Origin: Devosia sp. Root436
GTDB taxonomy: Bacteria; Pseudomonadota; Alphaproteobacteria; Rhizobiales; Devosiaceae
DNA: 64,000 nt
Direction of reading: 5' to 3'
NCBI RefSeq assembly: GCF_001426345.1
Contig: NZ_LMEM01000013.1
Location: 186,001 to 250,000, forward strand
Under the pieces are notes generated by a model that saw nothing but the letters and a program-made list of their open reading frames with translations, made no database searches and was not told the DNA's origin. Positions 1-64,000 of the stretch are shown here, piece by piece (within the stretch, counting starts at the first letter, position 1; each line of letters starts with the position of its first letter). The translations under genes and the position numbers were made by a program.

Positions 1-1
1 C

Positions 2-67
2 GGGCTGTCGCTGGTGCTGGCGCCCGCCGACGTGTTTTCCATGGCGGTGACGGGAGTGGCCCAATGA
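2..67 (+). CDS. C-terminal end of a TauE/SafE-type sulfite exporter (partial)
   Basis: Only the last 21 codons are in the window; they read as a small hydrophobic and Ala-rich tail ending AVTGVAQ. The stop overlaps the ATG of the next gene (ATGA). TIGR02186 proteins are commonly encoded directly after a TauE/SafE permease, so the assignment rests mainly on the neighbour and on the tail. The identity is inference. Confidence 0.45.
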   Translation, partial: GLSLVLAPADVFSMAVTGVAQ

Positions 68-825
68 GCCGGCTGCTGCTGCTGGTGGTGGCATTTGTCC
101 TGGCGGCCGCTCCGGCCCGCGCCGAACGGCTGGTGTCGCAGGTCTCCAACGAGACCATCGAGATCACGTCCAGCTTTTCGGGCGAACGCATGAATTTCTT
201 CGGCACCATCATTCCCGATGCCGGCTCCGAGGATAAATTCGTCACCGGCCCGTTCCATGTCGTGGTGGTCGTGTTGGGGCCGACACAGAACCGCGTTGCG
301 CGTCAGATGAGCAATGTCTTCGGCGTCTGGCTCAATACTGATCAGGTCGAATTCAGCAATTTTCCCAGCTACTTCCATGTGCTGTCGAGCGGACGGCTGA
401 CCGATATTACCGATATCACGACGCTCACCACCAATCTCATCCTGCCCGAATCCCACACCCTGGCGGCCAATAGCGCCGACTGGTGGAAGAGCGCCATATT
501 CGGCCGCGAACTGGTGCGGCTGATGACCGAGGAGGGCCTGTTCGGGGTGCAGGAGAATGGCGTCAACTTCCCGGCGGACAACTTCTATTCGGCGCGGCTG
601 ACCCTGCCCAGCAACGCCCCGCCTGGCCCCTATATCGCCCTGACCTATGTGTTCAAGGACGGCCAGATCATCGCCCGCAAGTCCGAGGGCTTCGCGGTGC
701 GCAAGATCGGCTTCGAGCGCTTCCTGGCGCTGTCGGCGGTGCAGCAGCCGTTCCTCTACGGTCTGGTCTGCGTGGTCCTGGCGCTGTTCACCGGCTGGCT
801 CGGTGGCGTGCTGTTCAAGCGCTGA
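64..825 (+). CDS. TIGR02186 family membrane-anchored protein
   Basis: This 253-aa protein has an N-terminal signal peptide (about residues 1-20, ending APARA), a mostly beta-type extracytoplasmic domain, and one C-terminal transmembrane helix (about residues 228-250) followed by a short basic tail. That architecture and length match the alphaproteobacterial TIGR02186 family, whose function is unknown. Its start overlaps the stop of the upstream exporter gene, so the two are probably translated together. The usual inference is an accessory role for the exporter at the periplasmic face of the membrane. Confidence 0.8.
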   Translation: MSRLLLLVVAFVLAAAPARAERLVSQVSNETIEITSSFSGERMNFFGTIIPDAGSEDKFVTGPFHVVVVVLGPTQNRVARQMSNVFGVWLNTDQVEFSNFPSYFHVLSSGRLTDITDITTLTTNLILPESHTLAANSADWWKSAIFGRELVRLMTEEGLFGVQENGVNFPADNFYSARLTLPSNAPPGPYIALTYVFKDGQIIARKSEGFAVRKIGFERFLALSAVQQPFLYGLVCVVLALFTGWLGGVLFKR

Positions 826-832
826 GTTGGCA

Positions 833-1540
833 CTATCCCCGCACCAGCCGCTTCGGGCTGACGGGATAAGTGCGGTCTCTCCCCAACATCGTGACTTCGA
901 CCGACGGCCAGTTTAGCAGGCCGAAAAAGGCCGGGGATAAGATATTGAGCGACCCCGTGGAGGCCCCGTAGGCGGGGAGGATCATCAGCCTGCTATCGTG
1001 GACGAAGCAGGGGCGGCGGGTCGAGCGGCCCTGGAAATACACATGCGCCGCCGGGTGCAGGTGACCGGCCACAAGGCCCGCAATGCCGCGCTCCGGCTCA
1101 TGCGTGAAGGTCAATCCGGCCAGTTCCAGCCGGGGCAGGCAGGAGCCGCCGATGGCGTGCGGTGCCGGATCGTGATTGCCGGAAAGCCAGATGCACTCGG
1201 CCATTTCGGTGACTGCATCGAGTCGCATCCGGTCCGAATTCGTTAGCAGACTGCTAGCATCGGCGCGATGGAACGTGTCTCCGAGCGAGAGCAATCGGGC
1301 CGCCCCGGTGCGCCGCAGATCGGCTTCGAGGCGTGCCAGCGTCATGCCGGTATCGTAGGGCGGCAGCATCTGCCCGCGCCGGGCGAAGCTCGCCATCTTT
1401 TCGAAATGCAGGTCGGCAACCAGGAGCGTCCGTTGGCTGTGCCAATAGAGCGCGCCAGAGGGCAGGGGTTCGAAATTATGGCCGGCAAAGCGCAAGATCG
1501 GCGTCTCGGTGACCTCGGCTATTCTTGTTAGACTACTCAA
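833..1540 (-). CDS. pdeM: Ligase-associated DNA damage response endonuclease PdeM
   Basis: The protein is 235 aa and is a calcineurin-like metallophosphoesterase. Visible metal-site motifs are VADLHFEK near residue 41, LGDTFHR, SGNHDP and a C-terminal GHLHPA. PdeM proteins cluster with an Lhr-type helicase and often with an ATP-dependent DNA ligase and an exonuclease. Here the helicase gene lies just upstream on the same strand, 73 bp away, but no ligase or exonuclease is in view. The longest frame begins at a TTG at 1540; no better ATG precedes the conserved AGHNFEPL region, so that start is provisional. The exact substrate of the nuclease is not known. Confidence 0.88.
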   Translation of the reverse strand: MSSLTRIAEVTETPILRFAGHNFEPLPSGALYWHSQRTLLVADLHFEKMASFARRGQMLPPYDTGMTLARLEADLRRTGAARLLSLGDTFHRADASSLLTNSDRMRLDAVTEMAECIWLSGNHDPAPHAIGGSCLPRLELAGLTFTHEPERGIAGLVAGHLHPAAHVYFQGRSTRRPCFVHDSRLMILPAYGASTGSLNILSPAFFGLLNWPSVEVTMLGRDRTYPVSPKRLVRG

Positions 1541-1563
1541 TCGTCCCAGCTCTGCCCGAAGGC

Positions 1564-1612
1564 CCCCTCACCCGACCCCGACGGGTCGACCTCTCCCCCA
1601 AAGGGAGAGGTG
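1564..1612. repeat. Short palindromic intergenic repeat
   Basis: The 73-bp gap between the helicase and pdeM genes is filled by a C-rich repeat containing a hairpin with 8-bp arms (CCTCTCCC and GGGAGAGG). The same motif occurs in the longer repeats near 4119 and 19349, so this looks like a short member of the same intergenic repeat family. It may also act as a processing site between the two genes. Confidence 0.6.
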
Positions 1613-1613
1613 G

Positions 1614-4097
1614 CTAGCGCCCGAGGGCTTCCCGCATCAATTCATCTGCCGCGTCAGCCATAGCCGATTCGCGGCCCTCGCCGAAAATCGGCTCCTTGCC
1701 GATATCGAGCATGACGGGCACGGCCAGCGGCGAGATTTGCGCCAGGGGCTGGTGGACGATGTGGCCACAAATGCGCGCCAGCATATCGCCCAGCCGTTCG
1801 ATATCGAGCAGGCCGCGGGCGGCGTCGCGACGGGTCGCCTGGATGAGGATATGGTCGGGCTCGTGCTGGTAGAGCACGTCATAGATGAGGTCGGAACTCA
1901 TGGTGATCTGGCGGCCGGACTTTTCCTTGCCGGGGTGACGGCGCTCGATGAGGCCGGAGATGATGGCGCAGTTGCGGAAGGTGCGCTTCATCAGGGCGGA
2001 TTCGTCGAGCCAGGCTTCGAGATCGTCGCCCAGCATGTCCTCGGAAAAGAGGTCGTCGAGCGACAGCCTGTTGGTGCGGATCAGGGCGGAGAGATCGCCC
2101 AGTCCCCAGATGGCGAGCGCATATTCGGAGGCGACGAAGCCGAGCGGGCGGGCGCGTTCGCGTTCGAGCCGGCGGGTGAGCAGCATGCCCAGCGTCTGGT
2201 GGGCCAGCCTTCCCTCGAAGGGGTAGCAGACCAGGTAATTGTGGGCGCCGCGCGGGAAGGTTTCGACGAGCAGGCTGTCGCGCTTGGGCAGGACCGAGAT
2301 GTCGCGCTGCAGGCGGAGCCACATTTCCACCTGTTCGGGCAGTTTCTTCCACTCCTCGGGACTGTCCATGATGCGGCGGACGCGCTCGGCCAGATAGGTC
2401 GAGAGCGGGAATTTGCCGCCCATATAGGAGGGGATCTTGGGATTGCTGGCCTGGGCGCGGGAGACGAAGGCCTCATTGTCGCGCATGCCCTCGAAGGCGA
2501 CGATTTCGCCGCCGAACATGAAGGTATCACCCGGCAGCAGCGTGCCGAAGAAATATTCCTCCATCTCGCCCAGGACGCGCCCGCCGGCTCCGATCGGGCT
2601 GTTGCTCTGGCCTTTCTTGAGCCCGCGCGGGCGGATGAGGCGGACCCGCACCATGGGCTCCTCGATAATGGTGCCGATATTGAGCCTATATTGCTGGACC
2701 ACCTGCGCATTGGCGACGCGCCATTTGCCGTCCCCGGTGGGCTTGAGGCGGGCATAGCGCTCATAGGCGCGCAGGGCATAGCCGCCGGTGGCGACGAAAT
2801 CGAGCACCCGGTCGAATTGCCCGCGCTCTATGTCGCGATAGGGCCAGGCGTGGCGGATTTCGTCATAGAGATCTTCGGCGGCGAAGGGACCGGCGCAGGC
2901 CATGCCGAGAATGTGCTGGGCCAGGACGTCATAGCCGCCCGAAACCGGGTCTTCGCTGTCCTGATGGTTTTCGGCCACGGCTTCGAGCGCAGCTTCGCAT
3001 TCGAGCACTTCGAAGCGGTTGGAGGGGACCAGCACGGCCTTGGAGGGCTCGTCGAGCCGGTGATTGGCGCGGCCGATGCGCTGCAGCATGCGCGAACTGC
3101 CCTTGGGCGCGCCGACCTGCACGACCAGATCGACGTCCCCCCAGTCGATGCCGAGATCGAGGGTGGAGGTGCAGACCACGGCCTTGAGATTGCCCGCCAC
3201 CATGGCGCTTTCCACCTTGCGCCGCTGCTCGACCGAGAGCGAGCCGTGATGTAGGGCAATCGGCAGCATGTCGTCGTTCACCGCCCACAGGCCCTGGAAC
3301 AGCATCTCGGCCTGGCTGCGCGTATTGACGAAGAGCAGCGTGGTCTTGTGCCGCTTGATGACCTCGTAGAGGTCGCGATGGGCGTAATTGGCCGAGTGGC
3401 CGGCCCAGGGCAGGCGCTGCTCGGTTTCAAGGATTTCGAGCACCGGCGGGGCGCCGCCCGAGGCGGTGAGCAGGTGGGTGGGCTTGTCCGGCACGGGCCT
3501 GGCAATCCAGTCGCGCAACAGATCCGGCCGGGCGACCGTGGCGCTGAGGGCGGTGATCTGCAGGTTCGGCGCCAGCCGGGCAATGCGGGCCAAAGCGAGG
3601 GACAGAAGTTCGCCGCGCTTGGAGGTGACCAGAGCGTGCAATTCATCCAGCACGATGCGGCGGAGCGAACCGAAGAACAGCTCGGCATGGGGATGGCTGA
3701 TGAGCAGGCACAGCTGCTCGGGCGTGGTCAGCAGGATATGGGGCGGCTTGCTGCGCTGGCGCGCGCGCTTGGATGCGGGTGTATCGCCGGTGCGGGTTTC
3801 GGCCGTGATCTTGAGGCCCATTTCGAGAATGGGGGCATTGAGATTGCGCTGCACGTCCACCGCCAGTGCCTTGAGAGGGGAAATGTAGAGCGTGTGGAGG
3901 CCGTCGAACTTGCCTTCGGCGAGATCGGTCAGGGTGGGCAGGAACCCGGCCAGCGTCTTGCCGGCGCCGGTGGGGGCGATGAGCAAAGCCGAGGCGCCGG
4001 CCTGCCAGGAGGCGAGCACGTCGAGCTGGTGCTGGCGGGGCGACCAGGTCTTGCGGGCGAACCAGTCCGATATGATGGGGTTTAGATGTGCGGTCAT
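1614..4097 (-). CDS. Ligase-associated DNA damage response DEXH-box helicase (Lhr-like)
   Basis: The protein is 827 aa from the ATG at 4097 (MTAHLNPIISDWF). The frame stays open upstream to 4196, but those extra codons are repeat DNA and are excluded. Superfamily 2 motifs are clear: Q-region WSPRQHQLDVL, Walker A APTGAGKT, motif Ia ISPLKALAVDV, a DELHAL box (DEXH), SAT as SALSATVA, and motif VI QRIGRANHR. A long C-terminal region typical of Lhr-core/DEXH helicases follows. It forms a leftward unit with pdeM. Such helicases are thought to translocate on single-stranded DNA during repair. Confidence 0.9.
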   Translation of the reverse strand: MTAHLNPIISDWFARKTWSPRQHQLDVLASWQAGASALLIAPTGAGKTLAGFLPTLTDLAEGKFDGLHTLYISPLKALAVDVQRNLNAPILEMGLKITAETRTGDTPASKRARQRSKPPHILLTTPEQLCLLISHPHAELFFGSLRRIVLDELHALVTSKRGELLSLALARIARLAPNLQITALSATVARPDLLRDWIARPVPDKPTHLLTASGGAPPVLEILETEQRLPWAGHSANYAHRDLYEVIKRHKTTLLFVNTRSQAEMLFQGLWAVNDDMLPIALHHGSLSVEQRRKVESAMVAGNLKAVVCTSTLDLGIDWGDVDLVVQVGAPKGSSRMLQRIGRANHRLDEPSKAVLVPSNRFEVLECEAALEAVAENHQDSEDPVSGGYDVLAQHILGMACAGPFAAEDLYDEIRHAWPYRDIERGQFDRVLDFVATGGYALRAYERYARLKPTGDGKWRVANAQVVQQYRLNIGTIIEEPMVRVRLIRPRGLKKGQSNSPIGAGGRVLGEMEEYFFGTLLPGDTFMFGGEIVAFEGMRDNEAFVSRAQASNPKIPSYMGGKFPLSTYLAERVRRIMDSPEEWKKLPEQVEMWLRLQRDISVLPKRDSLLVETFPRGAHNYLVCYPFEGRLAHQTLGMLLTRRLERERARPLGFVASEYALAIWGLGDLSALIRTNRLSLDDLFSEDMLGDDLEAWLDESALMKRTFRNCAIISGLIERRHPGKEKSGRQITMSSDLIYDVLYQHEPDHILIQATRRDAARGLLDIERLGDMLARICGHIVHQPLAQISPLAVPVMLDIGKEPIFGEGRESAMADAADELMREALGR

Positions 4098-4118
4098 CTT
4101 CGCCCGGCCACCATGCCT

Positions 4119-4270
4119 CCCCTCTCCCCTTGAGGGAGAGGGTGGTTCGTCCGCGTCCAGCGGAAGAACCGGGTGAGGGGTTCTGCGCCATCCCATGCTT
4201 CAATGCTCTTGGATAGCTCCATACCCCTCATCCGCCCTTCGGGCACCTTCTCCCTCAAGGGGAGAAGGGG
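4119..4270. repeat. Composite palindromic repeat, copy A
   Basis: A 152-bp intergenic element made of two C-rich hairpins (the left one CCCTCTCCCCTTGAGGGAG, the right one with CTTCTCCC and GGGGAGAAG arms) around a smaller stem (TCCGCGTCCAGCGGA) and a spacer. A second copy with the same order of parts lies at 19349-19496. It sits directly upstream of the helicase gene and upstream of the DUF6460 gene. This is the architecture of Rhizobiales palindromic intergenic elements. Confidence 0.75.
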
Positions 4271-4387
4271 AAGCGGCGTGTGGGGGACGGTCAGAGTCAC
4301 ATTTGAACGCGCGCTGGACACCAAGCACCTTCTGCAAATCGGCAAACACCCTATATGATCCCCCAGGACCACAACAGGGAGGCCTGC

Positions 4388-4678
4388 ATGACCGACCAAC
4401 CCCAGACCGCGACGCGGCGTTCCGGTATCGAGCGCTTCTTCGGCGGCCATCCGATCAACGTCATCATCAAGCTCGCTTTCATTTCGCTGCTGGTCGGCTT
4501 CGTCATGAGCGTCTTCGGCGTCAACGTGCAGGGCGTCATCCGCGGCGCCATCAGCCTGCTCCGCGAAACGCTGCGCGACGGGTTTGGCCTGTTCCGCAAT
4601 ATAGGTTTCTACATCCTGACCGGCGCGGCTCTGGTTGTGCCCGTCTGGCTGCTCATCCGGCTCAGCAAGGCCCGCTGA
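4388..4678 (+). CDS. DUF6460 family small membrane protein
   Basis: The protein is 96 aa, from an ATG at 4388 preceded by a CAGGGAGG ribosome site. It has a short polar N-terminus and two hydrophobic segments (about residues 24-46 and 70-92), so it should be an integral membrane protein with both helices near full membrane length. The sequence fits DUF6460, seen in Devosia and relatives; no function is known. Its stop overlaps the ATG of the next gene (TGATG), which suggests coupling. Confidence 0.72.
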   Translation: MTDQPQTATRRSGIERFFGGHPINVIIKLAFISLLVGFVMSVFGVNVQGVIRGAISLLRETLRDGFGLFRNIGFYILTGAALVVPVWLLIRLSKAR

Positions 4679-5349
4679 TGGCGCCCGAGCACCTGCATCT
4701 GACGCCGCAACAGGCGCTGGCGCGGCTGGTGCCGCATATTCTCGAACTGGAAAGTCAGGCGCATCGCCGCATTGCCATTGGCATTGCCGGCGGGCCGGGA
4801 TCAGGCAAATCGACGCTGGCGGCGGAACTCGTGACCATGCTCAACGCCGTCCATCCCGGCAGCGCTGCGCTGGTGCCGATGGATGGCTTCCATATGAAGC
4901 ATGCCAAGCTCGAAGCCATGGGGCAGGTGGATTACAAGGGCGCGCCGCATACCTTCGAGGGGGCGGATTTCGTCAGCTTCCTCCACCACCTCAAGACGGC
5001 GAAAGACGCGGTCAGCGGGCCCGGCTATTCGCGCAAGATCGAGGACACGGTGGACGACGCCTTCACCGTGCAGCCCGAAGTACGCATGCTGGTGGTCGAG
5101 GGCAATTACCTGCTGCTGACCGAAGGGCCCTGGGCCGGGGTGAGGCCGCTGCTGGATTATGCGGTGTTCATCGATGTGGAGCGGGAACTGGTAAAAGCGC
5201 GGCTGCTCAGGCGCCATGGCGCGGAAGGGCTGTTCACCGAGGAGCGCAACCGGGCGCATATCGAGCGGAACGACCTGCCGAATTACGATCTGGTATGCCT
5301 GTCCCAGGACCGGGCGGACGTGGTGATCAGCCTGGCCGTGGAGGCCTAG
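4678..5349 (+). CDS. Nucleoside/sugar kinase of the uridine kinase-phosphoribulokinase fold
   Basis: The protein is 223 aa. A P-loop GGPGSGKST is near residue 42, followed by the PMDGFHM motif typical of the uridine kinase/pantothenate kinase/phosphoribulokinase group, and VVEGNYLLL as the Walker B strand. Length and motifs fit the 'nucleoside/nucleotide kinase family' proteins of Rhizobiales, some of which phosphorylate fructose or related sugars. The substrate is not determined by the sequence. It starts inside the stop of the DUF6460 gene. Its own stop shares bases with the stop of the convergent sigma factor gene. Confidence 0.8.
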   Translation: MAPEHLHLTPQQALARLVPHILELESQAHRRIAIGIAGGPGSGKSTLAAELVTMLNAVHPGSAALVPMDGFHMKHAKLEAMGQVDYKGAPHTFEGADFVSFLHHLKTAKDAVSGPGYSRKIEDTVDDAFTVQPEVRMLVVEGNYLLLTEGPWAGVRPLLDYAVFIDVERELVKARLLRRHGAEGLFTEERNRAHIERNDLPNYDLVCLSQDRADVVISLAVEA

Positions 5350-6551
5350 CTTTTCAACGCCCTGAGCCGCCGCCCAATGAACCGCCGCTCCGCCTCCTGC
5401 GTCGTCATGGCCAGCGCAGCCTCATAGGCATTCCGAGCCTCATCCATCCGCCCCAGCCGCCGCAGCAGGTCCGCCCTTGCGGCATGCCAGAGGCGGTAGT
5501 CGTTCATCTCCAATCCGTCGATCAGCGCCAGCCCTGTTTCCGGGCCGTCGCGCATGGCCACTGCCACGGCGCGATTGAGGTCGACGATGGGCGATGGATC
5601 GATGCGCACCAGCAGGTCGTATAAGGCAACGATGCGTGGCCAGTCGCTGCCCCCGGCGGTGTGGCAGGCGGCGATGGCGGCCTGCACGGAATAGAGGCTG
5701 AAGCGCCCGGCCAGCACCTGCCGGACCAGCATCTGCCCCTCGGCGATCTGGGCATGGTTCCACAGCGTCCGGTCCTGCTCGTCGAGCGGCACGATCTCGC
5801 CATCGGCGACGCGGGCGGCGCGGCGGGCATCGTGCAGCAGCATCAGGGCAAGCAGGCCCGTCGCCTCCGGCTCTTCGATCAGCTTACCGAGCAGGCGCGC
5901 CAGCCGGATCGCTTCGGCGCACAGGTCGGTGCGCAGGGGTGTTGCGCCGGACGAGGCCAGGTAGCCTTCGTTGAAGACGAGATAGATCACCTGCAGAACG
6001 GTCTCGATACGGTCGGGCAGTTCCGCCGGTCCCGGCACGGCATAGGGGATGCCGGCATCGCGGATCTTGGCCTTGGCGCGCACGATGCGCTGGGCGATGG
6101 TCACCGGCTTGGTGAGATAGGCGGTGGCGATTTCCTCGGTGGTGAGGCCGCAAATCTCGCGCAGGGTCAGCGCCACCTGCGCATCGGGCGCCAATGCCGG
6201 ATGGCAGCAGGTGAAGATCAGGCGGAGCTGGTCATCGGCGATAGCGGGTGCGTCGTTATCCTCGGGCAAGGCGGCCAGCTCGATCTGCTGTTCCAGCTCG
6301 GCGCTGGCAGCGTTGAACCGGGCCTCGCGGCGGATGCGGTCGATGGCCTTGAAGCGCCCGGCCGAGACCAGCCAGGCGCGCGGATTGTCCGGCACGCCCC
6401 TCTCGGGCCAGCTATCGAGGGCGGCGAGCCAGGCATCGTGCAGGGCTTCCTCGGCCCGCTCGAAGCCGCCGAGCAGGCGGATCAGCGTCGCCAATACGCG
6501 CGGCGCTTCGGCGCGATAGACGGCCTCGATGGCGGCCCTGGCGTCGTTCAC
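5346..6551 (-). CDS. ECF42-type RNA polymerase sigma factor
   Basis: The protein is 401 aa. The N-terminal region 2 (EEALHDAWLAALDSWPERG, NPRAWLVSAGRFKAIDRIRR) and region 4 (LREICGLTTEEIATAY) make a complete ECF sigma factor. A roughly 200-aa C-terminal helical DUF6596 extension follows, which marks the ECF42 group. These sigma factors lack a membrane anti-sigma factor and are paired with a DGPF-motif protein, which is exactly what lies upstream here, overlapping by 4 bp. The gene ends tail to tail with the kinase gene. The stimulus is unknown. Confidence 0.92.
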   Translation of the reverse strand: MNDARAAIEAVYRAEAPRVLATLIRLLGGFERAEEALHDAWLAALDSWPERGVPDNPRAWLVSAGRFKAIDRIRREARFNAASAELEQQIELAALPEDNDAPAIADDQLRLIFTCCHPALAPDAQVALTLREICGLTTEEIATAYLTKPVTIAQRIVRAKAKIRDAGIPYAVPGPAELPDRIETVLQVIYLVFNEGYLASSGATPLRTDLCAEAIRLARLLGKLIEEPEATGLLALMLLHDARRAARVADGEIVPLDEQDRTLWNHAQIAEGQMLVRQVLAGRFSLYSVQAAIAACHTAGGSDWPRIVALYDLLVRIDPSPIVDLNRAVAVAMRDGPETGLALIDGLEMNDYRLWHAARADLLRRLGRMDEARNAYEAALAMTTQEAERRFIGRRLRALKS

Positions 6552-6889
6552 ATCACCGGCCGTACTTCGACGCAGCCGATGCGGGCCAGCGGGATGTTGG
6601 CGCCGATCCGCATGGCCTCGTTAAGGTCGGCCGCCTCGATCAGGATGAAGCCGGCCACCTGCTCCTTGAGCTCGGCGAAAGGGCCGTCGGTGGCACTCAT
6701 CCTGCCATTGCGCAGGCGGACGGTGGTGGCCGTATCGGGCGACATCAGCGCCTCGGCGGCAATGAAATGGCCCTGGCGCTGCAGTTCGCGATCGTATTCG
6801 GCCGAGTCCTTGACCAGTTGCGCCCATTCGGCCGGCGGCAGCGTGTCGGGCAGGGTGGTGTCGAAGCAGACGAGGCAGAGATAGCGCAT
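6548..6889 (-). CDS. YciI-like DGPF-domain protein, partner of the ECF42 sigma factor
   Basis: The protein is 113 aa from the ATG at 6889 (MRYLCLVCFDTT). The family motif DGPF is present (ATDGPFAELKEQVAGF). YciI-like proteins have a ferredoxin-like dimeric fold. In ECF42 loci a DGPF protein is co-encoded with the sigma factor, with a still unclear sensory or enzymatic role. Translation of the sigma factor is probably coupled through the ATGA overlap at 6548-6551. The frame is open upstream to 7120, but that stretch runs through a palindromic repeat and is not coding. Confidence 0.88.
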   Translation of the reverse strand: MRYLCLVCFDTTLPDTLPPAEWAQLVKDSAEYDRELQRQGHFIAAEALMSPDTATTVRLRNGRMSATDGPFAELKEQVAGFILIEAADLNEAMRIGANIPLARIGCVEVRPVM

Positions 6890-6965
6890 GGAATGATCCT
6901 CCGATTGTGGTTGTACCGGAAGCTGGTCGAATGGCGAGAGGCGGATTCGACATCGTCCATCCACC

Positions 6966-6993
6966 CGTCGTTCCCGCTTTCGCGGGAATGACG
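6966..6993. repeat. REP-like short palindrome
   Basis: The hairpin has arms TTCCCGC and GCGGGAA with CGTC/GACG flanks and lies between the DGPF gene and the histidine kinase gene. This is the common alphaproteobacterial REP core (CGTCATTCCCGC...). It could also reduce read-through from the kinase gene into the sigma factor operon. Confidence 0.65.
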
Positions 6994-7022
6994 CGGTGGA
7001 GGAGGATGGGGCACCGGTCTGA

Positions 7023-8645
7023 TCAGCCCACGCGCTTGGCCGGGCTGCGGCTCTGGTTGGCGAGGCCGCTGATGGCAGCGCGCAGGGCCGCGGGCTTGAC
7101 CGGCTTGGTGACCACGGCAATGCCGCGGTCCTCGGCCAGCGCGCGCACGGCCGGGCTGCGATCTGCCGTCACCAAAGCCGCCGGCAGGTGGCCGCCCAGA
7201 TTGTGCCGCAGCCACTCGATGGCATCGAGCCCGGAGGTCTGGTCGAGGTGGTAGTCCATCAGCACCAGGTCGGGATACCAGCCTTCGAGCAGCCGCTCGC
7301 GGTCGATCTGCTTGAGCGACAGCGCGCTGCGCACGTCGCAGCCCCAGTGGCGCAGTAGGCCCTCCATGGCTTCGATGATGGCGCGCTCGTTATCGACGCA
7401 CAGCACCTTGAGTCCCAGCGTGCCGAAGCTGGTTTCGGTGGGCGCGACGCTGGCTTCGGGCGTGGCGCGGATGGTGCGCGTAGCGGGCAGGAACAGGGAA
7501 AAGCGCGAGCCGCGGCCTTCGAGGCTGTCGAGTTCGAGCGTCAGCCCGAGCGCCGTCACCAGGCGCTGCACGATGGAGAGTCCCAGCCCCAGTCCCTGCG
7601 CCATGCGGGCGCCGCGTTCGAGCCGGGAAAATTCAGCGAACAGCAGCCGGTGCTGGTCGCGGTTGAAGCCGATGCCGGTATCGATCACGTCGAGCCGCAT
7701 GCGGTTGCCGCGCCGGCGCAGACCCACCAGCACCTTGCCGCCGGGCTGGGTATATTTGATGGCGTTGGAGACCAGGTTCTGCACGATGCGGCCCACCAGC
7801 ATGCGGTCCACCATCACGGTGGCATCGCTATCCACGATGCGCAGCGAGATGCTGCGCTCGCGCGCCAGGGGGCCGAATTCCACCTCGATCTTCTTGAGCA
7901 GGTCTCGCCCCGCCACCGGCGCCGGCGCCGGCTTCAGAGCGCCGCTGTCGATGCGCGAAATGTCGAGCAGCGCCCCCATAATGTCCTCGACCGCGGTGAG
8001 TGAGGCCTCGATGGAATTGGCGAGATCGGCCAGCCCGGTCGATTTCGCCCGCTCGATCAGTGTCGAGGTATAGAGGCGGGCGGCATTGAGCGGCTGCAGC
8101 AGGTCATGGCTGGCGGCGGCGAGAAACCGCGTCTTGTCGTGGTTGGCGGCATCGGCCTTGGCGCGAGCGCTTTCGAGTTCAGAATTGACCCTGGTCAGCG
8201 CTGCGGTGCGCTCCTCCACCCGCTCTTCCAGCGACTGGTTCATGCCCTCCAGTTCGTGCTCGGCCCGCACCCGCGCCGTCACGTCGGAAAAGCTGATGAC
8301 CAGCCCGCCATCGGGCAGGCGGCTCGAATGAAATTCCAGCATCTGCCCGGCATTGCCCAGGCGCTGGGTCACCGTGGTCGGCGAAGCGGTGAGCAGGTTG
8401 ATGCGCTCGATGGCCAGCCGCGCCGCGTCCCCGGGGCCGAAATCGCCCCGGTCGCCCAGGAAGAGCGCGATGTCGAACAGCGGCGTGCCCTGCCGGGTCA
8501 GGGCGACGGGCAGCATCAGCAGCGTATTGTAGCGGCTGTTCGAGGTGACCAGATGCAGGCCGGCATCGAATACGGCGATGCCCTGCGGAATGTGGTCGAT
8601 CGCCTGCCTCAGGCTGGTATCGGCGGCGTGCTTGTGGGCGGCCAT
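7023..8645 (-). CDS. Hybrid sensor histidine kinase/response regulator with N-terminal PAS domain
   Basis: The protein is 540 aa from the ATG at 8645 (MAAHKHAADTSL). The order is: a PAS-like domain (IDHIPQGIAVFDAGLHLVTS), a coiled-coil linker, an H-box FLAAASHDLLQPLNA, an ATPase domain with N-box VQNLVSNAIKYTQPG and G-boxes DTGIGF and GLGLGLS, then a C-terminal receiver with phospho-acceptor Asp in LVLMDYHLD and Lys in VVTKPVK. No transmembrane segment is seen, so it is probably cytoplasmic. Its partner is not adjacent; the nearest regulator gene (9526) has a degenerate receiver. The signal is unknown. Confidence 0.88.
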   Translation of the reverse strand: MAAHKHAADTSLRQAIDHIPQGIAVFDAGLHLVTSNSRYNTLLMLPVALTRQGTPLFDIALFLGDRGDFGPGDAARLAIERINLLTASPTTVTQRLGNAGQMLEFHSSRLPDGGLVISFSDVTARVRAEHELEGMNQSLEERVEERTAALTRVNSELESARAKADAANHDKTRFLAAASHDLLQPLNAARLYTSTLIERAKSTGLADLANSIEASLTAVEDIMGALLDISRIDSGALKPAPAPVAGRDLLKKIEVEFGPLARERSISLRIVDSDATVMVDRMLVGRIVQNLVSNAIKYTQPGGKVLVGLRRRGNRMRLDVIDTGIGFNRDQHRLLFAEFSRLERGARMAQGLGLGLSIVQRLVTALGLTLELDSLEGRGSRFSLFLPATRTIRATPEASVAPTETSFGTLGLKVLCVDNERAIIEAMEGLLRHWGCDVRSALSLKQIDRERLLEGWYPDLVLMDYHLDQTSGLDAIEWLRHNLGGHLPAALVTADRSPAVRALAEDRGIAVVTKPVKPAALRAAISGLANQSRSPAKRVG

Positions 8646-8815
8646 AGGGCTTGCAGTCCTGGTTCTCCGGCGCGCTGGGACTATCGGCCCGCCGCCAAAC
8701 CTGCGCAAGACCTACTCTGGACCCATTGCTTTTCCCAGCCGGGTCATCAATCCTCGGCCTCCGCCTGTCGCGCGGCCGTGTCAGCAAGAACGGATCACTA
8801 GAAGAGGGTTAGGCC

Positions 8816-9250
8816 ATGTTCAAGGAATTCCGGGATTTCGCCATCAAAGGCAACATGATCGATCTCGCCATCGGCGTGATCATCGGTGCCGCCTTCGGCG
8901 CCATCGTCTCCTCCATCGTCGATGACATCTTCATGCCGCTCATCGGTCTCATCATCGGTGGCATCGACTTTTCCAACCTGTTTGTCGTGCTGTCCAATCC
9001 CGGCGACGTGCCGGTGCCCTCGCTCGCCGCGGCCAAGGATGCGGGCATTGCCACGCTCAATATCGGCCTGTTCATCAATGCGGTGGTCAAGTTCACCATC
9101 ATCGCCTTCGTGCTGTTCCTGGTGGTCAAGGGCATCAACCGCATGAAGCGCAAGGCTGCCGCCGAGCCTGTCGCCGAAACCCCGGCGCCCAGCAAGGAAG
9201 AAGTCCTGCTCACTGAAATCCGGGACGCGCTGCGCGCCAATCCGCGCTGA
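8816..9250 (+). CDS. mscL: Large-conductance mechanosensitive channel MscL
   Basis: The protein is 144 aa, the usual family length. The N-terminal amphipathic helix [12 protein letters not shown] leads into TM1 ([19 protein letters not shown]), then a periplasmic loop, TM2 ([17 protein letters not shown]) and a charged C-terminal helix. It forms a homopentameric inner-membrane pore that opens under high membrane tension to release solutes during osmotic downshock. A GAAGAGGG-type ribosome site precedes the ATG. A strong hairpin terminator follows. Confidence 0.95.
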
Positions 9251-9257
9251 TCGAAAC

Positions 9258-9285
9258 AAAAGCCGGTCTTGCGGGGCCGGCTTTT
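9258..9285 (+). terminator. Rho-independent terminator of mscL
   Basis: The sequence just after mscL forms a stem from AAAAGCCGGTC and GGCCGGCTTTT with a single G-T pair, closing on a T run. Confidence 0.85.
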
Positions 9286-9314
9286 CCATGCGGTGGGAAT
9301 AGGAAAAATGTCCG

Positions 9315-9355
9315 TTGACAAGCGTATACTAGGCAAATAGACCTAGTACCTAGGT
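9315..9355. promoter_or_regulatory. Possible promoter with a 15-bp palindromic operator
   Basis: A TTGACA hexamer (9315-9320) is followed at 17 bp by a weak TAGACC, and the perfect dyad ACCTAG-TAC-CTAGGT covers 9341-9355. It lies 170 bp upstream of the FixJ-like regulator gene in an otherwise gene-free stretch. The dyad could be an operator for that regulator or for another LuxR-type protein; this is inference. Confidence 0.45.
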
Positions 9356-9525
9356 GCTTCATCCTACGTGTTGTCCTTGTCGGACGGCACGAACACTTAG
9401 CGCAAACTACCGCTGCGATTCACACGGGGGGCCGGTGTCGCAGGCTGCCACAGGCATGCCGGCGATGGTGACGCCTGCTGCCCGATGATCGCATCCAAGC
9501 GAAACTTGGCAGGGCAGAGGGCAAC

Positions 9526-10161
9526 ATGAGCGACCAGATTTACTACCACTCCTTCCTCAATCGGGACAGGCTGATCCACATCGTGGATGGCGATCCGGCG
9601 ACCTGCGAGGCGCTGAGCGTGCTGTTCCGCCTCGAAGGGTTTCAGACCACCTTCTCGCTGGAGGCGGCTCATTTCATTGTCGGCCTCGAACGGCGTCGGC
9701 CCGACATCGTCGTGCTCAACCTGCGCATGGGCGAGGAAAGTGGGCTGGGCCTGCTGCGCCGGGTCAAGGCCATGCGCACCGGCACGCCGGTCTTCATGCT
9801 GGCCGATATGCCCCAGGTCGAAGCGGCGGTAACGGCCATGAAGCTGGGGGCTTCCGACGTCATCTCCAAGCCGATCGATACCGAGCACCTGCTGACCGTC
9901 ATCCGCGACGCCTTGCGCCGCGACGTGCATCTGGGTGCCATGCAGGGCGGCCGCCGGCCGGTGGAAGTGCGCGGTTTCTCCCAGCTCACCCCGCGCGAGC
10001 GCGAAGTGCTGCAGCTCATCACCAATGGTCAATCCAACAAGGAAGCCGGCCGCGAACTGGGCATTTCCCCGCGCACGATAGAGGTGCACCGGGCGCGGGT
10101 GATGGAGAAACTGGGTGCGCGGAACACGGCGGACCTGATGCGGATCGTGCTGACGAGCTGA
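9526..10161 (+). CDS. FixJ/NarL-like regulator with a degenerate receiver domain
   Basis: The protein is 211 aa. An N-terminal CheY-like domain is followed by a GerE/LuxR helix-turn-helix (LTPREREVLQLITNGQSNKE...ISPRTIEVHRARVMEKLGA). In the receiver the phospho-acceptor Asp is Asn65 (VVLNLRMG in place of the usual VLLDLRMP). The conserved Thr/Ser switch is Ala93. Asp21, Asp23 and Lys115 remain. It is therefore probably not regulated by ordinary phosphotransfer and may act constitutively, by dimer control or by ligand. No cognate kinase is adjacent. Confidence 0.85.
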   Translation: MSDQIYYHSFLNRDRLIHIVDGDPATCEALSVLFRLEGFQTTFSLEAAHFIVGLERRRPDIVVLNLRMGEESGLGLLRRVKAMRTGTPVFMLADMPQVEAAVTAMKLGASDVISKPIDTEHLLTVIRDALRRDVHLGAMQGGRRPVEVRGFSQLTPREREVLQLITNGQSNKEAGRELGISPRTIEVHRARVMEKLGARNTADLMRIVLTS

Positions 10162-10267
10162 GCGGGGGCAGGGGGCCGCAAGCCGGTGCTGGCTGGCGCG
10201 CGGCTCGGGGGCCCGATGGCGGGACTGCATTGTTCCGTGCCGGCGTCCTGGCCTAGGATGAATTTTA

Positions 10268-11026
10268 GTGGCCCGGTTGGAGATGCCGTCAGTGGGGTGG
10301 GAAACGCTCAGGCTTTGGGGCGAGGACGCGGTGCGGATCGAGCCGCTTACCGGCGGGTCGGCCAATGACGTGTGGAGCCTGCGCATCCACGGCAGGCTCG
10401 CGGTCGGTCGCCTCGGCACCAGGAGCGATGCCGATCTCGCCTGGGAAACCGGGCTCATGCACTATCTCGACCGCGCCGGCCTCAGCGTGCCGGTGCCGAT
10501 CCCGACAGAGGACGGCCGGTTTTTCGCCAACGGCCTGACGGTCATGACCTATATGGAAGGCGGCCCGCCCGAAACGGCGGCTGACTGGCGGCGCGTGGCC
10601 GACACGCTGCGCCAGTTGCATCGCCTGACGCAGGACTGGCCGCAGCGCCCGGGCTGGCGCTCGTCAACCGACCTCCTGCATGAAGAGACCGGGACGCGGA
10701 TCGACCTCGCGGTGATGCCGCCAGGCGCTGCCGAGCGCTGCCGGGCGGCATGGGCACGGCTCGCCGGGCGCCCGGCCTGCATTGTCCACGGCAACCCCGA
10801 CAATCCCGGCAATATCCGCATGACGGCGGAGCGGGTCGCGCTGATCGACTGGGACGAGGCCCATCGCGACGTGCCCGACCTCGACCTGGTGCTTCCCCAC
10901 AACGCCGCCGGCCTCCAAGGGGAGGCCCACGACATCGCCGCCCAGGCCGCGGCCGCCTGGGAGGCCGCGGTATGCTGGGGCGACGACTACGCCATCAGGC
11001 GGCTCGCCGAAGTTCGGGCGGTGTGA
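10268..11026 (+). CDS. Aminoglycoside phosphotransferase (APH)-fold protein with altered catalytic loop
   Basis: The protein is 252 aa from a GTG at 10268; an ATG at 10283 is an alternative. It has the small two-lobe kinase layout with a choline kinase/APH-type loop HGNPDNPGNI (residues 174-183) and the metal-binding ALIDWDEA. In typical members the loop is HGDxxxxN; here Asn replaces the catalytic Asp and one residue is inserted, with Asp178 as a possible substitute. The substrate is unknown; resistance should not be assumed. It is a single gene without clear operon partners. Confidence 0.65.
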   Translation: MARLEMPSVGWETLRLWGEDAVRIEPLTGGSANDVWSLRIHGRLAVGRLGTRSDADLAWETGLMHYLDRAGLSVPVPIPTEDGRFFANGLTVMTYMEGGPPETAADWRRVADTLRQLHRLTQDWPQRPGWRSSTDLLHEETGTRIDLAVMPPGAAERCRAAWARLAGRPACIVHGNPDNPGNIRMTAERVALIDWDEAHRDVPDLDLVLPHNAAGLQGEAHDIAAQAAAAWEAAVCWGDDYAIRRLAEVRAV

Positions 11027-11212
11027 GGGGAGGCGTGGAGCGCCCGCGCGCGAAGCGCCGCAATACAGGCACGACATTCGTGCTTAGTGGAGAATGGCAA
11101 AGTCGGTTTGCGACATTCTGGTCGTTCACGACACCGGGCTACCGTGATCGAACATTCGGCACTGTTTTTGGACCGTATGGCGTCCGACCATCATCGCGCG
11201 GTTGTGGCGTCG

Positions 11213-11716
11213 TCAGACGAAGGACATTGGCACCCGGTGATCAGGTCGATCGAAAAGCGACATCTCGTCCATGGTGGGCGGCTCGAACAGTTTCGACCAC
11301 CTGAGCAGATCCGTTCGGGAAATTTCGAACGTACCCGCTGGAAGCGCAGTGTTTCTTCGCGAAACCCGGTGCCACAACGCCTCAAACGGGACGTCAAGGA
11401 AGCAGAGTACGACCTTCGCGCCAGCGGCGCGGACGTCTTCCCTGCACGTGTCACGTTCCGCCCGTGACCATACACCCCAGTCGACGACGACGTTGCAACC
11501 AAGCCTGACGGTGCGCAGGGCGACCTGCCATTGCAGAGCCTCGACGCGTCCTCGATATGGACCGGTTTCCGCTTCCTGCGTGGAGATGCCGGGATAAAGT
11601 TCATGCATCCAGTCGTCTCCAGTGAGACGAAGCGCAGATGCTTCCCGTTCAATAGACTTGGCGAGAGACGTCTTCCCAGAGCCGGGAAGGCCGCAAGTTA
11701 GGTAAAGTGTGGACAC
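11213..11716 (-). CDS. Small P-loop kinase / AAA family ATPase
   Basis: The protein is 167 aa from the GTG at 11716; an in-frame start at 11761 would add 15 residues. Walker A is GLPGSGKTS near the N-terminus. A TGDDWMHELYPG segment and a VVVDWGVWSRAERD strand follow, as in the zeta toxin/adenylylsulfate kinase-like group of small-molecule kinases (COG0645-like). A late Arg-rich lid (HRVSRRN) is present. The substrate is unknown. It is monocistronic, with about 190 bp of non-coding sequence on its 3' side. Confidence 0.7.
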   Translation of the reverse strand: MSTLYLTCGLPGSGKTSLAKSIEREASALRLTGDDWMHELYPGISTQEAETGPYRGRVEALQWQVALRTVRLGCNVVVDWGVWSRAERDTCREDVRAAGAKVVLCFLDVPFEALWHRVSRRNTALPAGTFEISRTDLLRWSKLFEPPTMDEMSLFDRPDHRVPMSFV

Positions 11717-11995
11717 TCGAAATCTCTGATTAGGGCGTGGCAAATGAATGCGTCCCCGCAATGGGTGACGGCGCTTCGCTCAATGCCGCCAAGTGCGGCT
11801 AATCAGATGTTTGTTGCCATGCCTAACCTTGTAGGGACTCCCTTGCTGTTGGGTCAAGGTGACGGGTATGCGTCGCCTTGAGCGAAAAGCTGCCTGTCCT
11901 GGATTGGCGCGTGCGTCCCAAGCGATTTCCCCTGGCGGCTGGCTCTTCACGCCTGCCGATAAAGCCACTAATGTTTCCTCATGGTGGGGGATTCC

Positions 11996-12685
11996 ATGTC
12001 GAAAATCTGGATTGTAGCGCCATTGCTTGTAGTGCTGAGTGGCGGCGCGGCACTGGCGCAGGATAGTCCGGCCGTACCGGATTTCGACTGGACGGGCTTG
12101 TACCTGGGAGTTCAGGGCGGCTATCAGGCCGGAGAGACCCGTGTTACCGAGTTCTTTTCGGCAACGGGACTGCCGACGGGCTACACTCCTCACGCCGACA
12201 TGGACGGGTTCACTGGCGGCGGCCATATCGGCTATGTCTACCAGACCGGCGCAGCAGTGCTCGGCGTCGAAGCCGATGCGGAACTGACCAATATTACCGG
12301 TAGGCACACGACCGCTTCGAGTATTTTCGAGACAACCCAGCAGTGGCAAGCCTCATTGCGGGTGCGACTGGGCGTGACAGCAGCCGACAGGCTGCTGATC
12401 TACGCCACAGGCGGGCTGGCGGTAACCGGGTTCGACAACGCCGCCAATTATTTGCCAGGCCCGTTTGCCAAGGAGTGGAATGGTATCGCCGCTGGCGGAA
12501 CGATCGGCCTTGGGGCCGAATATGCCATTTCCGATCACCTGAGCCTGCGCGGCGAATATCGCTACAGCGATTTCGGCCGCTTCGATTTCGACTGGTTCAA
12601 CATCGGCGGTACCGGCATAAACGCCTCCTATGAACAGACGCTCAAGACTCATTCGGTAAGAGCCGGGTTGAGCTATCGGTTCTGA
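11996..12685 (+). CDS. Omp25/RopB-like outer membrane beta-barrel protein
   Basis: The protein is 229 aa from the ATG at 11996. A signal peptide (residues 1-21, ending ALA) leads into DFDWTGLYLGVQGGYQ, the hallmark start of Rhizobiales Omp25/31-type eight-stranded barrels. The GGHIGYVYQ, LRVRLGV and LRGEYRYSDFG strands follow, and the C-terminal signature is GLSYRF, ending in Phe as in BAM substrates. It should be a structural outer-membrane protein. It is a single gene. Confidence 0.88.
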   Translation: MSKIWIVAPLLVVLSGGAALAQDSPAVPDFDWTGLYLGVQGGYQAGETRVTEFFSATGLPTGYTPHADMDGFTGGGHIGYVYQTGAAVLGVEADAELTNITGRHTTASSIFETTQQWQASLRVRLGVTAADRLLIYATGGLAVTGFDNAANYLPGPFAKEWNGIAAGGTIGLGAEYAISDHLSLRGEYRYSDFGRFDFDWFNIGGTGINASYEQTLKTHSVRAGLSYRF

Positions 12686-12911
12686 CCGAGGCGCCGCTCC
12701 ACTCGATGATGGACCTGCAACCGCCGCCGCTTACAGGCGCTCGAAGGTCTGTGACAGGTCAGGCTCCACCTGCCGCCCTCGCATGACATCCCGTGGCGCG
12801 CCATTCCCGATATCCGCTCGAAGAATTTCAGCTGGGGATTGGCGATCTTGAGCCTTGATGACTTCGGGGCCGTCAGCCGCGGTCAGGCCGCCGAGCTATC
12901 ATGCAGCGGCC

Positions 12912-15881
12912 CTAGAATTTGACGGTGAGGCCGGCCGTGCCGGCAAGGCTGAAGCTGCTGCCGAAATTGGCGAGACCTGTATTCACGTCGACCTGTCCAT
13001 GCACGGCGTATTTATCGTCGCCCCAGGCATAGGTGCCGCCGACCCCGAGGCCGCCCCAGAGATTGTCCTGGGTGTTGACCAGCTGCACGCCAGCCACGTC
13101 GGTCCTGCTATCGGGCAGAACGTCGTAGTAGAGATTGGCAATGCCAAAGGCATGGACACGGCTGGTCTCGCCGGACGCATCGGTCCAGCTATCCTGGTAG
13201 TCGGCCGAAAGGCCCAGCCGGATATTGAAGTCATTGCCTTCGACCAGCGAAACCGCGGCGCCGTAGGCGTCGGTGAAGCCATCATAGGCGACATCGGAAT
13301 AGGTTAGTTGCGCCTGCGGCGTGATCGACCAGTTCGGAGCAAGCGCGATCCGTTGGCCGGCCTCGACACCAAGGGAATAGCCGAAGCCATTATTGCCCGA
13401 AACCAGGCTGGTCGTGGCGGTCGAGGAAGAAAGGTCGCTGTCATACCAGGTCACGTTCGCCTGGGCATCGAGATAAAAGCCGCTCGAACCATACCAGGTC
13501 AGCGATCCGCCCAGGCCATAGCCGGCGGTGCTGATCGAACCGTTTCCGAACACCGACTTCACATCGCCCGCCATGGTGCCGTATCGTGCTGAAAGGCCGC
13601 CGATAAGATTGCCGGCCGCGCTCGAATAGAGCTGCCGATCGGCGCCGGCCTGCCATTGCCAGGTGCCGACATCGAAATCGGCGCCGGTGGTGGAAAATCG
13701 GGAATCCATCTTGGCGTGACGGGCGACGATCCGGCCCCAGATGCCGCTATTGCCGCCAGCCGCTTCAGGCAGGGCACCGGTCTCGATCATACCAGCGGTC
13801 CAGGACCGGTTGCCGACGCGTTGCTGCAGAGTTTCAAGCTCGTTGAAACTCCCCAGCATGGTGGCATAGGTCTCGTAGACCGGCGCGCCGGCCTGATAAA
13901 GCGGTCCGGCCGGGGTAGCCCCGTTGATCAAGGCGGACCGGAGATACCAGTCACCATCGGCGGGCGTGCTGACGCCCCCCTGATGGAGACGATAGGCGTA
14001 GGCGCCGGCAACGATGGCGGGCGCCCCCTCGAAGGTATAATGCCCCAGAAGCGTGAAATCGCCACCGGAAACGCCGCCGACATCGACGATCCTGATGCCT
14101 TCACTGGTCTGCGCGCCGACGCCGCCGAGATTGATGACACGAACAATGGTGCTGCCGGACGTATCGCCGGTCACCACCAGCAGGTCTGTGGCCGAACTGT
14201 CGTCGCCAAGGACCGCTTCGATTTCGAGCGCACCACCATTGCCGACATAGTTGCCGGCGACCGTCAGCGTGCCGATCGAATTGCCCGGAGCGATGGTACC
14301 CCCGGCGAAATTCGTCGTTGCGCCCACCTGGCCAATGCCCTGCAGTCGCCCGCCTATGGCCTCCATCGACCCGCCAAGCGTGCCGTCGACGGAGAGAATG
14401 CCGTCATATACGCGGGAGGTGCCCGACAGGCTTGAACTGTCGGAGCCGAGCGTAGTCTGTCCCGTGCCGACCTGCCAAACACCGCCCGTCCCGCTGATGG
14501 TCCCGCCAAAGGTCACGGCGTCCGAGCGGTTGAAGGCCAGGACGCCGCTATTGGCAACATCTCCCAAGATGCTGCCGCTCGTCCCGCCATCGCCCAGTTG
14601 CAAAGTGCCCGCCGCGATTGTCGTGCCACCGCCATAGGTGTTGGCGCCGGTCAGGGTAAGCGTGCCCAAACCGTCCTTGGTCAGGCTGCCCGCCCCAGTC
14701 ATTTCGGGAGCGATGCCGATATCGTGGCCGTTCGTGTCGATGATGCCGCCGCCGGCGTCGAGGGTGACCTGCTGGGCGCCATAGTTGCTGAAGAAATTCG
14801 CGTTGTCGCGGGTGGCCCGCACGATGCCGCCATCCAAGGTGACATCTGCGGTGCCTATGCCGCCCCGCAAACCGCTGGTTTCCAGAACCCCGTGCGCGCC
14901 CGGCATACCCAGCACATGCAGCGTGCCGCTGGCCGCCGCATCCGATATGCCGAGATCGACGCCACCATTGGCGTAAACGCGCGCGCCATCGTCGATGGTC
15001 ATCACCCCAACGCCGTAATTGCCGAGGGCGAGGTTAAAGCTGGCTATCTCCCAGCTCGCGCCCCCGGTCACAGTCACATCCCCATCGCCACCGGGATTGG
15101 CACCCACATAGCCCTGGCTGCTGGTCAGGCTGGCGCCGTCTTCGATGCGCAGAACGCCTTGGGCGAACAGACCCACCGTGAACTGGTCCGCCACGGTCCA
15201 GGCCGCGCCCGATGCCAGGACTGCCTCTCCATAGCCGGTGATACCAAGGATGGCGTCATGGCTCGATAGTGTGGCGCCATCGGACAGCGCAATGCTGCCT
15301 GTACCCCAGGAGCCAACGCTGACCCGCCCATCCGTGGTGACATGACCACCCTGCGCGACGTTCAGGGTACCTGTCCCCTCCTCGCCGATGTTCAGACCTT
15401 GCTGGAGATACCAGGTGGAAGCATTGCCTGAGCCATCCTCGCCTGAAACCGTCACGACGCCGACGCCGCCCAGGCTGGCGCCTATATAGCCTGTCGCCCC
15501 GCTGACGTGCCCGCCGGCAAGAATATCGAGCGTTCCATCGCCATATTGCCCGATGACAAGGTCGCCCTGACTGTCCCACCGCGCATTCTGACCCGAGACC
15601 GTCGCGACGCCGATGCCGCCCCCATCTTGACCGACGTAAGCGCTATTGTTCGTCAATGAGCTGCCGTTGGGAATGGTCAGGGTACCGGGACCGGTCGTAC
15701 CGATATAGAGGTCGACACTGCCATCGATAAGCGCAGGATCCAGCGGCGTGCTGTTTCCGCCAATGGCCACTTGTGCCGATGCCGGCGAAAGGGTCGCCAG
15801 CGCCACGACGAATGGCGCCGCTGACATGAGCAGCCACTGGCGGGACGACAAAACTGTTTTGCGAAAGTGGCTTCTGTGCAT
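12912..15881 (-). CDS. Autotransporter (type Va) with repeat-rich passenger
   Basis: The protein is 989 aa from the ATG at 15881, starting with an extended signal region (MHRSHFRKTVLSSRQWLLMS, cleavage near ASAQ). The passenger contains many near-repeats of the type YVG..GGxGxVTVSG and an autotransporter-associated beta-strand motif (LTLTGANTYGGGTTIAAGTL). It should form a beta-helix. The last ~280 residues are the translocator barrel, ending AGLTVKF with the terminal aromatic residue. The product is probably surface-exposed, for adhesion or cell-cell contact. No protease motif was seen in the passenger. About 226 bp of non-coding DNA separates it from the convergent porin gene. Confidence 0.9.
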   Translation of the reverse strand: MHRSHFRKTVLSSRQWLLMSAAPFVVALATLSPASAQVAIGGNSTPLDPALIDGSVDLYIGTTGPGTLTIPNGSSLTNNSAYVGQDGGGIGVATVSGQNARWDSQGDLVIGQYGDGTLDILAGGHVSGATGYIGASLGGVGVVTVSGEDGSGNASTWYLQQGLNIGEEGTGTLNVAQGGHVTTDGRVSVGSWGTGSIALSDGATLSSHDAILGITGYGEAVLASGAAWTVADQFTVGLFAQGVLRIEDGASLTSSQGYVGANPGGDGDVTVTGGASWEIASFNLALGNYGVGVMTIDDGARVYANGGVDLGISDAAASGTLHVLGMPGAHGVLETSGLRGGIGTADVTLDGGIVRATRDNANFFSNYGAQQVTLDAGGGIIDTNGHDIGIAPEMTGAGSLTKDGLGTLTLTGANTYGGGTTIAAGTLQLGDGGTSGSILGDVANSGVLAFNRSDAVTFGGTISGTGGVWQVGTGQTTLGSDSSSLSGTSRVYDGILSVDGTLGGSMEAIGGRLQGIGQVGATTNFAGGTIAPGNSIGTLTVAGNYVGNGGALEIEAVLGDDSSATDLLVVTGDTSGSTIVRVINLGGVGAQTSEGIRIVDVGGVSGGDFTLLGHYTFEGAPAIVAGAYAYRLHQGGVSTPADGDWYLRSALINGATPAGPLYQAGAPVYETYATMLGSFNELETLQQRVGNRSWTAGMIETGALPEAAGGNSGIWGRIVARHAKMDSRFSTTGADFDVGTWQWQAGADRQLYSSAAGNLIGGLSARYGTMAGDVKSVFGNGSISTAGYGLGGSLTWYGSSGFYLDAQANVTWYDSDLSSSTATTSLVSGNNGFGYSLGVEAGQRIALAPNWSITPQAQLTYSDVAYDGFTDAYGAAVSLVEGNDFNIRLGLSADYQDSWTDASGETSRVHAFGIANLYYDVLPDSRTDVAGVQLVNTQDNLWGGLGVGGTYAWGDDKYAVHGQVDVNTGLANFGSSFSLAGTAGLTVKF

Positions 15882-15963
15882 GGCAACCGCGCTAAACAAT
15901 TACCGATGCTGTAAATAATAGGCTTAATTATCCATTAATTCCTGGCCCGCCGAGGGATGCGCG

Positions 15964-16353
15964 CTAGGCAGCTGGGATGCGGCCGAGACCGATCTCATTG
16001 CCGTCGGGATCGTAATACATGACCTTGCGGACGCCTTCGCCGGGAATTTCCTGCTGGCTCCAGGTGAGGCCTCGCGCGGCGATCTGGTCGATCTGTCCTT
16101 CAAGATCGCTGCACATGATGGTCTGGATCGCGCCGCCGGCGCGCTTGGCATCCACGATGATGTAGATCCAGCGATGCTCGGCAATGGCCCAGACGGCCTC
16201 GACCTCGTTGGGATAAAAGCTCGGCTTGGCGCCGAACAGGCGCCGGTACCAGTCGAGCGCGGTGCGGAAGTCGCTGACGGGAATGCCCGAGAACATCTCC
16301 GTTCCCGTGCCGCCAAGGATGAACCGATCGTCTGCCATGGTCATGCCATCCAT
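15964..16353 (-). CDS. VOC (glyoxalase/bleomycin-resistance fold) family protein
   Basis: The protein is 129 aa with two paired beta-alpha-beta-beta-beta modules: IPVSDFRTALDWYRRLFG at the N-terminus and the DPDGNEIGL signature at the C-terminus. Such proteins bind a divalent metal and act on diverse substrates; none can be assigned here. It lies 58 bp downstream of hemA on the same strand and could be co-transcribed with it. Confidence 0.82.
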   Translation of the reverse strand: MDGMTMADDRFILGGTGTEMFSGIPVSDFRTALDWYRRLFGAKPSFYPNEVEAVWAIAEHRWIYIIVDAKRAGGAIQTIMCSDLEGQIDQIAARGLTWSQQEIPGEGVRKVMYYDPDGNEIGLGRIPAA

Positions 16354-16411
16354 TCTGTTGCTGTCGCCAGAATGACGGATGAGCCCTGCCTGTCCCGACA
16401 GCTAACTCGTC

Positions 16412-17692
16412 TCAGCCGCCAATAGTGGGGAGCGTCAGGTCGCCCGACGTCAGCTTGCTGGCCGTGATGGCGGCATCGGCCGGCTCGCGCGGGAGTTCCA
16501 GGCTCGTCCAGACGCTCACCAGGGCATGGCGCAGGGCGAAGATCATCTCGTCGGTATGCAAAGGCGTCGGGGTGATGCGCAGGCGCTCGGTGCCCTTGGG
16601 AACCGTGGGGTAGTTGATCGGCTGGATATAGATATTGTGCTTGTCGAGCAGCATGTCGCTGGCCGCCTTGACGGCGCGGGCATCGCCCACGATCAGCGGC
16701 ACGATATGGGTTTCGGTCTCCATGACCGGCAGGCCGGCATCGGCCAGGATCGCCTTGGTGAGGCGGGCCTGGCGCTGGTGCATGAGGCGCTCGTGGTCGG
16801 AAACCTTGAGATGCTCGATCGAGGCGCGGGCCGCGGCGCAGAGGGCCGGGGGCAGGGAGGTGGTGAAGATGAATTCGGGCGCATAGGAGCGCACGGCGTC
16901 GATGATGGCCTTGTTGGCGGTGATATAGCCGCCCATCGTGCCAAAACCCTTGGCCAGCGTACCCTCGATGACGTCGATGCGGTCCATCAGCCCTTCGCGC
17001 TCGGCAATGCCGCCGCCACGCGCGCCATACATGCCCACGGCATGGACTTCGTCGATATAGGTCAGCGCGCCGAATTCCTCGGCCAGGTCGCAGATTTCCT
17101 TGATGGGGGCGACATCGCCATCCATGGAATAGACCGATTCAAAGCAGATGAGCTTGGGGCGCTTGCGGTCGGTTGCGGCGAGCAGGTCGCGCAGATGGGC
17201 CACGTCATTGTGGCGGAAGATCACCTTCTGCATGCCGGACTGGCGCACGCCCTGGATCATCGAGGCGTGGTTGAGCTGGTCCGAGAAAATCACGCAATCG
17301 GGCAGCAGTCGCGCGATGGTGGCGATGGCCGCTTCGTTGGAGACGAAGCCCGAGGTGAAGACCAGGGCCGCTTCCTTGCGGTGCAGGTCGGCGAGCGAAC
17401 GCTCGAGCTCGACCAGCGGCCGGTTGGTGCCCGAAATATTGCGGGTGCCGCCCGAGCCGACGCCCAGCTTGCCCGCAGTCTCCTGCATGGCGCCGATGAC
17501 CTTGGGGTGCTGGCCCATGCCCAGATAATCGTTGGAGCACCAGATGGTGATGTCGCGCATATTGTCGGCATCGTCGCGATAGACGGCGCGGGGAAACTGG
17601 CCCGCCACCCGCTCGATATCGGCGAAAACCCGATAGCGCTTTTCCGACCGCAGCGTATCCACCGCATCTTCGAATATGCCGCGATAGTCCAT
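16412..17692 (-). CDS. hemA: 5-aminolevulinate synthase
   Basis: The protein is 426 aa. This PLP enzyme of the alpha-oxoamine synthase family condenses glycine and succinyl-CoA to 5-aminolevulinate, the first step of heme synthesis by the C4 pathway of alphaproteobacteria. Visible signatures are [37 protein letters not shown] and the PLP-lysine segment [11 protein letters not shown]. Length and ends are normal. A TTGAC-N4-GTCAA box lies 81 bp upstream of the start, which suggests control by an FNR/FixK-type regulator, as known for hemA in other alphaproteobacteria. Confidence 0.96.
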
Positions 17693-17772
17693 GCAAACGT
17701 CCCTTTTGTCCTGCCGTCGGCGGGGTAGGTCGCGCCGGCGAACAAGCCATAACTAGGTTGGCGCCAGCCGCA

Positions 17773-17786
17773 TTGACATAGGTCAA
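17773..17786. promoter_or_regulatory. FNR/FixK-type box upstream of hemA
   Basis: The perfect 14-bp dyad TTGACATAGGTCAA lies in the divergent region between hemA and the gene at 18044. It fits the TTGAY-N4-RTCAA consensus of the FNR/FixK/Anr regulators. hemA is a known target of such oxygen-responsive regulators in several alphaproteobacteria; here regulation is inferred. Confidence 0.65.
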
Positions 17787-18043
17787 TTCGACGCGCGCCG
17801 CGCCCTGCCAAACCGCTCCGGCGCAAAAGGGCGGGACGGCGAACATGAGAGTCATTCTAAAGTGCGAAGGACCTTCTGCCAATGCGGCAATCGCGCCGGA
17901 TCGACGCATGTTGCTTTGCCGCTGCCATGGGATCGCGACGATATTCACGAATTGGCAGTTGCCAAGGCGCAGTGTTGAAGCAAGTTGACTCTCAGACTAC
18001 CATCGCGAAAAGGCCCGAACGGGCTCATTGGGGGGTGAGTTCA

Positions 18044-19363
18044 GTGAAGAGTTTTTCGTCTTCGAGTTTTGCTGGTCAACACGCCGAAGTGCTCGACCTG
18101 GCGCAGGCGGCGGTCAGCCGCAATCCGCAGGCCTTGTTTACCGATTTCCAGTGGTTTCTCTACCAGGGCCAGGACACGGTTTTCTTTACCGCGTTTTCCA
18201 CCACCAGCTTCGATTCCGATGGCCTGGGCAACCTGGTCGCCGAGATGGTGGCGCTGGCCCCGCAACTGACGCATGGCTTTGTCGGCGCCCGCCCGGGCCA
18301 CCCGTTCCCCAAGCATATGCTCGACGCGATTACTTCGGTTGAATTGGTGGATGAGCTGGACGGCTATCCCGATAAGTGGATCGGCAAGTCGACCGATATT
18401 TTCGAGGCGCCCGACCTGCCGCTGTTCCGGGTCATGGCGGCAGTGCGCCGGGGTGGCCCCGATGCGCAAGGCCGCGCCTCGGTCATCCAGGTGCGCTCCA
18501 GCCATGCGCTGTTGGAGGGCTCCGATTCGGCGCTGCTGACCCGGTCGCAATCGGCCAGCCACGGCACCATGTCCAATCATGCCAACAAGGTCGGTTGGCG
18601 CTCGCGCTTCAATGGCGTGCTGCGCGGTGGCTTTACGGCCATGCTCTATATCGCCATCGCCAATATCATGGCGCCGGCCGAAAAGCCGTGGGGCTTCAAG
18701 ACGCTGGCGCTCAAGCGCCACCGCCTGCGCCAGCTTGCCAACAAGCTCGGCGTGCGCCAGCGCTCGCTGCTCTTCGCGCTCGTCACCCACGCCCTCAATG
18801 GCGAGGGCGAGGAAAAGGCGATGAGCAAGAAGGTGATCGGCGCGGCCTATACGATGCTCGACACCAAGCGGAACGACGCCGATGACGACTTCTTCCGCGT
18901 GCGGGCACTGGAAGCCAAGTTCGCCGTGATCGAGGATTTCGTCGACTATGTGCGTGCCGTGGACGACACGGTGGCGGCCATCGAGCAGAAGGACATCACC
19001 AAGTTCCAGGTGATGATGAACGCCATGTTCAAGGCCCTGCGCGGCATCAACCGCGTGCTGCCCTTCCTGCCCGGCAAGCGCTTCTGGCGCTTCAATGGCG
19101 GCATCCACGTGGTGCTGACCCTGGTGCCGCCCCACCGCACCTATGGCCCCATGACCCATGGCATGGTGGAGCCGATCTATTGCGGCGCCTGGCACCCGGC
19201 CACCAATATCGTCACCTTCTGCCCGGGCCGCGAATACGTGACGCTGAATTTCTCGATGGAGACGCGGCACCTGGCCAATGTGGAGAAGGTTGAGGCGCTG
19301 CTGCAGCAGATGGAGCGGCGGGACGTGAGCCCGCGCGGGGTGGGGGTACCCCTCTCCCCCTGA
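18044..19363 (+). CDS. Probable divergent WS/DGAT-like acyltransferase-fold protein
   Basis: The protein is 439 aa from a GTG at 18044 with a GGGGGG ribosome site; a GTG at 18035 is an alternative. I do not recognise a named family with certainty. The layout resembles wax ester synthase/diacylglycerol acyltransferases: an N-terminal TDFQWFLYQG segment, a central SSHALLEG at the place of the HHxxxDG catalytic motif (residues 152-159), then a LRQLANKLGVRQRSLLFALVTHAL helix pair and a C-terminal VTLNFSMETRHLANVEKVEALL. The first His and the Asp of the motif are replaced by Ser and Glu, so activity is uncertain. The last ten or so residues and the stop are supplied by a repeat element. Confidence 0.5.
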   Translation: MKSFSSSSFAGQHAEVLDLAQAAVSRNPQALFTDFQWFLYQGQDTVFFTAFSTTSFDSDGLGNLVAEMVALAPQLTHGFVGARPGHPFPKHMLDAITSVELVDELDGYPDKWIGKSTDIFEAPDLPLFRVMAAVRRGGPDAQGRASVIQVRSSHALLEGSDSALLTRSQSASHGTMSNHANKVGWRSRFNGVLRGGFTAMLYIAIANIMAPAEKPWGFKTLALKRHRLRQLANKLGVRQRSLLFALVTHALNGEGEEKAMSKKVIGAAYTMLDTKRNDADDDFFRVRALEAKFAVIEDFVDYVRAVDDTVAAIEQKDITKFQVMMNAMFKALRGINRVLPFLPGKRFWRFNGGIHVVLTLVPPHRTYGPMTHGMVEPIYCGAWHPATNIVTFCPGREYVTLNFSMETRHLANVEKVEALLQQMERRDVSPRGVGVPLSP

Positions 19364-19496
19364 GGGAGAGGGTGGAAATCCGCGTTCAGCGGATTTTCCG
19401 GGTGAGGGTCTGCGCTCACCCATGCTTCTGAATGTGGGGGAGTTCAATACCCCTCATCCGCCCTTCGGGCACCTTCTCCCTCAAGGGGAGAAGGGA
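19349..19496. repeat. Composite palindromic repeat, copy B
   Basis: This repeats the order of parts of the element at 4119-4270: CCTCTCCCCCTGAGGGAGAG hairpin, TCCGCGTTCAGCGGA stem, GGGTGAGGG, spacer, then the shared CCTCATCCGCCCTTCGGGCA and CTTCTCCC/GGGGAGAAG hairpin. Its left end lies inside the coding frame of the upstream gene, whose TGA stop is the TGA of the CTGAGGG loop. Confidence 0.75.
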
Positions 19497-19520
19497 CAGC
19501 GCACCGACATCGAGTGTCAA

Positions 19521-19540
19521 TTTGAGGTACGTACCTCAAA
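19521..19540. promoter_or_regulatory. Perfect 20-bp palindrome upstream of the SDR gene
   Basis: TTTGAGGTACGTACCTCAAA is a perfect dyad 68 bp upstream of the SDR start, downstream of repeat copy B. Its size and symmetry fit an operator for a dimeric repressor such as a GntR-family protein; no regulator gene is adjacent. Confidence 0.55.
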
Positions 19541-19608
19541 TCTACTTGCGCGATGGCAAGCAGGACGGTATCTCAGATGGAGCAGATCGTGAGCTTCCGG
19601 ATTTCACC

Positions 19609-20379
19609 ATGAGCACCTTCGCCACCTATCCCAGCCTTGCCGGTGTGCCGGTGATCATTTCCGGGGGCGCCTCGGGCATCGGGGAAAGCCTGGTGCGCAA
19701 CTTCGCGGGGCAGGGGGCCAGGGTTGGATTTGTCGATATTGCGGTGGAGGCCGGCGAAAAGCTCGCGCATGAGCTGACGCAGGCCGGGCAGGCGGTGCGG
19801 TTCGCGAGTTGCGACATCACCAATATCGACGCCTATCGCGCCGCCATATCAGGCTTTGCCGCCGCCCAGGGCGATGCGCTGGTGCTGGTCAACAATGCGG
19901 CGCATGATCAGCGGCACGATTGGCGCGAGGTGACCCCCGCCTATTGGGACGACCGCATGGCGGTCAATCTCCGGCACGCCTTCTTTGCCATGCAGGCTGT
20001 GGCGCCGGGCATGATCGCGGTGGGGCGCGGCTCGATCATCAATTTGGGCTCGATCAGCTGGATGATCATGACGCCGCAAATCCCGCTCTACGAAACCGCC
20101 AAGGCGGCGATGCACGGCCTGACGCGCTCCATGGCGCGCGAATTGGGCAAGTCGGGCATCCGCGTCAATTCGCTGGTGCCCGGCGCCACCATCACCCAGC
20201 GCCAGCTCGATCTCTGGATCGATGACGCCGCGCTCAGGGGGATCGAGGCCGAACAGGCGCTGGCGGGACTGGTCTATCCCGATGACGTTGCGCGCATGGC
20301 GCTCTTCCTCGCGGCCGAGGACAGCGCCATGATTTCGGCACAGCAATTCCTCGTCGATGGCGGCTGGGCCAGCGGCTGA
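19609..20379 (+). CDS. SDR family oxidoreductase
   Basis: The protein is 256 aa from the ATG at 19609. It is a classical short-chain dehydrogenase: cofactor motif SGGASGIGE near residue 14, VNNAA (NNAG-type) motif, catalytic Ser in NLGSISW, and YETAK with the Tyr and Lys of the active site. The C-terminus PDDVARMALFLAAEDSAMIS is typical. The acidic residue after the second strand (FVDIAVE) favours NAD over NADP. Many relatives oxidise aldoses or sugar acids, but the substrate is unknown. A perfect 20-bp palindrome upstream suggests local repression. Confidence 0.9.
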   Translation: MSTFATYPSLAGVPVIISGGASGIGESLVRNFAGQGARVGFVDIAVEAGEKLAHELTQAGQAVRFASCDITNIDAYRAAISGFAAAQGDALVLVNNAAHDQRHDWREVTPAYWDDRMAVNLRHAFFAMQAVAPGMIAVGRGSIINLGSISWMIMTPQIPLYETAKAAMHGLTRSMARELGKSGIRVNSLVPGATITQRQLDLWIDDAALRGIEAEQALAGLVYPDDVARMALFLAAEDSAMISAQQFLVDGGWASG

Positions 20380-20488
20380 CCGGTCCTGCACCGTTCATTC
20401 CCCGTTCAGGCTCTTTCCCTCACCACCATCCTGCCGTATTCAGTGGTCACCAACAGGCCACTGTCATGATCCTTCAGGGGGATAATTA

Positions 20489-21154
20489 ATGAAGTCGAAG
20501 ATTCTGGTCGCGATTGCCGCGACCCTGGCGCTCACCGCCTGCACCACCACCAATCCCTATACGGGCCAGTCCCAGATTTCCAACACCGCCGGCGGCGCGC
20601 TGATCGGTACGGGCGGTGGCGCCGTTGCCGGCGCCCTGGTGGGTGCTGCCGTGGGCGGAGATCCGCGTGTGGGTGCGCTGATCGGCGCCGGTGTCGGCGG
20701 CCTGACCGGCGCGGCCATCGGCAATTACATGGACCAGCAGGAAGCCGAACTGCGCGCCCAGCTGCAGGGCACCGGCGTTTCGGTGACCCGTGTCGGCCAG
20801 AACATCATCCTCAACATGCCGTCCAACATCACCTTCGCTACCGACCAGTCGACGGTGAACCCGGGCTTCAATTCGACGCTGGTTTCGGTCGCGCTCGTGC
20901 TCAAGAAGTTCGACAAGTCGATCGTGGACGTCTACGGCCACACCGACAGCCAGGGCGACGACGCCTACAACCTCAGCCTCAGCCAGCGCCGCGCCGTTTC
21001 GGTCGCCACGATCCTGGCCAATCAGGGCATCGACCAGCGCCGCTTCTATATCGAAGGCAAGGGCGAAACCTCCCCGATCGCGTCCAACGCCACCGAAGCC
21101 GGCCGCGCCCAGAACCGCCGCGTGGAAATCCAGATCGCGCCGATCAACGGCTGA
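20489..21154 (+). CDS. OmpA family lipoprotein with glycine-zipper domain (YiaD-like)
   Basis: The protein is 221 aa. A lipoprotein signal peptide ends at the lipobox LTAC (Cys about residue 18). A Gly/Ala-rich glycine-zipper segment follows (residues ~40-80, ALIGTGGGAVAGALVGAAVG), then a C-terminal OmpA-like peptidoglycan-binding domain with DVYGHTDSQGDD, LSQRRAVSVA and AQNRRVEI. It should sit in the outer membrane and bind peptidoglycan. It is monocistronic and followed by a clear terminator. Confidence 0.92.
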   Translation: MKSKILVAIAATLALTACTTTNPYTGQSQISNTAGGALIGTGGGAVAGALVGAAVGGDPRVGALIGAGVGGLTGAAIGNYMDQQEAELRAQLQGTGVSVTRVGQNIILNMPSNITFATDQSTVNPGFNSTLVSVALVLKKFDKSIVDVYGHTDSQGDDAYNLSLSQRRAVSVATILANQGIDQRRFYIEGKGETSPIASNATEAGRAQNRRVEIQIAPING

Positions 21155-21175
21155 TGGGTTGACCAGCACTATTGA

Positions 21176-21204
21176 AGGCGCGGTCCCTGGGCCGCGCCTT
21201 TTTT
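21176..21204 (+). terminator. Rho-independent terminator after the OmpA-like gene
   Basis: An 8-bp GC-rich stem (AGGCGCGG and CCGCGCCT) is followed by a T run. It ends seven bases before the convergent gene at 21211. Confidence 0.88.
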
Positions 21205-21210
21205 ATGTCC

Positions 21211-21540
21211 TTAGTTGGCCGGCACCACCGGCTCCTGCACCGGCACGTCGTCGGCCGCCGGGGCAACCACGCTTTCCGATGTCGGCGTGCCCGGCTGCAC
21301 ATCGGTCGATGGTGCGCCCTGGAACATCTGCATCAGGAACAGCACGGCAATGACGATGGCCAGGCCGATAACGCCATAGAACCACCAGTTGGTGGGGCCG
21401 GTCGCGCCAACCGTGGCCTCGTGCTCGCCGGCGACCTTGATGGGCGAACCATCGGGCACGTCGATGCGCGAGCCATTCTCGTCGATCAGCACATCCACTT
21501 CCGCCACGGTGGGCGTCGGTTGCTTTGGGGCGGTAGCCAT
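21211..21540 (-). CDS. Unknown small single-pass membrane protein
   Basis: The protein is 109 aa. A hydrophilic N-terminal half (PTVAEVDVLIDENGSRIDV) leads to one transmembrane helix (about residues 52-71, WFYGVIGLAIVIAVLFLM) and a Pro/Val/Asp-rich C-terminal tail. I do not recognise a family. Its ATG overlaps the stop of the upstream gene by one base, so the two form a translationally coupled pair. Confidence 0.65.
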   Translation of the reverse strand: MATAPKQPTPTVAEVDVLIDENGSRIDVPDGSPIKVAGEHEATVGATGPTNWWFYGVIGLAIVIAVLFLMQMFQGAPSTDVQPGTPTSESVVAPAADDVPVQEPVVPAN

Positions 21541-21797
21541 CAGAAATCTCCCTTGATCACGGTTTCACTCCCCATGCCGGCCTGCACGCCCGCGCGCACC
21601 TCGGCTATGGCCTGGTCGATCTCATCGGCGTCAAAGCCCAACTCGGTGCCCTCCTGCGTGGCGCCGGTCACATCGGCCTTGAGCTGGCTGAGCAGCGCGA
21701 TCTTTTCCTTGGCGGTAAAGAGCGTGTTATGGGCGATCCGCATCGGGGTGAGATTGTCGTCTCCCCCCATGCGCTCGCGGAGGCTGTCAAAAACCAT
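21540..21797 (-). CDS. Unknown small acidic protein
   Basis: The protein is 85 aa from the ATG at 21797, which has a strong AAAGGAG ribosome site; codons further upstream are not supported. It is helical and acidic (LTAKEKIALLSQLKADVTGATQ, FDADEIDQAIAEVRAGV), with no signal peptide or membrane segment. Its stop touches the ATG of the single-pass membrane protein, suggesting that the two proteins work together. No function can be assigned. Confidence 0.6.
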   Translation of the reverse strand: MVFDSLRERMGGDDNLTPMRIAHNTLFTAKEKIALLSQLKADVTGATQEGTELGFDADEIDQAIAEVRAGVQAGMGSETVIKGDF

Positions 21798-21909
21798 GGC
21801 GCGTCTCCTTTGGCAGCGGAACATCCGTCTTTGCCGAGTCAATGCGCGCCGCTCGCCGCGGTTCCGTTTCCTGCGCCAGGGGCGGGTGGCTTAACTTCAA
21901 TTTGATGAA

Positions 21910-23562
21910 TTGTTGGCCAGATGGACGGGCTGGCGGGGGCCGTCCATGGGCAGGTTTGCGGGTTTACTGATAGCCGACACGCATCGGCGACTGGTGTTTT
22001 TTGTTCTCTGGGCCGTGCTGTTCACGGCATTGCTGGCCGGATCGGGCTGGTTCCTGTCCGATCAGGTGCATGCCAACCTGCGCGCCGAGGTCGACCGCGC
22101 CATGGTGAGCTACACCCGCGTCCGGACGGCGGTGCTCAACACTTTCGACGCCATGGACGAACAGTTGACGGCCGTGCCCTGCTCGCGGGAATACACGATG
22201 CAGCAGCGCCGCATCGCCTTTCTTCCCGATGGCATCAACGAGCTGTTCTACGCGCGGAACGGCGCCATCGTCTGCAGCGGCAATGGCGGCATGCTGCCGG
22301 TGCCGGTGGCGCTTGGCGAGCCGGACCTGGCCTCTAACGACCGTTTCGGCATCTCCTTCTGGTTCAACAAGGACCTCGATTTCATGGGCCTGGACAACGC
22401 CCAGGGAACCATCGCGCTGCGCGGGGAGCATGGCATGGTTGTGCCCCGTACCCCGCTTCCCGATACGATCCCCCGCTGGCTCAGCGTCGAGGTCGTGCTG
22501 CGTGCGCCCGGTGGCAAATGGTGGCACATATCGGGCGAGCCGGGTCTCTATGCCGCTTCGCTTGTCGCGCCGCCGGCCGGTCCCTTCGGCCTGCGGGGCG
22601 GCGCGTTCCTGCAGACCGCCTGCGACGAAATCGGCCTGCACTGCCTGTCGGCGCGGGCCACCCTGGCCAACCTCTTCGCCCTGGGCGGCATGATCCTCGG
22701 CCTGACGCTGCTGGTCTGCGTCGTCCTGTCGGCCTGGCTGGCGCGATATCTGCGGGCCATGCTGGCGCGCTACTGGTCGTTCGAAGCGCGCTTCCTGCGC
22801 AATTTCCGGGCCGAGCGCGTGGTCTGTGCCTACCAGCCGCTGCTGGACCTGCGCCGCGACCGCATTGCCGGCTGCGAAGTGCTGGCCCGCTGGCGGGATG
22901 TCGACGGGACCATGGTGTTTCCGGACCAGTTCCTGACCATCGTCGAAAAGAACGGCCTGACCGCCGCCTTTACCCGCATGGTCATCAACCGGGCGCTGGC
23001 CGAGCTATCGAGCCTTCCGCCATCGAGCCGGGCGCTGCAGGTCAATCTCAACATCTTCCCGCGCGACCTCGACGGGGCGCTGCTGGTGGAGATGCTGGGC
23101 GGCTTCCTGGCGCTGGCCGATCGCTTCGCCGTGGTGATCGAACTGGTGGAGACCAGCGAGGTCGAGCGCGGCAGCGCCCTCGCCGCCATCGAGGCGCTGT
23201 GGCAAGCCGGCATAGCCACTTATATCGACGATTTCGGCTCCGGCTATTCGTCCATCCACACGCTGGCCGAATTGCCCGTTGCCGGAGTGAAGCTCGACCG
23301 CTCCTTTGCCATGGCCCCCGATGGCTCGGTGATGGGGCAGATGCTGGGTCACGCCATCGACATGGCGCATGCTGCCGGGCGGACGCTGGTCGTGGAAGGC
23401 GTCGAGACCGCGGCGCGGCTCGATATGCTGCGCCAGGGCGGCCGGGTCGATCTCGCCCAGGGCTATCATATTGCCCGGCCATTGGATTTCGACCATTTCG
23501 CGCGCTTCATCGCCGAACGCGGGCCGACCCCACAGCGCAGCCGCCCGACCCTGGTCGCCTGA
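21910..23562 (+). CDS. CSS-motif cyclic-di-GMP phosphodiesterase (EAL domain)
   Basis: The protein is 550 aa. TM1 (about residues 28-50) and TM2 (about 256-280) flank a periplasmic domain with two conserved Cys sites (AVPCSREYT and AIVCSGNGG), the CSS sensor known to respond to periplasmic redox state. The cytoplasmic EAL domain has EVLARW for the EAL motif, VNLNIFP, VIELVETSE, YIDDFGSGYSS, VKLDRSF and VVEGVET, so the catalytic residues are present and it should degrade c-di-GMP. An ATG at 21946 is an alternative start. It is monocistronic. Confidence 0.9.
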   Translation: MLARWTGWRGPSMGRFAGLLIADTHRRLVFFVLWAVLFTALLAGSGWFLSDQVHANLRAEVDRAMVSYTRVRTAVLNTFDAMDEQLTAVPCSREYTMQQRRIAFLPDGINELFYARNGAIVCSGNGGMLPVPVALGEPDLASNDRFGISFWFNKDLDFMGLDNAQGTIALRGEHGMVVPRTPLPDTIPRWLSVEVVLRAPGGKWWHISGEPGLYAASLVAPPAGPFGLRGGAFLQTACDEIGLHCLSARATLANLFALGGMILGLTLLVCVVLSAWLARYLRAMLARYWSFEARFLRNFRAERVVCAYQPLLDLRRDRIAGCEVLARWRDVDGTMVFPDQFLTIVEKNGLTAAFTRMVINRALAELSSLPPSSRALQVNLNIFPRDLDGALLVEMLGGFLALADRFAVVIELVETSEVERGSALAAIEALWQAGIATYIDDFGSGYSSIHTLAELPVAGVKLDRSFAMAPDGSVMGQMLGHAIDMAHAAGRTLVVEGVETAARLDMLRQGGRVDLAQGYHIARPLDFDHFARFIAERGPTPQRSRPTLVA

Positions 23563-23666
23563 TCGTCCTCTTGCCGCTGCCGGCTCCGATCACTTTTCAG
23601 GATCGGGGAACCGGTCGGTTTGCGTGGCGTTTCCCAAACACACGCAACGCAAAGAGGAGTTTGAAA

Positions 23667-24053
23667 ATGGCTTACGAAGACATTCGCAACCGCGATGCCA
23701 ACGTCAAGGAAACGCATGACCTCATTGCTTCCGACAAGGTCGAAGGCACCAAGGTCTACGACCCGCGCGGCGAGCATATCGGCTCGATCGAACGCATTCT
23801 GGTCGAAAAGCGCAGTGGCAAGGTCTCCTATGCCGTACTGAGCTTCGGCGGCTTCCTTGGCATGGGGCACGACCACTATCCGCTGCCCTGGTCCAAGCTC
23901 AACTATGACGAAAGCCTGGGCGGCTATCGCGTCGACGTGACCAAGGATCAGCTCGAGGGCGCGCCGAAATACGACAACGACGACGACTTCTGGACCGCCG
24001 AGAATGGCCGTCGCGTCTATGACTACTACGGTGTGGCGCCTTACTGGATCTAG
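23667..24053 (+). CDS. PRC-barrel domain protein
   Basis: The protein is 128 aa from the ATG at 23667, with an AGAGGAGT ribosome site. It contains one PRC-barrel: KVEGTKVYDPRGEHIGSIER and VSYAVLSFGGFLGMGHDHYP, then PLPWSKLNYD. An Asp/Tyr-rich tail (DNDDDFWTAENGRRVYDYYG) follows. Such small cytoplasmic proteins are common in Rhizobiales and often stress-linked; the role is unknown. Spacing of 104 bp and its own terminator suggest its own promoter. Confidence 0.85.
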   Translation: MAYEDIRNRDANVKETHDLIASDKVEGTKVYDPRGEHIGSIERILVEKRSGKVSYAVLSFGGFLGMGHDHYPLPWSKLNYDESLGGYRVDVTKDQLEGAPKYDNDDDFWTAENGRRVYDYYGVAPYWI

Positions 24054-24090
24054 TCACGCCAGGCATTTCAGCACCAGATGATACTTGTCG

Positions 24091-24120
24091 CCGGCGTCCC
24101 TCGAAGGGGCGCCGGTTTTT
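24091..24120 (+). terminator. Rho-independent terminator after the PRC-barrel gene
   Basis: The stem is CCGGCGTCCCT with AGGGGCGCCGG (one G-T pair), a short loop and five T residues. It also separates this unit from the convergent catabolic operon. Confidence 0.85.
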
Positions 24121-24135
24121 CATTGCGGCCCGCTG

Positions 24136-24444
24136 CTAAGCCTCCTTGGACCAGCCGACAACCTCGAGGCTATGTTCGACATAGGGCAGATCCTGGAAGC
24201 AGTGGCCGACGAGCTGGCGCCAGGCCAGAAAGTCCTTTGAGCCGCCAAAGCCAACGACGTGGTCCTCGACGCTGCCCCAGCGCACGACCAGTTGGTAGCG
24301 CTGGGGGCGCTCTACCACCTTGCGCAACTGGAACGACTGGAAGCCCGTGGCCCGCATGAACAGCGGCGTGGCGCGGCGAACACCGTCCTCGAATTCCGCC
24401 TCGAAGCCTGGCTTGATGTCGATCTGGGCGATCTCGAGTATCAT
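24136..24444 (-). CDS. Antibiotic biosynthesis monooxygenase (ABM) domain protein
   Basis: The protein is 102 aa with the ABM dimeric ferredoxin-like fold: IAQIDIKPGFEAEFEDGV, GFQSFQLRKVVERPQRYQLV and EHSLEVV. It is the last gene of a leftward operon, 18 bp after the FAH gene. ABM proteins include small cofactor-free oxygenases and heme-degrading enzymes; in a catabolic operon an accessory oxygenase or hydroxylase role is plausible. The substrate is unknown. Confidence 0.8.
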   Translation of the reverse strand: MILEIAQIDIKPGFEAEFEDGVRRATPLFMRATGFQSFQLRKVVERPQRYQLVVRWGSVEDHVVGFGGSKDFLAWRQLVGHCFQDLPYVEHSLEVVGWSKEA

Positions 24445-24462
24445 TGCAGGTTTCGTCCTCGT

Positions 24463-25287
24463 TCACGCCTTGCGGAAATCGCTGCCAAGCGCGATCGACT
24501 GCACGCCGTCCGAGGTGGATGGCTGCGCGCCGAAGCCGGATGGAACGGCGATCTCGGCCGAGGCGATGCGGTTCTCCAGTGTGCCGAGGCCCTCGACTTC
24601 CACCACGATGGTCGAGCCGGGCTCGATCGGGCGCGAATTGGCCGGCGTGCCGGTCAGGATCATGTCGCCGGGCTCGAAGGTGATGGTGCGCGCCAGGTCG
24701 GCCAGCAGGTAGTGCGGATCCCAGAGCAGGTCATTGGTATTGGCGTCCTGCACCACGCGACCGTCGATGAGGGTGCGCAGGCGCTTGTTGCGGAAATCCC
24801 AATCGGTGACGAGGGCGGGGCCGACCGGCCCCAGCGTGTCGCTGCCCTTGACCCGCACCATGCTGTTCTCGTCGGTGTCACGGAAATCGTGCAGGCCGAA
24901 ATCGTTGGCGATGGTGTAGCCGGCAATATAGTCGGGCGCCTGCTCGGGCGTGATGTTGCGGGTGGTGCGGCCGACGACCAGCACGAACTCGCCCTCGTAA
25001 TTGAGGAAGCGGCAGTTGGCCGGCCGGACGACCGTGCCGCGATGGCCGTTGAGGCAGGAGACGGACTTCCAGAAATAGGTCGGCGCCGGAGGCTGCTGCC
25101 GCTTCAGCTCGTCGAGGCGGCTGCGGTAGTTCAGATGCACGCAGATCACCTTGGTCGGCACGGCCGGCGGCAGGTGTACGACATTGTCGACCACATGCCG
25201 GCTGCCGTCGATCCAGGTGAAGGCGCCATTTTCGACGGTGACGGTCCGCGCCACCCCATCGATCTGCACGCGTCGGAATTCAGTCAT
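24463..25287 (-). CDS. Fumarylacetoacetate hydrolase (FAH) family protein
   Basis: The protein is 274 aa. The C-terminal FAH domain is clear: the metal-binding EGEF (NYEGEFVLVVGR), NDFGLHDFR, then GDMILTGTPANS and PGSTIVVEVEGLG. Family members cleave or isomerise C-C bonds in beta-diketo or oxo-dienoate acids, as in catechol and homoprotocatechuate breakdown. In this operon it probably acts on a ring-cleavage-like or oxo-acid intermediate. The gene is between the NTF2-like and ABM genes with short gaps. Confidence 0.9.
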   Translation of the reverse strand: MTEFRRVQIDGVARTVTVENGAFTWIDGSRHVVDNVVHLPPAVPTKVICVHLNYRSRLDELKRQQPPAPTYFWKSVSCLNGHRGTVVRPANCRFLNYEGEFVLVVGRTTRNITPEQAPDYIAGYTIANDFGLHDFRDTDENSMVRVKGSDTLGPVGPALVTDWDFRNKRLRTLIDGRVVQDANTNDLLWDPHYLLADLARTITFEPGDMILTGTPANSRPIEPGSTIVVEVEGLGTLENRIASAEIAVPSGFGAQPSTSDGVQSIALGSDFRKA

Positions 25288-25312
25288 TTTTCAGTTGCTC
25301 CAGATGGATTGG

Positions 25313-25795
25313 TCAGCGCGTGCCGGGCGGAGGCGCCGCCGGGTAGCCACGGCCGGCATAGTCGAAGCCGCCCAGTTCCAGGTCGGTGAGGTCGGCGGCC
25401 TGCGGCGAGGCGTAATAGGCGCGGATTTCCTTGATCCGGCCGCTGGCCGCATCGAACCCGTACCACTCGTCGCCGCGCAGCTTCTTGCCCTGCCTGGTCT
25501 TGAAGTGGGTCCACTCCATCACCGCGCGATAGCTGACCGGCTCGATAAGCAGCGTATCGACACTCCAATAGGAGCCGAGATCCTGCACCGCGCCAAGCCA
25601 GCGATCGGCGATGGTGCGGGCGCCGCGAAACGGGCCCTGATACATGCCGGGGGGGAAATAGTGCACGGCATCCTCGGTGAGGCACGACATGATCTTTTCC
25701 GCATCGGCCTCGTTGCAGCCGTCGAAATAGGTGCGGATGGTCCGCTCCATTGCTTCGGCGCGCTGGCCGATCCGGGGGTCGGAATAGGGGGTCAT
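25313..25795 (-). CDS. NTF2-like (SnoaL-type) protein
   Basis: The protein is 160 aa with the cone-shaped NTF2/SnoaL fold: TYFDGCNEADAEKI in the N-terminal helix-turn region, FPPGMYQGPFRGARTI and a C-terminal sheet with WYGFDAASGRIKEIRAYY. Members act as small dehydratases, isomerases or ligand-binding proteins. It lies between tctA and the FAH gene in one operon, so a role in converting the imported acid is likely. Its substrate is unknown. Confidence 0.82.
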   Translation of the reverse strand: MTPYSDPRIGQRAEAMERTIRTYFDGCNEADAEKIMSCLTEDAVHYFPPGMYQGPFRGARTIADRWLGAVQDLGSYWSVDTLLIEPVSYRAVMEWTHFKTRQGKKLRGDEWYGFDAASGRIKEIRAYYASPQAADLTDLELGGFDYAGRGYPAAPPPGTR

Positions 25796-25831
25796 TGGTC
25801 GTCTCCGCCTGAATGGGGAATGGAAAGGGGA

Positions 25832-27334
25832 CTAATCTTCAACGAAGATCTCCTTACGGCGCCGGACCATCATGGGCAGCACCGAGATCACCAGCAGCGC
25901 GGCGGCAGCCAGCAGCAGCCCCAGGCTGATCGGGCGGTCGATGAAGATCACAGGATTGCCGCGGGACATCATCATTGCCCGGCGCAGGTTTTCCTCAAGC
26001 AGGGGCCCGAGCACGAAGCCGAGCAGCAGCGGCGCAGGCTCGCATTTCAGCCGGTAGAGCATGTAGCCCAGCAGGCCGAACAGGGCGATCTGGTAGAGGT
26101 CGAAGGCGCTGCCATTGATGGCATAGGTCCCGATGGCCGAGAAGATGATGATGGCCGGGAACAGGGCCTCATAGGGCACCTTGAGCAGGCGGATCCAGAT
26201 CCCGATCAACGGCAGGTTGAGCACCAGCAGCATGAGGTTGCCGATCCACATGGAGGCGATCAGCCCCCAGAACAGCTCGGGGCGCTGCGTGATGACCGAG
26301 GGTCCTGGCGCAATGCCCTGGATCAGCATGGCCCCGAGCATCAGCGCCATGACCGGATTGCTCGGAATGCCCAGCGTGAGCATGGGGATGAACGAGGTTT
26401 GCGCCCCGGCATTGTTGGCCGCTTCCGGCCCGGCCACGGCTTCGACGGCGCCATGGCCGAACCGCTCCGGATGCTTCGCCAGCCGCTTTTCGAGCGCATA
26501 GGAGGCAAAGGACGACAGCAGCGCCCCGCCGCCCGGCAAAATGCCCAGGATGGAGCCGATAGCGGTGCCGCGCAGGATCGGGGCCACCGACTGCCTGAGG
26601 TCGTCCCGCGTCGGCATCAGCTTGCCGATCTTGTTGATCTCGCTGGATCGCGTGGTAGTGCCACCCAGGTTGCGCAGGATTTCGGCCACGCCGAAGATAC
26701 CCACGGCCACGGCGATGACGTTGATGCCGTCAGACAGCTCGATCATCCCGAAATTCAACCGCGGCAGGCCCGAATAGACGTCGGTGCCGATGACGCTGAG
26801 CAAGAGGCCCAGCACCACCATGGCCAGCGCCCGCAACACCGAGCCATGCGCCAGGGCGATCGAACAGACCAGACCCACCGCGATCAGCGAGAAATATTCG
26901 GCAGGGCCGAATTCGATCGCCACCAGCGTCAGTATCGGCGCGAAGGCCGCGACCAGCAGCGTGGCCACGGTGCCAGCGACGAAGGACCCGATGGCCGCGA
27001 TAGCCAATGCCGGCCCGGCCCGGCCCTGGCGCGCCATCTGATAACCGTCGATCGCCGTTACCGCCGAGGAGGCTTCCCCCGGCAGGTTGATGAGAATGGC
27101 GGTGGTCGAGCCGCCATACTGGGCGCCGTAATAGATGCCGGCCAGCATGATCAGCGATGCCGTGGGCGGCAGGGTGAAGGTGATGGGGAGCAGCATGGCG
27201 ATGGTCGCGGTCGGGCCGACGCCGGGCAGGATGCCGATCAGCGTGCCGAGCAGCGCGCCGACGAAACAGTAGATCAGATGCTCGGTGGAAGTGGCGGTGG
27301 CGAAGCCGAGCGCCAGATTGGCCAGCATGTCCAT
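25832..27334 (-). CDS. tctA: Tripartite tricarboxylate transporter, large permease TctA
   Basis: The protein is 500 aa with about 12 transmembrane segments. Family motifs are GTLIGILPGVGPTATIAMLLP near the N-terminus, YYGAQYGGSTTAILINLPGE, and a second internal-repeat motif GSILGILPGGGALLSSFASY. TctA is the main channel of the TctABC secondary transporter, which imports carboxylates bound by a periplasmic TctC. It is 3 bp after tctB in the leftward operon. Confidence 0.95.
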   Translation of the reverse strand: MDMLANLALGFATATSTEHLIYCFVGALLGTLIGILPGVGPTATIAMLLPITFTLPPTASLIMLAGIYYGAQYGGSTTAILINLPGEASSAVTAIDGYQMARQGRAGPALAIAAIGSFVAGTVATLLVAAFAPILTLVAIEFGPAEYFSLIAVGLVCSIALAHGSVLRALAMVVLGLLLSVIGTDVYSGLPRLNFGMIELSDGINVIAVAVGIFGVAEILRNLGGTTTRSSEINKIGKLMPTRDDLRQSVAPILRGTAIGSILGILPGGGALLSSFASYALEKRLAKHPERFGHGAVEAVAGPEAANNAGAQTSFIPMLTLGIPSNPVMALMLGAMLIQGIAPGPSVITQRPELFWGLIASMWIGNLMLLVLNLPLIGIWIRLLKVPYEALFPAIIIFSAIGTYAINGSAFDLYQIALFGLLGYMLYRLKCEPAPLLLGFVLGPLLEENLRRAMMMSRGNPVIFIDRPISLGLLLAAAALLVISVLPMMVRRRKEIFVED

Positions 27335-27337
27335 GGC

Positions 27338-27814
27338 CTAGTTCCCCATAAAGGTGGGCAGCAGCGGCAGCGACAGGCGCAGGCCGAAGCTGAACACGGC
27401 GACACAGAGAATGGTGAGCCCGATGGTCACCCCGATTGCCATCTTCAAGGTCATGCGCGGGCTGGCGAAGCAGACGACGCCGACGCAGAGAGCCGTTGCC
27501 AGGGCCAGGCCCAGGCCGCGTACCGTTGCAGCAAACAGGATCGGCGCCAGCGTGAGCGTAACGATCGCCCGCCACGGTATCGCCCCGAGCGGCTCCTCGT
27601 CCGGGGCGATTTCTGCCCCCGGATTGGTCAAGGAACGAAACCCGATGACCAGGCCAAGTGCCGCGAGCAGCCCGCCAAGCATGACAGGAAAGAAGCCGCT
27701 GCCCATCTTGGAGGGTGTGCCCACCTTGAGCGTCACCAGTGCATAGATGGCGAAGCCCGCGCCCAGCAGGACACAGAGCCCGCCGGTCAGAACATCTTCG
27801 CGTTTGAGAACCAC
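27338..27814 (-). CDS. tctB: Tripartite tricarboxylate transporter, small permease TctB
   Basis: The protein is 158 aa from a GTG at 27814 with a GGGAGGG site eight bases upstream; the longer frame to 27874 would overlap the aldolase gene and is unlikely. It has four hydrophobic segments, with GSGFFPVMLGGLLAALGL as the TctB core motif. It is the small membrane subunit that pairs with TctA. It begins 31 bp after the aldolase gene and ends 3 bp before tctA. Confidence 0.9.
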   Translation of the reverse strand: MVLKREDVLTGGLCVLLGAGFAIYALVTLKVGTPSKMGSGFFPVMLGGLLAALGLVIGFRSLTNPGAEIAPDEEPLGAIPWRAIVTLTLAPILFAATVRGLGLALATALCVGVVCFASPRMTLKMAIGVTIGLTILCVAVFSFGLRLSLPLLPTFMGN

Positions 27815-27845
27815 GAGCGAAACCCTCCCGGGATCGGCTGGCGCG

Positions 27846-28616
27846 TCAGCGCCGGAATGTAGGATCGAAGGCATCGGCCATGCGCATCAGCGCGGCCCAC
27901 TCGGCAACATTGCCACGCTTGTCGTGGTTGTCCCATTGCTTGGCGGCCAGCTCGCAGATATCGGGCGGCGGCAGGCGCAACGGTGCGCCGCTGGCCTGCA
28001 CCGCCAGTTGCACCTCGCAACTGTCGATGAGGTATTTCATGCTCATCATCGCCTCGCCGATGCCGGGGGCGCAGGTGAGCAGGCCGTGATTGCGCAGGAT
28101 CATCGCCTTCATCGAGCCGATATCGGCAGCGATCTGGGCGCGTTCGGCATCCTTGTCGGAAATACCGTAATAATCATGATAGGCGATGCGGTTGTAAAAG
28201 CGCATCGAGCCCTGGGTAAGCGGCAGCACCGCTACGTCCAGCGCCGAGATGGCCATGCCGGCCTTGGTATGGACGTGGATGGAACAATTGATCTCGGGCC
28301 GCGCAGCCAGCACGGCCGTATGGATATTGAAACCTGCCACATTCACCGAGCGCGAGCCGTCCTGCACCTTGCCGTCGAGGTCGAGCTTGACCAGCGAGGA
28401 CGCGGTGACCTCGTTGAACAACTCATCGTTGGGCTTGAGCAGAAAGCAGTTGCTCTCGCCGGGGACACGCAGCGTAATGTGGTTGTAGACCAGGTTGGTC
28501 CAACCAAACATGTCGGCAAGCCGGTGGGCGGCGGCCAGATCGATACGTGCCGACCACTCCGCATCCGACATTCCGGCCGGCTTGGCGCCCTGCGCCTGGG
28601 AACCCGTCTGGGCCAT
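27846..28616 (-). CDS. Class II aldolase/adducin family protein
   Basis: The protein is 256 aa. Zinc-site residues are visible: YNHITLRVP, CSIHVHTKAGMAISAL (HxH) and ILRNHGLLT with the third His. Such enzymes cleave or decarboxylate hydroxy- or oxo-acids, or sugar phosphates, through an enolate. It is the first gene of the leftward operon that also carries tctB, tctA and the FAH gene. That position suggests an early or central step in the use of the imported acid. Substrate unknown. Confidence 0.88.
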   Translation of the reverse strand: MAQTGSQAQGAKPAGMSDAEWSARIDLAAAHRLADMFGWTNLVYNHITLRVPGESNCFLLKPNDELFNEVTASSLVKLDLDGKVQDGSRSVNVAGFNIHTAVLAARPEINCSIHVHTKAGMAISALDVAVLPLTQGSMRFYNRIAYHDYYGISDKDAERAQIAADIGSMKAMILRNHGLLTCAPGIGEAMMSMKYLIDSCEVQLAVQASGAPLRLPPPDICELAAKQWDNHDKRGNVAEWAALMRMADAFDPTFRR

Positions 28617-28933
28617 TTTCTCCCCCTCGTTTTTCTGCCATCACGCTAGGGCTGGGGGAGTGGTTCTGTCAATAGCGCTGAATTATATTCAATAGGCTGA
28701 ACACCATTCGAGAAAAGAATGAAAGCCTGATTTTAATTTTTATATGTGTATATCAGTAGTTTATGGCGTTTCGATGTAGGGATCACATTCGAATCCGTCC
28801 GGAAAATCGGGCTGTTCGTGCGCAAAATTTGATTCTATCGCTTGCTTAGGTGAATTCCGTTCAATACAGTGACTGACGTTCACTGGCCTGCGGCGCCGCT
28901 GCGGGCAGGGGATCGTGCAGGGAGGTTTGCGCG
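28617..28933. promoter_or_regulatory. Divergent promoter region of the TctABC island
   Basis: This AT-rich 317-bp region separates the leftward aldolase operon from the rightward NIPSNAP-tctC-iclR operon. It has no credible gene. A perfect 13-bp dyad TGAATTATATTCA covers 28679-28691, and ATTCGAAT lies near 28787. They are candidate operators for the IclR or LysR regulator encoded nearby. Confidence 0.5.
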
Positions 28934-29284
28934 ATGTTTGTTGAGCAGCGCGTCTATACGCTGAAGCCGGGAGCAACACCGGCCTTCCTCGACTACTATG
29001 GGGAGCGTGGCCGCGCGGTACAGATTGGCCATCTCGGCAACCCGGTCGGGTATTATTCAACCGAAATCGGGCCGCTGAACCAGATGGTGATGAGCTGGTA
29101 CTACGCCTCGCTCGATGAGCGGACGCACAAGCGCCAGCAACTGGCGAATGATCCGGAATGGATGGCGTATCTGAAACACGCCCGCGAATGGGTCACTGCC
29201 CAGCAGACCACCATTCTGAAGCCGGCGCCTTTCTTCACGGAGCATTTGCAGGCCTACATTCAAAGGGGAGGAACTCATGAATAA
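28934..29284 (+). CDS. NIPSNAP family protein
   Basis: The protein is 116 aa with the NIPSNAP dimeric alpha-beta barrel pattern: VEQRVYTLKPGATPAFLDYY at the start and a Trp-rich middle (MSWYYASLDER, DPEWMAYLKHAREW). Bacterial members are small proteins found in catabolic operons; their activity is not established. It overlaps tctC by 8 bp, and the tctC ribosome site lies inside its last codons, so the two genes are coupled. Confidence 0.85.
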   Translation: MFVEQRVYTLKPGATPAFLDYYGERGRAVQIGHLGNPVGYYSTEIGPLNQMVMSWYYASLDERTHKRQQLANDPEWMAYLKHAREWVTAQQTTILKPAPFFTEHLQAYIQRGGTHE

Positions 29285-30260
29285 ATTCAAGCTGCTCAAG
29301 GGCGGCATGGTGGCGCTCGGCGCCGGGCTCGCGCTTCTTGGCGCGGGTGCGGCGGCGGCGCAGGACTATCCCAACAAGCCCATTCGGCTCGTCGTGCCGT
29401 TCAATGCCGGTGGTGGCATCGACACGACCGCGCGCTTCATGGCGGACAAGTTGGGCGAAGAGCTGGGCACCGATATCATCGTCGAGAATATCGGCGGCGG
29501 CGGCGGTTCGCTCGGCGCGGCCGAAGTGCATCGTTCGGACAGCGATGGTTATACGCTGCTCTACCATTCGTCCTCGGGTCCAGCCCAGGCGGCCGTGCGC
29601 GATGACCTGCCCTATAACTGGTTCGAGGATTTCATTCCCGTATCCCAGGTGACGGCCTTCGCTTCGGCCATCGTCGTGGGCCCCAACTTCCCCGCCGACA
29701 CCATGGCCGAGTTCATCGCCGAGGTTAAGGCGCATCCGGGCGAATACAGCTATGCCTCGTCGGGCAATACCACCGCCGTTCACCTGCTGACCGAGCTGTT
29801 TAAGACCAAGGCTGGTCTCGACCTCATCCACATTCCCTACCAGAGCACCGGTGCGGCCACGGCCGACCTTATCTCGGGGCGGGTGAGCATGGTGATCGAC
29901 GGTCTGCCCGCGCGTTCCAACGATATCAAGGCCGGCACCCTCAAGGGCCTGGCCGTGACCACCGCCGAGCGCTCCGCCGTGCTGCCCGACCTGCCCACAT
30001 TGCAGGAAACCGGGGTCGACCTTGTCGACGTCTACTGGACCGGGGTGTTTGCCCCCAAGGGCACGCCCCCCGAAGTTGTCGACAAGGTGGCAGCCGCCAT
30101 CGCAAAGGTGATGCACGAGCCGGAGATGGTCGATAAGTTGCTCCAGGTCGGAACCGATGCGGTCGGATCGACACCGGAGGAGTTCGCGGCCCTGTCGCAG
30201 GCGACCTATGACCTCTACCGCGGCGTTGTCGAGGCCAACCCGGCACTGCTCGACGAATAG
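29277..30260 (+). CDS. tctC: Tripartite tricarboxylate transporter substrate-binding protein TctC (Bug family)
   Basis: The protein is 327 aa with a signal peptide (residues 1-26, ending AAAQ) and then the typical mature start DYPNKPIRLVVPFNAGGGID. GDLLPYNWFEDF-like and YQSTGAATADLISGRVSMVID segments follow, as in Bug proteins. It captures a carboxylate in the periplasm and hands it to TctAB, encoded divergently 1.5 kb away. The GGGGAGG ribosome site is strong. The ligand cannot be predicted reliably from sequence. Confidence 0.93.
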   Translation: MNKFKLLKGGMVALGAGLALLGAGAAAAQDYPNKPIRLVVPFNAGGGIDTTARFMADKLGEELGTDIIVENIGGGGGSLGAAEVHRSDSDGYTLLYHSSSGPAQAAVRDDLPYNWFEDFIPVSQVTAFASAIVVGPNFPADTMAEFIAEVKAHPGEYSYASSGNTTAVHLLTELFKTKAGLDLIHIPYQSTGAATADLISGRVSMVIDGLPARSNDIKAGTLKGLAVTTAERSAVLPDLPTLQETGVDLVDVYWTGVFAPKGTPPEVVDKVAAAIAKVMHEPEMVDKLLQVGTDAVGSTPEEFAALSQATYDLYRGVVEANPALLDE

Positions 30261-30335
30261 CCGAAGCCAACCCGGCCCATTCGCCCGGCAGGGCGAGTGG
30301 GCTTCCACACACATCAATCCAGCGCGCGAGAATCC

Positions 30336-31157
30336 GTGAAAAGCAAGACGACCACCCAGAGCGCCCAGCCCGCAAACGAGACTCCGGAGGGCCTGCAGAA
30401 GGGCCTCGTGCCCGCGATCGAACGGGCGGCCCGCTTGCTGGCTCTGCTCGAGGGCACGCCACATCGGGCCTTCTCGCTCGCCGATATCGCCCGACGTCTC
30501 GACATTCCCAAGTCCACCGCGCTCAATATCTGCTCCGAACTGGTGCTGGCGCAGTTCGTGCGGCGCAGCCAGTCGGGCTACCAGCTCGGCCGCCGGCTGG
30601 TGCAGTTGGGATCGGCCTATGTCGCCAGCGTCGACCTGGTGCGGGAATTCTACGAGGTCTGCAACGCCATCGACGCCGACCTGGGCGCAATCATCCAGCT
30701 TTCCGTACTCGACGACCAGCTCAACGCGGTCTACCTGGCCCGGCAGGATCACAACAGCCGGTTGCAACTGGGGCTGCGTTCGGAGATCGGCCGCCATGTG
30801 CCGGCCAATTGCACGGCGTCGGGCAAGGCGCTGCTGGCTGCATTGCCCGAGGATAATCTGGAAAACCGGCTGGTGGGATTGCGCAGGCTCTCCGTCCTCA
30901 CCCCCAATTCGGTCAGCACCGTCGCCAAGCTGCGGCGCGAGCTCAAGACCATTCGCGAGCAGGGCTATGCGCTCGACGACGAGGAAGTGTTGCCCGGCAT
31001 AGCCTGCGTGGCGCGCGCGCTGACCACCGACCACCGCGAGGATGGCCTGTTGTCGATCAGCATCACCGCGCCCAAGGTGAACGGCACGCTCGACCGCCAG
31101 ATGGCGCTACGCCCGGTGCTGGATCGCTTCGTCGAGGCGATGCAGAGCCGGCTCTAG
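30336..31157 (+). CDS. IclR family transcriptional regulator
   Basis: The protein is 273 aa from a GTG at 30336; a GTG at 30297 is in frame. An N-terminal winged helix (FSLADIARRLDIPKSTALNI) is followed by the IclR ligand-binding domain, including the SGKALLAALPE and GYALDDEEVLPGIACVA motifs. The site in this operon suggests that it controls the divergent transport and catabolic genes and answers to the imported acid or a metabolite. This is inference by position. Confidence 0.92.
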   Translation: MKSKTTTQSAQPANETPEGLQKGLVPAIERAARLLALLEGTPHRAFSLADIARRLDIPKSTALNICSELVLAQFVRRSQSGYQLGRRLVQLGSAYVASVDLVREFYEVCNAIDADLGAIIQLSVLDDQLNAVYLARQDHNSRLQLGLRSEIGRHVPANCTASGKALLAALPEDNLENRLVGLRRLSVLTPNSVSTVAKLRRELKTIREQGYALDDEEVLPGIACVARALTTDHREDGLLSISITAPKVNGTLDRQMALRPVLDRFVEAMQSRL

Positions 31158-31205
31158 TTCTTCGATAATCCCCACCGACCCCGCAGGGGCGACGACCACG
31201 CAGGT

Positions 31206-32069
31206 ATGCAGAAAATGACCCAGACTTCGTTCCAATGGCCCGGCAACCGCAAGATCGCCGTGATGGTCACCGTGTTGCTGGAGAGCTGGTCGGACGGCAA
31301 GGCGCCGCCCTATTCGCCGATGACGACGCCGCTCAAGCCCGGCACCTATGACCGTGCCGGCGTCACCTGGGCCTCCTACGGCGTGCGGGCCGGCGTGTGG
31401 CGCATCATGCGCATCCTCAACCAGCACGGCATCAAGGGTACGATCTGCGCCAATGCGCGATCCATCGAACTGATCCCCGATGCCATGCGCATGGCCGTCG
31501 CCGATGGCCACGAGATCGCGGCGCATTCCTACACCCAGGATGCACTCATGGCCTATATGAGCCGCGACGAGGAACTGGCGATGATCCGGCGCTGCTCGGA
31601 TGTGTTCGTCACCCATCTGGGCGAAAAGCCCAAGGGCTGGATCAGCCCGGTGCTGGCCTCGACCGACCATACGGCCGAGCTGCTGGCGGGCGAAGGCTTC
31701 CTCTGGCACGGCGACTATAACGACGAGGACCTGCCGCGCGTGGTGCAGACACCGCAGGGCTCCATTATCGGCCTGCCGCATACCGATTTCGCCGACAATC
31801 GCGTGTTGAGACAGAGCCCGCGCGCCTATTTCGACGCCTACAAGGACACGTTCGATTACCTCTATGCCAACGAGCCGGGCGCGCTGATCAACCTGACGCT
31901 GCATAGCCAGTTCGGCGGGCGGCCGCTGGTCTCGTCGGTGTTCAGCGAAATTCTGGCCTATCTCAAGGGTCATGAGGGTGTGTGGTTTCCCCGGCATGAC
32001 GAGCTGGCCACCTGGTTCAAGGGAACCGGCATAGAGGCTGTGCCTTACGCCCAGCGGTTCTTCGCCTGA
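31206..32069 (+). CDS. Polysaccharide deacetylase-fold hydrolase (PuuE/allantoinase-like)
   Basis: The protein is 287 aa with the NodB-like barrel: KGTICANARSIEL, the GHEIAAHSYTQDALMAYM metal-site segment and a late HSQFGGRP motif. This group contains chitin/peptidoglycan deacetylases but also cytoplasmic amide hydrolases such as PuuE-type allantoinase. The absence of a signal peptide and the presence in a catabolic operon point to a small-molecule amide or imide substrate. The exact reaction is unknown. Confidence 0.82.
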   Translation: MQKMTQTSFQWPGNRKIAVMVTVLLESWSDGKAPPYSPMTTPLKPGTYDRAGVTWASYGVRAGVWRIMRILNQHGIKGTICANARSIELIPDAMRMAVADGHEIAAHSYTQDALMAYMSRDEELAMIRRCSDVFVTHLGEKPKGWISPVLASTDHTAELLAGEGFLWHGDYNDEDLPRVVQTPQGSIIGLPHTDFADNRVLRQSPRAYFDAYKDTFDYLYANEPGALINLTLHSQFGGRPLVSSVFSEILAYLKGHEGVWFPRHDELATWFKGTGIEAVPYAQRFFA

Positions 32070-32134
32070 GCCGTGCCGATGTGCTAGCCATGGCGCAGAG
32101 GCGCCGTAACGTTCGGCGTGGATGAGGTTCCGCC

Positions 32135-33109
32135 ATGGTGGCCTTGCCGACGATCCGGCAATTGCAGATGTTCGTGGCGCTGGCCCGGTTCCAGAATTTC
32201 CGGCGGGCCGCGCAGTCGCTTGGCGTTACCCAGTCCGCACTGAGCCAGTCGATCAAGCAGATCGAATTTCTCATCAATGTGCCGCTGCTGCAGCGCAACC
32301 GGCGGCATGTGGCGCTGACCAGCGCTGGCCAGACCTTCCTGCCCCATGCCGTGCGCGTGCTCGACAATCTCGCCATCGGCGTTGATCTCATCCGCAATGC
32401 CGGCGAACCCGATATCGGCTCGGTAACGGTGGCCTGCATGTCCTCCACCCTGTTGCGGCTCATGCCGGCGGTGGTCGAGAACTTCCGCAAGCTCCATCCG
32501 GGGCTCCGAATCCATGTGCTCGAGGTCGACGCTGTCGGCATTGGCGATCGGGTGCGGCAGGGCGAGGCGGATTTCGCGGTCTCGGTGATGTTCAAGCAGG
32601 ACTTGGCGCTCGATTTCAGCCCGCTGATCGAGGATGAGCTGCACCTGGTCTGCCCGCCGGACCACGAATTCGCCACCCGCCAGCAGATGAGCTGGCGCGA
32701 GCTGACCGACTACGGCATGCAGCAGATGGTGCAGTGGAGTGGCATCGCCTATCTCGTCGCCGATGTCGGTGGACTCGAGGACATAAGTCGACGAGCGACC
32801 TATTCGGTGACGCGCATCTCCACGGTTCTCGACATCGTCTCGGAAAGCGGGCTGCTATCGGTGCTGCCGACGCTGGCTCTGTCGTCGCTCTCGACCGGAC
32901 GGCACTTCCATCATTGCCCGATGGTCGAGCCGACGATCCATCGCTCGATCGGCCTCATCACTCCGCGCGAACGCCCGCTGTCGCCGGCGGCGACTGCTTT
33001 GCGCGAGGTGCTGCTGCACACGGTGCAGGAGCTGGGCGACGAGGGCCTGCCGGGAGCGCGGCTGGTCAGTACCAACACCCACCGTCAGGCCAGGTCGCCG
33101 CGCTCCTGA
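32135..33109 (+). CDS. LysR family transcriptional regulator
   Basis: The protein is 324 aa. The N-terminal helix-turn-helix is clear (FRRAAQSLGVTQSALSQSIK, LLQRNRRHVALTSAGQTF). A periplasmic-binding-protein-like effector domain follows. It ends 8 bp before the convergent aldehyde dehydrogenase gene and is preceded by the deacetylase-like hydrolase gene. LysR regulators usually bind a pathway metabolite, so it may control this island; its target site is not certain. Confidence 0.92.
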   Translation: MVALPTIRQLQMFVALARFQNFRRAAQSLGVTQSALSQSIKQIEFLINVPLLQRNRRHVALTSAGQTFLPHAVRVLDNLAIGVDLIRNAGEPDIGSVTVACMSSTLLRLMPAVVENFRKLHPGLRIHVLEVDAVGIGDRVRQGEADFAVSVMFKQDLALDFSPLIEDELHLVCPPDHEFATRQQMSWRELTDYGMQQMVQWSGIAYLVADVGGLEDISRRATYSVTRISTVLDIVSESGLLSVLPTLALSSLSTGRHFHHCPMVEPTIHRSIGLITPRERPLSPAATALREVLLHTVQELGDEGLPGARLVSTNTHRQARSPRS

Positions 33110-33116
33110 GCCGCCC

Positions 33117-34586
33117 CTAGATGCGCATGATGAACGGGTTCGGCACTTCCGAGGCCGTGTTGATCCAGATGCTCTTGGTCTGCAGGTATTCGTCGATCGC
33201 CTCGATGCCGTTCTCGGCCCCGATGCCGCTCATCTTGTGGCCGTTGACCGGCGAGGAATAGCTGACCGACCGATAGGTATTGACCCAGATGACGCCGGCC
33301 TGCAGGCGGTCGGAGACATTGATCGCCCGGGCGATGCTCTGCGTCCATACCCCGGCCGCCAGGCCGTAGAGCACGTCATTGGCGATAGCCACGGCCTCGT
33401 CCTCGTCCTTGAATTTGATGACGGACAAAACCGGCCCGAACACTTCCTCCTGGGCGATACGCATGTCGTTGGTGACGCCGGTGAAGATGGTCGGCTCCAC
33501 GAACCAGCCGCCGCGATCGGCCGCCTTGCCGCCCAGGACGCAGGTGGCGCCCTCGGACTTGGCGATGGCGATATAGTCGAGGATCTTGTCATATTGCGGC
33601 TTGGTGGTCACCGGGCCGACCTGCGTGTCGCTGCGGCTGGGGTCGCCCATCTGCGCGGTGCGGGCCAGCGCCAGCAGCTTTTCCATGAACTGGTCATAGA
33701 TGGTTTCCTGCACCAGCAGGCGCGAACCGGCGATGCAGGTCTGCCCGCTGGCGGCGAAGATGCCGGAAATGGCGCCATTGACCGCATTGTTGAGGTTGGC
33801 GTCGTCGAAGACGATGTTTGGCGACTTGCCGCCCAGTTCGAGCGAGACTTTCTTGAGATTGCGCGCCGCCGATTGATAGACCGCCTTGCCGCCGATTTCC
33901 CCGCCGGTAAAGGCGATCTTGGCCACGCGCGGATGGGTGGTCAGGCGATCGCCGATCTCGGCGCCCAGCCCGGTAACGACATTGAAGACGCCGGGCGGAA
34001 AGCCAGCTTCCTCGACCAGTTTGGCAAATTCGAGCAACGAGGCCGAGGTATATTCCGACGGCTTCATGACCAGGGTGCAGCCGGCGGCCAGAGCCGGCGC
34101 GATCTTGTTGGTCGCCAACAGCAGCGGCGAGTTCCACGGCGTGATGCCGACGACCACGCCCAAGGGTTCGCGGCGCGTGTAGTTGAGCACGCCGGGCTTG
34201 TCGATCGGGATGACGGCGCCCTGGATCTTGTCGGCCAGGCCACCGAAATAATAGTACCACTGGGGAATATAGCTGGCCTGCGCGAACATCTCGGCCATCA
34301 GCTTGCCATTGTCCCGCACCTCGATTTCGGCGAGGCGCCTGGCATTGGCGGCCAGCAGGTCGCCCAGCTTGCGCAGCAGCGCCCCGCGCTGGGTGGCCGT
34401 CAGCTTTGACCAGGGGCCGTCGCTGAACGCCTTGTGCGCCGCCTCGACCGCCCGGTCGGCGTCCTCGGCATTGCCGCGGGCGATGCGGGCCCAGGCCTTG
34501 CCGGTATAGGGATCGATGCTGTCGAGATAGGTCCCGGAAGCCGGCGGCACCCATTCGCCGCCGATATACATGTCATAGGTCTGCAT
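33117..34586 (-). CDS. Aldehyde dehydrogenase family protein
   Basis: The protein is 489 aa from the ATG at 34586 (MQTYDMYIGGEW). It has the ALDH signatures GITPWNSPLLL, SLELGGKSPNIV with the general-base Glu, and ASGQTCIAGSR with the catalytic Cys. C-terminal EEVFGPVL and the final substrate region are intact. It oxidises an aldehyde or semialdehyde to the acid with NAD(P)+. It is the last gene of a leftward operon with an amidohydrolase and a Rieske protein. Confidence 0.95.
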   Translation of the reverse strand: MQTYDMYIGGEWVPPASGTYLDSIDPYTGKAWARIARGNAEDADRAVEAAHKAFSDGPWSKLTATQRGALLRKLGDLLAANARRLAEIEVRDNGKLMAEMFAQASYIPQWYYYFGGLADKIQGAVIPIDKPGVLNYTRREPLGVVVGITPWNSPLLLATNKIAPALAAGCTLVMKPSEYTSASLLEFAKLVEEAGFPPGVFNVVTGLGAEIGDRLTTHPRVAKIAFTGGEIGGKAVYQSAARNLKKVSLELGGKSPNIVFDDANLNNAVNGAISGIFAASGQTCIAGSRLLVQETIYDQFMEKLLALARTAQMGDPSRSDTQVGPVTTKPQYDKILDYIAIAKSEGATCVLGGKAADRGGWFVEPTIFTGVTNDMRIAQEEVFGPVLSVIKFKDEDEAVAIANDVLYGLAAGVWTQSIARAINVSDRLQAGVIWVNTYRSVSYSSPVNGHKMSGIGAENGIEAIDEYLQTKSIWINTASEVPNPFIMRI

Positions 34587-34611
34587 GCTGTCTTCCCCTC
34601 GGAAATGGCCG

Positions 34612-35841
34612 CTAGATGCTCTTGGCGAGCTTTTCCTTGATGTCGATGTTGAAGACCCGGGCGGCATTGCCGCCAAGGATCGCGCGCTTGTCCTCCTCGG
34701 AGAGAAACGGCAGGTCGTAGATCACGCTTGGCACGTCGAAATCCCAATGCGGGTAGTCCGACGAATACATGAGCTGGGTCGGCGCATTGATCATGCGGAA
34801 AGTCTGCTCCAGCTCGCGGATGTCGTTGGGCCGCTCCATGGGCTGGGACGTGTAGAACATCTCGCGCATGTAATCGCTGGGCGGCCTGGTGAGCGAGGGA
34901 ACCTCCGACTTGCGCATGTAATATTCGTGGTCGAGGCGCTGCATCAGGAACGGAATCCAGGCCAGCCCGCTTTCGATCCAGATCACCTTGAGCTTGGGGA
35001 ACCGCACCGGCAGCGCATTGATCACCCAATTGGTCAGGTGGACCATGTTGGAGATGGCAAAACCCAGCGCATGGACGGACAAGAACTTGTTCATCATCGC
35101 CATGGTCTGGTCGTTCCAGTTGTAGGAAGCGTGGAACCCCAGCGGCAGGCCCGCCTCTTCTAGGAAGGCATAGGTCTTCATATAGGCGTCGTTATGCACG
35201 GCGCGGTTGCGCGTCGCCGTCACCATGAAACCCAGCACGCCTGGCTTGCCTGCGAACTCCTTGGCCATTTCATAGGTGGCCTGGGGGTCGTTGAAGGGCA
35301 GGTAGAGCATGGATCGCAGGCGCGGATCGTTCGGCAGGATTTTCTCGGTCAGCCAGCGATTATAGGCCCGCGACAGCGCCACCTCGATCTCGATCTGCGG
35401 ATGCAGGCCCAGATTGAGCATGGGGGTGGGAAAGAGAATGGCGATGTCGACCGCCAGGGCATCCATCCACCGCTTGGTAAGCGTGATGTCGCGATGCGCC
35501 TCGGGGCCGGTCTTTTCCAGCTGGCGCAGCGGATAGCGCGCCACGCGGCCGCCCATGTCCTGGTAGCCGATATTGCCCGGCAGCATGCCGAAGGCGCCGT
35601 GCCGGCTGGCGCTGGCTGTCTTGGCCAATTGCTGCAGCACCGGATCATCGAGATATTCGAGGATTTCGCTGAACGACTCGGTCTCGTAGTGGTGGGAATC
35701 CACGTCGATGATCGGAAAGCGGTCGAAGCCCCGCGCCTTGGCCTGGTCGGCCGCATGCTTGAGGTGGAGCGAGGTGTCGAAGCCCTCGATCGGCATGCTG
35801 CGATCGCCGCTCAGGGGGATGTTGAAATTGGTCTTGGTCAT
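34612..35841 (-). CDS. Amidohydrolase 2 / ACMSD-like hydrolase
   Basis: The protein is 409 aa. The metal-site start IIDVDSHHYETESF and the late SSDYPHWDFDVPS fit the amidohydrolase-2 superfamily, which includes decarboxylases such as ACMSD and gamma-resorcylate decarboxylase as well as hydrolases. The long N-terminal part and the NWNDQTM loop resemble the larger members found in aromatic catabolic clusters. A decarboxylase or ring-opening hydrolase role is plausible. It is followed after 25 bp by the aldehyde dehydrogenase gene. Confidence 0.85.
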   Translation of the reverse strand: MTKTNFNIPLSGDRSMPIEGFDTSLHLKHAADQAKARGFDRFPIIDVDSHHYETESFSEILEYLDDPVLQQLAKTASASRHGAFGMLPGNIGYQDMGGRVARYPLRQLEKTGPEAHRDITLTKRWMDALAVDIAILFPTPMLNLGLHPQIEIEVALSRAYNRWLTEKILPNDPRLRSMLYLPFNDPQATYEMAKEFAGKPGVLGFMVTATRNRAVHNDAYMKTYAFLEEAGLPLGFHASYNWNDQTMAMMNKFLSVHALGFAISNMVHLTNWVINALPVRFPKLKVIWIESGLAWIPFLMQRLDHEYYMRKSEVPSLTRPPSDYMREMFYTSQPMERPNDIRELEQTFRMINAPTQLMYSSDYPHWDFDVPSVIYDLPFLSEEDKRAILGGNAARVFNIDIKEKLAKSI

Positions 35842-35872
35842 GGGTGGTTCATCCGTGTTGCCGACGCGGGGA

Positions 35873-36190
35873 TCACGTGGGGCTGCCCATCGACTGCCAC
35901 ATGCCCAGTTCGAACAGTTGCAGGTCGGCGCTCTTGAGGACTTCGGTACTGAGGATCATCGCCTCGGTGGCGGTGATCTCGATATCGGGGTGGAACGGGC
36001 TGAAATATTCGCCCTGCTGCAGGCGCTGCACGTAGCAGCGCGTCGCGTGGGTGATGAGGGCCGCCAGGGCCTCCGCGGAAATACTCCCGTCATCCTCGAT
36101 CAGGGCGGTGGTCACCCGATCAATGGCAGCATCGAGCTTGCTGTCGCGGGTGATCGGCTGGGAGATGGCTACTTCAATTGATGTCGACAT
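35873..36190 (-). CDS. Unknown 105-aa protein coupled to the Rieske gene
   Basis: The frame starts at an ATG at 36190 (MSTSIEVAISQPITR), 17 bp inside the end of the Rieske gene. The protein is soluble, acidic and helical, with no Cys cluster or membrane helix. I know no family for it. The tight overlap suggests a partner of the Rieske protein, or a small subunit of a missing oxygenase. Low-level frames in this stretch on the other strand are not convincing. Confidence 0.6.
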   Translation of the reverse strand: MSTSIEVAISQPITRDSKLDAAIDRVTTALIEDDGSISAEALAALITHATRCYVQRLQQGEYFSPFHPDIEITATEAMILSTEVLKSADLQLFELGMWQSMGSPT

Positions 36191-36542
36191 GAACGTTTCC
36201 ATCACGAATGTGGACCGGAAAGGACTTGAGGCGGCGTGCGGGATCGGCCACCACGCGGCCGGTCTTGAGGTCGTATTCATAGCCGTGCCACGGGCAGACG
36301 AAGTTGATCTCCGTCTCGGAGAACTTCTGCTGCTTGAAACTGCGGTCTGGGCGGAGGACATCCTGGACCTGATGCATAAGCAGGCCTTCACAAGCCGGCC
36401 CGCCCTGGTGCAGGCAGATATTGGAATAGGCGTAGTATGTGTCTTCCCAGTAGAAGACCCCGACCTCCACGCCCGCATGGGAGACAATGCGCCGGTCGCC
36501 ACTGGCCATTTCCCCCGTTTTGGCAACGAATACTTCCGTCAT
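36174..36542 (-). CDS. Rieske [2Fe-2S] ferredoxin-type protein
   Basis: The protein is 122 aa from the ATG at 36542 (MTEVFVAKTGEM). The cluster ligands are visible: CLHQGGPACEG (CxH) and CPWHGYEYD (CxxH). It is a free Rieske domain without the catalytic non-heme iron domain of an oxygenase. Such proteins carry electrons for ring-hydroxylating dioxygenases or other oxygenases, but none is encoded nearby. It is the first gene of the leftward operon. Confidence 0.9.
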   Translation of the reverse strand: MTEVFVAKTGEMASGDRRIVSHAGVEVGVFYWEDTYYAYSNICLHQGGPACEGLLMHQVQDVLRPDRSFKQQKFSETEINFVCPWHGYEYDLKTGRVVADPARRLKSFPVHIRDGNVHVDIN

Positions 36543-36663
36543 TGATGCACTGCTCCACTTGGTTGAATAGGATGCCGTGAAGCTCCTTCGACCCCTTGTC
36601 TCGCCATCGGGCAGGGGGCTCAACCTGCATAATCCGTACAAGGTGATAAGCGGCGCTAATCAG

Positions 36664-36691
36664 TGCACTGTTCATCCTGATGAACGATGCA
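36664..36691. promoter_or_regulatory. Extended palindromic operator between divergent operons
   Basis: The core GTTCATC-CT-GATGAAC is a perfect dyad (36670-36685); it extends to TGCA ends at 36664 and 36691 with two mismatched positions. It lies between the Rieske operon and the dehydrogenase gene, so it could control both. The size fits an IclR- or GntR-type dimer site. Confidence 0.5.
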
Positions 36692-36759
36692 CAACATACT
36701 GGACTTTACTGGGATTATCGGTCAGCGTCGCGCCTGGCCAATTCCGGAGGAAAAGACGC

Positions 36760-37752
36760 ATGGGCGTAGTCATGCTGAGCGAGAGCGGCACCTTGGCATT
36801 CTTCGAGCGCATCGAGACGGCACTGCGGCGGGCCGGCGTCACCCCCACGCATATCCGGCACAGCGTGGGAGAGACGATCCCTGATGCCGCACTGGTCGAT
36901 GCGGAGGTGCTGCTGGCCTATGGTCACTTCCGCTGCACGGAAGCGGTGATGCGGGCGGCGCCGCGGCTACGCGCGGTGGTTTCGCCCTGGGTGGGAACAG
37001 ATGGCTTCGATATCGAGGCGGCGACCCGGCTCGGCATCGCCATCGTCAACGGCCAGCCCGACGAGCATATCCAAGGCATGGCCGAGGCCACGGTGATGAT
37101 GATCCTGGCCTCCAGCTACGGCCTGCCGCAGGCACGGCAGACCATGGATGCGAACGCCATCCGTCCCGCCTTGCCGGTCGCCGAACTGCTTGCCGGCAAG
37201 ACGCTCGGCATTATCGGGCTCGGCCAGATCGGCCGGCGTGTCGCGGGGCTGCTGGCCAACTGGCAGCTGTCGCTCAAGGCCCACGATCCATTCGCAAGGG
37301 ATATTCCCGACGGCATCGAGATGCTGCCGCTCGATGACCTGCTCCGGACCAGCGATATCGTGACGCTGCACACGACGCTGACGGCGGAAAGCCGGCACCT
37401 GATCGATGCCCGCCGGCTGCGGCAAATGAAGCCCGATGCCATCCTGGTCAATACCGCCCGCGGCGGGCTGGTAGACGAAGCCGCGCTTTTCGAGGTCATG
37501 TCCTCAGGTCACCTCAGGGGCGCCGCCCTCGACGTCTTCGAGACCGAGCCTTTGCCGCTCGATAGCCCCCTGCGCAAATTGTCCAACCTGCTGCTGACGC
37601 CGCACATGATCGGCCAGACCAAGCAAAGCCGCGCCGCCCTGGTCGACCTCGCCGTGTCCAATATCGTCACGCTCCTGTCAGGCAACCTCCCCCGGGGCCT
37701 GCGCAATCCGGCCATAGCGACGAACTGGCCCACCCGTCGAACCGGCGGCTGA
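36760..37752 (+). CDS. D-isomer-specific 2-hydroxyacid dehydrogenase
   Basis: The protein is 330 aa from the ATG at 36760, with a strong GGAGGAAAA ribosome site. The Rossmann motif GIIGLGQIGRRVA, the Arg in NTARGGLVDE, the Glu in DVFETEP and the His in TPHMIGQT make the full catalytic set. It reduces a 2-oxoacid or oxidises the D-2-hydroxyacid. It is related to phosphoglycerate dehydrogenases but too short for the ACT-domain form. Divergent from the Rieske operon, so it may belong to the same pathway. Confidence 0.88.
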   Translation: MGVVMLSESGTLAFFERIETALRRAGVTPTHIRHSVGETIPDAALVDAEVLLAYGHFRCTEAVMRAAPRLRAVVSPWVGTDGFDIEAATRLGIAIVNGQPDEHIQGMAEATVMMILASSYGLPQARQTMDANAIRPALPVAELLAGKTLGIIGLGQIGRRVAGLLANWQLSLKAHDPFARDIPDGIEMLPLDDLLRTSDIVTLHTTLTAESRHLIDARRLRQMKPDAILVNTARGGLVDEAALFEVMSSGHLRGAALDVFETEPLPLDSPLRKLSNLLLTPHMIGQTKQSRAALVDLAVSNIVTLLSGNLPRGLRNPAIATNWPTRRTGG

Positions 37753-37778
37753 GTCTCAACGATATCAATGAGTTGAAA

Positions 37779-37853
37779 TGGTGCTGCCGGACAGGATTGA
37801 ACTGTCGGCCTCCCCCTTACCAAGGGGGTGCTCTACCACTGAGCTACGGCAGC
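37779..37853 (-). tRNA. tRNA-Thr (anticodon GGU)
   Basis: The minus strand folds as a complete cloverleaf with a 7-bp acceptor stem (GCTGCCG with CGGCAGC) and a 5-bp GC anticodon stem CCCCC/GGGGG. The anticodon loop TTGGTAA gives GGT. The TTCAATC T-loop and an encoded CCA end are present. Confidence 0.95.
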
Positions 37854-38001
37854 ATCGGGTCGCGGCGGCGCGACCGATATGGCGCCGCGGGGCAAGCAAG
37901 CCCGGCGCGACGGGGGCTCCTTTGCCATAGGCCAAACCTCGACGCAAGGCTAAAAAGCGCCTATCAACCGACGCGAGGGCAATGCGATTCCCCGTGATAC
38001 C

Positions 38002-38166
38002 ATGAGCAAATCCGAACAGGCCGCCTTGCGTGAGCAAAGATTGGCCGCAAAGCTGCGTGAGAACCTCAAGCGCCGCAAGGGGCAGGCCAAGGCGCGCGCC
38101 GGTTCGGAGCGCCAGGCGCCCGATCCCCAACAGGGCCCCGGAACCGATACGGTCAATAAACCGTAA
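38002..38166 (+). CDS. Small basic protein upstream of murA
   Basis: The frame is 54 aa (start MSKSEQAALREQRLAAKLRE). The N-terminal 25 residues form an amphipathic basic helix with ENLKRRKGQAKARA, and the C-terminal tail is Pro/Gly-rich and disordered. Similar short basic proteins occur just upstream of murA in several alphaproteobacteria, from memory. The function is unknown, with an RNA-binding role possible from charge alone. It is 130 bp upstream of murA on the same strand. Confidence 0.6.
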   Translation: MSKSEQAALREQRLAAKLRENLKRRKGQAKARAGSERQAPDPQQGPGTDTVNKP

Positions 38167-38296
38167 ACCAGTTTCGGGCGACTATCGAATTCTCTAGCAC
38201 TGAGTGCGGCGGGTCTGGCTTACGTGGCGACAAAGACTTGGTCTGGCTCCATTCCCAGGTAAGAGGGCGGCAACGCCCGCCATATAGGACGAGACT

Positions 38297-39586
38297 ATGG
38301 ACCGTATCCGTTTGATCGGCGGCAATGAACTCAATGGCGAAATCCCGATTTCGGGCGCCAAGAATGCCGCTTTGCCACTGATGATCGCCTCCCTGCTGTC
38401 GGATGAGCCGCTGGTGCTGCAGAATGTGCCGCGCCTGGCCGACGTCAAGCAGCTCGAGCGTATCCTCGAAAATCACGGCGTCGATATCGCCGTGCATGGC
38501 CGCCGCCGCGGCGAGGAAGGCGAAGGCCAGCGCATGACCTTCCATGCCGCCGACATCGTCGACACCACCGCGCCCTACGATCTGGTCTCCAAGATGCGTG
38601 CCAGTTTCTGGGTCATCGGGCCGCTGCTGGCCCGTTGCCACGAGGCGCGCGTCTCCCTGCCGGGCGGCTGCGCCATCGGCACCAGGCCGGTCGACCTGTT
38701 CCTGTTCGGCCTCAAGGCGCTGGGCGCCGAGATCGATATCGATGAAGGCTATGTCGTCGCCCGGGCGCCCAAGGGCGGGCTGGTCGGCGCCCATATCACC
38801 TTCCCCAAGGTCTCGGTGGGCGCCACGCACACCATCCTGATGGCCGCCACGCTCGCCCGCGGCACCACCGTCATCGACAATGCTGCTCAGGAACCCGAAA
38901 TCACCAATGTCGCCGAATGCCTCGTCGCCATGGGTGCGAAAATCTCGGGCATCGGTACGCGCACGCTGACCATCGAGGGCGTGGAGCGGCTGCATGGTGC
39001 CACCGTCGACGTGATCCCCGACCGCATCGAAACCGGCACCTTCGCCATGGCCGCCGCCATGACGGGCGGCAACGTGCTGCTCAAGGGCGCGCGCCCGGAA
39101 CACCTGCAGGCGGCGCTCGACACCCTGGCCCGTACCGGGGTCGCGCTCAGCGTCGAGCCCGAAGGCCTGCGCGTGCGCCGCAACGGCAATGGCATCCAGC
39201 CCGTCGATGTCGAGACCGATCCGTTTCCCGGTTTCCCCACTGATCTGCAGGCCCAGTTCATGGCACTGATGACCATGGCCTCGGGCACCAGCCATATTCG
39301 AGAAACCATCTTCGAGAACCGCTACATGCACGTGGCCGAGCTCGCCCGCTTCGGCGCCGATATCTCGGTCGACGGGCAATTGGCCACTGTGCGCGGCAAG
39401 GCCCAGCTCAAGGGCGCCCAGGTCATGGCAACGGACCTGCGCGCCTCGGTGTCGCTGGTGATTGCCGGCCTCGCCGCCAAGGGCGAGACCGTGGTCAACC
39501 GCATCTATCACCTCGATCGCGGCTTCGAACGGCTGGAAGAAAAGCTCGGCCGCTGCGGCGCGGAAATCGAGCGCGTCGCGGGCTGA
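38297..39586 (+). CDS. murA: UDP-N-acetylglucosamine 1-carboxyvinyltransferase
   Basis: The protein is 429 aa, normal for MurA. It transfers enolpyruvate from phosphoenolpyruvate to UDP-GlcNAc in the cytoplasm, the first committed step of peptidoglycan synthesis. The catalytic Cys is present in [13 protein letters not shown], the fosfomycin-sensitive form. The [17 protein letters not shown] start and the [15 protein letters not shown] end are typical. Confidence 0.97.
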
Positions 39587-39611
39587 ACGCCCGAACTCAA
39601 CTCACCGTAAC

Positions 39612-39634
39612 GCCCTCGGGCTCGACCCGAGGGC
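39612..39634. terminator. Hairpin between the convergent murA and ABC permease genes
   Basis: A perfect 9-bp stem (GCCCTCGGG and CCCGAGGGC) with a 5-base loop lies between the two stop codons. There is no T run, so it may be a bidirectional Rho-assisted terminator or a mRNA stability element. Confidence 0.6.
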
Positions 39635-39650
39635 CACTATCCCCGCCAGG

Positions 39651-40781
39651 TTAATCCAGCGTCTGCCGGTAGCGCAGCATCGCCACGACCGAGATCACGA
39701 TCAGGATCGCGACCATCGCCCACATCTCGCCGGCGACATCCCCGATATCGCCGCCCTTGAGCATGACGGTACGCACCACCCGCAGGAAATGGGTGGCCGG
39801 CACGGCGCTGCCGATGATCTGCGCCCAGCCCGGCATGGCGGCAAACGGGAACAGGAAGCCCGACAGCAGCACTGAGGGCAGGATGGTGAACATCGACAAT
39901 TGCATGGCCTGCATCTGCGAGCGCGCCGCGGCCGAGATGAGGAATCCCAGCGCCAGATTGACCACGATGAAGAGGTTGAAGCCGACAAAGAAAGCCCACC
40001 ACGACCCCTCGAACGGCACCTCGAACAGGGTGAGGCCAGCCAGCAGGAATACGGCGGTCTGCACGTAGCCGACAAAGACATAGGGCACGATCTTGCCGAG
40101 CATCACTTCGAGCGGCCGTACCGGCGTCGCGATCAGCATCTCCATGGTGCCGCGCTCCGATTCCTTGACGATGGCCACTGCCGTCATCATTACCAGGGTC
40201 ATGGACAGGATGATGGCCAATAGTCCCGGCACGATATTGGTCGAGGTGCGCCCTTCCGGATTGTAGAGCTTGTGCACGGCCACGTCGAAAGGCGGTGGCG
40301 CTGGCGCGAGCCGGGCCAGCGGCCCCGAAAGGGTCTCGGCCATGGCCCGGCTGACAATGCCGCTCAGCGCCCCGACCGCCCCACCGACGGCCGAAGGGTC
40401 CGAGGCATCGGCGGTCACCAGCAGGGTGGGCTTGAGCCCGCGCACGATATCGCGTTCGAAATCCTGCGGAAACACCACGACGAACGACGCGGTGCCGTCG
40501 CGCAGCGCCTTTTCACCGCTGTCCACGCCGGCCACCGCCCCCTGGATGTCGAAATATTCCGAGATCTGCATGCCCGAGACGATGGAGCGGACCAGCGGGC
40601 CGGTATCGTTGAGTTCGACCAGCGTGGGCAGGTGCCGCGCATCGGAATTGATGATGTAGCCGAACAGCAGCAACTGAAAGATGGGCAGCCCGATCATCAT
40701 GCCGAAGGTGATGCGGTCGCGGCGCATCTGGATGAATTCCTTGGCGAGTACGGCGAACAGGCGCGCGAATGAAAACCTCAT
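39651..40781 (-). CDS. ABC-2 type transporter permease
   Basis: The protein is 376 aa from the ATG at 40781. The topology is one N-terminal transmembrane helix (GMMIGLPIFQLLLFGYIIN), a large extracytoplasmic domain of about 140 residues and five C-terminal helices, typical of the YbhR/YhhJ drug-export class. It overlaps the ATP-binding subunit by 4 bp. With HlyD and TetR genes upstream, it should form an exporter of toxic organic compounds; the substrate is unknown. Confidence 0.9.
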   Translation of the reverse strand: MRFSFARLFAVLAKEFIQMRRDRITFGMMIGLPIFQLLLFGYIINSDARHLPTLVELNDTGPLVRSIVSGMQISEYFDIQGAVAGVDSGEKALRDGTASFVVVFPQDFERDIVRGLKPTLLVTADASDPSAVGGAVGALSGIVSRAMAETLSGPLARLAPAPPPFDVAVHKLYNPEGRTSTNIVPGLLAIILSMTLVMMTAVAIVKESERGTMEMLIATPVRPLEVMLGKIVPYVFVGYVQTAVFLLAGLTLFEVPFEGSWWAFFVGFNLFIVVNLALGFLISAAARSQMQAMQLSMFTILPSVLLSGFLFPFAAMPGWAQIIGSAVPATHFLRVVRTVMLKGGDIGDVAGEMWAMVAILIVISVVAMLRYRQTLD

Positions 40782-41716
40782 GCCGCGTCTCGGGCGAAAT
40801 TGTCCCGCGCCCCCGCCATCAGGTAGATGAAGGCCTCTTCGAGTTCCGACTTCTTTTCCGTCCATTCATGGGTGCCGCGCGCCCGATAGCGCGAGACGAC
40901 GCTTTCCAGCTTCGCCCTGTCCGTGCCCGACACATGCAGCACAGCGCCGAAGCGGGCCACCTGCTCGACGCCGTCTTCCTTCTGCAGTTCGGCCTCGAGA
41001 GCGGAAATGTCCGGCCCCGAGACGCGATAGGTGACCAGCCCCACCATGGCGGGAATCTCCGACGATGGTCCGTCGATCAGCTTTCTTCCATAGGCGATAT
41101 AGGTGATGAAGTCGCATTGGATGGCCTCGTCCATATAGTGGGTGGAAACCAGCACCGTGACGCCCCTGGCCGAGAGGCGCCGGATTTCGTCCCAGAAGTC
41201 GCGGCGCGCCTTGGGGTCGACGCCGGCGGTCGGCTCGTCGAGCAGCAGCAGGTCGGGCTCGTGCAGCAGGCAGGCCGCCAGCGCCAGCCGCTGTTTCCAG
41301 CCGCCCGACAGCGAGCCGGCGAGCTGCTTCTGCCGGTCGGCCAGCCCCAGTTCGTCAAGCGCCGCATCCACCCGCTGCCGCCGCCGGTCGAGGCGGTACA
41401 TGCGGGCCACGAAATCGAGATTTTCGCGAATGGAGAGATCTTCGTAATAGGAGAATTTCTGGGTCATGTAGCCGACCCGCTCCTTGATCCGGGCCGCGTC
41501 GCGCCGCACGTCGAAGCCGAGGCAGGTGCCTTCCCCCTCGTCGGGCGTCAGCAACCCGCAGATCATGCGGATCGTCGTGGTCTTGCCCGAGCCGTTGGGC
41601 CCCAGGAAGCCATAGATGGCGCCGCGCGGCACCGCGATGTCGAAATGGTCGACCACCGTCTTGTCGCCGAACCTTTTGGTCAGCCCCCGCACGTCGATGA
41701 CGCTGCTGCCGGTCAT
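40778..41716 (-). CDS. ABC transporter ATP-binding protein
   Basis: The protein is 312 aa. Walker A GPNGSGKTT, signature LSGGWKQRL, Walker B LLLLDEPTAGVD and the H-loop in VLVSTHYMD are all present. It is a single nucleotide-binding domain plus a DUF4162-like C-terminal part. It overlaps both its neighbours by 4 bp, so the HlyD subunit, ATPase and permease are translated as a set. Confidence 0.93.
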   Translation of the reverse strand: MTGSSVIDVRGLTKRFGDKTVVDHFDIAVPRGAIYGFLGPNGSGKTTTIRMICGLLTPDEGEGTCLGFDVRRDAARIKERVGYMTQKFSYYEDLSIRENLDFVARMYRLDRRRQRVDAALDELGLADRQKQLAGSLSGGWKQRLALAACLLHEPDLLLLDEPTAGVDPKARRDFWDEIRRLSARGVTVLVSTHYMDEAIQCDFITYIAYGRKLIDGPSSEIPAMVGLVTYRVSGPDISALEAELQKEDGVEQVARFGAVLHVSGTDRAKLESVVSRYRARGTHEWTEKKSELEEAFIYLMAGARDNFARDAA

Positions 41717-42651
41717 GGCGTCACCGTCACCGGCTGCCCCGGCCGCAGCTTGCCCGGCTCTGCGATCCCGGCCTCGACCAGATAGACCAGCCGGCTGCGT
41801 TCCTCGCGCGAATAGATCACCGGCGGCGTTATCTGCGGTTCGCTGGCCAGATAGGTCACCGTGGCCGTCATCGCCGCGCAGCCGTCGCAGCTTACGCTCA
41901 CCACCTGGCCCACCGAGAGGGCCGAGCGCTCCACTTCCGGCACGAAGAACCGGGCCTTGAGCGCTCCGTCGGGCAGGATGGAGACGATGGGCGCACCCGC
42001 CACGGCGATCTCGCCCGTCGTGTAGAACAGCCGATCCACCGTGCCGTCCACCGGGGCGAGGCTCTGCCGGTCCCTGAGATCCAGCGCAGCCCGGTCGGCA
42101 TCGGCTGCCGCGACGGCCAGATTGGCCTCCGCCGCCACCTGCTGGGCATCGCGCGCCGGCAGTTCGGCCACGTTGACCTGCGCGGTCAGTTGCGCCACCT
42201 GCGCTTCGGCCGCGGCGAGCGCCGCCTGATCCTGTTCCACCCGCACCGGGGCAACCGTGCCCGCGGCCAGCAGCTTCTCGCTGCGGGCCAAGTTGGATTG
42301 CGCCAGCACCAGGTCGGCCCGCGCCTTGCTGAGATTGGCGCGGATGACGTCGATTTCCTCGACGCGGCTGCCGGTTTCGAGGTTTTCCAGCGTCGCCCGC
42401 GCCGCTTCGACCCGCGCCTGCGCCGCCGTCAGCAGCGCCTGCTGCTGGGCGTCATCGAGCGCGAACAGCGTGTCGCCCACCCCGATCGCCTGCCCTTCGG
42501 CCACCGCAATGCTGGCAATCCGCCCGGCGCTGACCGGCGCGGCATAGACATAGTCGGCTTCGAGATAACCGGGATAGCCCGCCTGCTCGCTGGCCCCGCC
42601 CGGCAGCAGCGACATGATGGCGGCCATCACGCCGGCAAAGAACTCGTTCAT
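41713..42651 (-). CDS. HlyD family periplasmic adaptor subunit
   Basis: The protein is 312 aa from the ATG at 42651. An N-terminal anchor or signal (residues 1-18) precedes a lipoyl half-motif (GRIASIAVAEGQAIGVGDTL), a long coiled-coil hairpin (AQARVEAARATLENLE, LVLAQSNLARSEKLLAAG) and the second lipoyl/beta-barrel part. It is a YbhG-like adaptor that links the ABC-2 exporter to an outer-membrane channel, not encoded here. Confidence 0.88.
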   Translation of the reverse strand: MNEFFAGVMAAIMSLLPGGASEQAGYPGYLEADYVYAAPVSAGRIASIAVAEGQAIGVGDTLFALDDAQQQALLTAAQARVEAARATLENLETGSRVEEIDVIRANLSKARADLVLAQSNLARSEKLLAAGTVAPVRVEQDQAALAAAEAQVAQLTAQVNVAELPARDAQQVAAEANLAVAAADADRAALDLRDRQSLAPVDGTVDRLFYTTGEIAVAGAPIVSILPDGALKARFFVPEVERSALSVGQVVSVSCDGCAAMTATVTYLASEPQITPPVIYSREERSRLVYLVEAGIAEPGKLRPGQPVTVTP

Positions 42652-43292
42652 TTCGGTGCCTCCTGCGGATCGGCGCTGATGCCGCGAAACAGGATGTCGA
42701 TATGGTTTTCCACCAGCCGCTCCATCGCCAGCCCGTCGGCCGGCCTGACGTCGAAGATTTCGCTGAGCGCGATATGGGCGATGATCGGCCCCACTACCGA
42801 GCGGATGGTGAGTTCGGGGTCCACCGGCCGCAGATAGCCCTGCTCGATGCCGCGGGCGATCAGCCCGGTCAGTGCCGGCACCACCTTGTCCAGCACATTG
42901 CGCCGATACATCTCGGCGATAGAAGGAAAGTTCATCACCTCGCGCAGGATCAGCTTGGGTATGGCGATGGTGTCCGCTTGCGTCAGCGCCCCGCACAGCA
43001 TGTGCAGCAGCCGGGTGATCGGCACCCGCGGGTCGCCCTCGAACTGGGCCATGTCGGGAGCCGCACGATCGGCAATCGGCGACACCGCGCGCTGCACGAT
43101 GCCTTCCAGCAGCGCCTCCTTGGAGGGAAAGTAGAGATAGACCGTGCCCTTCGACACGCCTGCCTGCCGGGCAATGTCATCGACCTTGGCCGCGGCGAAA
43201 CCCTTGGCCACAAACACCGACAGCGCCGCATCCAGCACCTCGTCTGGCCGTGCCTCGGCCCGGCGGCGGAATTTCTTGGTGGTCTCGGTCAT
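42648..43292 (-). CDS. TetR family regulator of the ABC exporter
   Basis: The protein is 214 aa from the ATG at 43292. The helix-turn-helix is at the N-terminus (VDDIARQAGVSKGTVYLYFP). The C-terminal domain is of the type found with YbhGFSR-like exporters. It is the first gene of the operon and overlaps the HlyD gene by 4 bp. A perfect dyad 24 bp upstream is the expected operator, so the operon should be autorepressed and induced by a ligand. Confidence 0.92.
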   Translation of the reverse strand: MTETTKKFRRRAEARPDEVLDAALSVFVAKGFAAAKVDDIARQAGVSKGTVYLYFPSKEALLEGIVQRAVSPIADRAAPDMAQFEGDPRVPITRLLHMLCGALTQADTIAIPKLILREVMNFPSIAEMYRRNVLDKVVPALTGLIARGIEQGYLRPVDPELTIRSVVGPIIAHIALSEIFDVRPADGLAMERLVENHIDILFRGISADPQEAPK

Positions 43293-43315
43293 GGGCGCTC
43301 TCCAATGCACGTATA

Positions 43316-43335
43316 ATAACTGACTGGTCAGTTAT
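43316..43335. promoter_or_regulatory. TetR operator upstream of the exporter operon
   Basis: ATAACTGACTGGTCAGTTAT has perfect 9-bp arms around a 2-bp centre, directly upstream of the TetR start codon. Sequence and position match operators of TetR-family efflux regulators. Confidence 0.75.
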
Positions 43336-43408
43336 TTACAAGTGCAACTGGACGGGGAATGGAACTGCCGGCACGGTCGCCTATAGGCACCTTGCCATCC
43401 CACCCTCG

Positions 43409-43528
43409 GTGTCATCCCGGCCTTGAGCCGGGATCCATCTCGAGATCGCACCACGGCCGCAAGGTGGATCGTCCGACCACCTGCCCCACCATCTCAGGAT
43501 GGATCCCGGCTCAAGGCCGGGATGACAC
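43409..43528. repeat. Pair of palindromic repeats forming a perfect 31-bp inverted repeat
   Basis: The arms at 43409-43439 and 43498-43528 are exact reverse complements, 58 bp apart. Each contains its own hairpin (CCCGGC and GCCGGG around CTTGA). This is the layout of paired REP elements. It lies in the 610-bp gap between the TetR gene and the DUF2948 gene; open frames across it are not coding. Confidence 0.8.
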
Positions 43529-43640
43529 GGTGGTTGGGGAAGCGACGATGGATTTATCCATCTTATCCCCCTCGCCAGAACTGCGCGTATCATCTCCCCA
43601 TCCCTCCGCATGGGCGGCCTGCAGGCGAACAGTGGCGGAG

Positions 43641-43722
43641 GGCGCCGGGGCTCCAAAAACCGGCGCCCCGAGACGGCTTCCGTCTCACTATTAATTACTC
43701 AGGGGCGTCAGCCGTCTCGGGG
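43641..43722. repeat. Nested inverted repeats in the exporter/DUF2948 gap
   Basis: Two overlapping dyads are seen: GGCGCCGG (43641-43648) with CCGGCGCC (43660-43667), and CCCCGAGACGGCT (43666-43678) with AGCCGTCTCGGGG (43710-43722). The second closes a 31-base AT-richer loop. It could be a transcription terminator, a repeat unit or a small structured RNA; no promoter is evident. Confidence 0.45.
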
Positions 43723-43902
43723 TCCGCCCATCCATGACAACCGCGATCCAGGCGGCGCTTCCGCATGCCGCTTTCCACAGCCCGCATTGCCCATGCGTCG
43801 TCAAACTTGTAGATCGGGGCCGGCATGACCAGATAGGGTCGTTTCATGCCACCAGCGCCGGCCGGTTCCAGCCGGCGCGACAGAAAAACGGGGCCGCCGC
43901 CT

Positions 43903-44337
43903 ATGACCGACCTCAAGCTGCTTGCGCTTGATACCGAAGACCTCGAAGTCATTTCCGCCCATGCGCAGGACGCCGTCGTGCGCGTCGCCGACATGGGCTA
44001 TGCGCGCGGCGACCGCCGCTTTGCGCTGCTGATGAACCGCTTCGATTGGGAATCGGGCCAAGGCCGCCGCGACAAGGGCCTGCGCAGGCGTGCCGCCCTG
44101 CATTTCGACGCGGTGCAGTCCGTCGTCACCAATGGCTTCGATCCCGCCGCGCCCGAAGGCGTGCTGGAACTGCTGGCCATCACCTTCAAGCCCATCGACG
44201 GACCGGCCGGCATTGTCGAACTCAGCTTTGCCGGTGGCGGCACCGTGCGGCTGGGCGTCGAATGTCTCGAAGCGCGCCTTTCCGATCTCGGCGCCGTCTG
44301 GGCCGCCTCGGCCAAACCCGCCCACGCCCTCGACTAA
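43903..44337 (+). CDS. DUF2948 family protein
   Basis: The protein is 144 aa from the ATG at 43903. It begins LKLLALDTEDLEVISAHAQD and contains FALLMNRFDWE, both typical of DUF2948. The family is nearly always encoded just before hisD in Rhizobiales; its function is unknown. It ends 9 bp before hisD. Confidence 0.88.
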   Translation: MTDLKLLALDTEDLEVISAHAQDAVVRVADMGYARGDRRFALLMNRFDWESGQGRRDKGLRRRAALHFDAVQSVVTNGFDPAAPEGVLELLAITFKPIDGPAGIVELSFAGGGTVRLGVECLEARLSDLGAVWAASAKPAHALD

Positions 44338-44346
44338 GGACAGCTG

Positions 44347-45639
44347 ATGCCCATTCGCCTCGACAGCGCCGATGCCGATTTCGAGCAGCTATTCCAGGAA
44401 CTGCTCGACGGCAAGCGCGAGTCCAGCCAGGACGTCAGCGATATCGTCGCCGGCATCATCGCCGATGTGCGGGCGCGTGGCGACGAGGCAGTGGTGGAAC
44501 TGACCAACAGGTTCGATCGCACCCATTTCACCGCCGCCGACCTGCGCATTTCCGAAGCCGAGATCGACAAGGCGGCCGCCCGCGTCACCTCGGAGGTCCG
44601 CGCGGCGCTGCAGACGGCGCATGACCGCATCCGGGCGCATCACGAAAAGCAGAAGCCCGCCGACCACATCTATACCGACCCGCTGGGGGTCATCCTGGGC
44701 ACCCGCTGGACCCCGGTCGATGCCGTGGGCATCTACGTGCCCGGCGGCCTCGCCAACTATCCGTCCTCGGTGCTGATGAATGCCGTGCCCGCCAAGGTGG
44801 CCGGTGTCGAGCGCATCGCCATGGTGGTGCCGACGCCGGGCGGGCAGATCGCCGCCCCCATCCTGCTCGCCGCCAAGATGGCCGGCGTTACCGAGATTTA
44901 CCGCGTCGGCGGCGCCCAGGCCGTCGCGGCTCTTGCCTATGGCACAGCAACCATTGCCCCGGTCGACAAGATCGTCGGCCCCGGCAACGCCTTCGTCGCG
45001 TCGGCCAAGCGCCAGGTCTTCGGCAAGGTCGGTATCGACATGATCGCCGGCCCTTCAGAAGTGCTGGTCATCGCCGATGGCTCGGCCAACCCCGCATGGG
45101 TTGCCGCCGATCTCATCGCCCAGGCCGAACACGGGGCAGGGGCCCGCTCCATTCTCGTCACCACCGAAAAGGGGCTGGCCGACGCGGTTGCCGCCGAGGT
45201 GGACCGGCAGATCGACCTGCTGCCCAATCCGGCCAATGCCCGCGAGGGCTGGGAGGTCCACAGCGCCATCATCACCGTTTCCTCGCTCACCGAGGCCGTT
45301 GCCCTCGCCAATCGCATCGCCTCCGAGCATATCGAACTGGCGCTCGACGATCCGCAGTCCATCCTGCCCGCCATCCGCCATGCCGGCGCAATCTTCCTCG
45401 GCCACCACACGCCCGAGGCCATCGGCGATTATGTCGGCGGCTCCAACCACGTCCTGCCCACGGCCGGCACCGCGCGGTTCGCCTCGGGTCTGGGCGTGCT
45501 CGACTTCATGAAGCGCACCTCCATCCTGGGCTGCGATCCGACGACGCTGGCCGCGCTGGGCGAGGCGGCGGTCACCCTGGCCGAGGTGGAAGGCCTCGAC
45601 GGCCACGGTCGGTCGGTATCGATAAGGCTCAACCGTTGA
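44347..45639 (+). CDS. hisD: Histidinol dehydrogenase
   Basis: The protein is 430 aa, the normal length. It oxidises L-histidinol to L-histidine in two NAD+-dependent steps. Signatures include the GVYVPGG-type IYVPGGLANYPSSVLM, GVTEIYRVGGAQAVAALAYG, GPSEVLVIAD and the zinc-binding QAEHGAGA and ASEHIELALDDP segments. The gene follows DUF2948 and precedes the UPF0262 fusion, as in other Rhizobiales. Confidence 0.97.
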   Translation: MPIRLDSADADFEQLFQELLDGKRESSQDVSDIVAGIIADVRARGDEAVVELTNRFDRTHFTAADLRISEAEIDKAAARVTSEVRAALQTAHDRIRAHHEKQKPADHIYTDPLGVILGTRWTPVDAVGIYVPGGLANYPSSVLMNAVPAKVAGVERIAMVVPTPGGQIAAPILLAAKMAGVTEIYRVGGAQAVAALAYGTATIAPVDKIVGPGNAFVASAKRQVFGKVGIDMIAGPSEVLVIADGSANPAWVAADLIAQAEHGAGARSILVTTEKGLADAVAAEVDRQIDLLPNPANAREGWEVHSAIITVSSLTEAVALANRIASEHIELALDDPQSILPAIRHAGAIFLGHHTPEAIGDYVGGSNHVLPTAGTARFASGLGVLDFMKRTSILGCDPTTLAALGEAAVTLAEVEGLDGHGRSVSIRLNR

Positions 45640-45647
45640 GCATTTCG

Positions 45648-46607
45648 ATGGAAAGCCAGGCGAAACCCACCAATACGGATCGCCTGGTCACCGTGACGCT
45701 CGACCCCAATACCATCACCTCGATCAATCCCGACGAGGTGCATGAATGGCGCATCGCCATCTATGACCTGCTGGAAGAAAACACTTTCCGGCCCGCCCGC
45801 GTCACGGCCACCGGGCCCTTCGCGCTGCATATGTCGATCATCGGCAATTCCATCGTGCTCGATGTGCGCCACCCCGAAACCTTCCAGCCCATCGCCGCGC
45901 ACTATCTGTCGCTCACCCCGTTCCGCCGGCTGATCCGCGACTATTTCCGTATCCGCGACGCCTATTACGAAGCCATCCGCTCGGCCCAGCCCTTCCAGAT
46001 CGAAACCGTCGACATGGCGCGCCGCGGCATGCACAACGAGGCGGCCGAACTGCTGCGCACGCGGCTGACCAACAAGATCATCGTCGATCTCAACACCGCG
46101 CGGCGCCTGTTCACCCTCATCTGCGCCGTGCAGCCCTATGCCAGCAGGATCGACGAGGCGACGAGCGAACTGCCCTCGGTGCTCTTCGTCTGCTCGATGA
46201 ATTCGGTGCGCTCGCCCATGGCCGCGGCTTTGGCCCGCCAGGCCTTTCCCGGCCGCATCATCGCCCGCTCGGTGGGCGTCAATGGCGGCAAGGCCGACCA
46301 GTTCGTGCACGAGGTGATGGAAGAGATCGGCATTGATATGAGCGTGCACACGCCCCATATCCTGGACGAACTGGTTGCCAACCACTTCGACCTGGTCATT
46401 ACCCTCTCCGAAGACGCGCCCGAAGCCGTGACCCGCAAGGGTCTCGAAGCCGGCGCGGTCGAACACTGGACGACAGCGGATCCGTCTTTGGTGGAGGGCA
46501 ATCGCGAACTGGTGCTGAACGCCTATCGCGAACTGCGCGACAGCCTGCGCAAGCAGGTGCGCACCCGCCTCGAACCTCTGGTTTCCGGTGGTTCACAAAT
46601 CCGTTGA
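45648..46607 (+). CDS. UPF0262 domain fused to a low-molecular-weight phosphatase domain
   Basis: The protein is 319 aa; a TTG at 45636 could add four residues. Residues 1-~165 match UPF0262 (LTPFRRLIRDYFRIRDAYYEAI, RRLFTLICAV). The rest is an LMW protein-tyrosine-phosphatase/ArsC-like domain starting at PSVLFVCSMNSVRSPMAAAL, with an intact CX5R(S) loop and a DPS loop near the C-terminus for the general acid. The two are usually separate adjacent genes; here the frame runs through with no stop and no internal start at the junction. Phosphatase activity is likely; its substrate is unknown. Confidence 0.85.
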   Translation: MESQAKPTNTDRLVTVTLDPNTITSINPDEVHEWRIAIYDLLEENTFRPARVTATGPFALHMSIIGNSIVLDVRHPETFQPIAAHYLSLTPFRRLIRDYFRIRDAYYEAIRSAQPFQIETVDMARRGMHNEAAELLRTRLTNKIIVDLNTARRLFTLICAVQPYASRIDEATSELPSVLFVCSMNSVRSPMAAALARQAFPGRIIARSVGVNGGKADQFVHEVMEEIGIDMSVHTPHILDELVANHFDLVITLSEDAPEAVTRKGLEAGAVEHWTTADPSLVEGNRELVLNAYRELRDSLRKQVRTRLEPLVSGGSQIR

Positions 46608-46681
46608 ATTGAAGTAGGTAGAGACCACTTTCCGACCCGTGGCCGGCAAGCTATGCCCCTATGGGTCTATCAGGAGACAGT

Positions 46682-46900
46682 ATGGCGAAGGAAGAAGTGC
46701 TCGAATTTCCGGGCGTGGTGACTGAATTGCTCCCCAATGCGACGTTCCGCGTCAAGTTGGAGAACGAGCATGAGATCATTGCCCACACCGCCGGCCGCAT
46801 GCGCAAGAACCGTATCCGCGTCCTGGCCGGCGACAAGGTCCTGTGCGAAATGACGCCCTACGACCTGACCAAGGGCCGTATTACCTACCGCTTCAAATAA
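46682..46900 (+). CDS. infA: Translation initiation factor IF-1
   Basis: The protein is 72 aa, the exact family length, from the ATG at 46682 ([13 protein letters not shown]) with an AGGAGA ribosome site. It is a single S1/OB-fold domain ([39 protein letters not shown]). IF-1 binds the ribosomal A site during initiation. It sits in its conserved place between the phosphatase and maf genes. Confidence 0.97.
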
Positions 46901-46911
46901 AGGCAGCAGAG

Positions 46912-47550
46912 ATGGCCAGCCGTCCGGATTTGATCCTGGCCTCCGCCTCGCCGCGCCGGCTCGCCTTGCTCAATCAGATCGGCATCGAGCCCGAGCATCT
47001 GGTGCCAGCCCATGTAGACGAGACGCCCGAAAAGGGCGAATTGCCGCGCAAGCTGGCCATCCGCCTCGCCGACCTCAAGGCTCTCACCGCCCAGCACAAG
47101 GCCCGCTCCGCCGGTTTCGGCCAGGGCGCGATCGTGCTTGCGGCGGACACTGTGGTCGCCGTTGGCCGCCGCATCCTGCCCAAGGCCGAGACCATGGACG
47201 AGGCCACCGAGTGCCTGCGCCTGCTCTCGGGCCGGTCTCACCGCGTTTATACCGCCCTGACGGTGCTCACGCCCTCCGGCGCCAAACGCCAGCGCCTGGT
47301 CGAAACCCGCCTGCGCTTCAAGCGCCTCTCTAACAGAGAGATGGAATCCTACCTGGCCAGCGCCGAGTGGCGCGACAAGGCGGGTGGTTATGCCATCCAG
47401 GGCATTGCCGGCGCTTTCGTGGTCAAGCTTTCCGGCTCCTATACCGCCGTTGTCGGCCTGCCGCTGATGGAAACCGCCCAGCTCCTCGCCGGCGAGGGCT
47501 ATCCGGTCCATTTCAACTGGCTCAACCAGTCCACGCTGTCAGGCGTCTGA
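46912..47550 (+). CDS. maf: Maf-like nucleotide pyrophosphatase
   Basis: The protein is 212 aa from the ATG at 46912. The motif [13 protein letters not shown] opens it, followed by [22 protein letters not shown] and [13 protein letters not shown]. Maf proteins hydrolyse modified or non-canonical nucleoside triphosphates. It is 11 bp after infA, and its stop overlaps the yacG start. Confidence 0.93.
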
Positions 47551-47744
47551 TGCCCACGGCCAAAAAATGCCCGATCTGCGGCAAGCCCGCGACTGAAGAG
47601 TTCAAGCCCTTCTGCTCCAAACGCTGCGCCGACGTCGATCTCAACCGCTGGCTATCAGGCAATTATGTCATTCCGGCCCGGGACGACGAGCCCGTGGCCG
47701 ATGACGATCCGAACCTGCCCAAGCTCGATGACGAGGACTTTTAG
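47550..47744 (+). CDS. yacG: DNA gyrase inhibitor / zinc-binding protein YacG
   Basis: The protein is 64 aa. The four zinc ligands are in CPICGKPA and [10 protein letters not shown], followed by [12 protein letters not shown]. YacG binds gyrase and inhibits its supercoiling activity. The ATG overlaps the maf stop (TGATG). It is the last protein gene before tRNA-Phe. Confidence 0.93.
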
Positions 47745-47927
47745 GCCTTCGAAGACCTCTTGGTGAGCCCGTCGAACCACGAAGGCCACTGGGCTGCGGC
47801 CCGCTGCGGCAGAGGTCTCCACCCGCCCACGCAAACTCCTTGTCCACATACCCTTTTCCCGCTTGCGTGGCCAAAACCCATCCCCTATAAGGCCGATGGC
47901 TTTCAGCCGAGGCGGACTTCCGCCATT

Positions 47928-48003
47928 GCCCGGGTAGCTCAGTTGGTAGAGCAGCGGATTGAAAATCCGCGTGTCACTGGTTCGATTCCGGTCCCGGGCA
48001 CCA
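47928..48003 (+). tRNA. tRNA-Phe (anticodon GAA), likely integration target
   Basis: A full cloverleaf with acceptor stem GCCCGGG and CCCGGGC, anticodon stem GCGGA/TCCGC, loop TTGAAAA (anticodon GAA) and an encoded CCA end. Mobile-element genes follow at once and an integrase lies 2.5 kb downstream, so the 3' end of this gene is the probable att site. Confidence 0.95.
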
Positions 48004-48338
48004 CCTATTTCTTAAATAAACTCAAATAGTTGTAGGTGGCATTGGTCCTATCGAGCACCGCCCCGTGTGACATTCGTGCGCCACGCGCAAACCCCAGCGA
48101 TTCCGGGCGGTCACTTCCGGCCCCGGTAAATCCATGTCACATGAAATGGCACATCGAATGGTCTATAGTCGGTACTCATGGCCGATGTAATCGATCGCCC
48201 TCGCTGTGGGCAGCGGCGGCAGCCTCGAGCTGCGGGCGCGAAGCGTTGGCGCGGATCACGCTGCCGTTGACCGGTCGATTGTTTGACTTCAACGACCTTG
48301 ACGCATATTGAGCCCGCTACCCAAGGGAAGCCGGCCCT
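48004..48338. other. Gene-free left edge of the element, with a possible promoter
   Basis: No credible coding frame is seen in these 335 bases. A CTATTT...AAATAG dyad lies right after the tRNA. A TTGACT (48283-48288) followed at 16 bp by ATATTG (48305-48310) could be the promoter of the three-gene cassette that starts at 48339. Confidence 0.4.
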
Positions 48339-49550
48339 GTGAAAAAGCGATCGTCGGATAGGCAGTTCAGGGACGCAGCGCAGGTTCGGCGCCGTTACGC
48401 TCGTTATCTCCGACGTGCACTTGTCCTCCTTATTCGGCGCAAAGGACGACCGGCGTTAAGCACGCTTCAGCGGTCGACGTCCAACCGCCGCAAAATGCCG
48501 GCAGGCTACTACACTTCGCCGAAGGAGGCACGGGCGATGCCGGTGCCTCCCATCTTCGCAGTCGAGAATGCAGAATTCCTCGAGTGGCTGTCGAACTCGT
48601 TCTCGCGCAGCAGTAGGCACTTGGCCAGGATCACGCGCCGACGCGCCCAAGGACGCAGGATCAAGCGGGTTCGAGGCCTGTCGTACAGCGACTTCGCGAT
48701 GATCAAACAGATGACGCCCGAGGCAGCACTGGTCGTTGCAGCGCTCTACGACAGAAACCGCACGCTGTCTCAGTCCGCGACGCATGTGTACAACCTTGCG
48801 GACTGGAGCCCTAGCGTCAGGGACACTCTAGGCCGCATTGGCTTCTTTGAGATTTTGGGATTACCTTCAAATGAGGTGATAGCCCTGTCCGACCCACTAA
48901 CGCGGATAGAGCGCTTCAATTCAAGCGCGCAAGTGGAGTCGGTGGAGCTAGGCCAACTCGTCGAAAAACTGCTCGACTACCTGATTGCCGCCCATCCAGG
49001 CTGCCTTACCGGGGACGAAACAGTGGCTCGGACCATAAAGCTGTATTCAGCGCTTATCGAGGCAACGGAGAACACTCGCCGTCACGCCTATCCCGTCGAC
49101 TTCAGCTCGGCAAACCCTGTGCAGCCTAACTGGTGGCTCACCGGCGCGATTACGGAAGCGGAACGCAAGCTCTCTCTGGTCGTTTACGATCAAGGAATTT
49201 CCATTCCCGGGAGCCTTGCCGCTCATCGTGATTCTCAATGGGCGGGCCACAATTATGTCAACCGGGTATTGAAGAGATTTACCAAAGGGGCATTTGATGA
49301 TGATGACCCGATCTCAGACCATGCAAAGATACGCCTTGCCATGCGACACGGCTGGACCTCGACTTCATCATCGCATCGCGGTAAAGGGCTGCCAGTTGTG
49401 CGCGAGGCTATTTCTCACTGCCAGCATGGCATCCTTCATATTTTGAGTAGGAATGGCGCGTATCGTGAGGAAACTGGAAGGAAGCCGCAATCATGGCACT
49501 TGAGTTCGCCAATGCCAGGAACGCTCATCATATGGGACCTTTGGCTATGA
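48339..49550 (+). CDS. GHKL-type ATPase protein of a three-gene cassette
   Basis: The protein is 403 aa from a GTG at 48339, with an AAGGGAAG ribosome site. Residues 1-115 are strongly Arg/Lys-rich (RRRYARYLRRALVLLIRRKG). The C-terminal part is a histidine-kinase-like ATPase: N-box EATENTRRHAY (E241, N245, H249), G1 box VVYDQGISIPGS (D284), G2 box HRGKGLPVV (residues 346-354) and a closing PGTLIIWD strand. No H-box, receiver or membrane helix is seen, so it resembles an anti-sigma-type kinase rather than a sensor kinase. It overlaps the STAS-like gene by 4 bp. Base composition is lower in GC than the core. Confidence 0.75.
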   Translation: MKKRSSDRQFRDAAQVRRRYARYLRRALVLLIRRKGRPALSTLQRSTSNRRKMPAGYYTSPKEARAMPVPPIFAVENAEFLEWLSNSFSRSSRHLARITRRRAQGRRIKRVRGLSYSDFAMIKQMTPEAALVVAALYDRNRTLSQSATHVYNLADWSPSVRDTLGRIGFFEILGLPSNEVIALSDPLTRIERFNSSAQVESVELGQLVEKLLDYLIAAHPGCLTGDETVARTIKLYSALIEATENTRRHAYPVDFSSANPVQPNWWLTGAITEAERKLSLVVYDQGISIPGSLAAHRDSQWAGHNYVNRVLKRFTKGAFDDDDPISDHAKIRLAMRHGWTSTSSSHRGKGLPVVREAISHCQHGILHILSRNGAYREETGRKPQSWHLSSPMPGTLIIWDLWL

Positions 49551-49903
49551 CCGCTCATCCAGCGGCCGCATCACCGATCATTATTGCCGATGATTTCTCG
49601 CGCTTTCCCGGCGGCAGATATCGCGCCGATGGCGACAACAGTGGCGAGGAGTTCCGAGAGGACTACCTCGTTCATGCCATTGACGCTGCGCGTACAGCGG
49701 GTCGCCCTGTAACTGTCGTCCTCGACGGCGTAGCCGGATATCCCGCATCCTTCCTGGAAGAGGCTTTTGGCGGCCTCGTTCGTGAGGGGCACTTCACTAA
49801 GGCCGATCTGCGCAAGTGGCTTGTGATTGAAGCGTCGTCTCTCTACCAGACTTTTCAGGTTCTCACTTGGAGCTACATCGACCAGGCTAAGCCTAAGACG
49901 TGA
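49547..49903 (+). CDS. STAS-like DUF4325 protein
   Basis: The protein is 118 aa. The core motif GYPASFLEEAFGGLVREG (from residue 64) matches the STAS-like DUF4325 family; Ser68 aligns with the conserved Ser of the helix start that is phosphorylated in SpoIIAA-type proteins. DUF4325 proteins often follow a GHKL ATPase gene, which suggests a kinase/antagonist switch. The ATG overlaps the ATPase stop (ATGA), and its own stop overlaps the next start (GTGA). Confidence 0.8.
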   Translation: MTAHPAAASPIIIADDFSRFPGGRYRADGDNSGEEFREDYLVHAIDAARTAGRPVTVVLDGVAGYPASFLEEAFGGLVREGHFTKADLRKWLVIEASSLYQTFQVLTWSYIDQAKPKT

Positions 49904-50391
49904 CGGGCGGGCGGTTCTCTGAACTTGTCCTCGCCGCGCTCTTTGGGGCGTGCTCTGCGCTGATCCTGGCCTGGCTCAAGTCCAGCCGCGATGACCACTG
50001 GGAAACCTTTAAGCACTTTATCGAGCAGGTGATGGCCGTCGCAGAGGATGGCACCGATTACTGGCTACTCGACGCCAATGACGATAACCGCCTCCGACTT
50101 GAAGCAAAAATACTGGGCGGGCAGACCTACCTGCAACATCACTCCCTGTTGGTATTCGGCCGACTTCGCGTCCATGAGATGATGCCCCTGGTGCAAAGTC
50201 TGGCGCTGTTTCTGGATTCTCTATCTGGCGGAGACTTCCGTAGCCCCACGCGCACAGCCGACTTTCAGCGCGCGTCAGATTGCCAAGTGCGAGCAGCCGA
50301 ACTTGCGGTGCTGGCCCGTCAAACATTTTCGAAGTCGGTTACGCTCATGGCGATGTTTAAGCGCTTCACGCGCTACCCATTCGCGGGCTGA
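49900..50391 (+). CDS. Single-pass membrane protein, third gene of the cassette
   Basis: The protein is 163 aa from a GTG overlapping the DUF4325 stop. One transmembrane helix lies at residues 7-25 (SELVLAALFGACSALILAW), then a soluble mostly helical domain with a DANDDNRLRLEAKIL segment and a Leu-rich core. I do not recognise a family. The position makes it the likely sensor or effector output of the ATPase/STAS pair. The gene is followed by the integrase gene on the other strand. Confidence 0.65.
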   Translation: MTGGRFSELVLAALFGACSALILAWLKSSRDDHWETFKHFIEQVMAVAEDGTDYWLLDANDDNRLRLEAKILGGQTYLQHHSLLVFGRLRVHEMMPLVQSLALFLDSLSGGDFRSPTRTADFQRASDCQVRAAELAVLARQTFSKSVTLMAMFKRFTRYPFAG

Positions 50392-50472
50392 AACACCAAC
50401 CTCATTTGCCGCGCACGTACCGCCGCCAGAGCGTCATTCTGCATCAGCAGTGCATGACCAGCCCTCCGCATT

Positions 50473-51708
50473 TCATCCCAGTAGCGCCGCCGCCGCGGCG
50501 CTCATCTCGCTGCCGTCGTCTAGTCGCTCGAACAGGTGGCTGTAGGTGTTCATCGTGATGACGATGGACGAGTGCCCGAGCCGCTCCTGGACCTCTTTCG
50601 GCGACAGGCCCAACCCGCCGGCCTTCGTCGAGTTGATCAGCCAACTGGCGTTGAAGTGTCTCAGGGCGTGCATGCCGGTATATTTCGCGGCGAGCACCGG
50701 CTTTCCCTCCGCATCGACCTCCCCGGTGTCCACCGTCACACCAGCCCGCACCATCGCCGGGCACAACCCGCGATTGATGATGTTGGCCAGGCTCTCGACC
50801 TTGCCCTGGCCGTTGGGGAACACGAGCTGTAGCACCTTTGCCGGCTGCCCAGCGTCGCCCTTCTTGCCGGTGTCCTTCCGCGGGCAGACTAGCCGCCATT
50901 CCCTCAGAGCGTTGACGACCAGCGCCGGCAGCGAGACATAGCGCTCGCTGGTTTCTGTCTTCGGCCGGCCAATCGCGTTGTACCGATCCGCGCGCTGGCG
51001 GACGTACACGCCGCCCTTGACCAGATCGACATCATCCCAGACCAGGCCCCGCAGCTCACTGGCCCTCAGTCCGCCGAACACTGCCACGAGCATCAGCGGG
51101 CGCCATCGGCCGCGCAGATGTCCCAGGAAGGCTTTGACCTCGTCGGGCGAGGGAATGTCCACCCCGACCCTCAACTTGCCCTTGGCGCGCTTCTCTGCGC
51201 GCGCGTCGGCACCATTCCCCAGCCCCCTCATGTCCCGCACTACGTTCCTCACGGCGTGGCCGCGCTTTTGCGCGTTCGCGAGTATGCTGCCCAGGCTGAC
51301 CATCACCTTCTTGATCATGGCGGCCGAGCGTCCGGCGTCGTGCAACTCGTCCTCGAACTTGCTCAGCACCACCGGCGTCAGGGCGGGGAGCTTCACGTGA
51401 CCTATTGCCGGGTTGATATGCAGATCCAGGTGCTGTCGGTATTGGGCGATGGTGGCCTGCTCCCGGCCGGCGCGCTGCTTGGCCTTGATCCACAGGTCCC
51501 CCGCTTCTTCGATCGTGATGCTATCGCTCGGGGCGATGTGCGTACCGTCGGCTACCTCAGTGCTGGCTCGCTTCTCGTAGGCCTCGGCATCCTTCTTCAG
51601 CTTGAACTGCTTCCGATGGCGCCTGCCGGCGGCGTCGACATAGTCCGCAACCCATGCCTGATTGGGGCCGGCTATGGAGTCAGGGAAAAAGCGCTTACGG
51701 ACGGACAT
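50473..51708 (-). CDS. Tyrosine-type site-specific integrase
   Basis: The protein is 411 aa from the ATG at 51708 (MSVRKRFFPDSIAG). An N-terminal arm-binding and SAM-like core-binding domain precede the catalytic domain with Arg215 (GGLRASEL), HxxR at 347-350 (HALRH), His379 (RLGHSS) and the nucleophile Tyr389 (NTYSHLF). All catalytic residues are present. The frame continues upstream to 51846 inside the Abi gene; the ATG at 51708 overlaps the Abi stop and is preferred. It should integrate the element at tRNA-Phe. Confidence 0.93.
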   Translation of the reverse strand: MSVRKRFFPDSIAGPNQAWVADYVDAAGRRHRKQFKLKKDAEAYEKRASTEVADGTHIAPSDSITIEEAGDLWIKAKQRAGREQATIAQYRQHLDLHINPAIGHVKLPALTPVVLSKFEDELHDAGRSAAMIKKVMVSLGSILANAQKRGHAVRNVVRDMRGLGNGADARAEKRAKGKLRVGVDIPSPDEVKAFLGHLRGRWRPLMLVAVFGGLRASELRGLVWDDVDLVKGGVYVRQRADRYNAIGRPKTETSERYVSLPALVVNALREWRLVCPRKDTGKKGDAGQPAKVLQLVFPNGQGKVESLANIINRGLCPAMVRAGVTVDTGEVDAEGKPVLAAKYTGMHALRHFNASWLINSTKAGGLGLSPKEVQERLGHSSIVITMNTYSHLFERLDDGSEMSAAAAALLG

Positions 51709-52643
51709 CAGGCCCCTCCATTGTTGGCTATGGCTGTCGCTGGCGGTTTCCAAGCTGGCAATGTCAGCCAGTTGTCGGGGAAGCCCATTGCATCGAGCTT
51801 TGCATGATCGCAGGAGGCGACAAGCTCGCGGAGCCGCTGGCGCCAATCAGAAGTCGGCGCCACAATCCCCATTAAATAGCCGAGCATCGCGAGCGTGTTG
51901 TAGAGTCGCCGTTCGGTGTGAGGATTCATGGCAAGCCTGAGCGACGACGGCGCGTTCGGTACCTTCATCGTCACCGTGAATTGCTTGTTCCAGAGCCTGC
52001 CGTGATGGGCGCAGATGTTGCGAACATAGGTCAGATGGTGAGCGCAGGATGCCAACACTTTTTCATCAAGGCCATAGACCTTGGCGACGGCCTGCCGATC
52101 AGCGCGCGCTTTGAGATTGCTGTACCATTTCGACAGTTGCCCAAGGGACATGATCTCCGAAATCATCCAGATGGGCGGATGCTCAGGGTCATCGTACTTG
52201 GTCTTGTAGTGCTTGATGAAGGTGTCCTTGGACCAGTCGATCTCATCGAGCAGGGAATTCAGGGCCCGTGCGAACTGGTCGCTTCGGGCGTAGAGGGCTG
52301 GGTCCAGGTAACCGTGCGGGCCGTACTGGATGGCCAGCCGATAGGCCCACGCGCCACGAAGTGAAACTTCAACGCGCTCGATCGCGTCCATGACCAGGAG
52401 CCTGAGCTGGCGATCGAAGACGTACAGGGATATGGCGTCGTCTAGAGAAGTTCCGTCGGCGAACTTGTGTTCACCGTCAACCTGCGCCGGCACTTCGAAT
52501 GGAAGCCAGTACGCCCTCAATCGATAGTAGCTGATGTGCTGCAGGTAATGGTCGGCCTTGCCCTTGTCGGGCACTGACATGCCGCGTCCTTCGAGCTTCT
52601 CGATCTGCCGCTGGATGGTCAGGGAGGGCTTGGTGAACTTCAT
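51708..52643 (-). CDS. Abi family (AbiF/AbiD, Abi_2) HEPN ribonuclease-like protein
   Basis: The protein is 311 aa from the ATG at 52643 (MKFTKPSLTIQRQI). It has the Abi_2 start (QIEKLEGRGM, HISYYRLRAYWLPFE) and the HEPN active-site motif RNICAHHGRLWN (R208-x4-H213). Proteins of this family cause abortive infection, and HEPN members are RNases. The stop overlaps the integrase start, so Abi and integrase are one unit. A hairpin RNA lies just upstream on the same strand (see 52661-52730). It is best read as an anti-phage locus carried by the element. Confidence 0.88.
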   Translation of the reverse strand: MKFTKPSLTIQRQIEKLEGRGMSVPDKGKADHYLQHISYYRLRAYWLPFEVPAQVDGEHKFADGTSLDDAISLYVFDRQLRLLVMDAIERVEVSLRGAWAYRLAIQYGPHGYLDPALYARSDQFARALNSLLDEIDWSKDTFIKHYKTKYDDPEHPPIWMISEIMSLGQLSKWYSNLKARADRQAVAKVYGLDEKVLASCAHHLTYVRNICAHHGRLWNKQFTVTMKVPNAPSSLRLAMNPHTERRLYNTLAMLGYLMGIVAPTSDWRQRLRELVASCDHAKLDAMGFPDNWLTLPAWKPPATAIANNGGA

Positions 52644-52660
52644 CGTGTCACCAGAGGCCA

Positions 52661-52730
52661 GAAACAAGAAACCCGCCGGGGTGCGCAGTACGAAGCCGAG
52701 GCTCCGTCCGAGGCGTGGCGGGTCTTGTTG
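52661..52730 (-). ncRNA. Candidate abiF-type structured RNA upstream of the Abi gene
   Basis: On the minus strand this stretch folds into a long stem: AACAAGACCCGCC (52729-52717) with GGCGGG-TT-TCTTGTT (52677-52663), a 13-bp stem with a 2-nt bulge. The loop between holds two CCTCGG repeats. The 3' arm runs into TTTC, which may double as a terminator. A TATATC box (52740-52735) lies just ahead. A conserved abiF RNA motif is known near Abi genes. Assignment to that family is from memory, without a covariance search. Confidence 0.6.
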
Positions 52731-52734
52731 GGGA

Positions 52735-52763
52735 GATATATGCTTGAGACGGCCCTTGGTTGC
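52735..52763 (-). promoter_or_regulatory. Possible promoter of the Abi-associated RNA
   Basis: On the minus strand a TTGCAA (52765-52760 region) precedes TATATC (52740-52735) with about 19 bp of spacing, which is longer than ideal. The predicted start would be near 52729, exactly at the base of the RNA stem. Confidence 0.35.
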
Positions 52764-52854
52764 AAGGCATTCTTTGTGAACATTTTGTTACAGCGCCTGA
52801 AGGAACCTGCCAGGATTTCATCGCCCTTAGTCGTCCAGAGGCGTTTGCGGACGC

Positions 52855-53295
52855 TCACTTGGTCTTGCCTTCATCCAGCGCCGCAAGAGCGGCAGTCCGC
52901 TTGTCCCTCGCGTTTTTAAGGCCTTCCCTTACCGTCTCGATACGATCCATAGCCACCGCCTGGTCACCGTCGCCATAGATAGCTCTGGCCTTGCCGAGCA
53001 TCTGAACATCGCCGGCTAAGGGGATTGCGATGTCGGCGATCTGGTTTGCTGTCAGCCGCTTGGGTTCGGATGCGTGAATCCGAGCAGCAAGTTCCTGCAT
53101 CCCGTCTGCCCTATCATCGTAGATGAGTGCCATCTGGCAAAGACGGCGGATAGCCTCGGCTCTGGACCTTATGCGATGCGCGAAGCCCCAATCGTCGAGC
53201 GCTCTCGCCTCCGATTCGGACAGCATCATCTGAAATTTGATCGTTTTCAGTTCGTCCTTGGCCAACTCTCGGTCCCCAGATTGAGCCTCAAACAT
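52855..53295 (-). CDS. Ribbon-helix-helix-like phage protein
   Basis: The protein is 146 aa from the ATG at 53295; a TTG at 53319 would add 8 residues. The N-terminal part TIKFQMMLSESEARALDDWG followed by SRAEAIRRLCQMAL fits a ribbon-helix-helix fold. The rest is helical (DKRTAALAALDEGK at the end). It is divergent from another RHH gene, with an inverted repeat between them. A repressor or antitoxin-like role is plausible. The exact function is unknown. Confidence 0.6.
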   Translation of the reverse strand: MFEAQSGDRELAKDELKTIKFQMMLSESEARALDDWGFAHRIRSRAEAIRRLCQMALIYDDRADGMQELAARIHASEPKRLTANQIADIAIPLAGDVQMLGKARAIYGDGDQAVAMDRIETVREGLKNARDKRTAALAALDEGKTK

Positions 53296-53326
53296 AGGGC
53301 AGTCATGGAAGAACCTCAATAGATGG

Positions 53327-53403
53327 AACTTCCATCACTTTGTTGACAAGTTGAATGAACCCCGCTAACCATACCTCCATTCCTAATGGAAGTGATGGAA
53401 GTT
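53327..53403. promoter_or_regulatory. Inverted 14-bp operator pair between two RHH genes
   Basis: AACTTCCATCACTT (53327-53340) and its exact reverse complement AAGTGATGGAAGTT (53390-53403) lie 49 bp apart. A perfect ATGGAACTTCCAT dyad overlaps the left copy, and further ATGGAA words flank the right. A TTGACA (53343-53348) lies between them. RHH repressors bind such repeated short sites, so this is probably the control region of both genes. Confidence 0.6.
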
Positions 53404-53592
53404 ATGGACACCAACGAACTTAAGACGGAGCGGCTTTTGCTAATGATCGAGCCCGGGCTGATCAATCGCATCGATGATTATCGGTACGAGAACCGCATCC
53501 CCAGCCGTGCGGCCGCGGTGCGCGAGCTGATGCTCAAGGCGCTACCTCAAAACAAATCGGCCGAGGCAGCTTCCGCTACCCCGGCCGAATGA
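53404..53592 (+). CDS. Small ribbon-helix-helix protein
   Basis: The protein is 62 aa from the ATG at 53404 (MDTNELKTERLLLMI); in-frame ATGs at 53386 and 53395 lie inside the operator-like repeats. The RHH pattern is TERLLLMIEPGLINRIDDYR followed by PSRAAAVRELMLKAL. It resembles Arc/CopG-type repressors. The gene precedes the Rha gene by 49 bp and may control the early operon. Confidence 0.72.
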   Translation: MDTNELKTERLLLMIEPGLINRIDDYRYENRIPSRAAAVRELMLKALPQNKSAEAASATPAE

Positions 53593-53641
53593 ACCGCTGC
53601 CCTGGCAGGCAGCAATCCCAACATCATTGAAAGTCAACAAG

Positions 53642-54568
53642 ATGCAATCTGCATATAGCAGTTCGCAGGCCGAACTTCTACGCCCTGACGAACACCCCCT
53701 CACCATGTCGAGCAGCGATATCGCCAAGCTCACCCACAAGCGCCATGACAACGTGAAACGCACCATCGTCGCCCTTGCCGATGCAGGTGTGATGACGCTT
53801 CCTCAAATTGAGGAAACGTCTTTCCTCGATACCAAGGGAAAGGCCCAGTACACCACCGCCTATCGGCTGATCGAGCGCGACACCTATGTCGTGGTCGCCA
53901 AACTCTCTCCCAAGTTCATGGCCGCAGTCGTGGACGAGTGGATCGATCTGCGCGGCGGAATTTCGCTCCACGGTGGAGCGAAATTCGACCTGATCGAGTT
54001 CGCCGACCGCGCTCGTACCGACATCGAAGCCGTCCGCGACCTCATTGCCCGCGAAGGTCACGGGACACGCGGCGCCCTGATCAAGGCGGTGAAGGAACTG
54101 GCCGGCAATCCGATCGGCGCCCTCAAGTCCTATCTCGACGATCGCTTCATGGCCTCGCGTGAGCGGGACAAGATGGTGATCGGCAGCTTGGCGACGCTCG
54201 ATAGGTCGGTTGGCCAGGTGCTCGCTCTCGCCCGGCGAGCGCTCGAGCCTGATGCTTTCGTTGCCGGCGATTGGGTGGCCGTAAGCGGCGTCTATGCCCT
54301 CGCCGGCGTCAACGGCCCAGTCCCTCGCCAGAAGTCGCTCAGCGCCCGCCTGACGGTATCCCTGGTGGCATTCTGCATCGAGACCCATCGTCAGATGGAC
54401 ATGCGAGGCATCAACTTCGATCGCAAAGTCCACCTCTACCGCGCCACTGCTGTCCGCGCATGGCTCAAGGATCGCGGCAAGGCACTGATTGACCAGCACA
54501 TCGCCAAGCACTCTGCTCAGACGGTGATCGCCTTCCCCGGCCAGCCGGTGGAAGGGGGTGCGAAGTGA
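53642..54568 (+). CDS. Rha family phage regulatory protein
   Basis: The protein is 308 aa from the ATG at 53642; a TTG at 53627 is in frame. The N-terminal Rha domain is clear: MSSSDIAKLTHKRHDNVKRT, AYRLIERDTYVVVAKLSPKF and MAAVVDEW. Rha proteins are phage regulators that interfere with growth in some hosts. A long C-terminal part with AKELAG-like helices follows. It is the first gene of a chain of overlapping early genes. Confidence 0.85.
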   Translation: MQSAYSSSQAELLRPDEHPLTMSSSDIAKLTHKRHDNVKRTIVALADAGVMTLPQIEETSFLDTKGKAQYTTAYRLIERDTYVVVAKLSPKFMAAVVDEWIDLRGGISLHGGAKFDLIEFADRARTDIEAVRDLIAREGHGTRGALIKAVKELAGNPIGALKSYLDDRFMASRERDKMVIGSLATLDRSVGQVLALARRALEPDAFVAGDWVAVSGVYALAGVNGPVPRQKSLSARLTVSLVAFCIETHRQMDMRGINFDRKVHLYRATAVRAWLKDRGKALIDQHIAKHSAQTVIAFPGQPVEGGAK

Positions 54569-55419
54569 GCGGCCCGCGCGGGGAAGCCCGCCCGGTCGAG
54601 CCCGGAATGTCGCGGCGTGTTGCACTGACGGGCATGGGGGCGGCACTTTCTTCGGCGGCTCTCGGTGCTGCTACAGTGCCGGCCCTTGCCGCAGCGCCAG
54701 GTGCCGATGATCCTGAGACGATTGGCCTCTCGGGGTTGGCGCTGGCGGCCGTGCACATCGAGCGCGCCGTCCAGGCCATGGCTCCGGTCACGTTCGGCCG
54801 CTGGTCGGTCAAAATTCATTCGGGCCAGCCTGACCAGTCATGGTGCTTCCACCAGGAAACCAATCTGGTGCTGCGGGCCATCAACCTTCATCGGCGTGCC
54901 AGCGAAGCTGTCGATCAGGCTCTTGAGCGCCGTAACGCCGCTCAGGCCCGAATGGAGGCAAACCCTCGCTACGAATGGCGCCCCCGGGTTCAGGTGGGTC
55001 AGTACGTTGCCATGGGTGGAAACCCGGGGGCCCCGATCTACGCCTACGATGTCGATGACATTGAGCGTCACAGCAAGCAGTGGCAAGGGCTGGGCCTCGC
55101 GCTGCATCGTCCTGAAGAAGCCGAGGCCTACCGTGTGAAATTCGCCGGCCTGCGCGATGAGCTTGAAGCTAAGCTGAGGCGGAAGAAGCGCATCGAATAT
55201 CGCTCCGGCTACTCCGCAGCTGACAAGGCGCTCTCCGCAGCTTGGCGGGCCGAAGAGGTGGCCGCCATTGCGTTGGTGCTGGTTCAGCCCGCCACGCCCC
55301 GCGATGAGGCTGAAAAGCGCGCCTACATTCGCGGCAAGCCCAGCTTCGAAATGAACAATTGGGACGTCGAGACCCTGTTCGATGCACTGAGAGCAAACGT
55401 TGGGGGGCTGCGGTCATGA
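54565..55419 (+). CDS. Unknown phage-encoded protein with a Tat-like leader
   Basis: The protein is 284 aa from a GTG overlapping the Rha stop. The N-terminus has SRRVALTGMGAALSSAALGA, a twin-Arg plus hydrophobic stretch ending near ALAAAPGA, as in a Tat signal peptide. The mature part is helical with many Arg/Glu (LRDELEAKLRRKKRIEYRSG). I recognise no family. It is followed by a second gene with a similar leader. Confidence 0.6.
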   Translation: MSGPRGEARPVEPGMSRRVALTGMGAALSSAALGAATVPALAAAPGADDPETIGLSGLALAAVHIERAVQAMAPVTFGRWSVKIHSGQPDQSWCFHQETNLVLRAINLHRRASEAVDQALERRNAAQARMEANPRYEWRPRVQVGQYVAMGGNPGAPIYAYDVDDIERHSKQWQGLGLALHRPEEAEAYRVKFAGLRDELEAKLRRKKRIEYRSGYSAADKALSAAWRAEEVAAIALVLVQPATPRDEAEKRAYIRGKPSFEMNNWDVETLFDALRANVGGLRS

Positions 55420-55823
55420 GCATGATCACCCGCCGCCTTATGATCCAGGCTCTGCCGTTCATCGGCGCTGCCGCTGGCATCCCTGTCGCGCTGGCGGTCC
55501 CCACCGAAGCGAACGAGGCCCAGTCAGCGCAAGAGCAGATCGACCACCATGTTGCGGAGCTGGTGAAGCTCATCACCGACACCGCCGGCCCTTGCGATGG
55601 GTGGCGCCTGTATATCAGTTCGAACCCATGGGATCACCCCGAGCCCTTCCTGCGCGCCGAGCGCTTCTGGCGCGTCAATGAGCGCATGCGGGATGGTAGC
55701 CCGCGGACCATGCTAGTTGACCGCATGCGGACCTTCAATCATCGCACTGGCGAGCATAACGACTACGACCCGATGATCGACCTCGCCGGCTGGGTGCCCA
55801 AGGCGGGAGGCATCAATGTCTGA
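55416..55823 (+). CDS. Unknown phage-encoded protein with a second Tat-like leader
   Basis: The protein is 135 aa from the ATG at 55416, overlapping the previous stop (ATGA). The leader MITRRLMIQALPFIGAAAGI is twin-Arg-like and ends near AVPTEA. The rest is short, with WRLYISSNPWDHPEPFLRAE. I know no family. Two consecutive genes with export-like leaders in a phage early operon is unusual. Confidence 0.58.
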   Translation: MSMITRRLMIQALPFIGAAAGIPVALAVPTEANEAQSAQEQIDHHVAELVKLITDTAGPCDGWRLYISSNPWDHPEPFLRAERFWRVNERMRDGSPRTMLVDRMRTFNHRTGEHNDYDPMIDLAGWVPKAGGINV

Positions 55824-56103
55824 CCCGCTGCTCAAAGCCATCGCCGACTATCGTGCCGGCCTCGCCGCTTACAGCGCAACGCCGGACGTGGTGACCAATG
55901 CGCTGGAGCAGGAGGTCATCGCCTGCACCTATGGCCCGCCAAGGGCCGTGCTGAACGAGTGGAAATTGCCGGCACAATCGCTGGCCGAGGTCCACCAGGC
56001 AATTCGAGTTGCCCTGGATGAGGGTGTCGTCTCCGATGTGCAGGAACGGATGCTGGAAGCGGCCCTGGGCTTCTTTGAGGAAATGGGGGGTGCCAATGGC
56101 TGA
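55816..56103 (+). CDS. Unknown phage protein, 95 aa
   Basis: It overlaps the previous gene by 8 bp and the next by 8 bp. It is a soluble helical protein (LKAIADYRAGLAAYSATPDV, VHQAIRVALDEGVVSDVQER). No family is recognised, and there is no signal or metal motif. Its place in the operon is the only clue. Confidence 0.58.
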   Translation: MSDPLLKAIADYRAGLAAYSATPDVVTNALEQEVIACTYGPPRAVLNEWKLPAQSLAEVHQAIRVALDEGVVSDVQERMLEAALGFFEEMGGANG

Positions 56104-56422
56104 TCGGCCCGAAACCCTCGCCGACGATCTGATCTGGGGGGTGGCGTCAATCGCCGCCTTCATCGGCCGCACGCCGCGGCAGACATGGGAAGCACTCGAC
56201 AAGGGGCAACTGCCGGCCCGCCAAGTCAATGGCCGCTGGTGCGTCAGCCGAAGCCGCCTGCGGACGTTCTTCGCTGGCGTGGACATCGGGGAGGCGCAGA
56301 GCGCTTCCCCGGCTCCTGAGCCTCCGCTGGCGATGCCTAAGCCCTCGAAGGCCACAGGCAAGCACAAGCGCGCGACGGCAACGATCCACAAGCTCACGCC
56401 ACGCAAAGGGAGGGCAGCATGA
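56096..56422 (+). CDS. Helix-turn-helix DNA-binding phage protein (excisionase-like fold)
   Basis: The protein is 108 aa from the ATG at 56096. The segment WGVASIAAFIGRTPRQTWEA...GQLPARQVNGRWCVSRSRL is a MerR/excisionase-type winged helix. A basic Lys-rich tail (KATGKHKRATATIHKLTPRK) follows. It may be the excisionase or a terminase-like small regulator; the first is the simpler reading. It overlaps its neighbours at both ends. Confidence 0.65.
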   Translation: MADRPETLADDLIWGVASIAAFIGRTPRQTWEALDKGQLPARQVNGRWCVSRSRLRTFFAGVDIGEAQSASPAPEPPLAMPKPSKATGKHKRATATIHKLTPRKGRAA

Positions 56423-56515
56423 AATTCCGGCTGACCGAATTGGCCCTGGGCCGTCCTCGGCGCCCTCGCCATCGACTTTGCAGTCGTCCTTGTCCTGTTT
56501 GGAGTGGGGCCATGA
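56419..56515 (+). pseudogene. Possible frameshifted small membrane peptide gene
   Basis: An ATG overlaps the preceding stop (ATGA) and gives MKFRLTELALG. After one extra base the next frame reads VLGALAIDFAVVLVLFGVGP and stops at a TGA that overlaps the ATG of the HTH gene at 56512. Joined, they make a 31-residue one-helix membrane peptide that exactly fills the 89-bp gap. It is either a frameshifted gene, a sequencing error or chance. Confidence 0.35.
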
Positions 56516-56757
56516 TCCGTCCTTTTCAAATCCGCGCCGGCCGGGCTTTGCTCGGCTGGTCCGCCGCCGATCTGGCCAAGGCCGCCGGCATATCGGTCTC
56601 GTCCATCACGCGGGCCGAGACGGCCGATGGCCCGGTGCCGCTTAAGGCTGACAGCCTCGTCCTGGTGATCCGCGCCCTGCGGCGTGCCGGCGTCGACTTC
56701 GTCAAACAGGGCGAAAAGATCGGCGTGGTGCTGGACACTTCGAAGGTGAGCTCATGA
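56512..56757 (+). CDS. XRE-type helix-turn-helix regulator
   Basis: The protein is 81 aa from the ATG at 56512, with a GGAGTGGGG ribosome site; the frame continues upstream to 56419, but those codons do not look like this family. The HTH is QIRAGRALLGWSAADLAKAA...SVSSITRAE, as in Cro/CI-like proteins. A phage repressor or Cro role is possible. It overlaps the next gene by 4 bp. Confidence 0.78.
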   Translation: MIRPFQIRAGRALLGWSAADLAKAAGISVSSITRAETADGPVPLKADSLVLVIRALRRAGVDFVKQGEKIGVVLDTSKVSS

Positions 56758-57236
56758 AGCGGCCTTCCGAAATCCTCGCCGGCGGGAAGCCCGGCCAACG
56801 GGCCCCCTGGTTCTCGCTGCCGTTGGTGCGCTTCGATGAAACCATCGGGCCGCTGGCCGACGGTATCCGGTCTTTGCCAGATGACCTGCTAGCCACCGAA
56901 ATCGATCAGCTCGTGTCGATTTGTTCCGAAGGTGGCGGCCACCATGGCGAGCGCTTGATGCTCGGCATCTACGACGCTGAGTTGGCCCGTCGTGGTGACC
57001 CGACGATGCAATTTGACCAGGCGCTCGACCTGGCCTTGTTCCGCATCGAGCGCCAGACCAACGATGCCGATCGACGGGTTGTCGAAGACATAGGCCGTCG
57101 CATTTTCGCAGCCGGCGGGCGGGTGGCACTGGTCGCCGCCTATCGCCGAATGATGGCGCTGGCCCGGCCAAAGAAGCGATCGGTTCGGGAGAAGATGCTG
57201 GCCAAGCGGTGGAGTGGAATCGGTGGCGCGCAATGA
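56754..57236 (+). CDS. Unknown phage protein, 160 aa
   Basis: It starts with an ATGA overlap to the HTH gene. It is a soluble, helical protein with a VRFDETIGPLADGIRSLPDD segment and a basic C-terminus (RPKKRSVREKMLAKRWSG). No family, metal site or catalytic motif was recognised. Confidence 0.55.
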   Translation: MKRPSEILAGGKPGQRAPWFSLPLVRFDETIGPLADGIRSLPDDLLATEIDQLVSICSEGGGHHGERLMLGIYDAELARRGDPTMQFDQALDLALFRIERQTNDADRRVVEDIGRRIFAAGGRVALVAAYRRMMALARPKKRSVREKMLAKRWSGIGGAQ

Positions 57237-57535
57237 TCATTGATCATTCAACGACGGACAAATTGATCAACGGGATGCTCGCTGACCGGAGGCTCTCACC
57301 TTCTGCATTTCGGGTGGGTGTGTGGCTGGCCGTATACATGGCACGCAGCGCGGCACCTGTGGCTGATCCGTCAATCGCAGAAATCGCCGAGGAGCTTCAC
57401 ATCAGCGCTCGCTATACCTCGTCGTGCTTGGCGCAGCTACGCAAGGCAGGGTGGGTTACTTGGGTTAGGCCGAACCGACAGACTACAAACGAATATAGGT
57501 TTGACCTCTTGAACATCGGGAGGGGCACGCAGTGA
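57233..57535 (+). CDS. Winged-helix phage protein
   Basis: The protein is 100 aa from the ATG at 57233 (MIIDHSTTDKLI). The core SAFRVGVWLAVYMA, SIAEIAEELHISARYTSSCL and LRKAGWVTWV fits a winged helix of the MarR/replication-initiator type. It overlaps the genes on both sides. A role in replication control is possible; nothing more can be said. Confidence 0.62.
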   Translation: MIIDHSTTDKLINGMLADRRLSPSAFRVGVWLAVYMARSAAPVADPSIAEIAEELHISARYTSSCLAQLRKAGWVTWVRPNRQTTNEYRFDLLNIGRGTQ

Positions 57536-58191
57536 GCAGGTCAACTCCGCCCCGTTATACACCTGATGAAATCATGGGTCTTGAACTGAGAAAATATCTC
57601 ACCCGCATCTACCGCGCGCGAAAGCGCGAGGGTCTTGCGATAGGTGGCCTCGACGGTTGGGCAAGGGCCATATGCTATGTCTCTGCCCGCGTTGATACCG
57701 CCGTGAATTTACGGTCGGTGACCAGGCACTGCCTCCGTGTCGGCATCGATATTCCTGATACCATCTTGGAGCCAGTGGTTCGCGAGGTCGCCGCCGCGCG
57801 AGCGGCCGGCGCCTTGACCTTCAGTTCAGCATTGGTTGGCGAGATGATTCAGCTCACCGCTGCCGAGCGTGAAGAGCACGAGGTCAGGCGACTTATCGAT
57901 GCTTGCGACCAGCCCGCCGATGATCGGCGCCGAGCCACGGCCCGAGAACGAAGTGCAAAACGCCGTGCTGATCGCGGGGGTAAGCCCCGCTCAGCATCAT
58001 TCCAGGCCACTAAACCTTGGATTGCTGAAGGCAAAACCCGCACCGCTTGGTTCGAGGAGCGGCGGCGTCTCGGACTAACACGTCACAGCCACCCAGATAT
58101 ATTTATAAGGAAGAAGGGTGATCGTGACGAAACAGTCCAGAACACCAGTGATCGTGACGAAACAGTCCAAGATAACGAGGTGGTCGAATGA
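57532..58191 (+). CDS. Unknown phage protein with C-terminal duplicated segment
   Basis: The protein is 219 aa from a GTG overlapping the previous stop. It begins RSTPPRYTPDEIMGLELRKY and has a basic, Arg-rich middle (DRRRATARERSAKRRADRGG). The C-terminus repeats SDRDETVQ/GDRDETVQ twice, due to a 22-bp direct repeat in the DNA. A nucleic-acid-binding or replication role is possible from charge and place. No family recognised. Confidence 0.55.
   Translation: MSRSTPPRYTPDEIMGLELRKYLTRIYRARKREGLAIGGLDGWARAICYVSARVDTAVNLRSVTRHCLRVGIDIPDTILEPVVREVAAARAAGALTFSSALVGEMIQLTAAEREEHEVRRLIDACDQPADDRRRATARERSAKRRADRGGKPRSASFQATKPWIAEGKTRTAWFEERRRLGLTRHSHPDIFIRKKGDRDETVQNTSDRDETVQDNEVVE
58118..58169. repeat. 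Two 22-bp direct repeats, 30-bp period
   Basis: Copies at 58118-58139 and 58148-58169 (GTGATCGTGACGAAACAGTC plus two bases) are identical and in the same reading frame. They could be a recent in-frame duplication or a pair of protein-binding iterons. Confidence 0.7.
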
Positions 58192-58535
58192 CCAAATCAG
58201 CGACCCCCGACTGGCTCCAAGTCGCCGCCGACGCATCGGCGAGGGACGCATTTCTGGCATGGTCCGAGTGCGAGGACTTCTCCGTTTACGCTGACCGGCG
58301 ATGGGCCATCATGCATTCCGCAAGGGCGCTCGGCGATGACTATGAAAGATGGTCGATTTTGTTCGAGGGACGATTGGCCGAGTTGATTGGCGCGGCTGCA
58401 GGGGTGGTCAGCGCTGAGCGAGCGCGCGCTGCCCAGATCGTGGCCACCTATCTCGATCATCCCAACCTGGCCGGCAATGACCTGGCCTTACACCTCATCG
58501 CCGAAATGGTCACCGCCATCAGGAGCCAGACTTGA
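58188..58535 (+). CDS. Unknown phage protein, 115 aa
   Basis: It overlaps its neighbours by 4 bp at both ends. It is acidic and helical (WLQVAADASARDAFLAWSEC, ERARAAQIVATYLDHPNLAG). No family recognised and no clear motif. Confidence 0.55.
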   Translation: MTKSATPDWLQVAADASARDAFLAWSECEDFSVYADRRWAIMHSARALGDDYERWSILFEGRLAELIGAAAGVVSAERARAAQIVATYLDHPNLAGNDLALHLIAEMVTAIRSQT

Positions 58536-59062
58536 ACCTCCATGTCCCGCCATACGCCCTCATCGATCGCCCACTGTGGACGCCCGACACAGTCAAGGAG
58601 GCGCTGGTCGATGCCTTCGCCACAATAGAGCGCACCACGCCTCGCGTCGGCCCGACGCGCGCCGTCCAGCAGATATTCCGCGGCAAGAACCCGGAGGAGG
58701 TCGCCCTGATCCGACTTCTGAACGATGACCAACTGGCGTTCCTGCGCGCCGGAGCGAAGCAACGCCCGGCGCGGGTCACGCCGCAGGACATCAGCCAGGC
58801 CGAAGCGGTAGTGCTTGGCACCGATGAACACCCGGCATGGCTCGCCACCCTCGATGATGAGCATCGACCCAAGCTCGTTCTGTGGGTGCTGCACGAGGTC
58901 GGCAAGGATCTCGGCATCAGGCAGAAAACTCTTCGCCAGCGGTGCGAGCAACTGAGGTGGGCGAAGCGATCCTTCTATCGCCATGTCGATAGTGCCGCGG
59001 GCAAGATAGCGGTTCGACTAAATCGAGATGGCATCGAGGCATGGCTAGAGCCACGTCGCTGA
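58532..59062 (+). CDS. Phage protein with C-terminal HTH-like region (DUF6362-like)
   Basis: The protein is 176 aa from a TTG that overlaps the previous stop; a later start cannot be ruled out. The N-terminal WTPDTVKEALVDAFATIERT and the C-terminal RCEQLRWAKRSFYRHVDSAA recall the DUF6362-type phage proteins, some with a helix-turn-helix. This assignment is uncertain. It is the last gene of the early chain. Confidence 0.5.
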   Translation: MNLHVPPYALIDRPLWTPDTVKEALVDAFATIERTTPRVGPTRAVQQIFRGKNPEEVALIRLLNDDQLAFLRAGAKQRPARVTPQDISQAEAVVLGTDEHPAWLATLDDEHRPKLVLWVLHEVGKDLGIRQKTLRQRCEQLRWAKRSFYRHVDSAAGKIAVRLNRDGIEAWLEPRR

Positions 59063-59134
59063 CGCGAAACTGCTCAGAAGGCTTAGATTTCTGGACTTCT
59101 GCAATGATCATCGCCACCTTCCCCTGACACGCAC

Positions 59135-59503
59135 ATGGATGGTGGTTTGATGCTTGCAGAGAGCTTGCCGCGCACTTCGTCGTTTGCCACCGACAGGCAA
59201 CGCGGAGGTGCCGCGTTCGTCGAGCGATGGACCAATGCCAGGGCCGGCGTAATCGGGTTCCTCACCGGGCGCGGCTACAGTTCCTGCTCCATCGCCGAAC
59301 GGATCGACGACCGTCCAGAGACGGTCCGGCGAATGTGGACGCTCTGGGATCTATCGGCCTATGGCCACGACGGTCGCGCGCCGCAGGTCGTGGTTCCGCT
59401 CAGCCAGCGCGATCGGGCACACCTGGCCGGTGCCGCCGCGACCGCGGGGCTCACCATCGAGGCCTATTGTGAGCAGATATTGGTCAACTCGATTCGGCGG
59501 TGA
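59135..59503 (+). CDS. Phage regulator with HTH and RHH-like halves (GcrA-like)
   Basis: The protein is 122 aa; an ATG at 59150 is an alternative. The middle IGFLTGRGYSSCSIAERIDD followed by PETVRRMWTLWDL looks like a helix-turn-helix of the GcrA or Trp-repressor-like type. The C-terminal part RAPQVVVPLSQRDRAHLAGA with TIEAYCEQIL fits a ribbon-helix-helix. It may be a late or delayed-early regulator. It is not overlapped by its neighbours, so it probably has its own promoter. Confidence 0.55.
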   Translation: MDGGLMLAESLPRTSSFATDRQRGGAAFVERWTNARAGVIGFLTGRGYSSCSIAERIDDRPETVRRMWTLWDLSAYGHDGRAPQVVVPLSQRDRAHLAGAAATAGLTIEAYCEQILVNSIRR

Positions 59504-59615
59504 TGCCCAGATGCCAACGGACTCTCCGAAAGCACGTGACACCGTGGCACTCCTGGGCCGATAAATGCACCTGTCGCTGGTAGGTTGAGAGATCTGCGCA
59601 GCATGATCGACCATC

Positions 59616-59837
59616 TTAATCGTTGCTGGGCTCGGCCTGAGCTTGTGACCATAGTTCTGTCAGGCTCTGGCCCTTGCGCCCCCAGTTGTCGGTTTCCACC
59701 TCATCGATCACGACAAAGATGTATTCCGGGTTGCGTCCCAGCTCCTCGACCAGCACGTCGGTCATGCGCCGTATCACGGCCTTCTTCTGATCGACCGAAG
59801 CGACGCCCTTGGCGATCTCTATTCTTACGATTGGCAA
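59616..59837 (-). CDS. 4-oxalocrotonate tautomerase-like protein
   Basis: The protein is 73 aa and starts Pro-Ile-Val after the Met (MPIVRIEIAKG), with Pro1 as the catalytic base of the tautomerase superfamily. DQKKAVIRRMTDVLVEELG and EYIFVVIDEVETDNWGRKG are typical. It acts on small oxo-acids; its role in a phage is unknown. It is one of three leftward genes set against the phage direction, so it is likely a cargo (moron) gene. Confidence 0.85.
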   Translation of the reverse strand: MPIVRIEIAKGVASVDQKKAVIRRMTDVLVEELGRNPEYIFVVIDEVETDNWGRKGQSLTELWSQAQAEPSND

Positions 59838-59954
59838 AGTGGAAACCCTGTCTGTTCCTGGCCGGGCGGTAACCCTAGGCCCTGCACACTGCCTTCGGCA
59901 ACGGGTCGCCGCACCGTCGGCCCAACCCCATTCCTTGGCATAACAGGCAGGGGG

Positions 59955-60185
59955 CTAGATGCCTCGGACCGATCTGATGGCGACAGCATGGAACAGCAGA
60001 CTGAGGGGAACGGCGAACGCGAGGCGCCCGAATGCCTGAATGATCACCTCGGCAAGGTCGGGGTTTGGGTGCTGTGACCCAGTTTCTAGAAACAGCGGCA
60101 GCACGCCAATGGCCATCGTGGTTATGGCCAAGCCATTCCAGTAGTTCGCGTGTAGTTTCGCCTTCTCGATTTCGCCCTGTGTCAT
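59955..60185 (-). CDS. Small two-helix membrane protein in the leftward cassette
   Basis: The protein is 76 aa. Two hydrophobic segments are seen (about residues 17-34, GLAITTMAIGVLPLFLE, and 52-68, LAFAVPLSLLFHAVAI). It begins with a charged KAKLHANYWN segment. I know no family. It may be a holin-like or superinfection-related protein; this is guesswork from topology. Confidence 0.55.
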   Translation of the reverse strand: MTQGEIEKAKLHANYWNGLAITTMAIGVLPLFLETGSQHPNPDLAEVIIQAFGRLAFAVPLSLLFHAVAIRSVRGI

Positions 60186-60264
60186 TCGCCCTCCAAAATG
60201 TCAGCCGACTAGAACAAACATATCGCCAAGTGCCAAGCCTTCACGGGTGGCAGGATGGATTTGC

Positions 60265-60537
60265 TTATGCGGTTGGAGCGGCGCCCCAATCCGCATTCCA
60301 CTCCGTGCCGTCTTGAAGACGGATGAAGAATGGCTTCCTCGCCTTCGCGGCTGTTGCGGCTCCACGTTGGAGAGCCTGAGGGACTGGCATAGGCTCGATT
60401 GGTACAAAGATGTAATCGGCACCTTCGGCGGCAGGCCCTCCGGTTGTGAGGGTTGCCACCGGCAGGTCATCCACCAAGGAAATCGTCGCCAGCACGTACT
60501 CTGATGGCACCGCGCCGGGAAATAATTTGTAGCCCAT
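60265..60537 (-). CDS. Unknown small protein, leftward cassette
   Basis: The protein is 90 aa from the ATG at 60537, which has a strong GGGAGGACGGGC site. It is soluble (SEYVLATISLVDDLPVATL, LQRGAATAAKARKPFFIRLQ). No family recognised. It is the first of the three leftward genes. Confidence 0.55.
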   Translation of the reverse strand: MGYKLFPGAVPSEYVLATISLVDDLPVATLTTGGPAAEGADYIFVPIEPMPVPQALQRGAATAAKARKPFFIRLQDGTEWNADWGAAPTA

Positions 60538-60594
60538 GCCCGTCCTCCCAAACCCTCGTCATGAAGCATTCGCCGACGGCTGCGCGGATGGCAA

Positions 60595-60942
60595 GTGGTG
60601 AAGACCCTGGGCAACCGCATCGGCACGGCGAAGCCTCGCCTCTCAACACCCCGCCAGGTGCGAGACACCCGCTACAGCCCAGATGCCACAGTGCGCGGCT
60701 GGTACAAGTCAGCAAGGTGGCAGGCCCTGCGCCAAGAGGTGCTGGCCCGTGATCTCTACACCTGCCAGCACACAGGCGTGCTGCTGACCGGCAAAGCGCC
60801 GGCGCCGGATAGCCCAGTCGTCCACCACAAGGTACCGCACAAGGGCGATGAGCGGCTGTTCTGGGACATGAGCAACCTCGAGGCCGTGTCCAAGGAATGG
60901 CACGACTCGGAAGCCCAACGGGAAGAGCGAAAGCCCTCATGA
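60595..60942 (+). CDS. HNH endonuclease
   Basis: The protein is 115 aa from a GTG at 60595. HNH residues are VVHHKVPHKGDERLFWDMSN with the conserved Asn in SNLEAV and the late EWHDSE. Phage HNH proteins next to the terminase genes are needed for DNA packaging cleavage. It overlaps the next gene by 4 bp. Confidence 0.85.
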   Translation: MVKTLGNRIGTAKPRLSTPRQVRDTRYSPDATVRGWYKSARWQALRQEVLARDLYTCQHTGVLLTGKAPAPDSPVVHHKVPHKGDERLFWDMSNLEAVSKEWHDSEAQREERKPS

Positions 60943-61139
60943 CCAACGAAGAGCGTGCCGTCATGCAGAAGCTAGTCGAGGCTTGGAACGCATTTGTCGC
61001 GTTGCCTGTGGAACATCCCGACGACGCCAACGAGTTTCGTTTCCACATCCATGCACTTCAGAACTCGCTGCTTTCGCGGCCTACGCGGAGGGAATGGCAC
61101 GACAGCGAGGCGCAATCACAAGAGCGGAGAGCTATATGA
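60939..61139 (+). CDS. Unknown small phage protein, 66 aa
   Basis: It starts at an ATG overlapping the HNH stop (ATGA) and its own stop overlaps the next start. It is helical (EERAVMQKLVEAWNAFVALP) and ends with a WHDSEAQSQERR tail that copies the end of the HNH protein, so a local duplication is likely. No function known. Confidence 0.6.
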   Translation: MTNEERAVMQKLVEAWNAFVALPVEHPDDANEFRFHIHALQNSLLSRPTRREWHDSEAQSQERRAI

Positions 61140-61693
61140 CCTGCATCGTAGGCGTCGTGGAGAAGGGCAAGGTCTGGATCGGTGGCGATAGTGCAGGTGT
61201 GGCCGGCTACGACCTCATGGTGCGATCGGACCCCAAGGTGTTCCGCAATGGCGATTTCGTCATGGGATACACTTCGTCATTCCGCATGGGGCAGCTGCTG
61301 GCCCATCGCTTTCAGCCGCCCAAGCGTCACGCCGACCAGGACGTCTATGTCTACATGGTGACGAGCTTCGTCGATGCGCTGCGCCAGTGCTTCAAGGACG
61401 GCGGTTATGCCAGCAAGGAGAACGAGCGCGAGCAAGGCGGTCAGTTCCTCGTGGGCTATGAGGGAAGGCTGTTCGAGATCGGTGGCGACTATCAGGTTGG
61501 CGAGAACCTCGACGGCTATGCCGCATGTGGGTGCGGCGGCAGCATTGCCCTTGGCGCCCTGCACGCCACATCGAGCGAGTGCCCCACTGATCGCATCAGG
61601 TCCGCCTTGAGCGCGAGCGAGCGTCACAACGCTGGTGTGCGCGGCCCGTTCGTGGTGATCGGCCCTGAAGATAAAGCCAAGGCGCTAGCCTGA
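61136..61693 (+). CDS. Proteasome/HslV-like Ntn-hydrolase fold protein
   Basis: The protein is 185 aa from the ATG at 61136 (MTCIVGVVEKGKVWIGGDSA). The start with Thr2 after the Met and the GKVWIGGDSAG strand match the N-terminus of HslV and proteasome beta subunits, where Thr is the nucleophile. DPKVFRNGDFVMGYTSSFRM and AACGCGGSIALGALHA keep the family pattern. Catalysis would need removal of Met1. No HslU-type ATPase is nearby. It is in the packaging region of the phage, so head processing or another role is possible. Confidence 0.68.
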   Translation: MTCIVGVVEKGKVWIGGDSAGVAGYDLMVRSDPKVFRNGDFVMGYTSSFRMGQLLAHRFQPPKRHADQDVYVYMVTSFVDALRQCFKDGGYASKENEREQGGQFLVGYEGRLFEIGGDYQVGENLDGYAACGCGGSIALGALHATSSECPTDRIRSALSASERHNAGVRGPFVVIGPEDKAKALA

Positions 61694-61824
61694 TGCTGGC
61701 CCGCATCCGCGAGTTCTTCTGCCGTCACCAGTGGAAGGCAACACGCTTCCAAGCGCTGGTGCCAGGCCGCAGTGAGGCGTGCACCAAGTGCGGCAAGCAG
61801 AGGCAGGTCTACCCCATCAGATGA
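61693..61824 (+). CDS. 43-aa zinc-ribbon-like phage protein
   Basis: The frame overlaps the previous stop by one base (TGATG). It reads MLARIREFFCRHQWKATRFQ at the start and has CTKCGK near the end. With the Cys-His of the N-terminal CRHQW it could bind one zinc ion. It is too short to assign. A run of nine G residues follows the stop. Confidence 0.6.
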   Translation: MLARIREFFCRHQWKATRFQALVPGRSEACTKCGKQRQVYPIR

Positions 61825-61919
61825 AGGGGGGGGGTGGTCAAAGGCCCGAAGGGGTCGCCGCCCAGGACCCGCGACACGCTCATTGGCATATTTTATTTTC
61901 ACACCCGGAAATCTCACGC

Positions 61920-62366
61920 ATGGCCGGAAACAAAAACAGCGGTCGACGGGCCTATGCGCCCGACGACGAAGAGCGCAGGAAAGTCCGCGTTCTCAAGGCT
62001 GGTGGGATGAGCGACGACGCGGTGGCGACTGCGCTCGGCATCAGCGCGCCGACGCTGCGCAAGCATTTTTCGCATGAGCTGGACGTCGGTACGGCCAAGA
62101 CCCGCGCCGAACTGCTCTTGGCCCTGCACCAGTCGGCAATGGCCGGCAACGTCTCGGCTCAGAAGAAGGCGCTGGAGCTCGTAACCGCTTCGGCCGCAGG
62201 TGAGCGCCTGAAGGATCGAGAAACGGCGCCAGCGGCTTCGGCTGCGACCCCGGCGTCCGCTCTCAAGCGAGGCAAGAAGGAAATTCAGAAACAGGCGGCC
62301 GAGGAGGTCGCTGAGGGTGGCAAGTTCGCGCCCCCTCCGGGCCCGCGGCTGGTCCATAGCAAGTGA
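61920..62366 (+). CDS. Terminase small subunit
   Basis: The protein is 148 aa from the ATG at 61920 (MAGNKNSGRRAYAPDDEERR). The HTH is VRVLKAGGMSDDAVATALGI followed by SAPTLRKHF, typical of terminase small subunits that recognise pac or cos sites. A long Ala/Lys-rich C-terminus follows. It overlaps the large subunit gene by 4 bp. Confidence 0.82.
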   Translation: MAGNKNSGRRAYAPDDEERRKVRVLKAGGMSDDAVATALGISAPTLRKHFSHELDVGTAKTRAELLLALHQSAMAGNVSAQKKALELVTASAAGERLKDRETAPAASAATPASALKRGKKEIQKQAAEEVAEGGKFAPPPGPRLVHSK

Positions 62367-64000
62367 CCGACCGCACCTGGTCGACATCCTGCCTCGACTG
62401 GGAGCAGCGTATAGTTGCGCGACAGTCGCTGATCGCCATGGAGCCGCTATTCCCGGCAGAAGCCGATGCGGCGCTGGCGGTATTCAAGTCGCTGCGCATG
62501 GTGGATGTTGCCGGGCAGCCGACATTCGGCGAGGCCTGCGAGCCCTTCGTCTTCGATTTCGTGCGGGCTGTCTTTGGCGCCTACGAGGCTGAGACTGGGC
62601 AACGGCTCATCGAAGAATTCTTCCTGCTCGTGTCGAAAAAGAACGGCAAGAGCACCATCGTGGCCGGTATCATGCTGACGGCGCTGATCCGCAACTGGCG
62701 TGACAGCCAGGAGCTGCTGATCCTGGCACCGACGCGCGAAGTGGCCGACAACGCCTTCAAGCCGGCGGCCGATATGGTCGATGCCGATCCGGACCTGGTG
62801 GACCTGTTGCACGTCAACCGGAATACCAAGGAGATCACGCACCGCACCAAGGGCGCTGTGCTCAAGGTGATCTCGGCGGATTCGAAGACGGCGTCGGGCA
62901 AGAAGGCCGCCTTCGTGCTGATCGACGAACTCTGGCTGTTCGGGAAGAAGGCGAACGCCGCGGGTATGCTGCAGGAAGCCACGGGCGGGCTCATCTCCCG
63001 GCCGGAAGGCTTCGTGATCTATATTTCGACCATGTCCGACGCGCAGCCCGCTGGCGTGTTCAAGGAAAAGCTCGATTATTTCCGGGGCGTGCGCGACGGC
63101 GAGATCGAAGATGCGCGCAGCTTGCCGGTGCTATACGAGTTCCCGCCATCGATGATCGCCAGCAAGGCCTACCTCGATCCGGCCAACTTCTACGTGACGA
63201 ACCCGAATATGGGCCGCTCGGTTCGCCAGTCATGGCTCGAGCGCAAGCTGGCCCAGGTCAAAGCGGGCCAAGACGAGGATGGCGACACCATCCAGACCTT
63301 CCTGGCCAAGCACCTGAACATCGAGATCGGGCTGAACCTCAGGGCGGGCCGCTGGCCGGGCGCCGACCACTGGCTGGCAGCTGAGGACCCGGAACTGGCT
63401 TCCGTGCCCCACTGGGCAGCGCTGGAGCGCCTGAAGGCCCGCTGTGAGGTCGTGGTGGTGGGCCTCGATGGGGGCGGCCTCGATGACCTTCTCGGCATGA
63501 CTGTTCTGGGCCGAGAGACGCGCCAGATCGAGGTTGCGATCGAGGACGAGCTAACCGGCGAAATTCACCGGCTGAAGGTGAAGCCTTGGCTGGCATGGTC
63601 GCATGGGTACTGCCAGCGCATCGTGCTGCAGCGGCGCAAGTCGATCGCCACGGTCCTCGAAGATATCGCCGCTGCGCGCGAACTGACGATCCTGAACAAG
63701 CCCCTGGGCGACGTCCTGGCTGTCACCCGCATCGTCGAAGACCTGAAGAACGCCAACCTGCTGGGCGGCGTGGTGGTCGATCCATCCGGCATCAGCGAGA
63801 TCATCGACGCAATGGAGAACATCGGCGTCACCCAGGAGGCTGGGTTGCTGATCGGCCAGCAGCAGGGCGGCTACCTGATGGGAGCCATCAAGACCACCGA
63901 GCGATACCTGGCCAGCGGCCAGTTGAAGCATGCCGGCGGACCGCTGATGCAGTGGTGCGTGCCGAACCTGAAAATCGAGCAGATGGCGACAACTATTCGA
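62363..64000 (+). CDS. Terminase large subunit (partial, runs off the window)
   Basis: The frame opens with a GTG at 62363 and has 546 codons to the window end without a stop. The ATPase domain has a Walker-A-like VSKKNGKST and a Walker B AAFVLIDELWLFG. YISTMSDAQPAGVFKEKLDY matches the coupling region of phage terminases of the HK97/P27 type. The C-terminal nuclease domain has VVVGLDGGGLDD as its first metal-binding strand. It is the phage DNA packaging motor. The C-terminus is missing only because of the window. Confidence 0.92.
   Translation, partial: MTDRTWSTSCLDWEQRIVARQSLIAMEPLFPAEADAALAVFKSLRMVDVAGQPTFGEACEPFVFDFVRAVFGAYEAETGQRLIEEFFLLVSKKNGKSTIVAGIMLTALIRNWRDSQELLILAPTREVADNAFKPAADMVDADPDLVDLLHVNRNTKEITHRTKGAVLKVISADSKTASGKKAAFVLIDELWLFGKKANAAGMLQEATGGLISRPEGFVIYISTMSDAQPAGVFKEKLDYFRGVRDGEIEDARSLPVLYEFPPSMIASKAYLDPANFYVTNPNMGRSVRQSWLERKLAQVKAGQDEDGDTIQTFLAKHLNIEIGLNLRAGRWPGADHWLAAEDPELASVPHWAALERLKARCEVVVVGLDGGGLDDLLGMTVLGRETRQIEVAIEDELTGEIHRLKVKPWLAWSHGYCQRIVLQRRKSIATVLEDIAAARELTILNKPLGDVLAVTRIVEDLKNANLLGGVVVDPSGISEIIDAMENIGVTQEAGLLIGQQQGGYLMGAIKTTERYLASGQLKHAGGPLMQWCVPNLKIEQMATTIR

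Follow-up and report, generated by a model that had tools for sequence, protein, structure and literature searches.

The window, a 64,000-nucleotide stretch of Devosia sp. Root436 DNA (contig NZ_LMEM01000013.1, positions 186,001 to 250,000), raises the question of what three overlapping genes at one end of a prophage do. We designated these genes K, S, and T. Our analysis points to a VapKSC/CapKS-type partner switch, controlled by phosphorylation, in which the held partner is a membrane protein, with the steps set out below. We give this reading a probability of roughly 0.58.

Location and recurrence of the K-S-T trio

The features of the locus, in window coordinates, are:

47928..48003, + strand: tRNA-Phe (GAA), the integration target (ARAGORN, Rfam tRNA)
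47955..48004, + strand: attL, an exact 50-bp repeat found by searching the genome against itself; the attR copy lies outside the window
48339..49550, + strand: K, kinase gene, 403 aa, GTG start (ORF; PHROG 3364, 9.5e-36; model pLDDT 87.2)
49547..49903, + strand: S, DUF4325 STAS-like protein, 118 aa, ATG start, predicted to be the substrate of the kinase and to hold T (PF14213, alignment)
49900..50391, + strand: T, membrane protein, 163 aa, GTG start, with one predicted N-terminal transmembrane helix and a predicted cytosolic helical bundle (hydropathy, charge rule, model pLDDT 94.5)
50473..51846, - strand: tyrosine integrase, convergent with the trio (PF00589, 1.7e-14)

A prophage of about 47 kb is inserted in the tRNA-Phe gene, and the trio lies just inside attL. 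The attR copy of the repeat is about 47 kb downstream, at contig positions 280929-280978, and genes for phage head, portal, and tail proteins follow downstream. The K/S and S/T overlaps are 4 bp each (ATGA and GTGA). Both the overlaps and the position between the attachment site and the integrase agree with a first-pass annotation of this DNA. A scan for promoters and terminators found nothing beyond chance level, and none of the three proteins matched the known defense protein models of PADLOC-DB 2.0.0 (2023) at E<=1.

The three genes recur together. The full trio was found at 69/80 viral and 62/80 genome loci, both sets fetched via S, and at 9/12 class-survey loci, so the lack of co-occurrence that the first-pass annotation had named as a refutation of its proposal is not borne out. 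That plasmids, viral contigs, genomes, and a phage share this gene order is more than would be expected by chance. Among isolated phages queried with S and K, Marinobacter phage AS1 was the sole match at E<=1e-5; there, the trio is flanked by a Cro/CI regulator on one side and an anti-repressor-type gene on the other, and further hypothetical genes occupy the interval. Genes Fhv_0046-0048 of Francisella phage vB_FhiM_KIRK, entered as hypothetical proteins, encode a 293-aa protein matching phage AS1 (23 %), then a DUF4325 protein, and then a 125-aa transmembrane protein, and the K-like gene follows a CI gene (PMC7924643). With a kinase-like gene, DUF4325, and a transmembrane protein in the same order, these are very probably a K-S-T trio, as judged from the listed descriptions.

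These neighborhoods bear on an alternative in which the same K-S-T switch operates with T serving not as a toxin but as a membrane anchor or regulator that holds S, and perhaps K. The output would then be the state of the prophage, for example induction or superinfection immunity. Upstream neighbors include CI-type repressors (HTH_3 in 10/150, Peptidase_S24 in 8/150), and the placements in AS1 and KIRK point the same way. However, plasmids carry the trio too, and the plasmid stretches seen have no annotated CI or S24 repressor. In this prophage, moreover, the integrase separates the trio from the Rha/anti-repressor-like gene (53627-54568), and S has no DNA-binding domain that could be found (see below). 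We consider this alternative unlikely. No PADLOC model matched more than 2/150 downstream neighbors (best 25 of 191 families), and the matches were scattered and, among those listed, mostly of restriction-modification types. Therefore, we make no claim of a defense island.

K resembles the kinases of known partner switches

The model and homology divide K into a basic N-terminal helix (residues 6-36), a STAS-like region (about 65-180), and a GHKL domain (about 188-402). The name STAS-like rests on homology to CapK, as the direct match to SpoIIAA has an E value of 0.88. The N-box is located as follows:

49059..49073, + strand: N-box of K, E241 to N245, both residues invariant in 74/74

All of the ATP-site residues (E241, N245, D284, G286, G348, and G350) were invariant in the 74 aligned relatives. 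Comparison of K with six CapK-like proteins (hhalign profile-profile, 98.8 %, E 4.9e-17, K residues 77-403) indicates that K is clearly a homologue of CapK across the STAS-like and GHKL regions. Pfam gave no match for K at E<=1, HTH domains included. With each ORF read from its first start codon, the first 45 residues have a mean net charge of +11.4 and reach at least +5 in 92/100 proteins. In contrast to K, with its basic helix and no HTH found, CapK is described as having an N-terminal HTH (PMC13373217). The aromatic residue described as stacking on single-stranded DNA is F54 in VapK and W68 in CapK (PMC13373217). When the alignment was read by eye, a Trp matching W68 was present in 5/6 CapK-like rows, and K had no obvious counterpart. 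A search of plasmids for VapS-like genes with a VapS fragment as the query gave no match, and thus K was compared with CapK only.

The best fold match of the K model was SpoIIAB (E 5.8e-4), and SpoIIAB and RsbW were the closest solved relatives found. In the SpoIIAB-SpoIIAA and RsbW-RsbV pairs a GHKL serine kinase acts on a STAS-fold partner, an arrangement like that of K with S, and serine kinase activity of K on S is predicted. The kinship with SpoIIAB and RsbW might also suggest a classical anti-sigma system, in which K would be the anti-sigma factor, S its antagonist, and T only a tether. However, no sigma factor was seen linked to the trio: Sigma70_r4_2 occurred in 2/150 downstream neighbors and was absent from the 25 most frequent upstream families, although a sigma factor could be unlinked. 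Unlike SpoIIAB and RsbW, K has the basic helix and an additional STAS-like region, which matches CapK together with the GHKL domain, and the third partner is in the membrane. This explanation is therefore very improbable.

S is a STAS-like protein with an invariant serine

Two parts of S are central to the proposed switch:

49748..49750, + strand: codon of S68, the predicted phospho-acceptor, invariant in 65/65
49835..49882, + strand: C-terminal stretch of S, residues 97-112, covarying with T (covariation analyses)

S matched PF14213 (DUF4325) at 35.4 bits (cut-off 23), and the position of S68 was also Ser in 39/39 newly sampled loci. S68 aligned weakly both with S48 of VapS, to which S is only remotely alike (E 0.56), and with S54 of CapS, for which the profile comparison with S was not significant (probability 3.7 %). 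Residues 97-112 may form a helix, as their spacing and VapS suggest, and W108, Y110, and I111 within this stretch are partly conserved.

CapS is described as having a winged HTH and repressing transcription (PMC13373217). S differs in this respect: no DNA-binding domain was found, Pfam giving DUF4325 only over the 118 residues. HTH domains were matched in five CapS-like proteins of 176-188 aa, with scores on either side of the curated cut-off. In Janibacter, a CapK-like gene adjoins a gene for a DUF4325 protein whose winged-helix matches are weaker, and this arrangement connects CapS to DUF4325.

T is a single-pass membrane protein

T has the following features:

49921..49977, + strand: transmembrane segment, residues 8-26 (hydropathy; the sole hydrophobic segment)
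50059..50064, + strand: conserved Y54-W55 (W in 37/47, Y in 31/47)
50212..50238, + strand: residues 105-113, with predicted S-contact positions 105/106 and a conserved (T/S)GG.F loop (conservation, covariation)

An N-terminal hydropathy of at least 1.3 was found in 90/108 T proteins versus 73/395 other ORFs of 110-220 aa. In all 101 T proteins with the hydrophobic segment, K plus R residues were more numerous after the segment than before it, and by this charge rule the helical part of T is predicted to be in the cytosol.

The T family has, by these searches, no match to any family of known function. A profile search for a solved relative found nothing below E 0.09, and a fold search of the PDB and viral models gave no match at E<=0.001. 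The model is all-helical and membrane anchored, and its four-helix-bundle fold matches are generic, the weak ones including bacterial sensor domains. Seven PHROG families were matched among 47 T proteins, among them phrog_34309 (1/47, 4.3e-80) and phrog_30059 (3/47, 3.4e-6), neither with a function given. A "holin" PHROG (1/47, E 0.006) and the Saf_2TM effector domain (1/47, E 0.001), the only Pfam match, were the only matches to hint at a killing activity; both are weak and were treated as chance. Pfam found no PIN domain in T or in the 47 relatives.

The first-pass annotation had described a histidine-kinase-fold ATPase, a DUF4325 STAS-like protein with a conserved Ser68, and a single-pass membrane protein, and had likened the first two to the SpoIIAB/SpoIIAA switch. 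The domain assignments hold, and the relationship of K to CapK and SpoIIAB/RsbW, the weak alignment of S68 with the VapS and CapS serines, and the recurrence of the trio support reading the pair as a partner switch.

The C terminus of S covaries with T

Of 121 trios, 72 carried opposite charges at S106 and T105/T106, and none carried like charges; in the other 49, at least one side was neutral. A further 39 S-T pairs gave 31 opposite, 0 same, and 8 neutral. The charge correlation of S106 with T105 (-0.77) was the lowest among all S x T pairs. This value was reached in 0/300 clade-preserving permutations at 6 or 15 clusters and in 3/300 at 30 clusters, a level at which little is shuffled. This covariation supports a contact between the C terminus of S and the cytosolic tip of T at T105/T106. 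Counted against this reading is the correlation of whole-protein distances (mirror-tree, 101 loci), which did not single out S-T: K-T was highest (0.445) and S-T lowest (0.166).

T may touch K as well as S. Covariation between the STAS-like region of K and T was 0.211, compared with shuffle maxima of 0.146, 0.159, 0.209, and 0.216 at 6, 15, 30, and 45 clusters, and thus exceeded ten shuffles, made with fewer K columns, at all but the last level. We treat this contact as no more than possible, since the corresponding K-T charge pairs did not go beyond the clade-preserving null.

The K-T signals could also be expected if T were a sensor, as could its membrane segment and the weak matches of its helical bundle to sensor domains. 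A membrane change, such as phage injection or depolarization, would lead T to release or pull S, and K and S would relay the signal to a host target. However, the bundle of T is predicted to be cytosolic (101/101), unlike periplasmic sensors, and its fold matches do not reach E<=0.001. Furthermore, Pfam scans of the neighbors, which cover named families only, found no recurrent fourth gene that could be the output. A sensor role for T is improbable. The first-pass annotation had proposed that the membrane protein "senses or executes." Of the two, executing is the likelier role of T, given that S appears to be in contact with T and that the sensor-like parts belong to K.

Proposed mechanism

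In the partner switch that we favor, the C terminus of S would sit on the cytosolic tip of T in the resting lysogen and keep T inactive. K would sense a stress signal and be turned on; the likeliest signal is nucleic acid, arising from DNA damage or from phage infection. K would then phosphorylate S68, and S would release T. Freed T would act at the inner membrane, stopping growth or killing the cell, and the phage would be blocked. Such a switch is supported by the homology of K, the serine alignment of S, conservation of the operon, the topology of T, and the S-T contact indicated by covariation. We infer the phosphorylation, the trigger, and the anti-phage benefit, and T is probably the effector.

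Lambda RexAB offers a parallel by description only, as prophage cargo with a membrane protein. There, the membrane protein would be set off by a cytosolic sensor and so stop superinfection. RexAB is not known to include a kinase or STAS protein. A RexAB-type system of P. putida is reportedly the subject of one paper (PMC12894663).

The closest likeness is to VapKSC, which was published in June 2026 with an example that acts against phage (Chambers et al. 2026; PMC13373217). As VapK is described, K has STAS-like and GHKL regions without an N-terminal HTH, and S, like VapS, is short and STAS-like, with a conserved serine and a short C-terminal region. The C terminus of VapS binds and inhibits the toxin VapC (PMC13373217), and that of S covaries with T. 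However, VapC is a PIN-domain nuclease, and T is a single-pass membrane protein of no known-function family. The first-pass annotation had matched the trio to no named system. This view stands for the third gene but gives way for the switch, of which VapKSC is a close relative. Thus, the variant with a membrane third partner appears to be new, and the kind of switch, VapKSC/CapKS, was already described in June 2026 (PMC13373217).

Implications

A broader proposal, which we hold tentatively and at slightly less than even odds, is that temperate phages and plasmids widely carry K-S-T as an unnamed abortive-infection system that resembles toxin-antitoxin systems. A nucleic-acid-triggered serine kinase would free a membrane effector from a STAS holder, T would be the founding member of its own membrane-effector family, and the GHKL-STAS switch would be a general socket for nucleases, repressors, or membrane proteins. 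VapKSC, a relative of this switch whose third gene differs, is described as protecting bacteria from a virus (PMC13373217). If the favored reading of K-S-T is right, it would add a large phage-borne branch to the 2026 switch, with a membrane protein replacing the nuclease, and would explain a prophage-recurrent DUF4325 operon for which we found no function. It would also name S68, S106, and T105/T106 as the residues through which the parts should work.

The K-S-T genes and their prophage

The GHKL kinase gene (K), the DUF4325 STAS-like gene (S), and the single-pass membrane protein gene (T) are genuine ORFs at the positions assigned in the first-pass annotation, with 4 bp at each overlap. They lie in a prophage: genes for head, portal, tape-measure, and tail-fibre proteins are found downstream of the trio. 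The annotation had placed the trio between an attachment site and the integrase, and this was borne out: it lies immediately inside attL, with the attL repeat on one side and a convergent integrase on the other.

Features at the trio end of the prophage (window positions)
47928-48003, tRNA-Phe
47955-48004, exact 50-bp repeat, second copy about 47 kb downstream
48339-49550, + strand, K, ORF
49547-49903, + strand, S, ORF (PF14213)
49900-50391, + strand, T, ORF
50473-51846, - strand, tyrosine integrase

An Abi_2/AbiD abortive-infection gene (51708-52667, - strand; PF07751, 4.2e-60; PADLOC AbiD, 2.7e-77) shares its last bases with the first bases of the integrase ORF. Two defence-like cargoes are thus present at this end of the prophage. 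The att-bounded element (stretch L189) also encodes a bacterial-type DNA polymerase III alpha protein of 1071 aa (L189:2114-5326) and a DprA-like protein (L189:7265-8017; PF02481, 1.3e-50).

S matched PF14213 (DUF4325) in Pfam at 35.4 bits against a cut-off of 23. Neither K nor the window's T had a Pfam match at E<=1; K matched PHROG 3364, of function not known, at 9.5e-36, and the best PHROG match for T was at E 0.34. No PADLOC match at E<=1 was found for K, S, or T.

Recurrence of the trio

K-S-T is a genuine, widespread module. A tblastn search with K returned four plasmid records and one phage; S lay 3' of K in all five, and an annotated third gene followed S in four. At locus L005 the third gene is unannotated, yet an ORF begins 2 bases past S. 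An S-alignment scan of the class was positive in 12 of 385 genomes, and K occurred in 2 of the 136 genomes of the family, the Devosia genome itself included, and is thus rare close to home.

A trio was scored as complete when K was upstream and an ORF of 110 aa or longer, with N-terminal hydropathy of at least 1.0, lay directly 3' of S. This was found for 69 of 80 viral loci (80 kept of 227 viral-contig relatives), 62 of 80 genome loci (80 kept of 282 genome-contig relatives), and 9 of the 12 class loci; the sets partly overlap because one prophage can occur in both collections, and loci L011 and L171 are the window's own prophage. Among incomplete trios, K was cut by the contig end (3 viral, 2 class) or absent (4 viral, 6 genome, 1 class), and the T ORF was cut off (2 genome), absent (3 viral, 7 genome, 1 class), or under the hydropathy limit (4 viral, 6 genome, 1 class). 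The trio recurs in viral, genome, and plasmid loci; the annotation had named a lack of such co-occurrence as a ground for refutation.

Filtering gave 132 loci with untruncated K, reduced to 112 at <75 % K identity. The S start lay no more than 40 nt from the K stop in all 112, and the T start was equally close to the S stop in 108; the exact spacing is partly by construction, since a script chose each start codon close to the preceding stop. By record title, the genome loci are mostly Alpha-, Beta-, and Gammaproteobacteria; the others are two Phycisphaerae/Phycisphaerales, Aquimarina, a Bacteroidetes MAG, Bryobacterales, and Pontiella, and there is a Leptospira plasmid.

The trio recurs near a phage repressor or integrase, if not at every locus, as indicated by HTH_3 in 10 and Peptidase_S24 in 8 of 150 upstream neighbours scanned (of 201), Phage_integrase in 7 of 150 downstream neighbours scanned (of 194), and a convergent nearest downstream gene at 67 of 101 loci (script-called ORFs). 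Plasmids carry it as well. On a Leptospira plasmid a nucleotidyltransferase/HepT-like pair directly follows the trio (L006:7921-8575). An Acinetobacter plasmid (L197:752-3261) has an apparently intact S-T pair beside a 492-base ORF, taken for the end of K, with an IS3-like element on its other side.

The three proteins

The third ORFs appear to form a single diverged family: Y54-W55, T109-G-G-x-F, R118, D121, and R124, numbered as in the window's T, recur in an alignment of 47 sequences (T109 in 44, F113 in 37, W55 in 37; the window's T has Ser at position 109). The earlier description of T as a membrane protein held: N-terminal hydropathy was at least 1.3 in 90 of 108 T proteins versus 73 of 395 other ORFs of 110 to 220 aa at the same loci. 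Lys plus Arg were commoner after than before the membrane segment in all 101 T proteins having one, so the bundle is predicted to be cytosolic. The T model (pLDDT 94.5) begins with a long helix, 3-56, whose first part is the membrane segment, followed by helices at 63-86, 91-109, 122-146, and 149-158; from this helix order, the YW and TGGxF motifs should meet at the membrane-distal end of the bundle. Pfam, PADLOC, PHROG, and solved-structure profile and fold searches gave no convincing match of T to a family of known function; some relatives matched PHROGs without a function.

K had been likened to SpoIIAB, which is the best fold match of the K model (pLDDT 87.2; E 5.8e-4, TM-score 0.66 by target length). 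In the model a helix, 6-36, is followed by a mixed region, labelled STAS-like on the basis of homology to CapK, and by the GHKL fold. Among solved structures, RsbW (0.0013) and SpoIIAB (0.03) were matched by a profile built from 74 K proteins, whereas SpoIIAA matched the N-terminal half of that profile at only E 0.88; a single-sequence K search of solved structures gave no match. Residues E241, N245, D284, G286, G348, and G350 were invariant in all 74. The Trp pair W265-W266 (49131-49136) in the GHKL domain occurs in 73 and 70 of 74, respectively, and was not seen in CapK-like rows.

Profile comparison with six CapK-like proteins aligned K residues 77-403 at 98.8 % probability (E 4.9e-17). The six were reached from a 36-base operator sequence given in PMC13373217, used as a probe, and then through plasmid relatives. 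The CapK/CapS labels are our own, based on the probe, on the HTH, and on multiubiquitin, ThiF, or SAVED genes adjacent to four of these proteins; the CapS-like protein of one such locus (L010) matched PDB 9z71 at 2.6e-105. The first 45 residues of K have a mean net charge of +11.4 (at least +5 in 92 of 100), each ORF being read from its first start codon, which may overextend some; such a basic N-terminus would suit nucleic-acid binding. W68, the Trp with which CapK is reported to stack on ssDNA, has no evident equivalent in K, and K may thus respond to a different trigger.

In S, S68, F69, L70, E72, F74, G75, and G76 were invariant (65/65), and the S-F-x-x-E motif is common to the S family and CapS-like rows. 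S68 aligned with chain position 66 of Escherichia VapS (PDB 9z7o), a weak match (E 0.56), and that position is VapS S48 if the chain's 18 extra residues are taken as a tag. It also aligned with CapS S54, at a profile probability of only 3.7 %. On a Janibacter plasmid (L185:2881-4360) a CapK-like gene precedes a DUF4325 protein (27.8 bits, cut-off 23) that also has winged-helix matches under their cut-offs; this pair seems to connect CapS with the S family.

Covariation of S and T

Mutual information, computed over 121 paired trios (an effective number of 98), ranked S positions S99, S106, and S109 with T positions T105 and T106 near the top of the between-protein pairs, along with several K-T pairs. 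The S-T region score, for regions picked after inspecting this list, was 0.215, and no clade-preserving shuffle reached it (maxima 0.112, 0.128, 0.173, and 0.186 at 6, 15, 30, and 45 clusters, ten shuffles each). The charge correlation of S106 with T105 (-0.77) was the lowest among S x T pairs and was matched by 0 of 300 shuffles at 1, 6, and 15 clusters and by 3 of 300 at 30. Charges were opposite in 72 of 121 trios, the same in none, and neutral on at least one side in 49, with at least 17 changes of S106 sign on the K tree.

With the columns fixed beforehand, 92 new loci provided a further test. S and T ORFs were present in 87 (84 with K), and 39 remained once those sharing 70 % or more T identity with the 121 or with one another were removed. 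Charges were opposite in 31, the same in none, and neutral in 8; S and T were aligned separately, so register cannot favour the pairing.

The simplest reading of the covariation is that the S C-terminus contacts the T tip directly. Whole-protein distance correlations over 101 loci (K-T 0.445, K-S 0.242, S-T 0.166) count against such contact. The region-free K-S score of 0.243 exceeded the shuffle maxima at 6 and 15 clusters but not at 30 or 45 (0.205, 0.230, 0.248, and 0.243, respectively), and its charge value was matched in 11, 14, and 61 of 300 shuffles at 6, 15, and 30 clusters. The K-T score of 0.278 exceeded shuffles at 6, 15, and 30 clusters but not at 45 (0.287), and its charge value was matched in 173, 244, and 238 of 300. 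Direct S-T contact agrees with VapSC, in which, according to PMC13373217, the VapS C-terminal helix extends toward the active site of VapC. There the antitoxin effect is lost when the C-terminal region is removed or S48E is introduced, and S48E additionally stops co-purification, in an experiment done once.

Relation to known systems

A 'STAS-like domain' reportedly occurs in a paper on Paenibacillus larvae prophages. Literature on a STAS domain with GHKL and anti-phage, VapKSC, CapK/CapS with a STAS domain, or RsbW with prophage and anti-phage yielded PMC13373217 only, preprints and most subscription journals lying outside the search, and no paper in the literature searched joined partner-switching, anti-phage, and STAS, or STAS with a histidine kinase-like ATPase. 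A text search of the PMC13373217 main text gave no membrane third gene. Entries in the table of phage KIRK (PMC7924643), one of two papers found for DUF4325, are very probably the K-S-T trio, and it is possible that the trio has been named elsewhere, in subscription journals or preprints.

As judged from sequence, K-S-T is a kinase-STAS switch of the VapKSC/CapKS type with a membrane protein in third place. It differs from VapKSC, whose third gene is a PIN nuclease, and from CapKS, which has DNA-binding domains; because the trio belongs to neither on these grounds, it is placed as a sister variant. The proposed mechanism is well supported up to S contacting, and presumably holding, T. K would then likely free T through phosphorylation of S, and, by analogy, our guess is that the freed T may harm the membrane.
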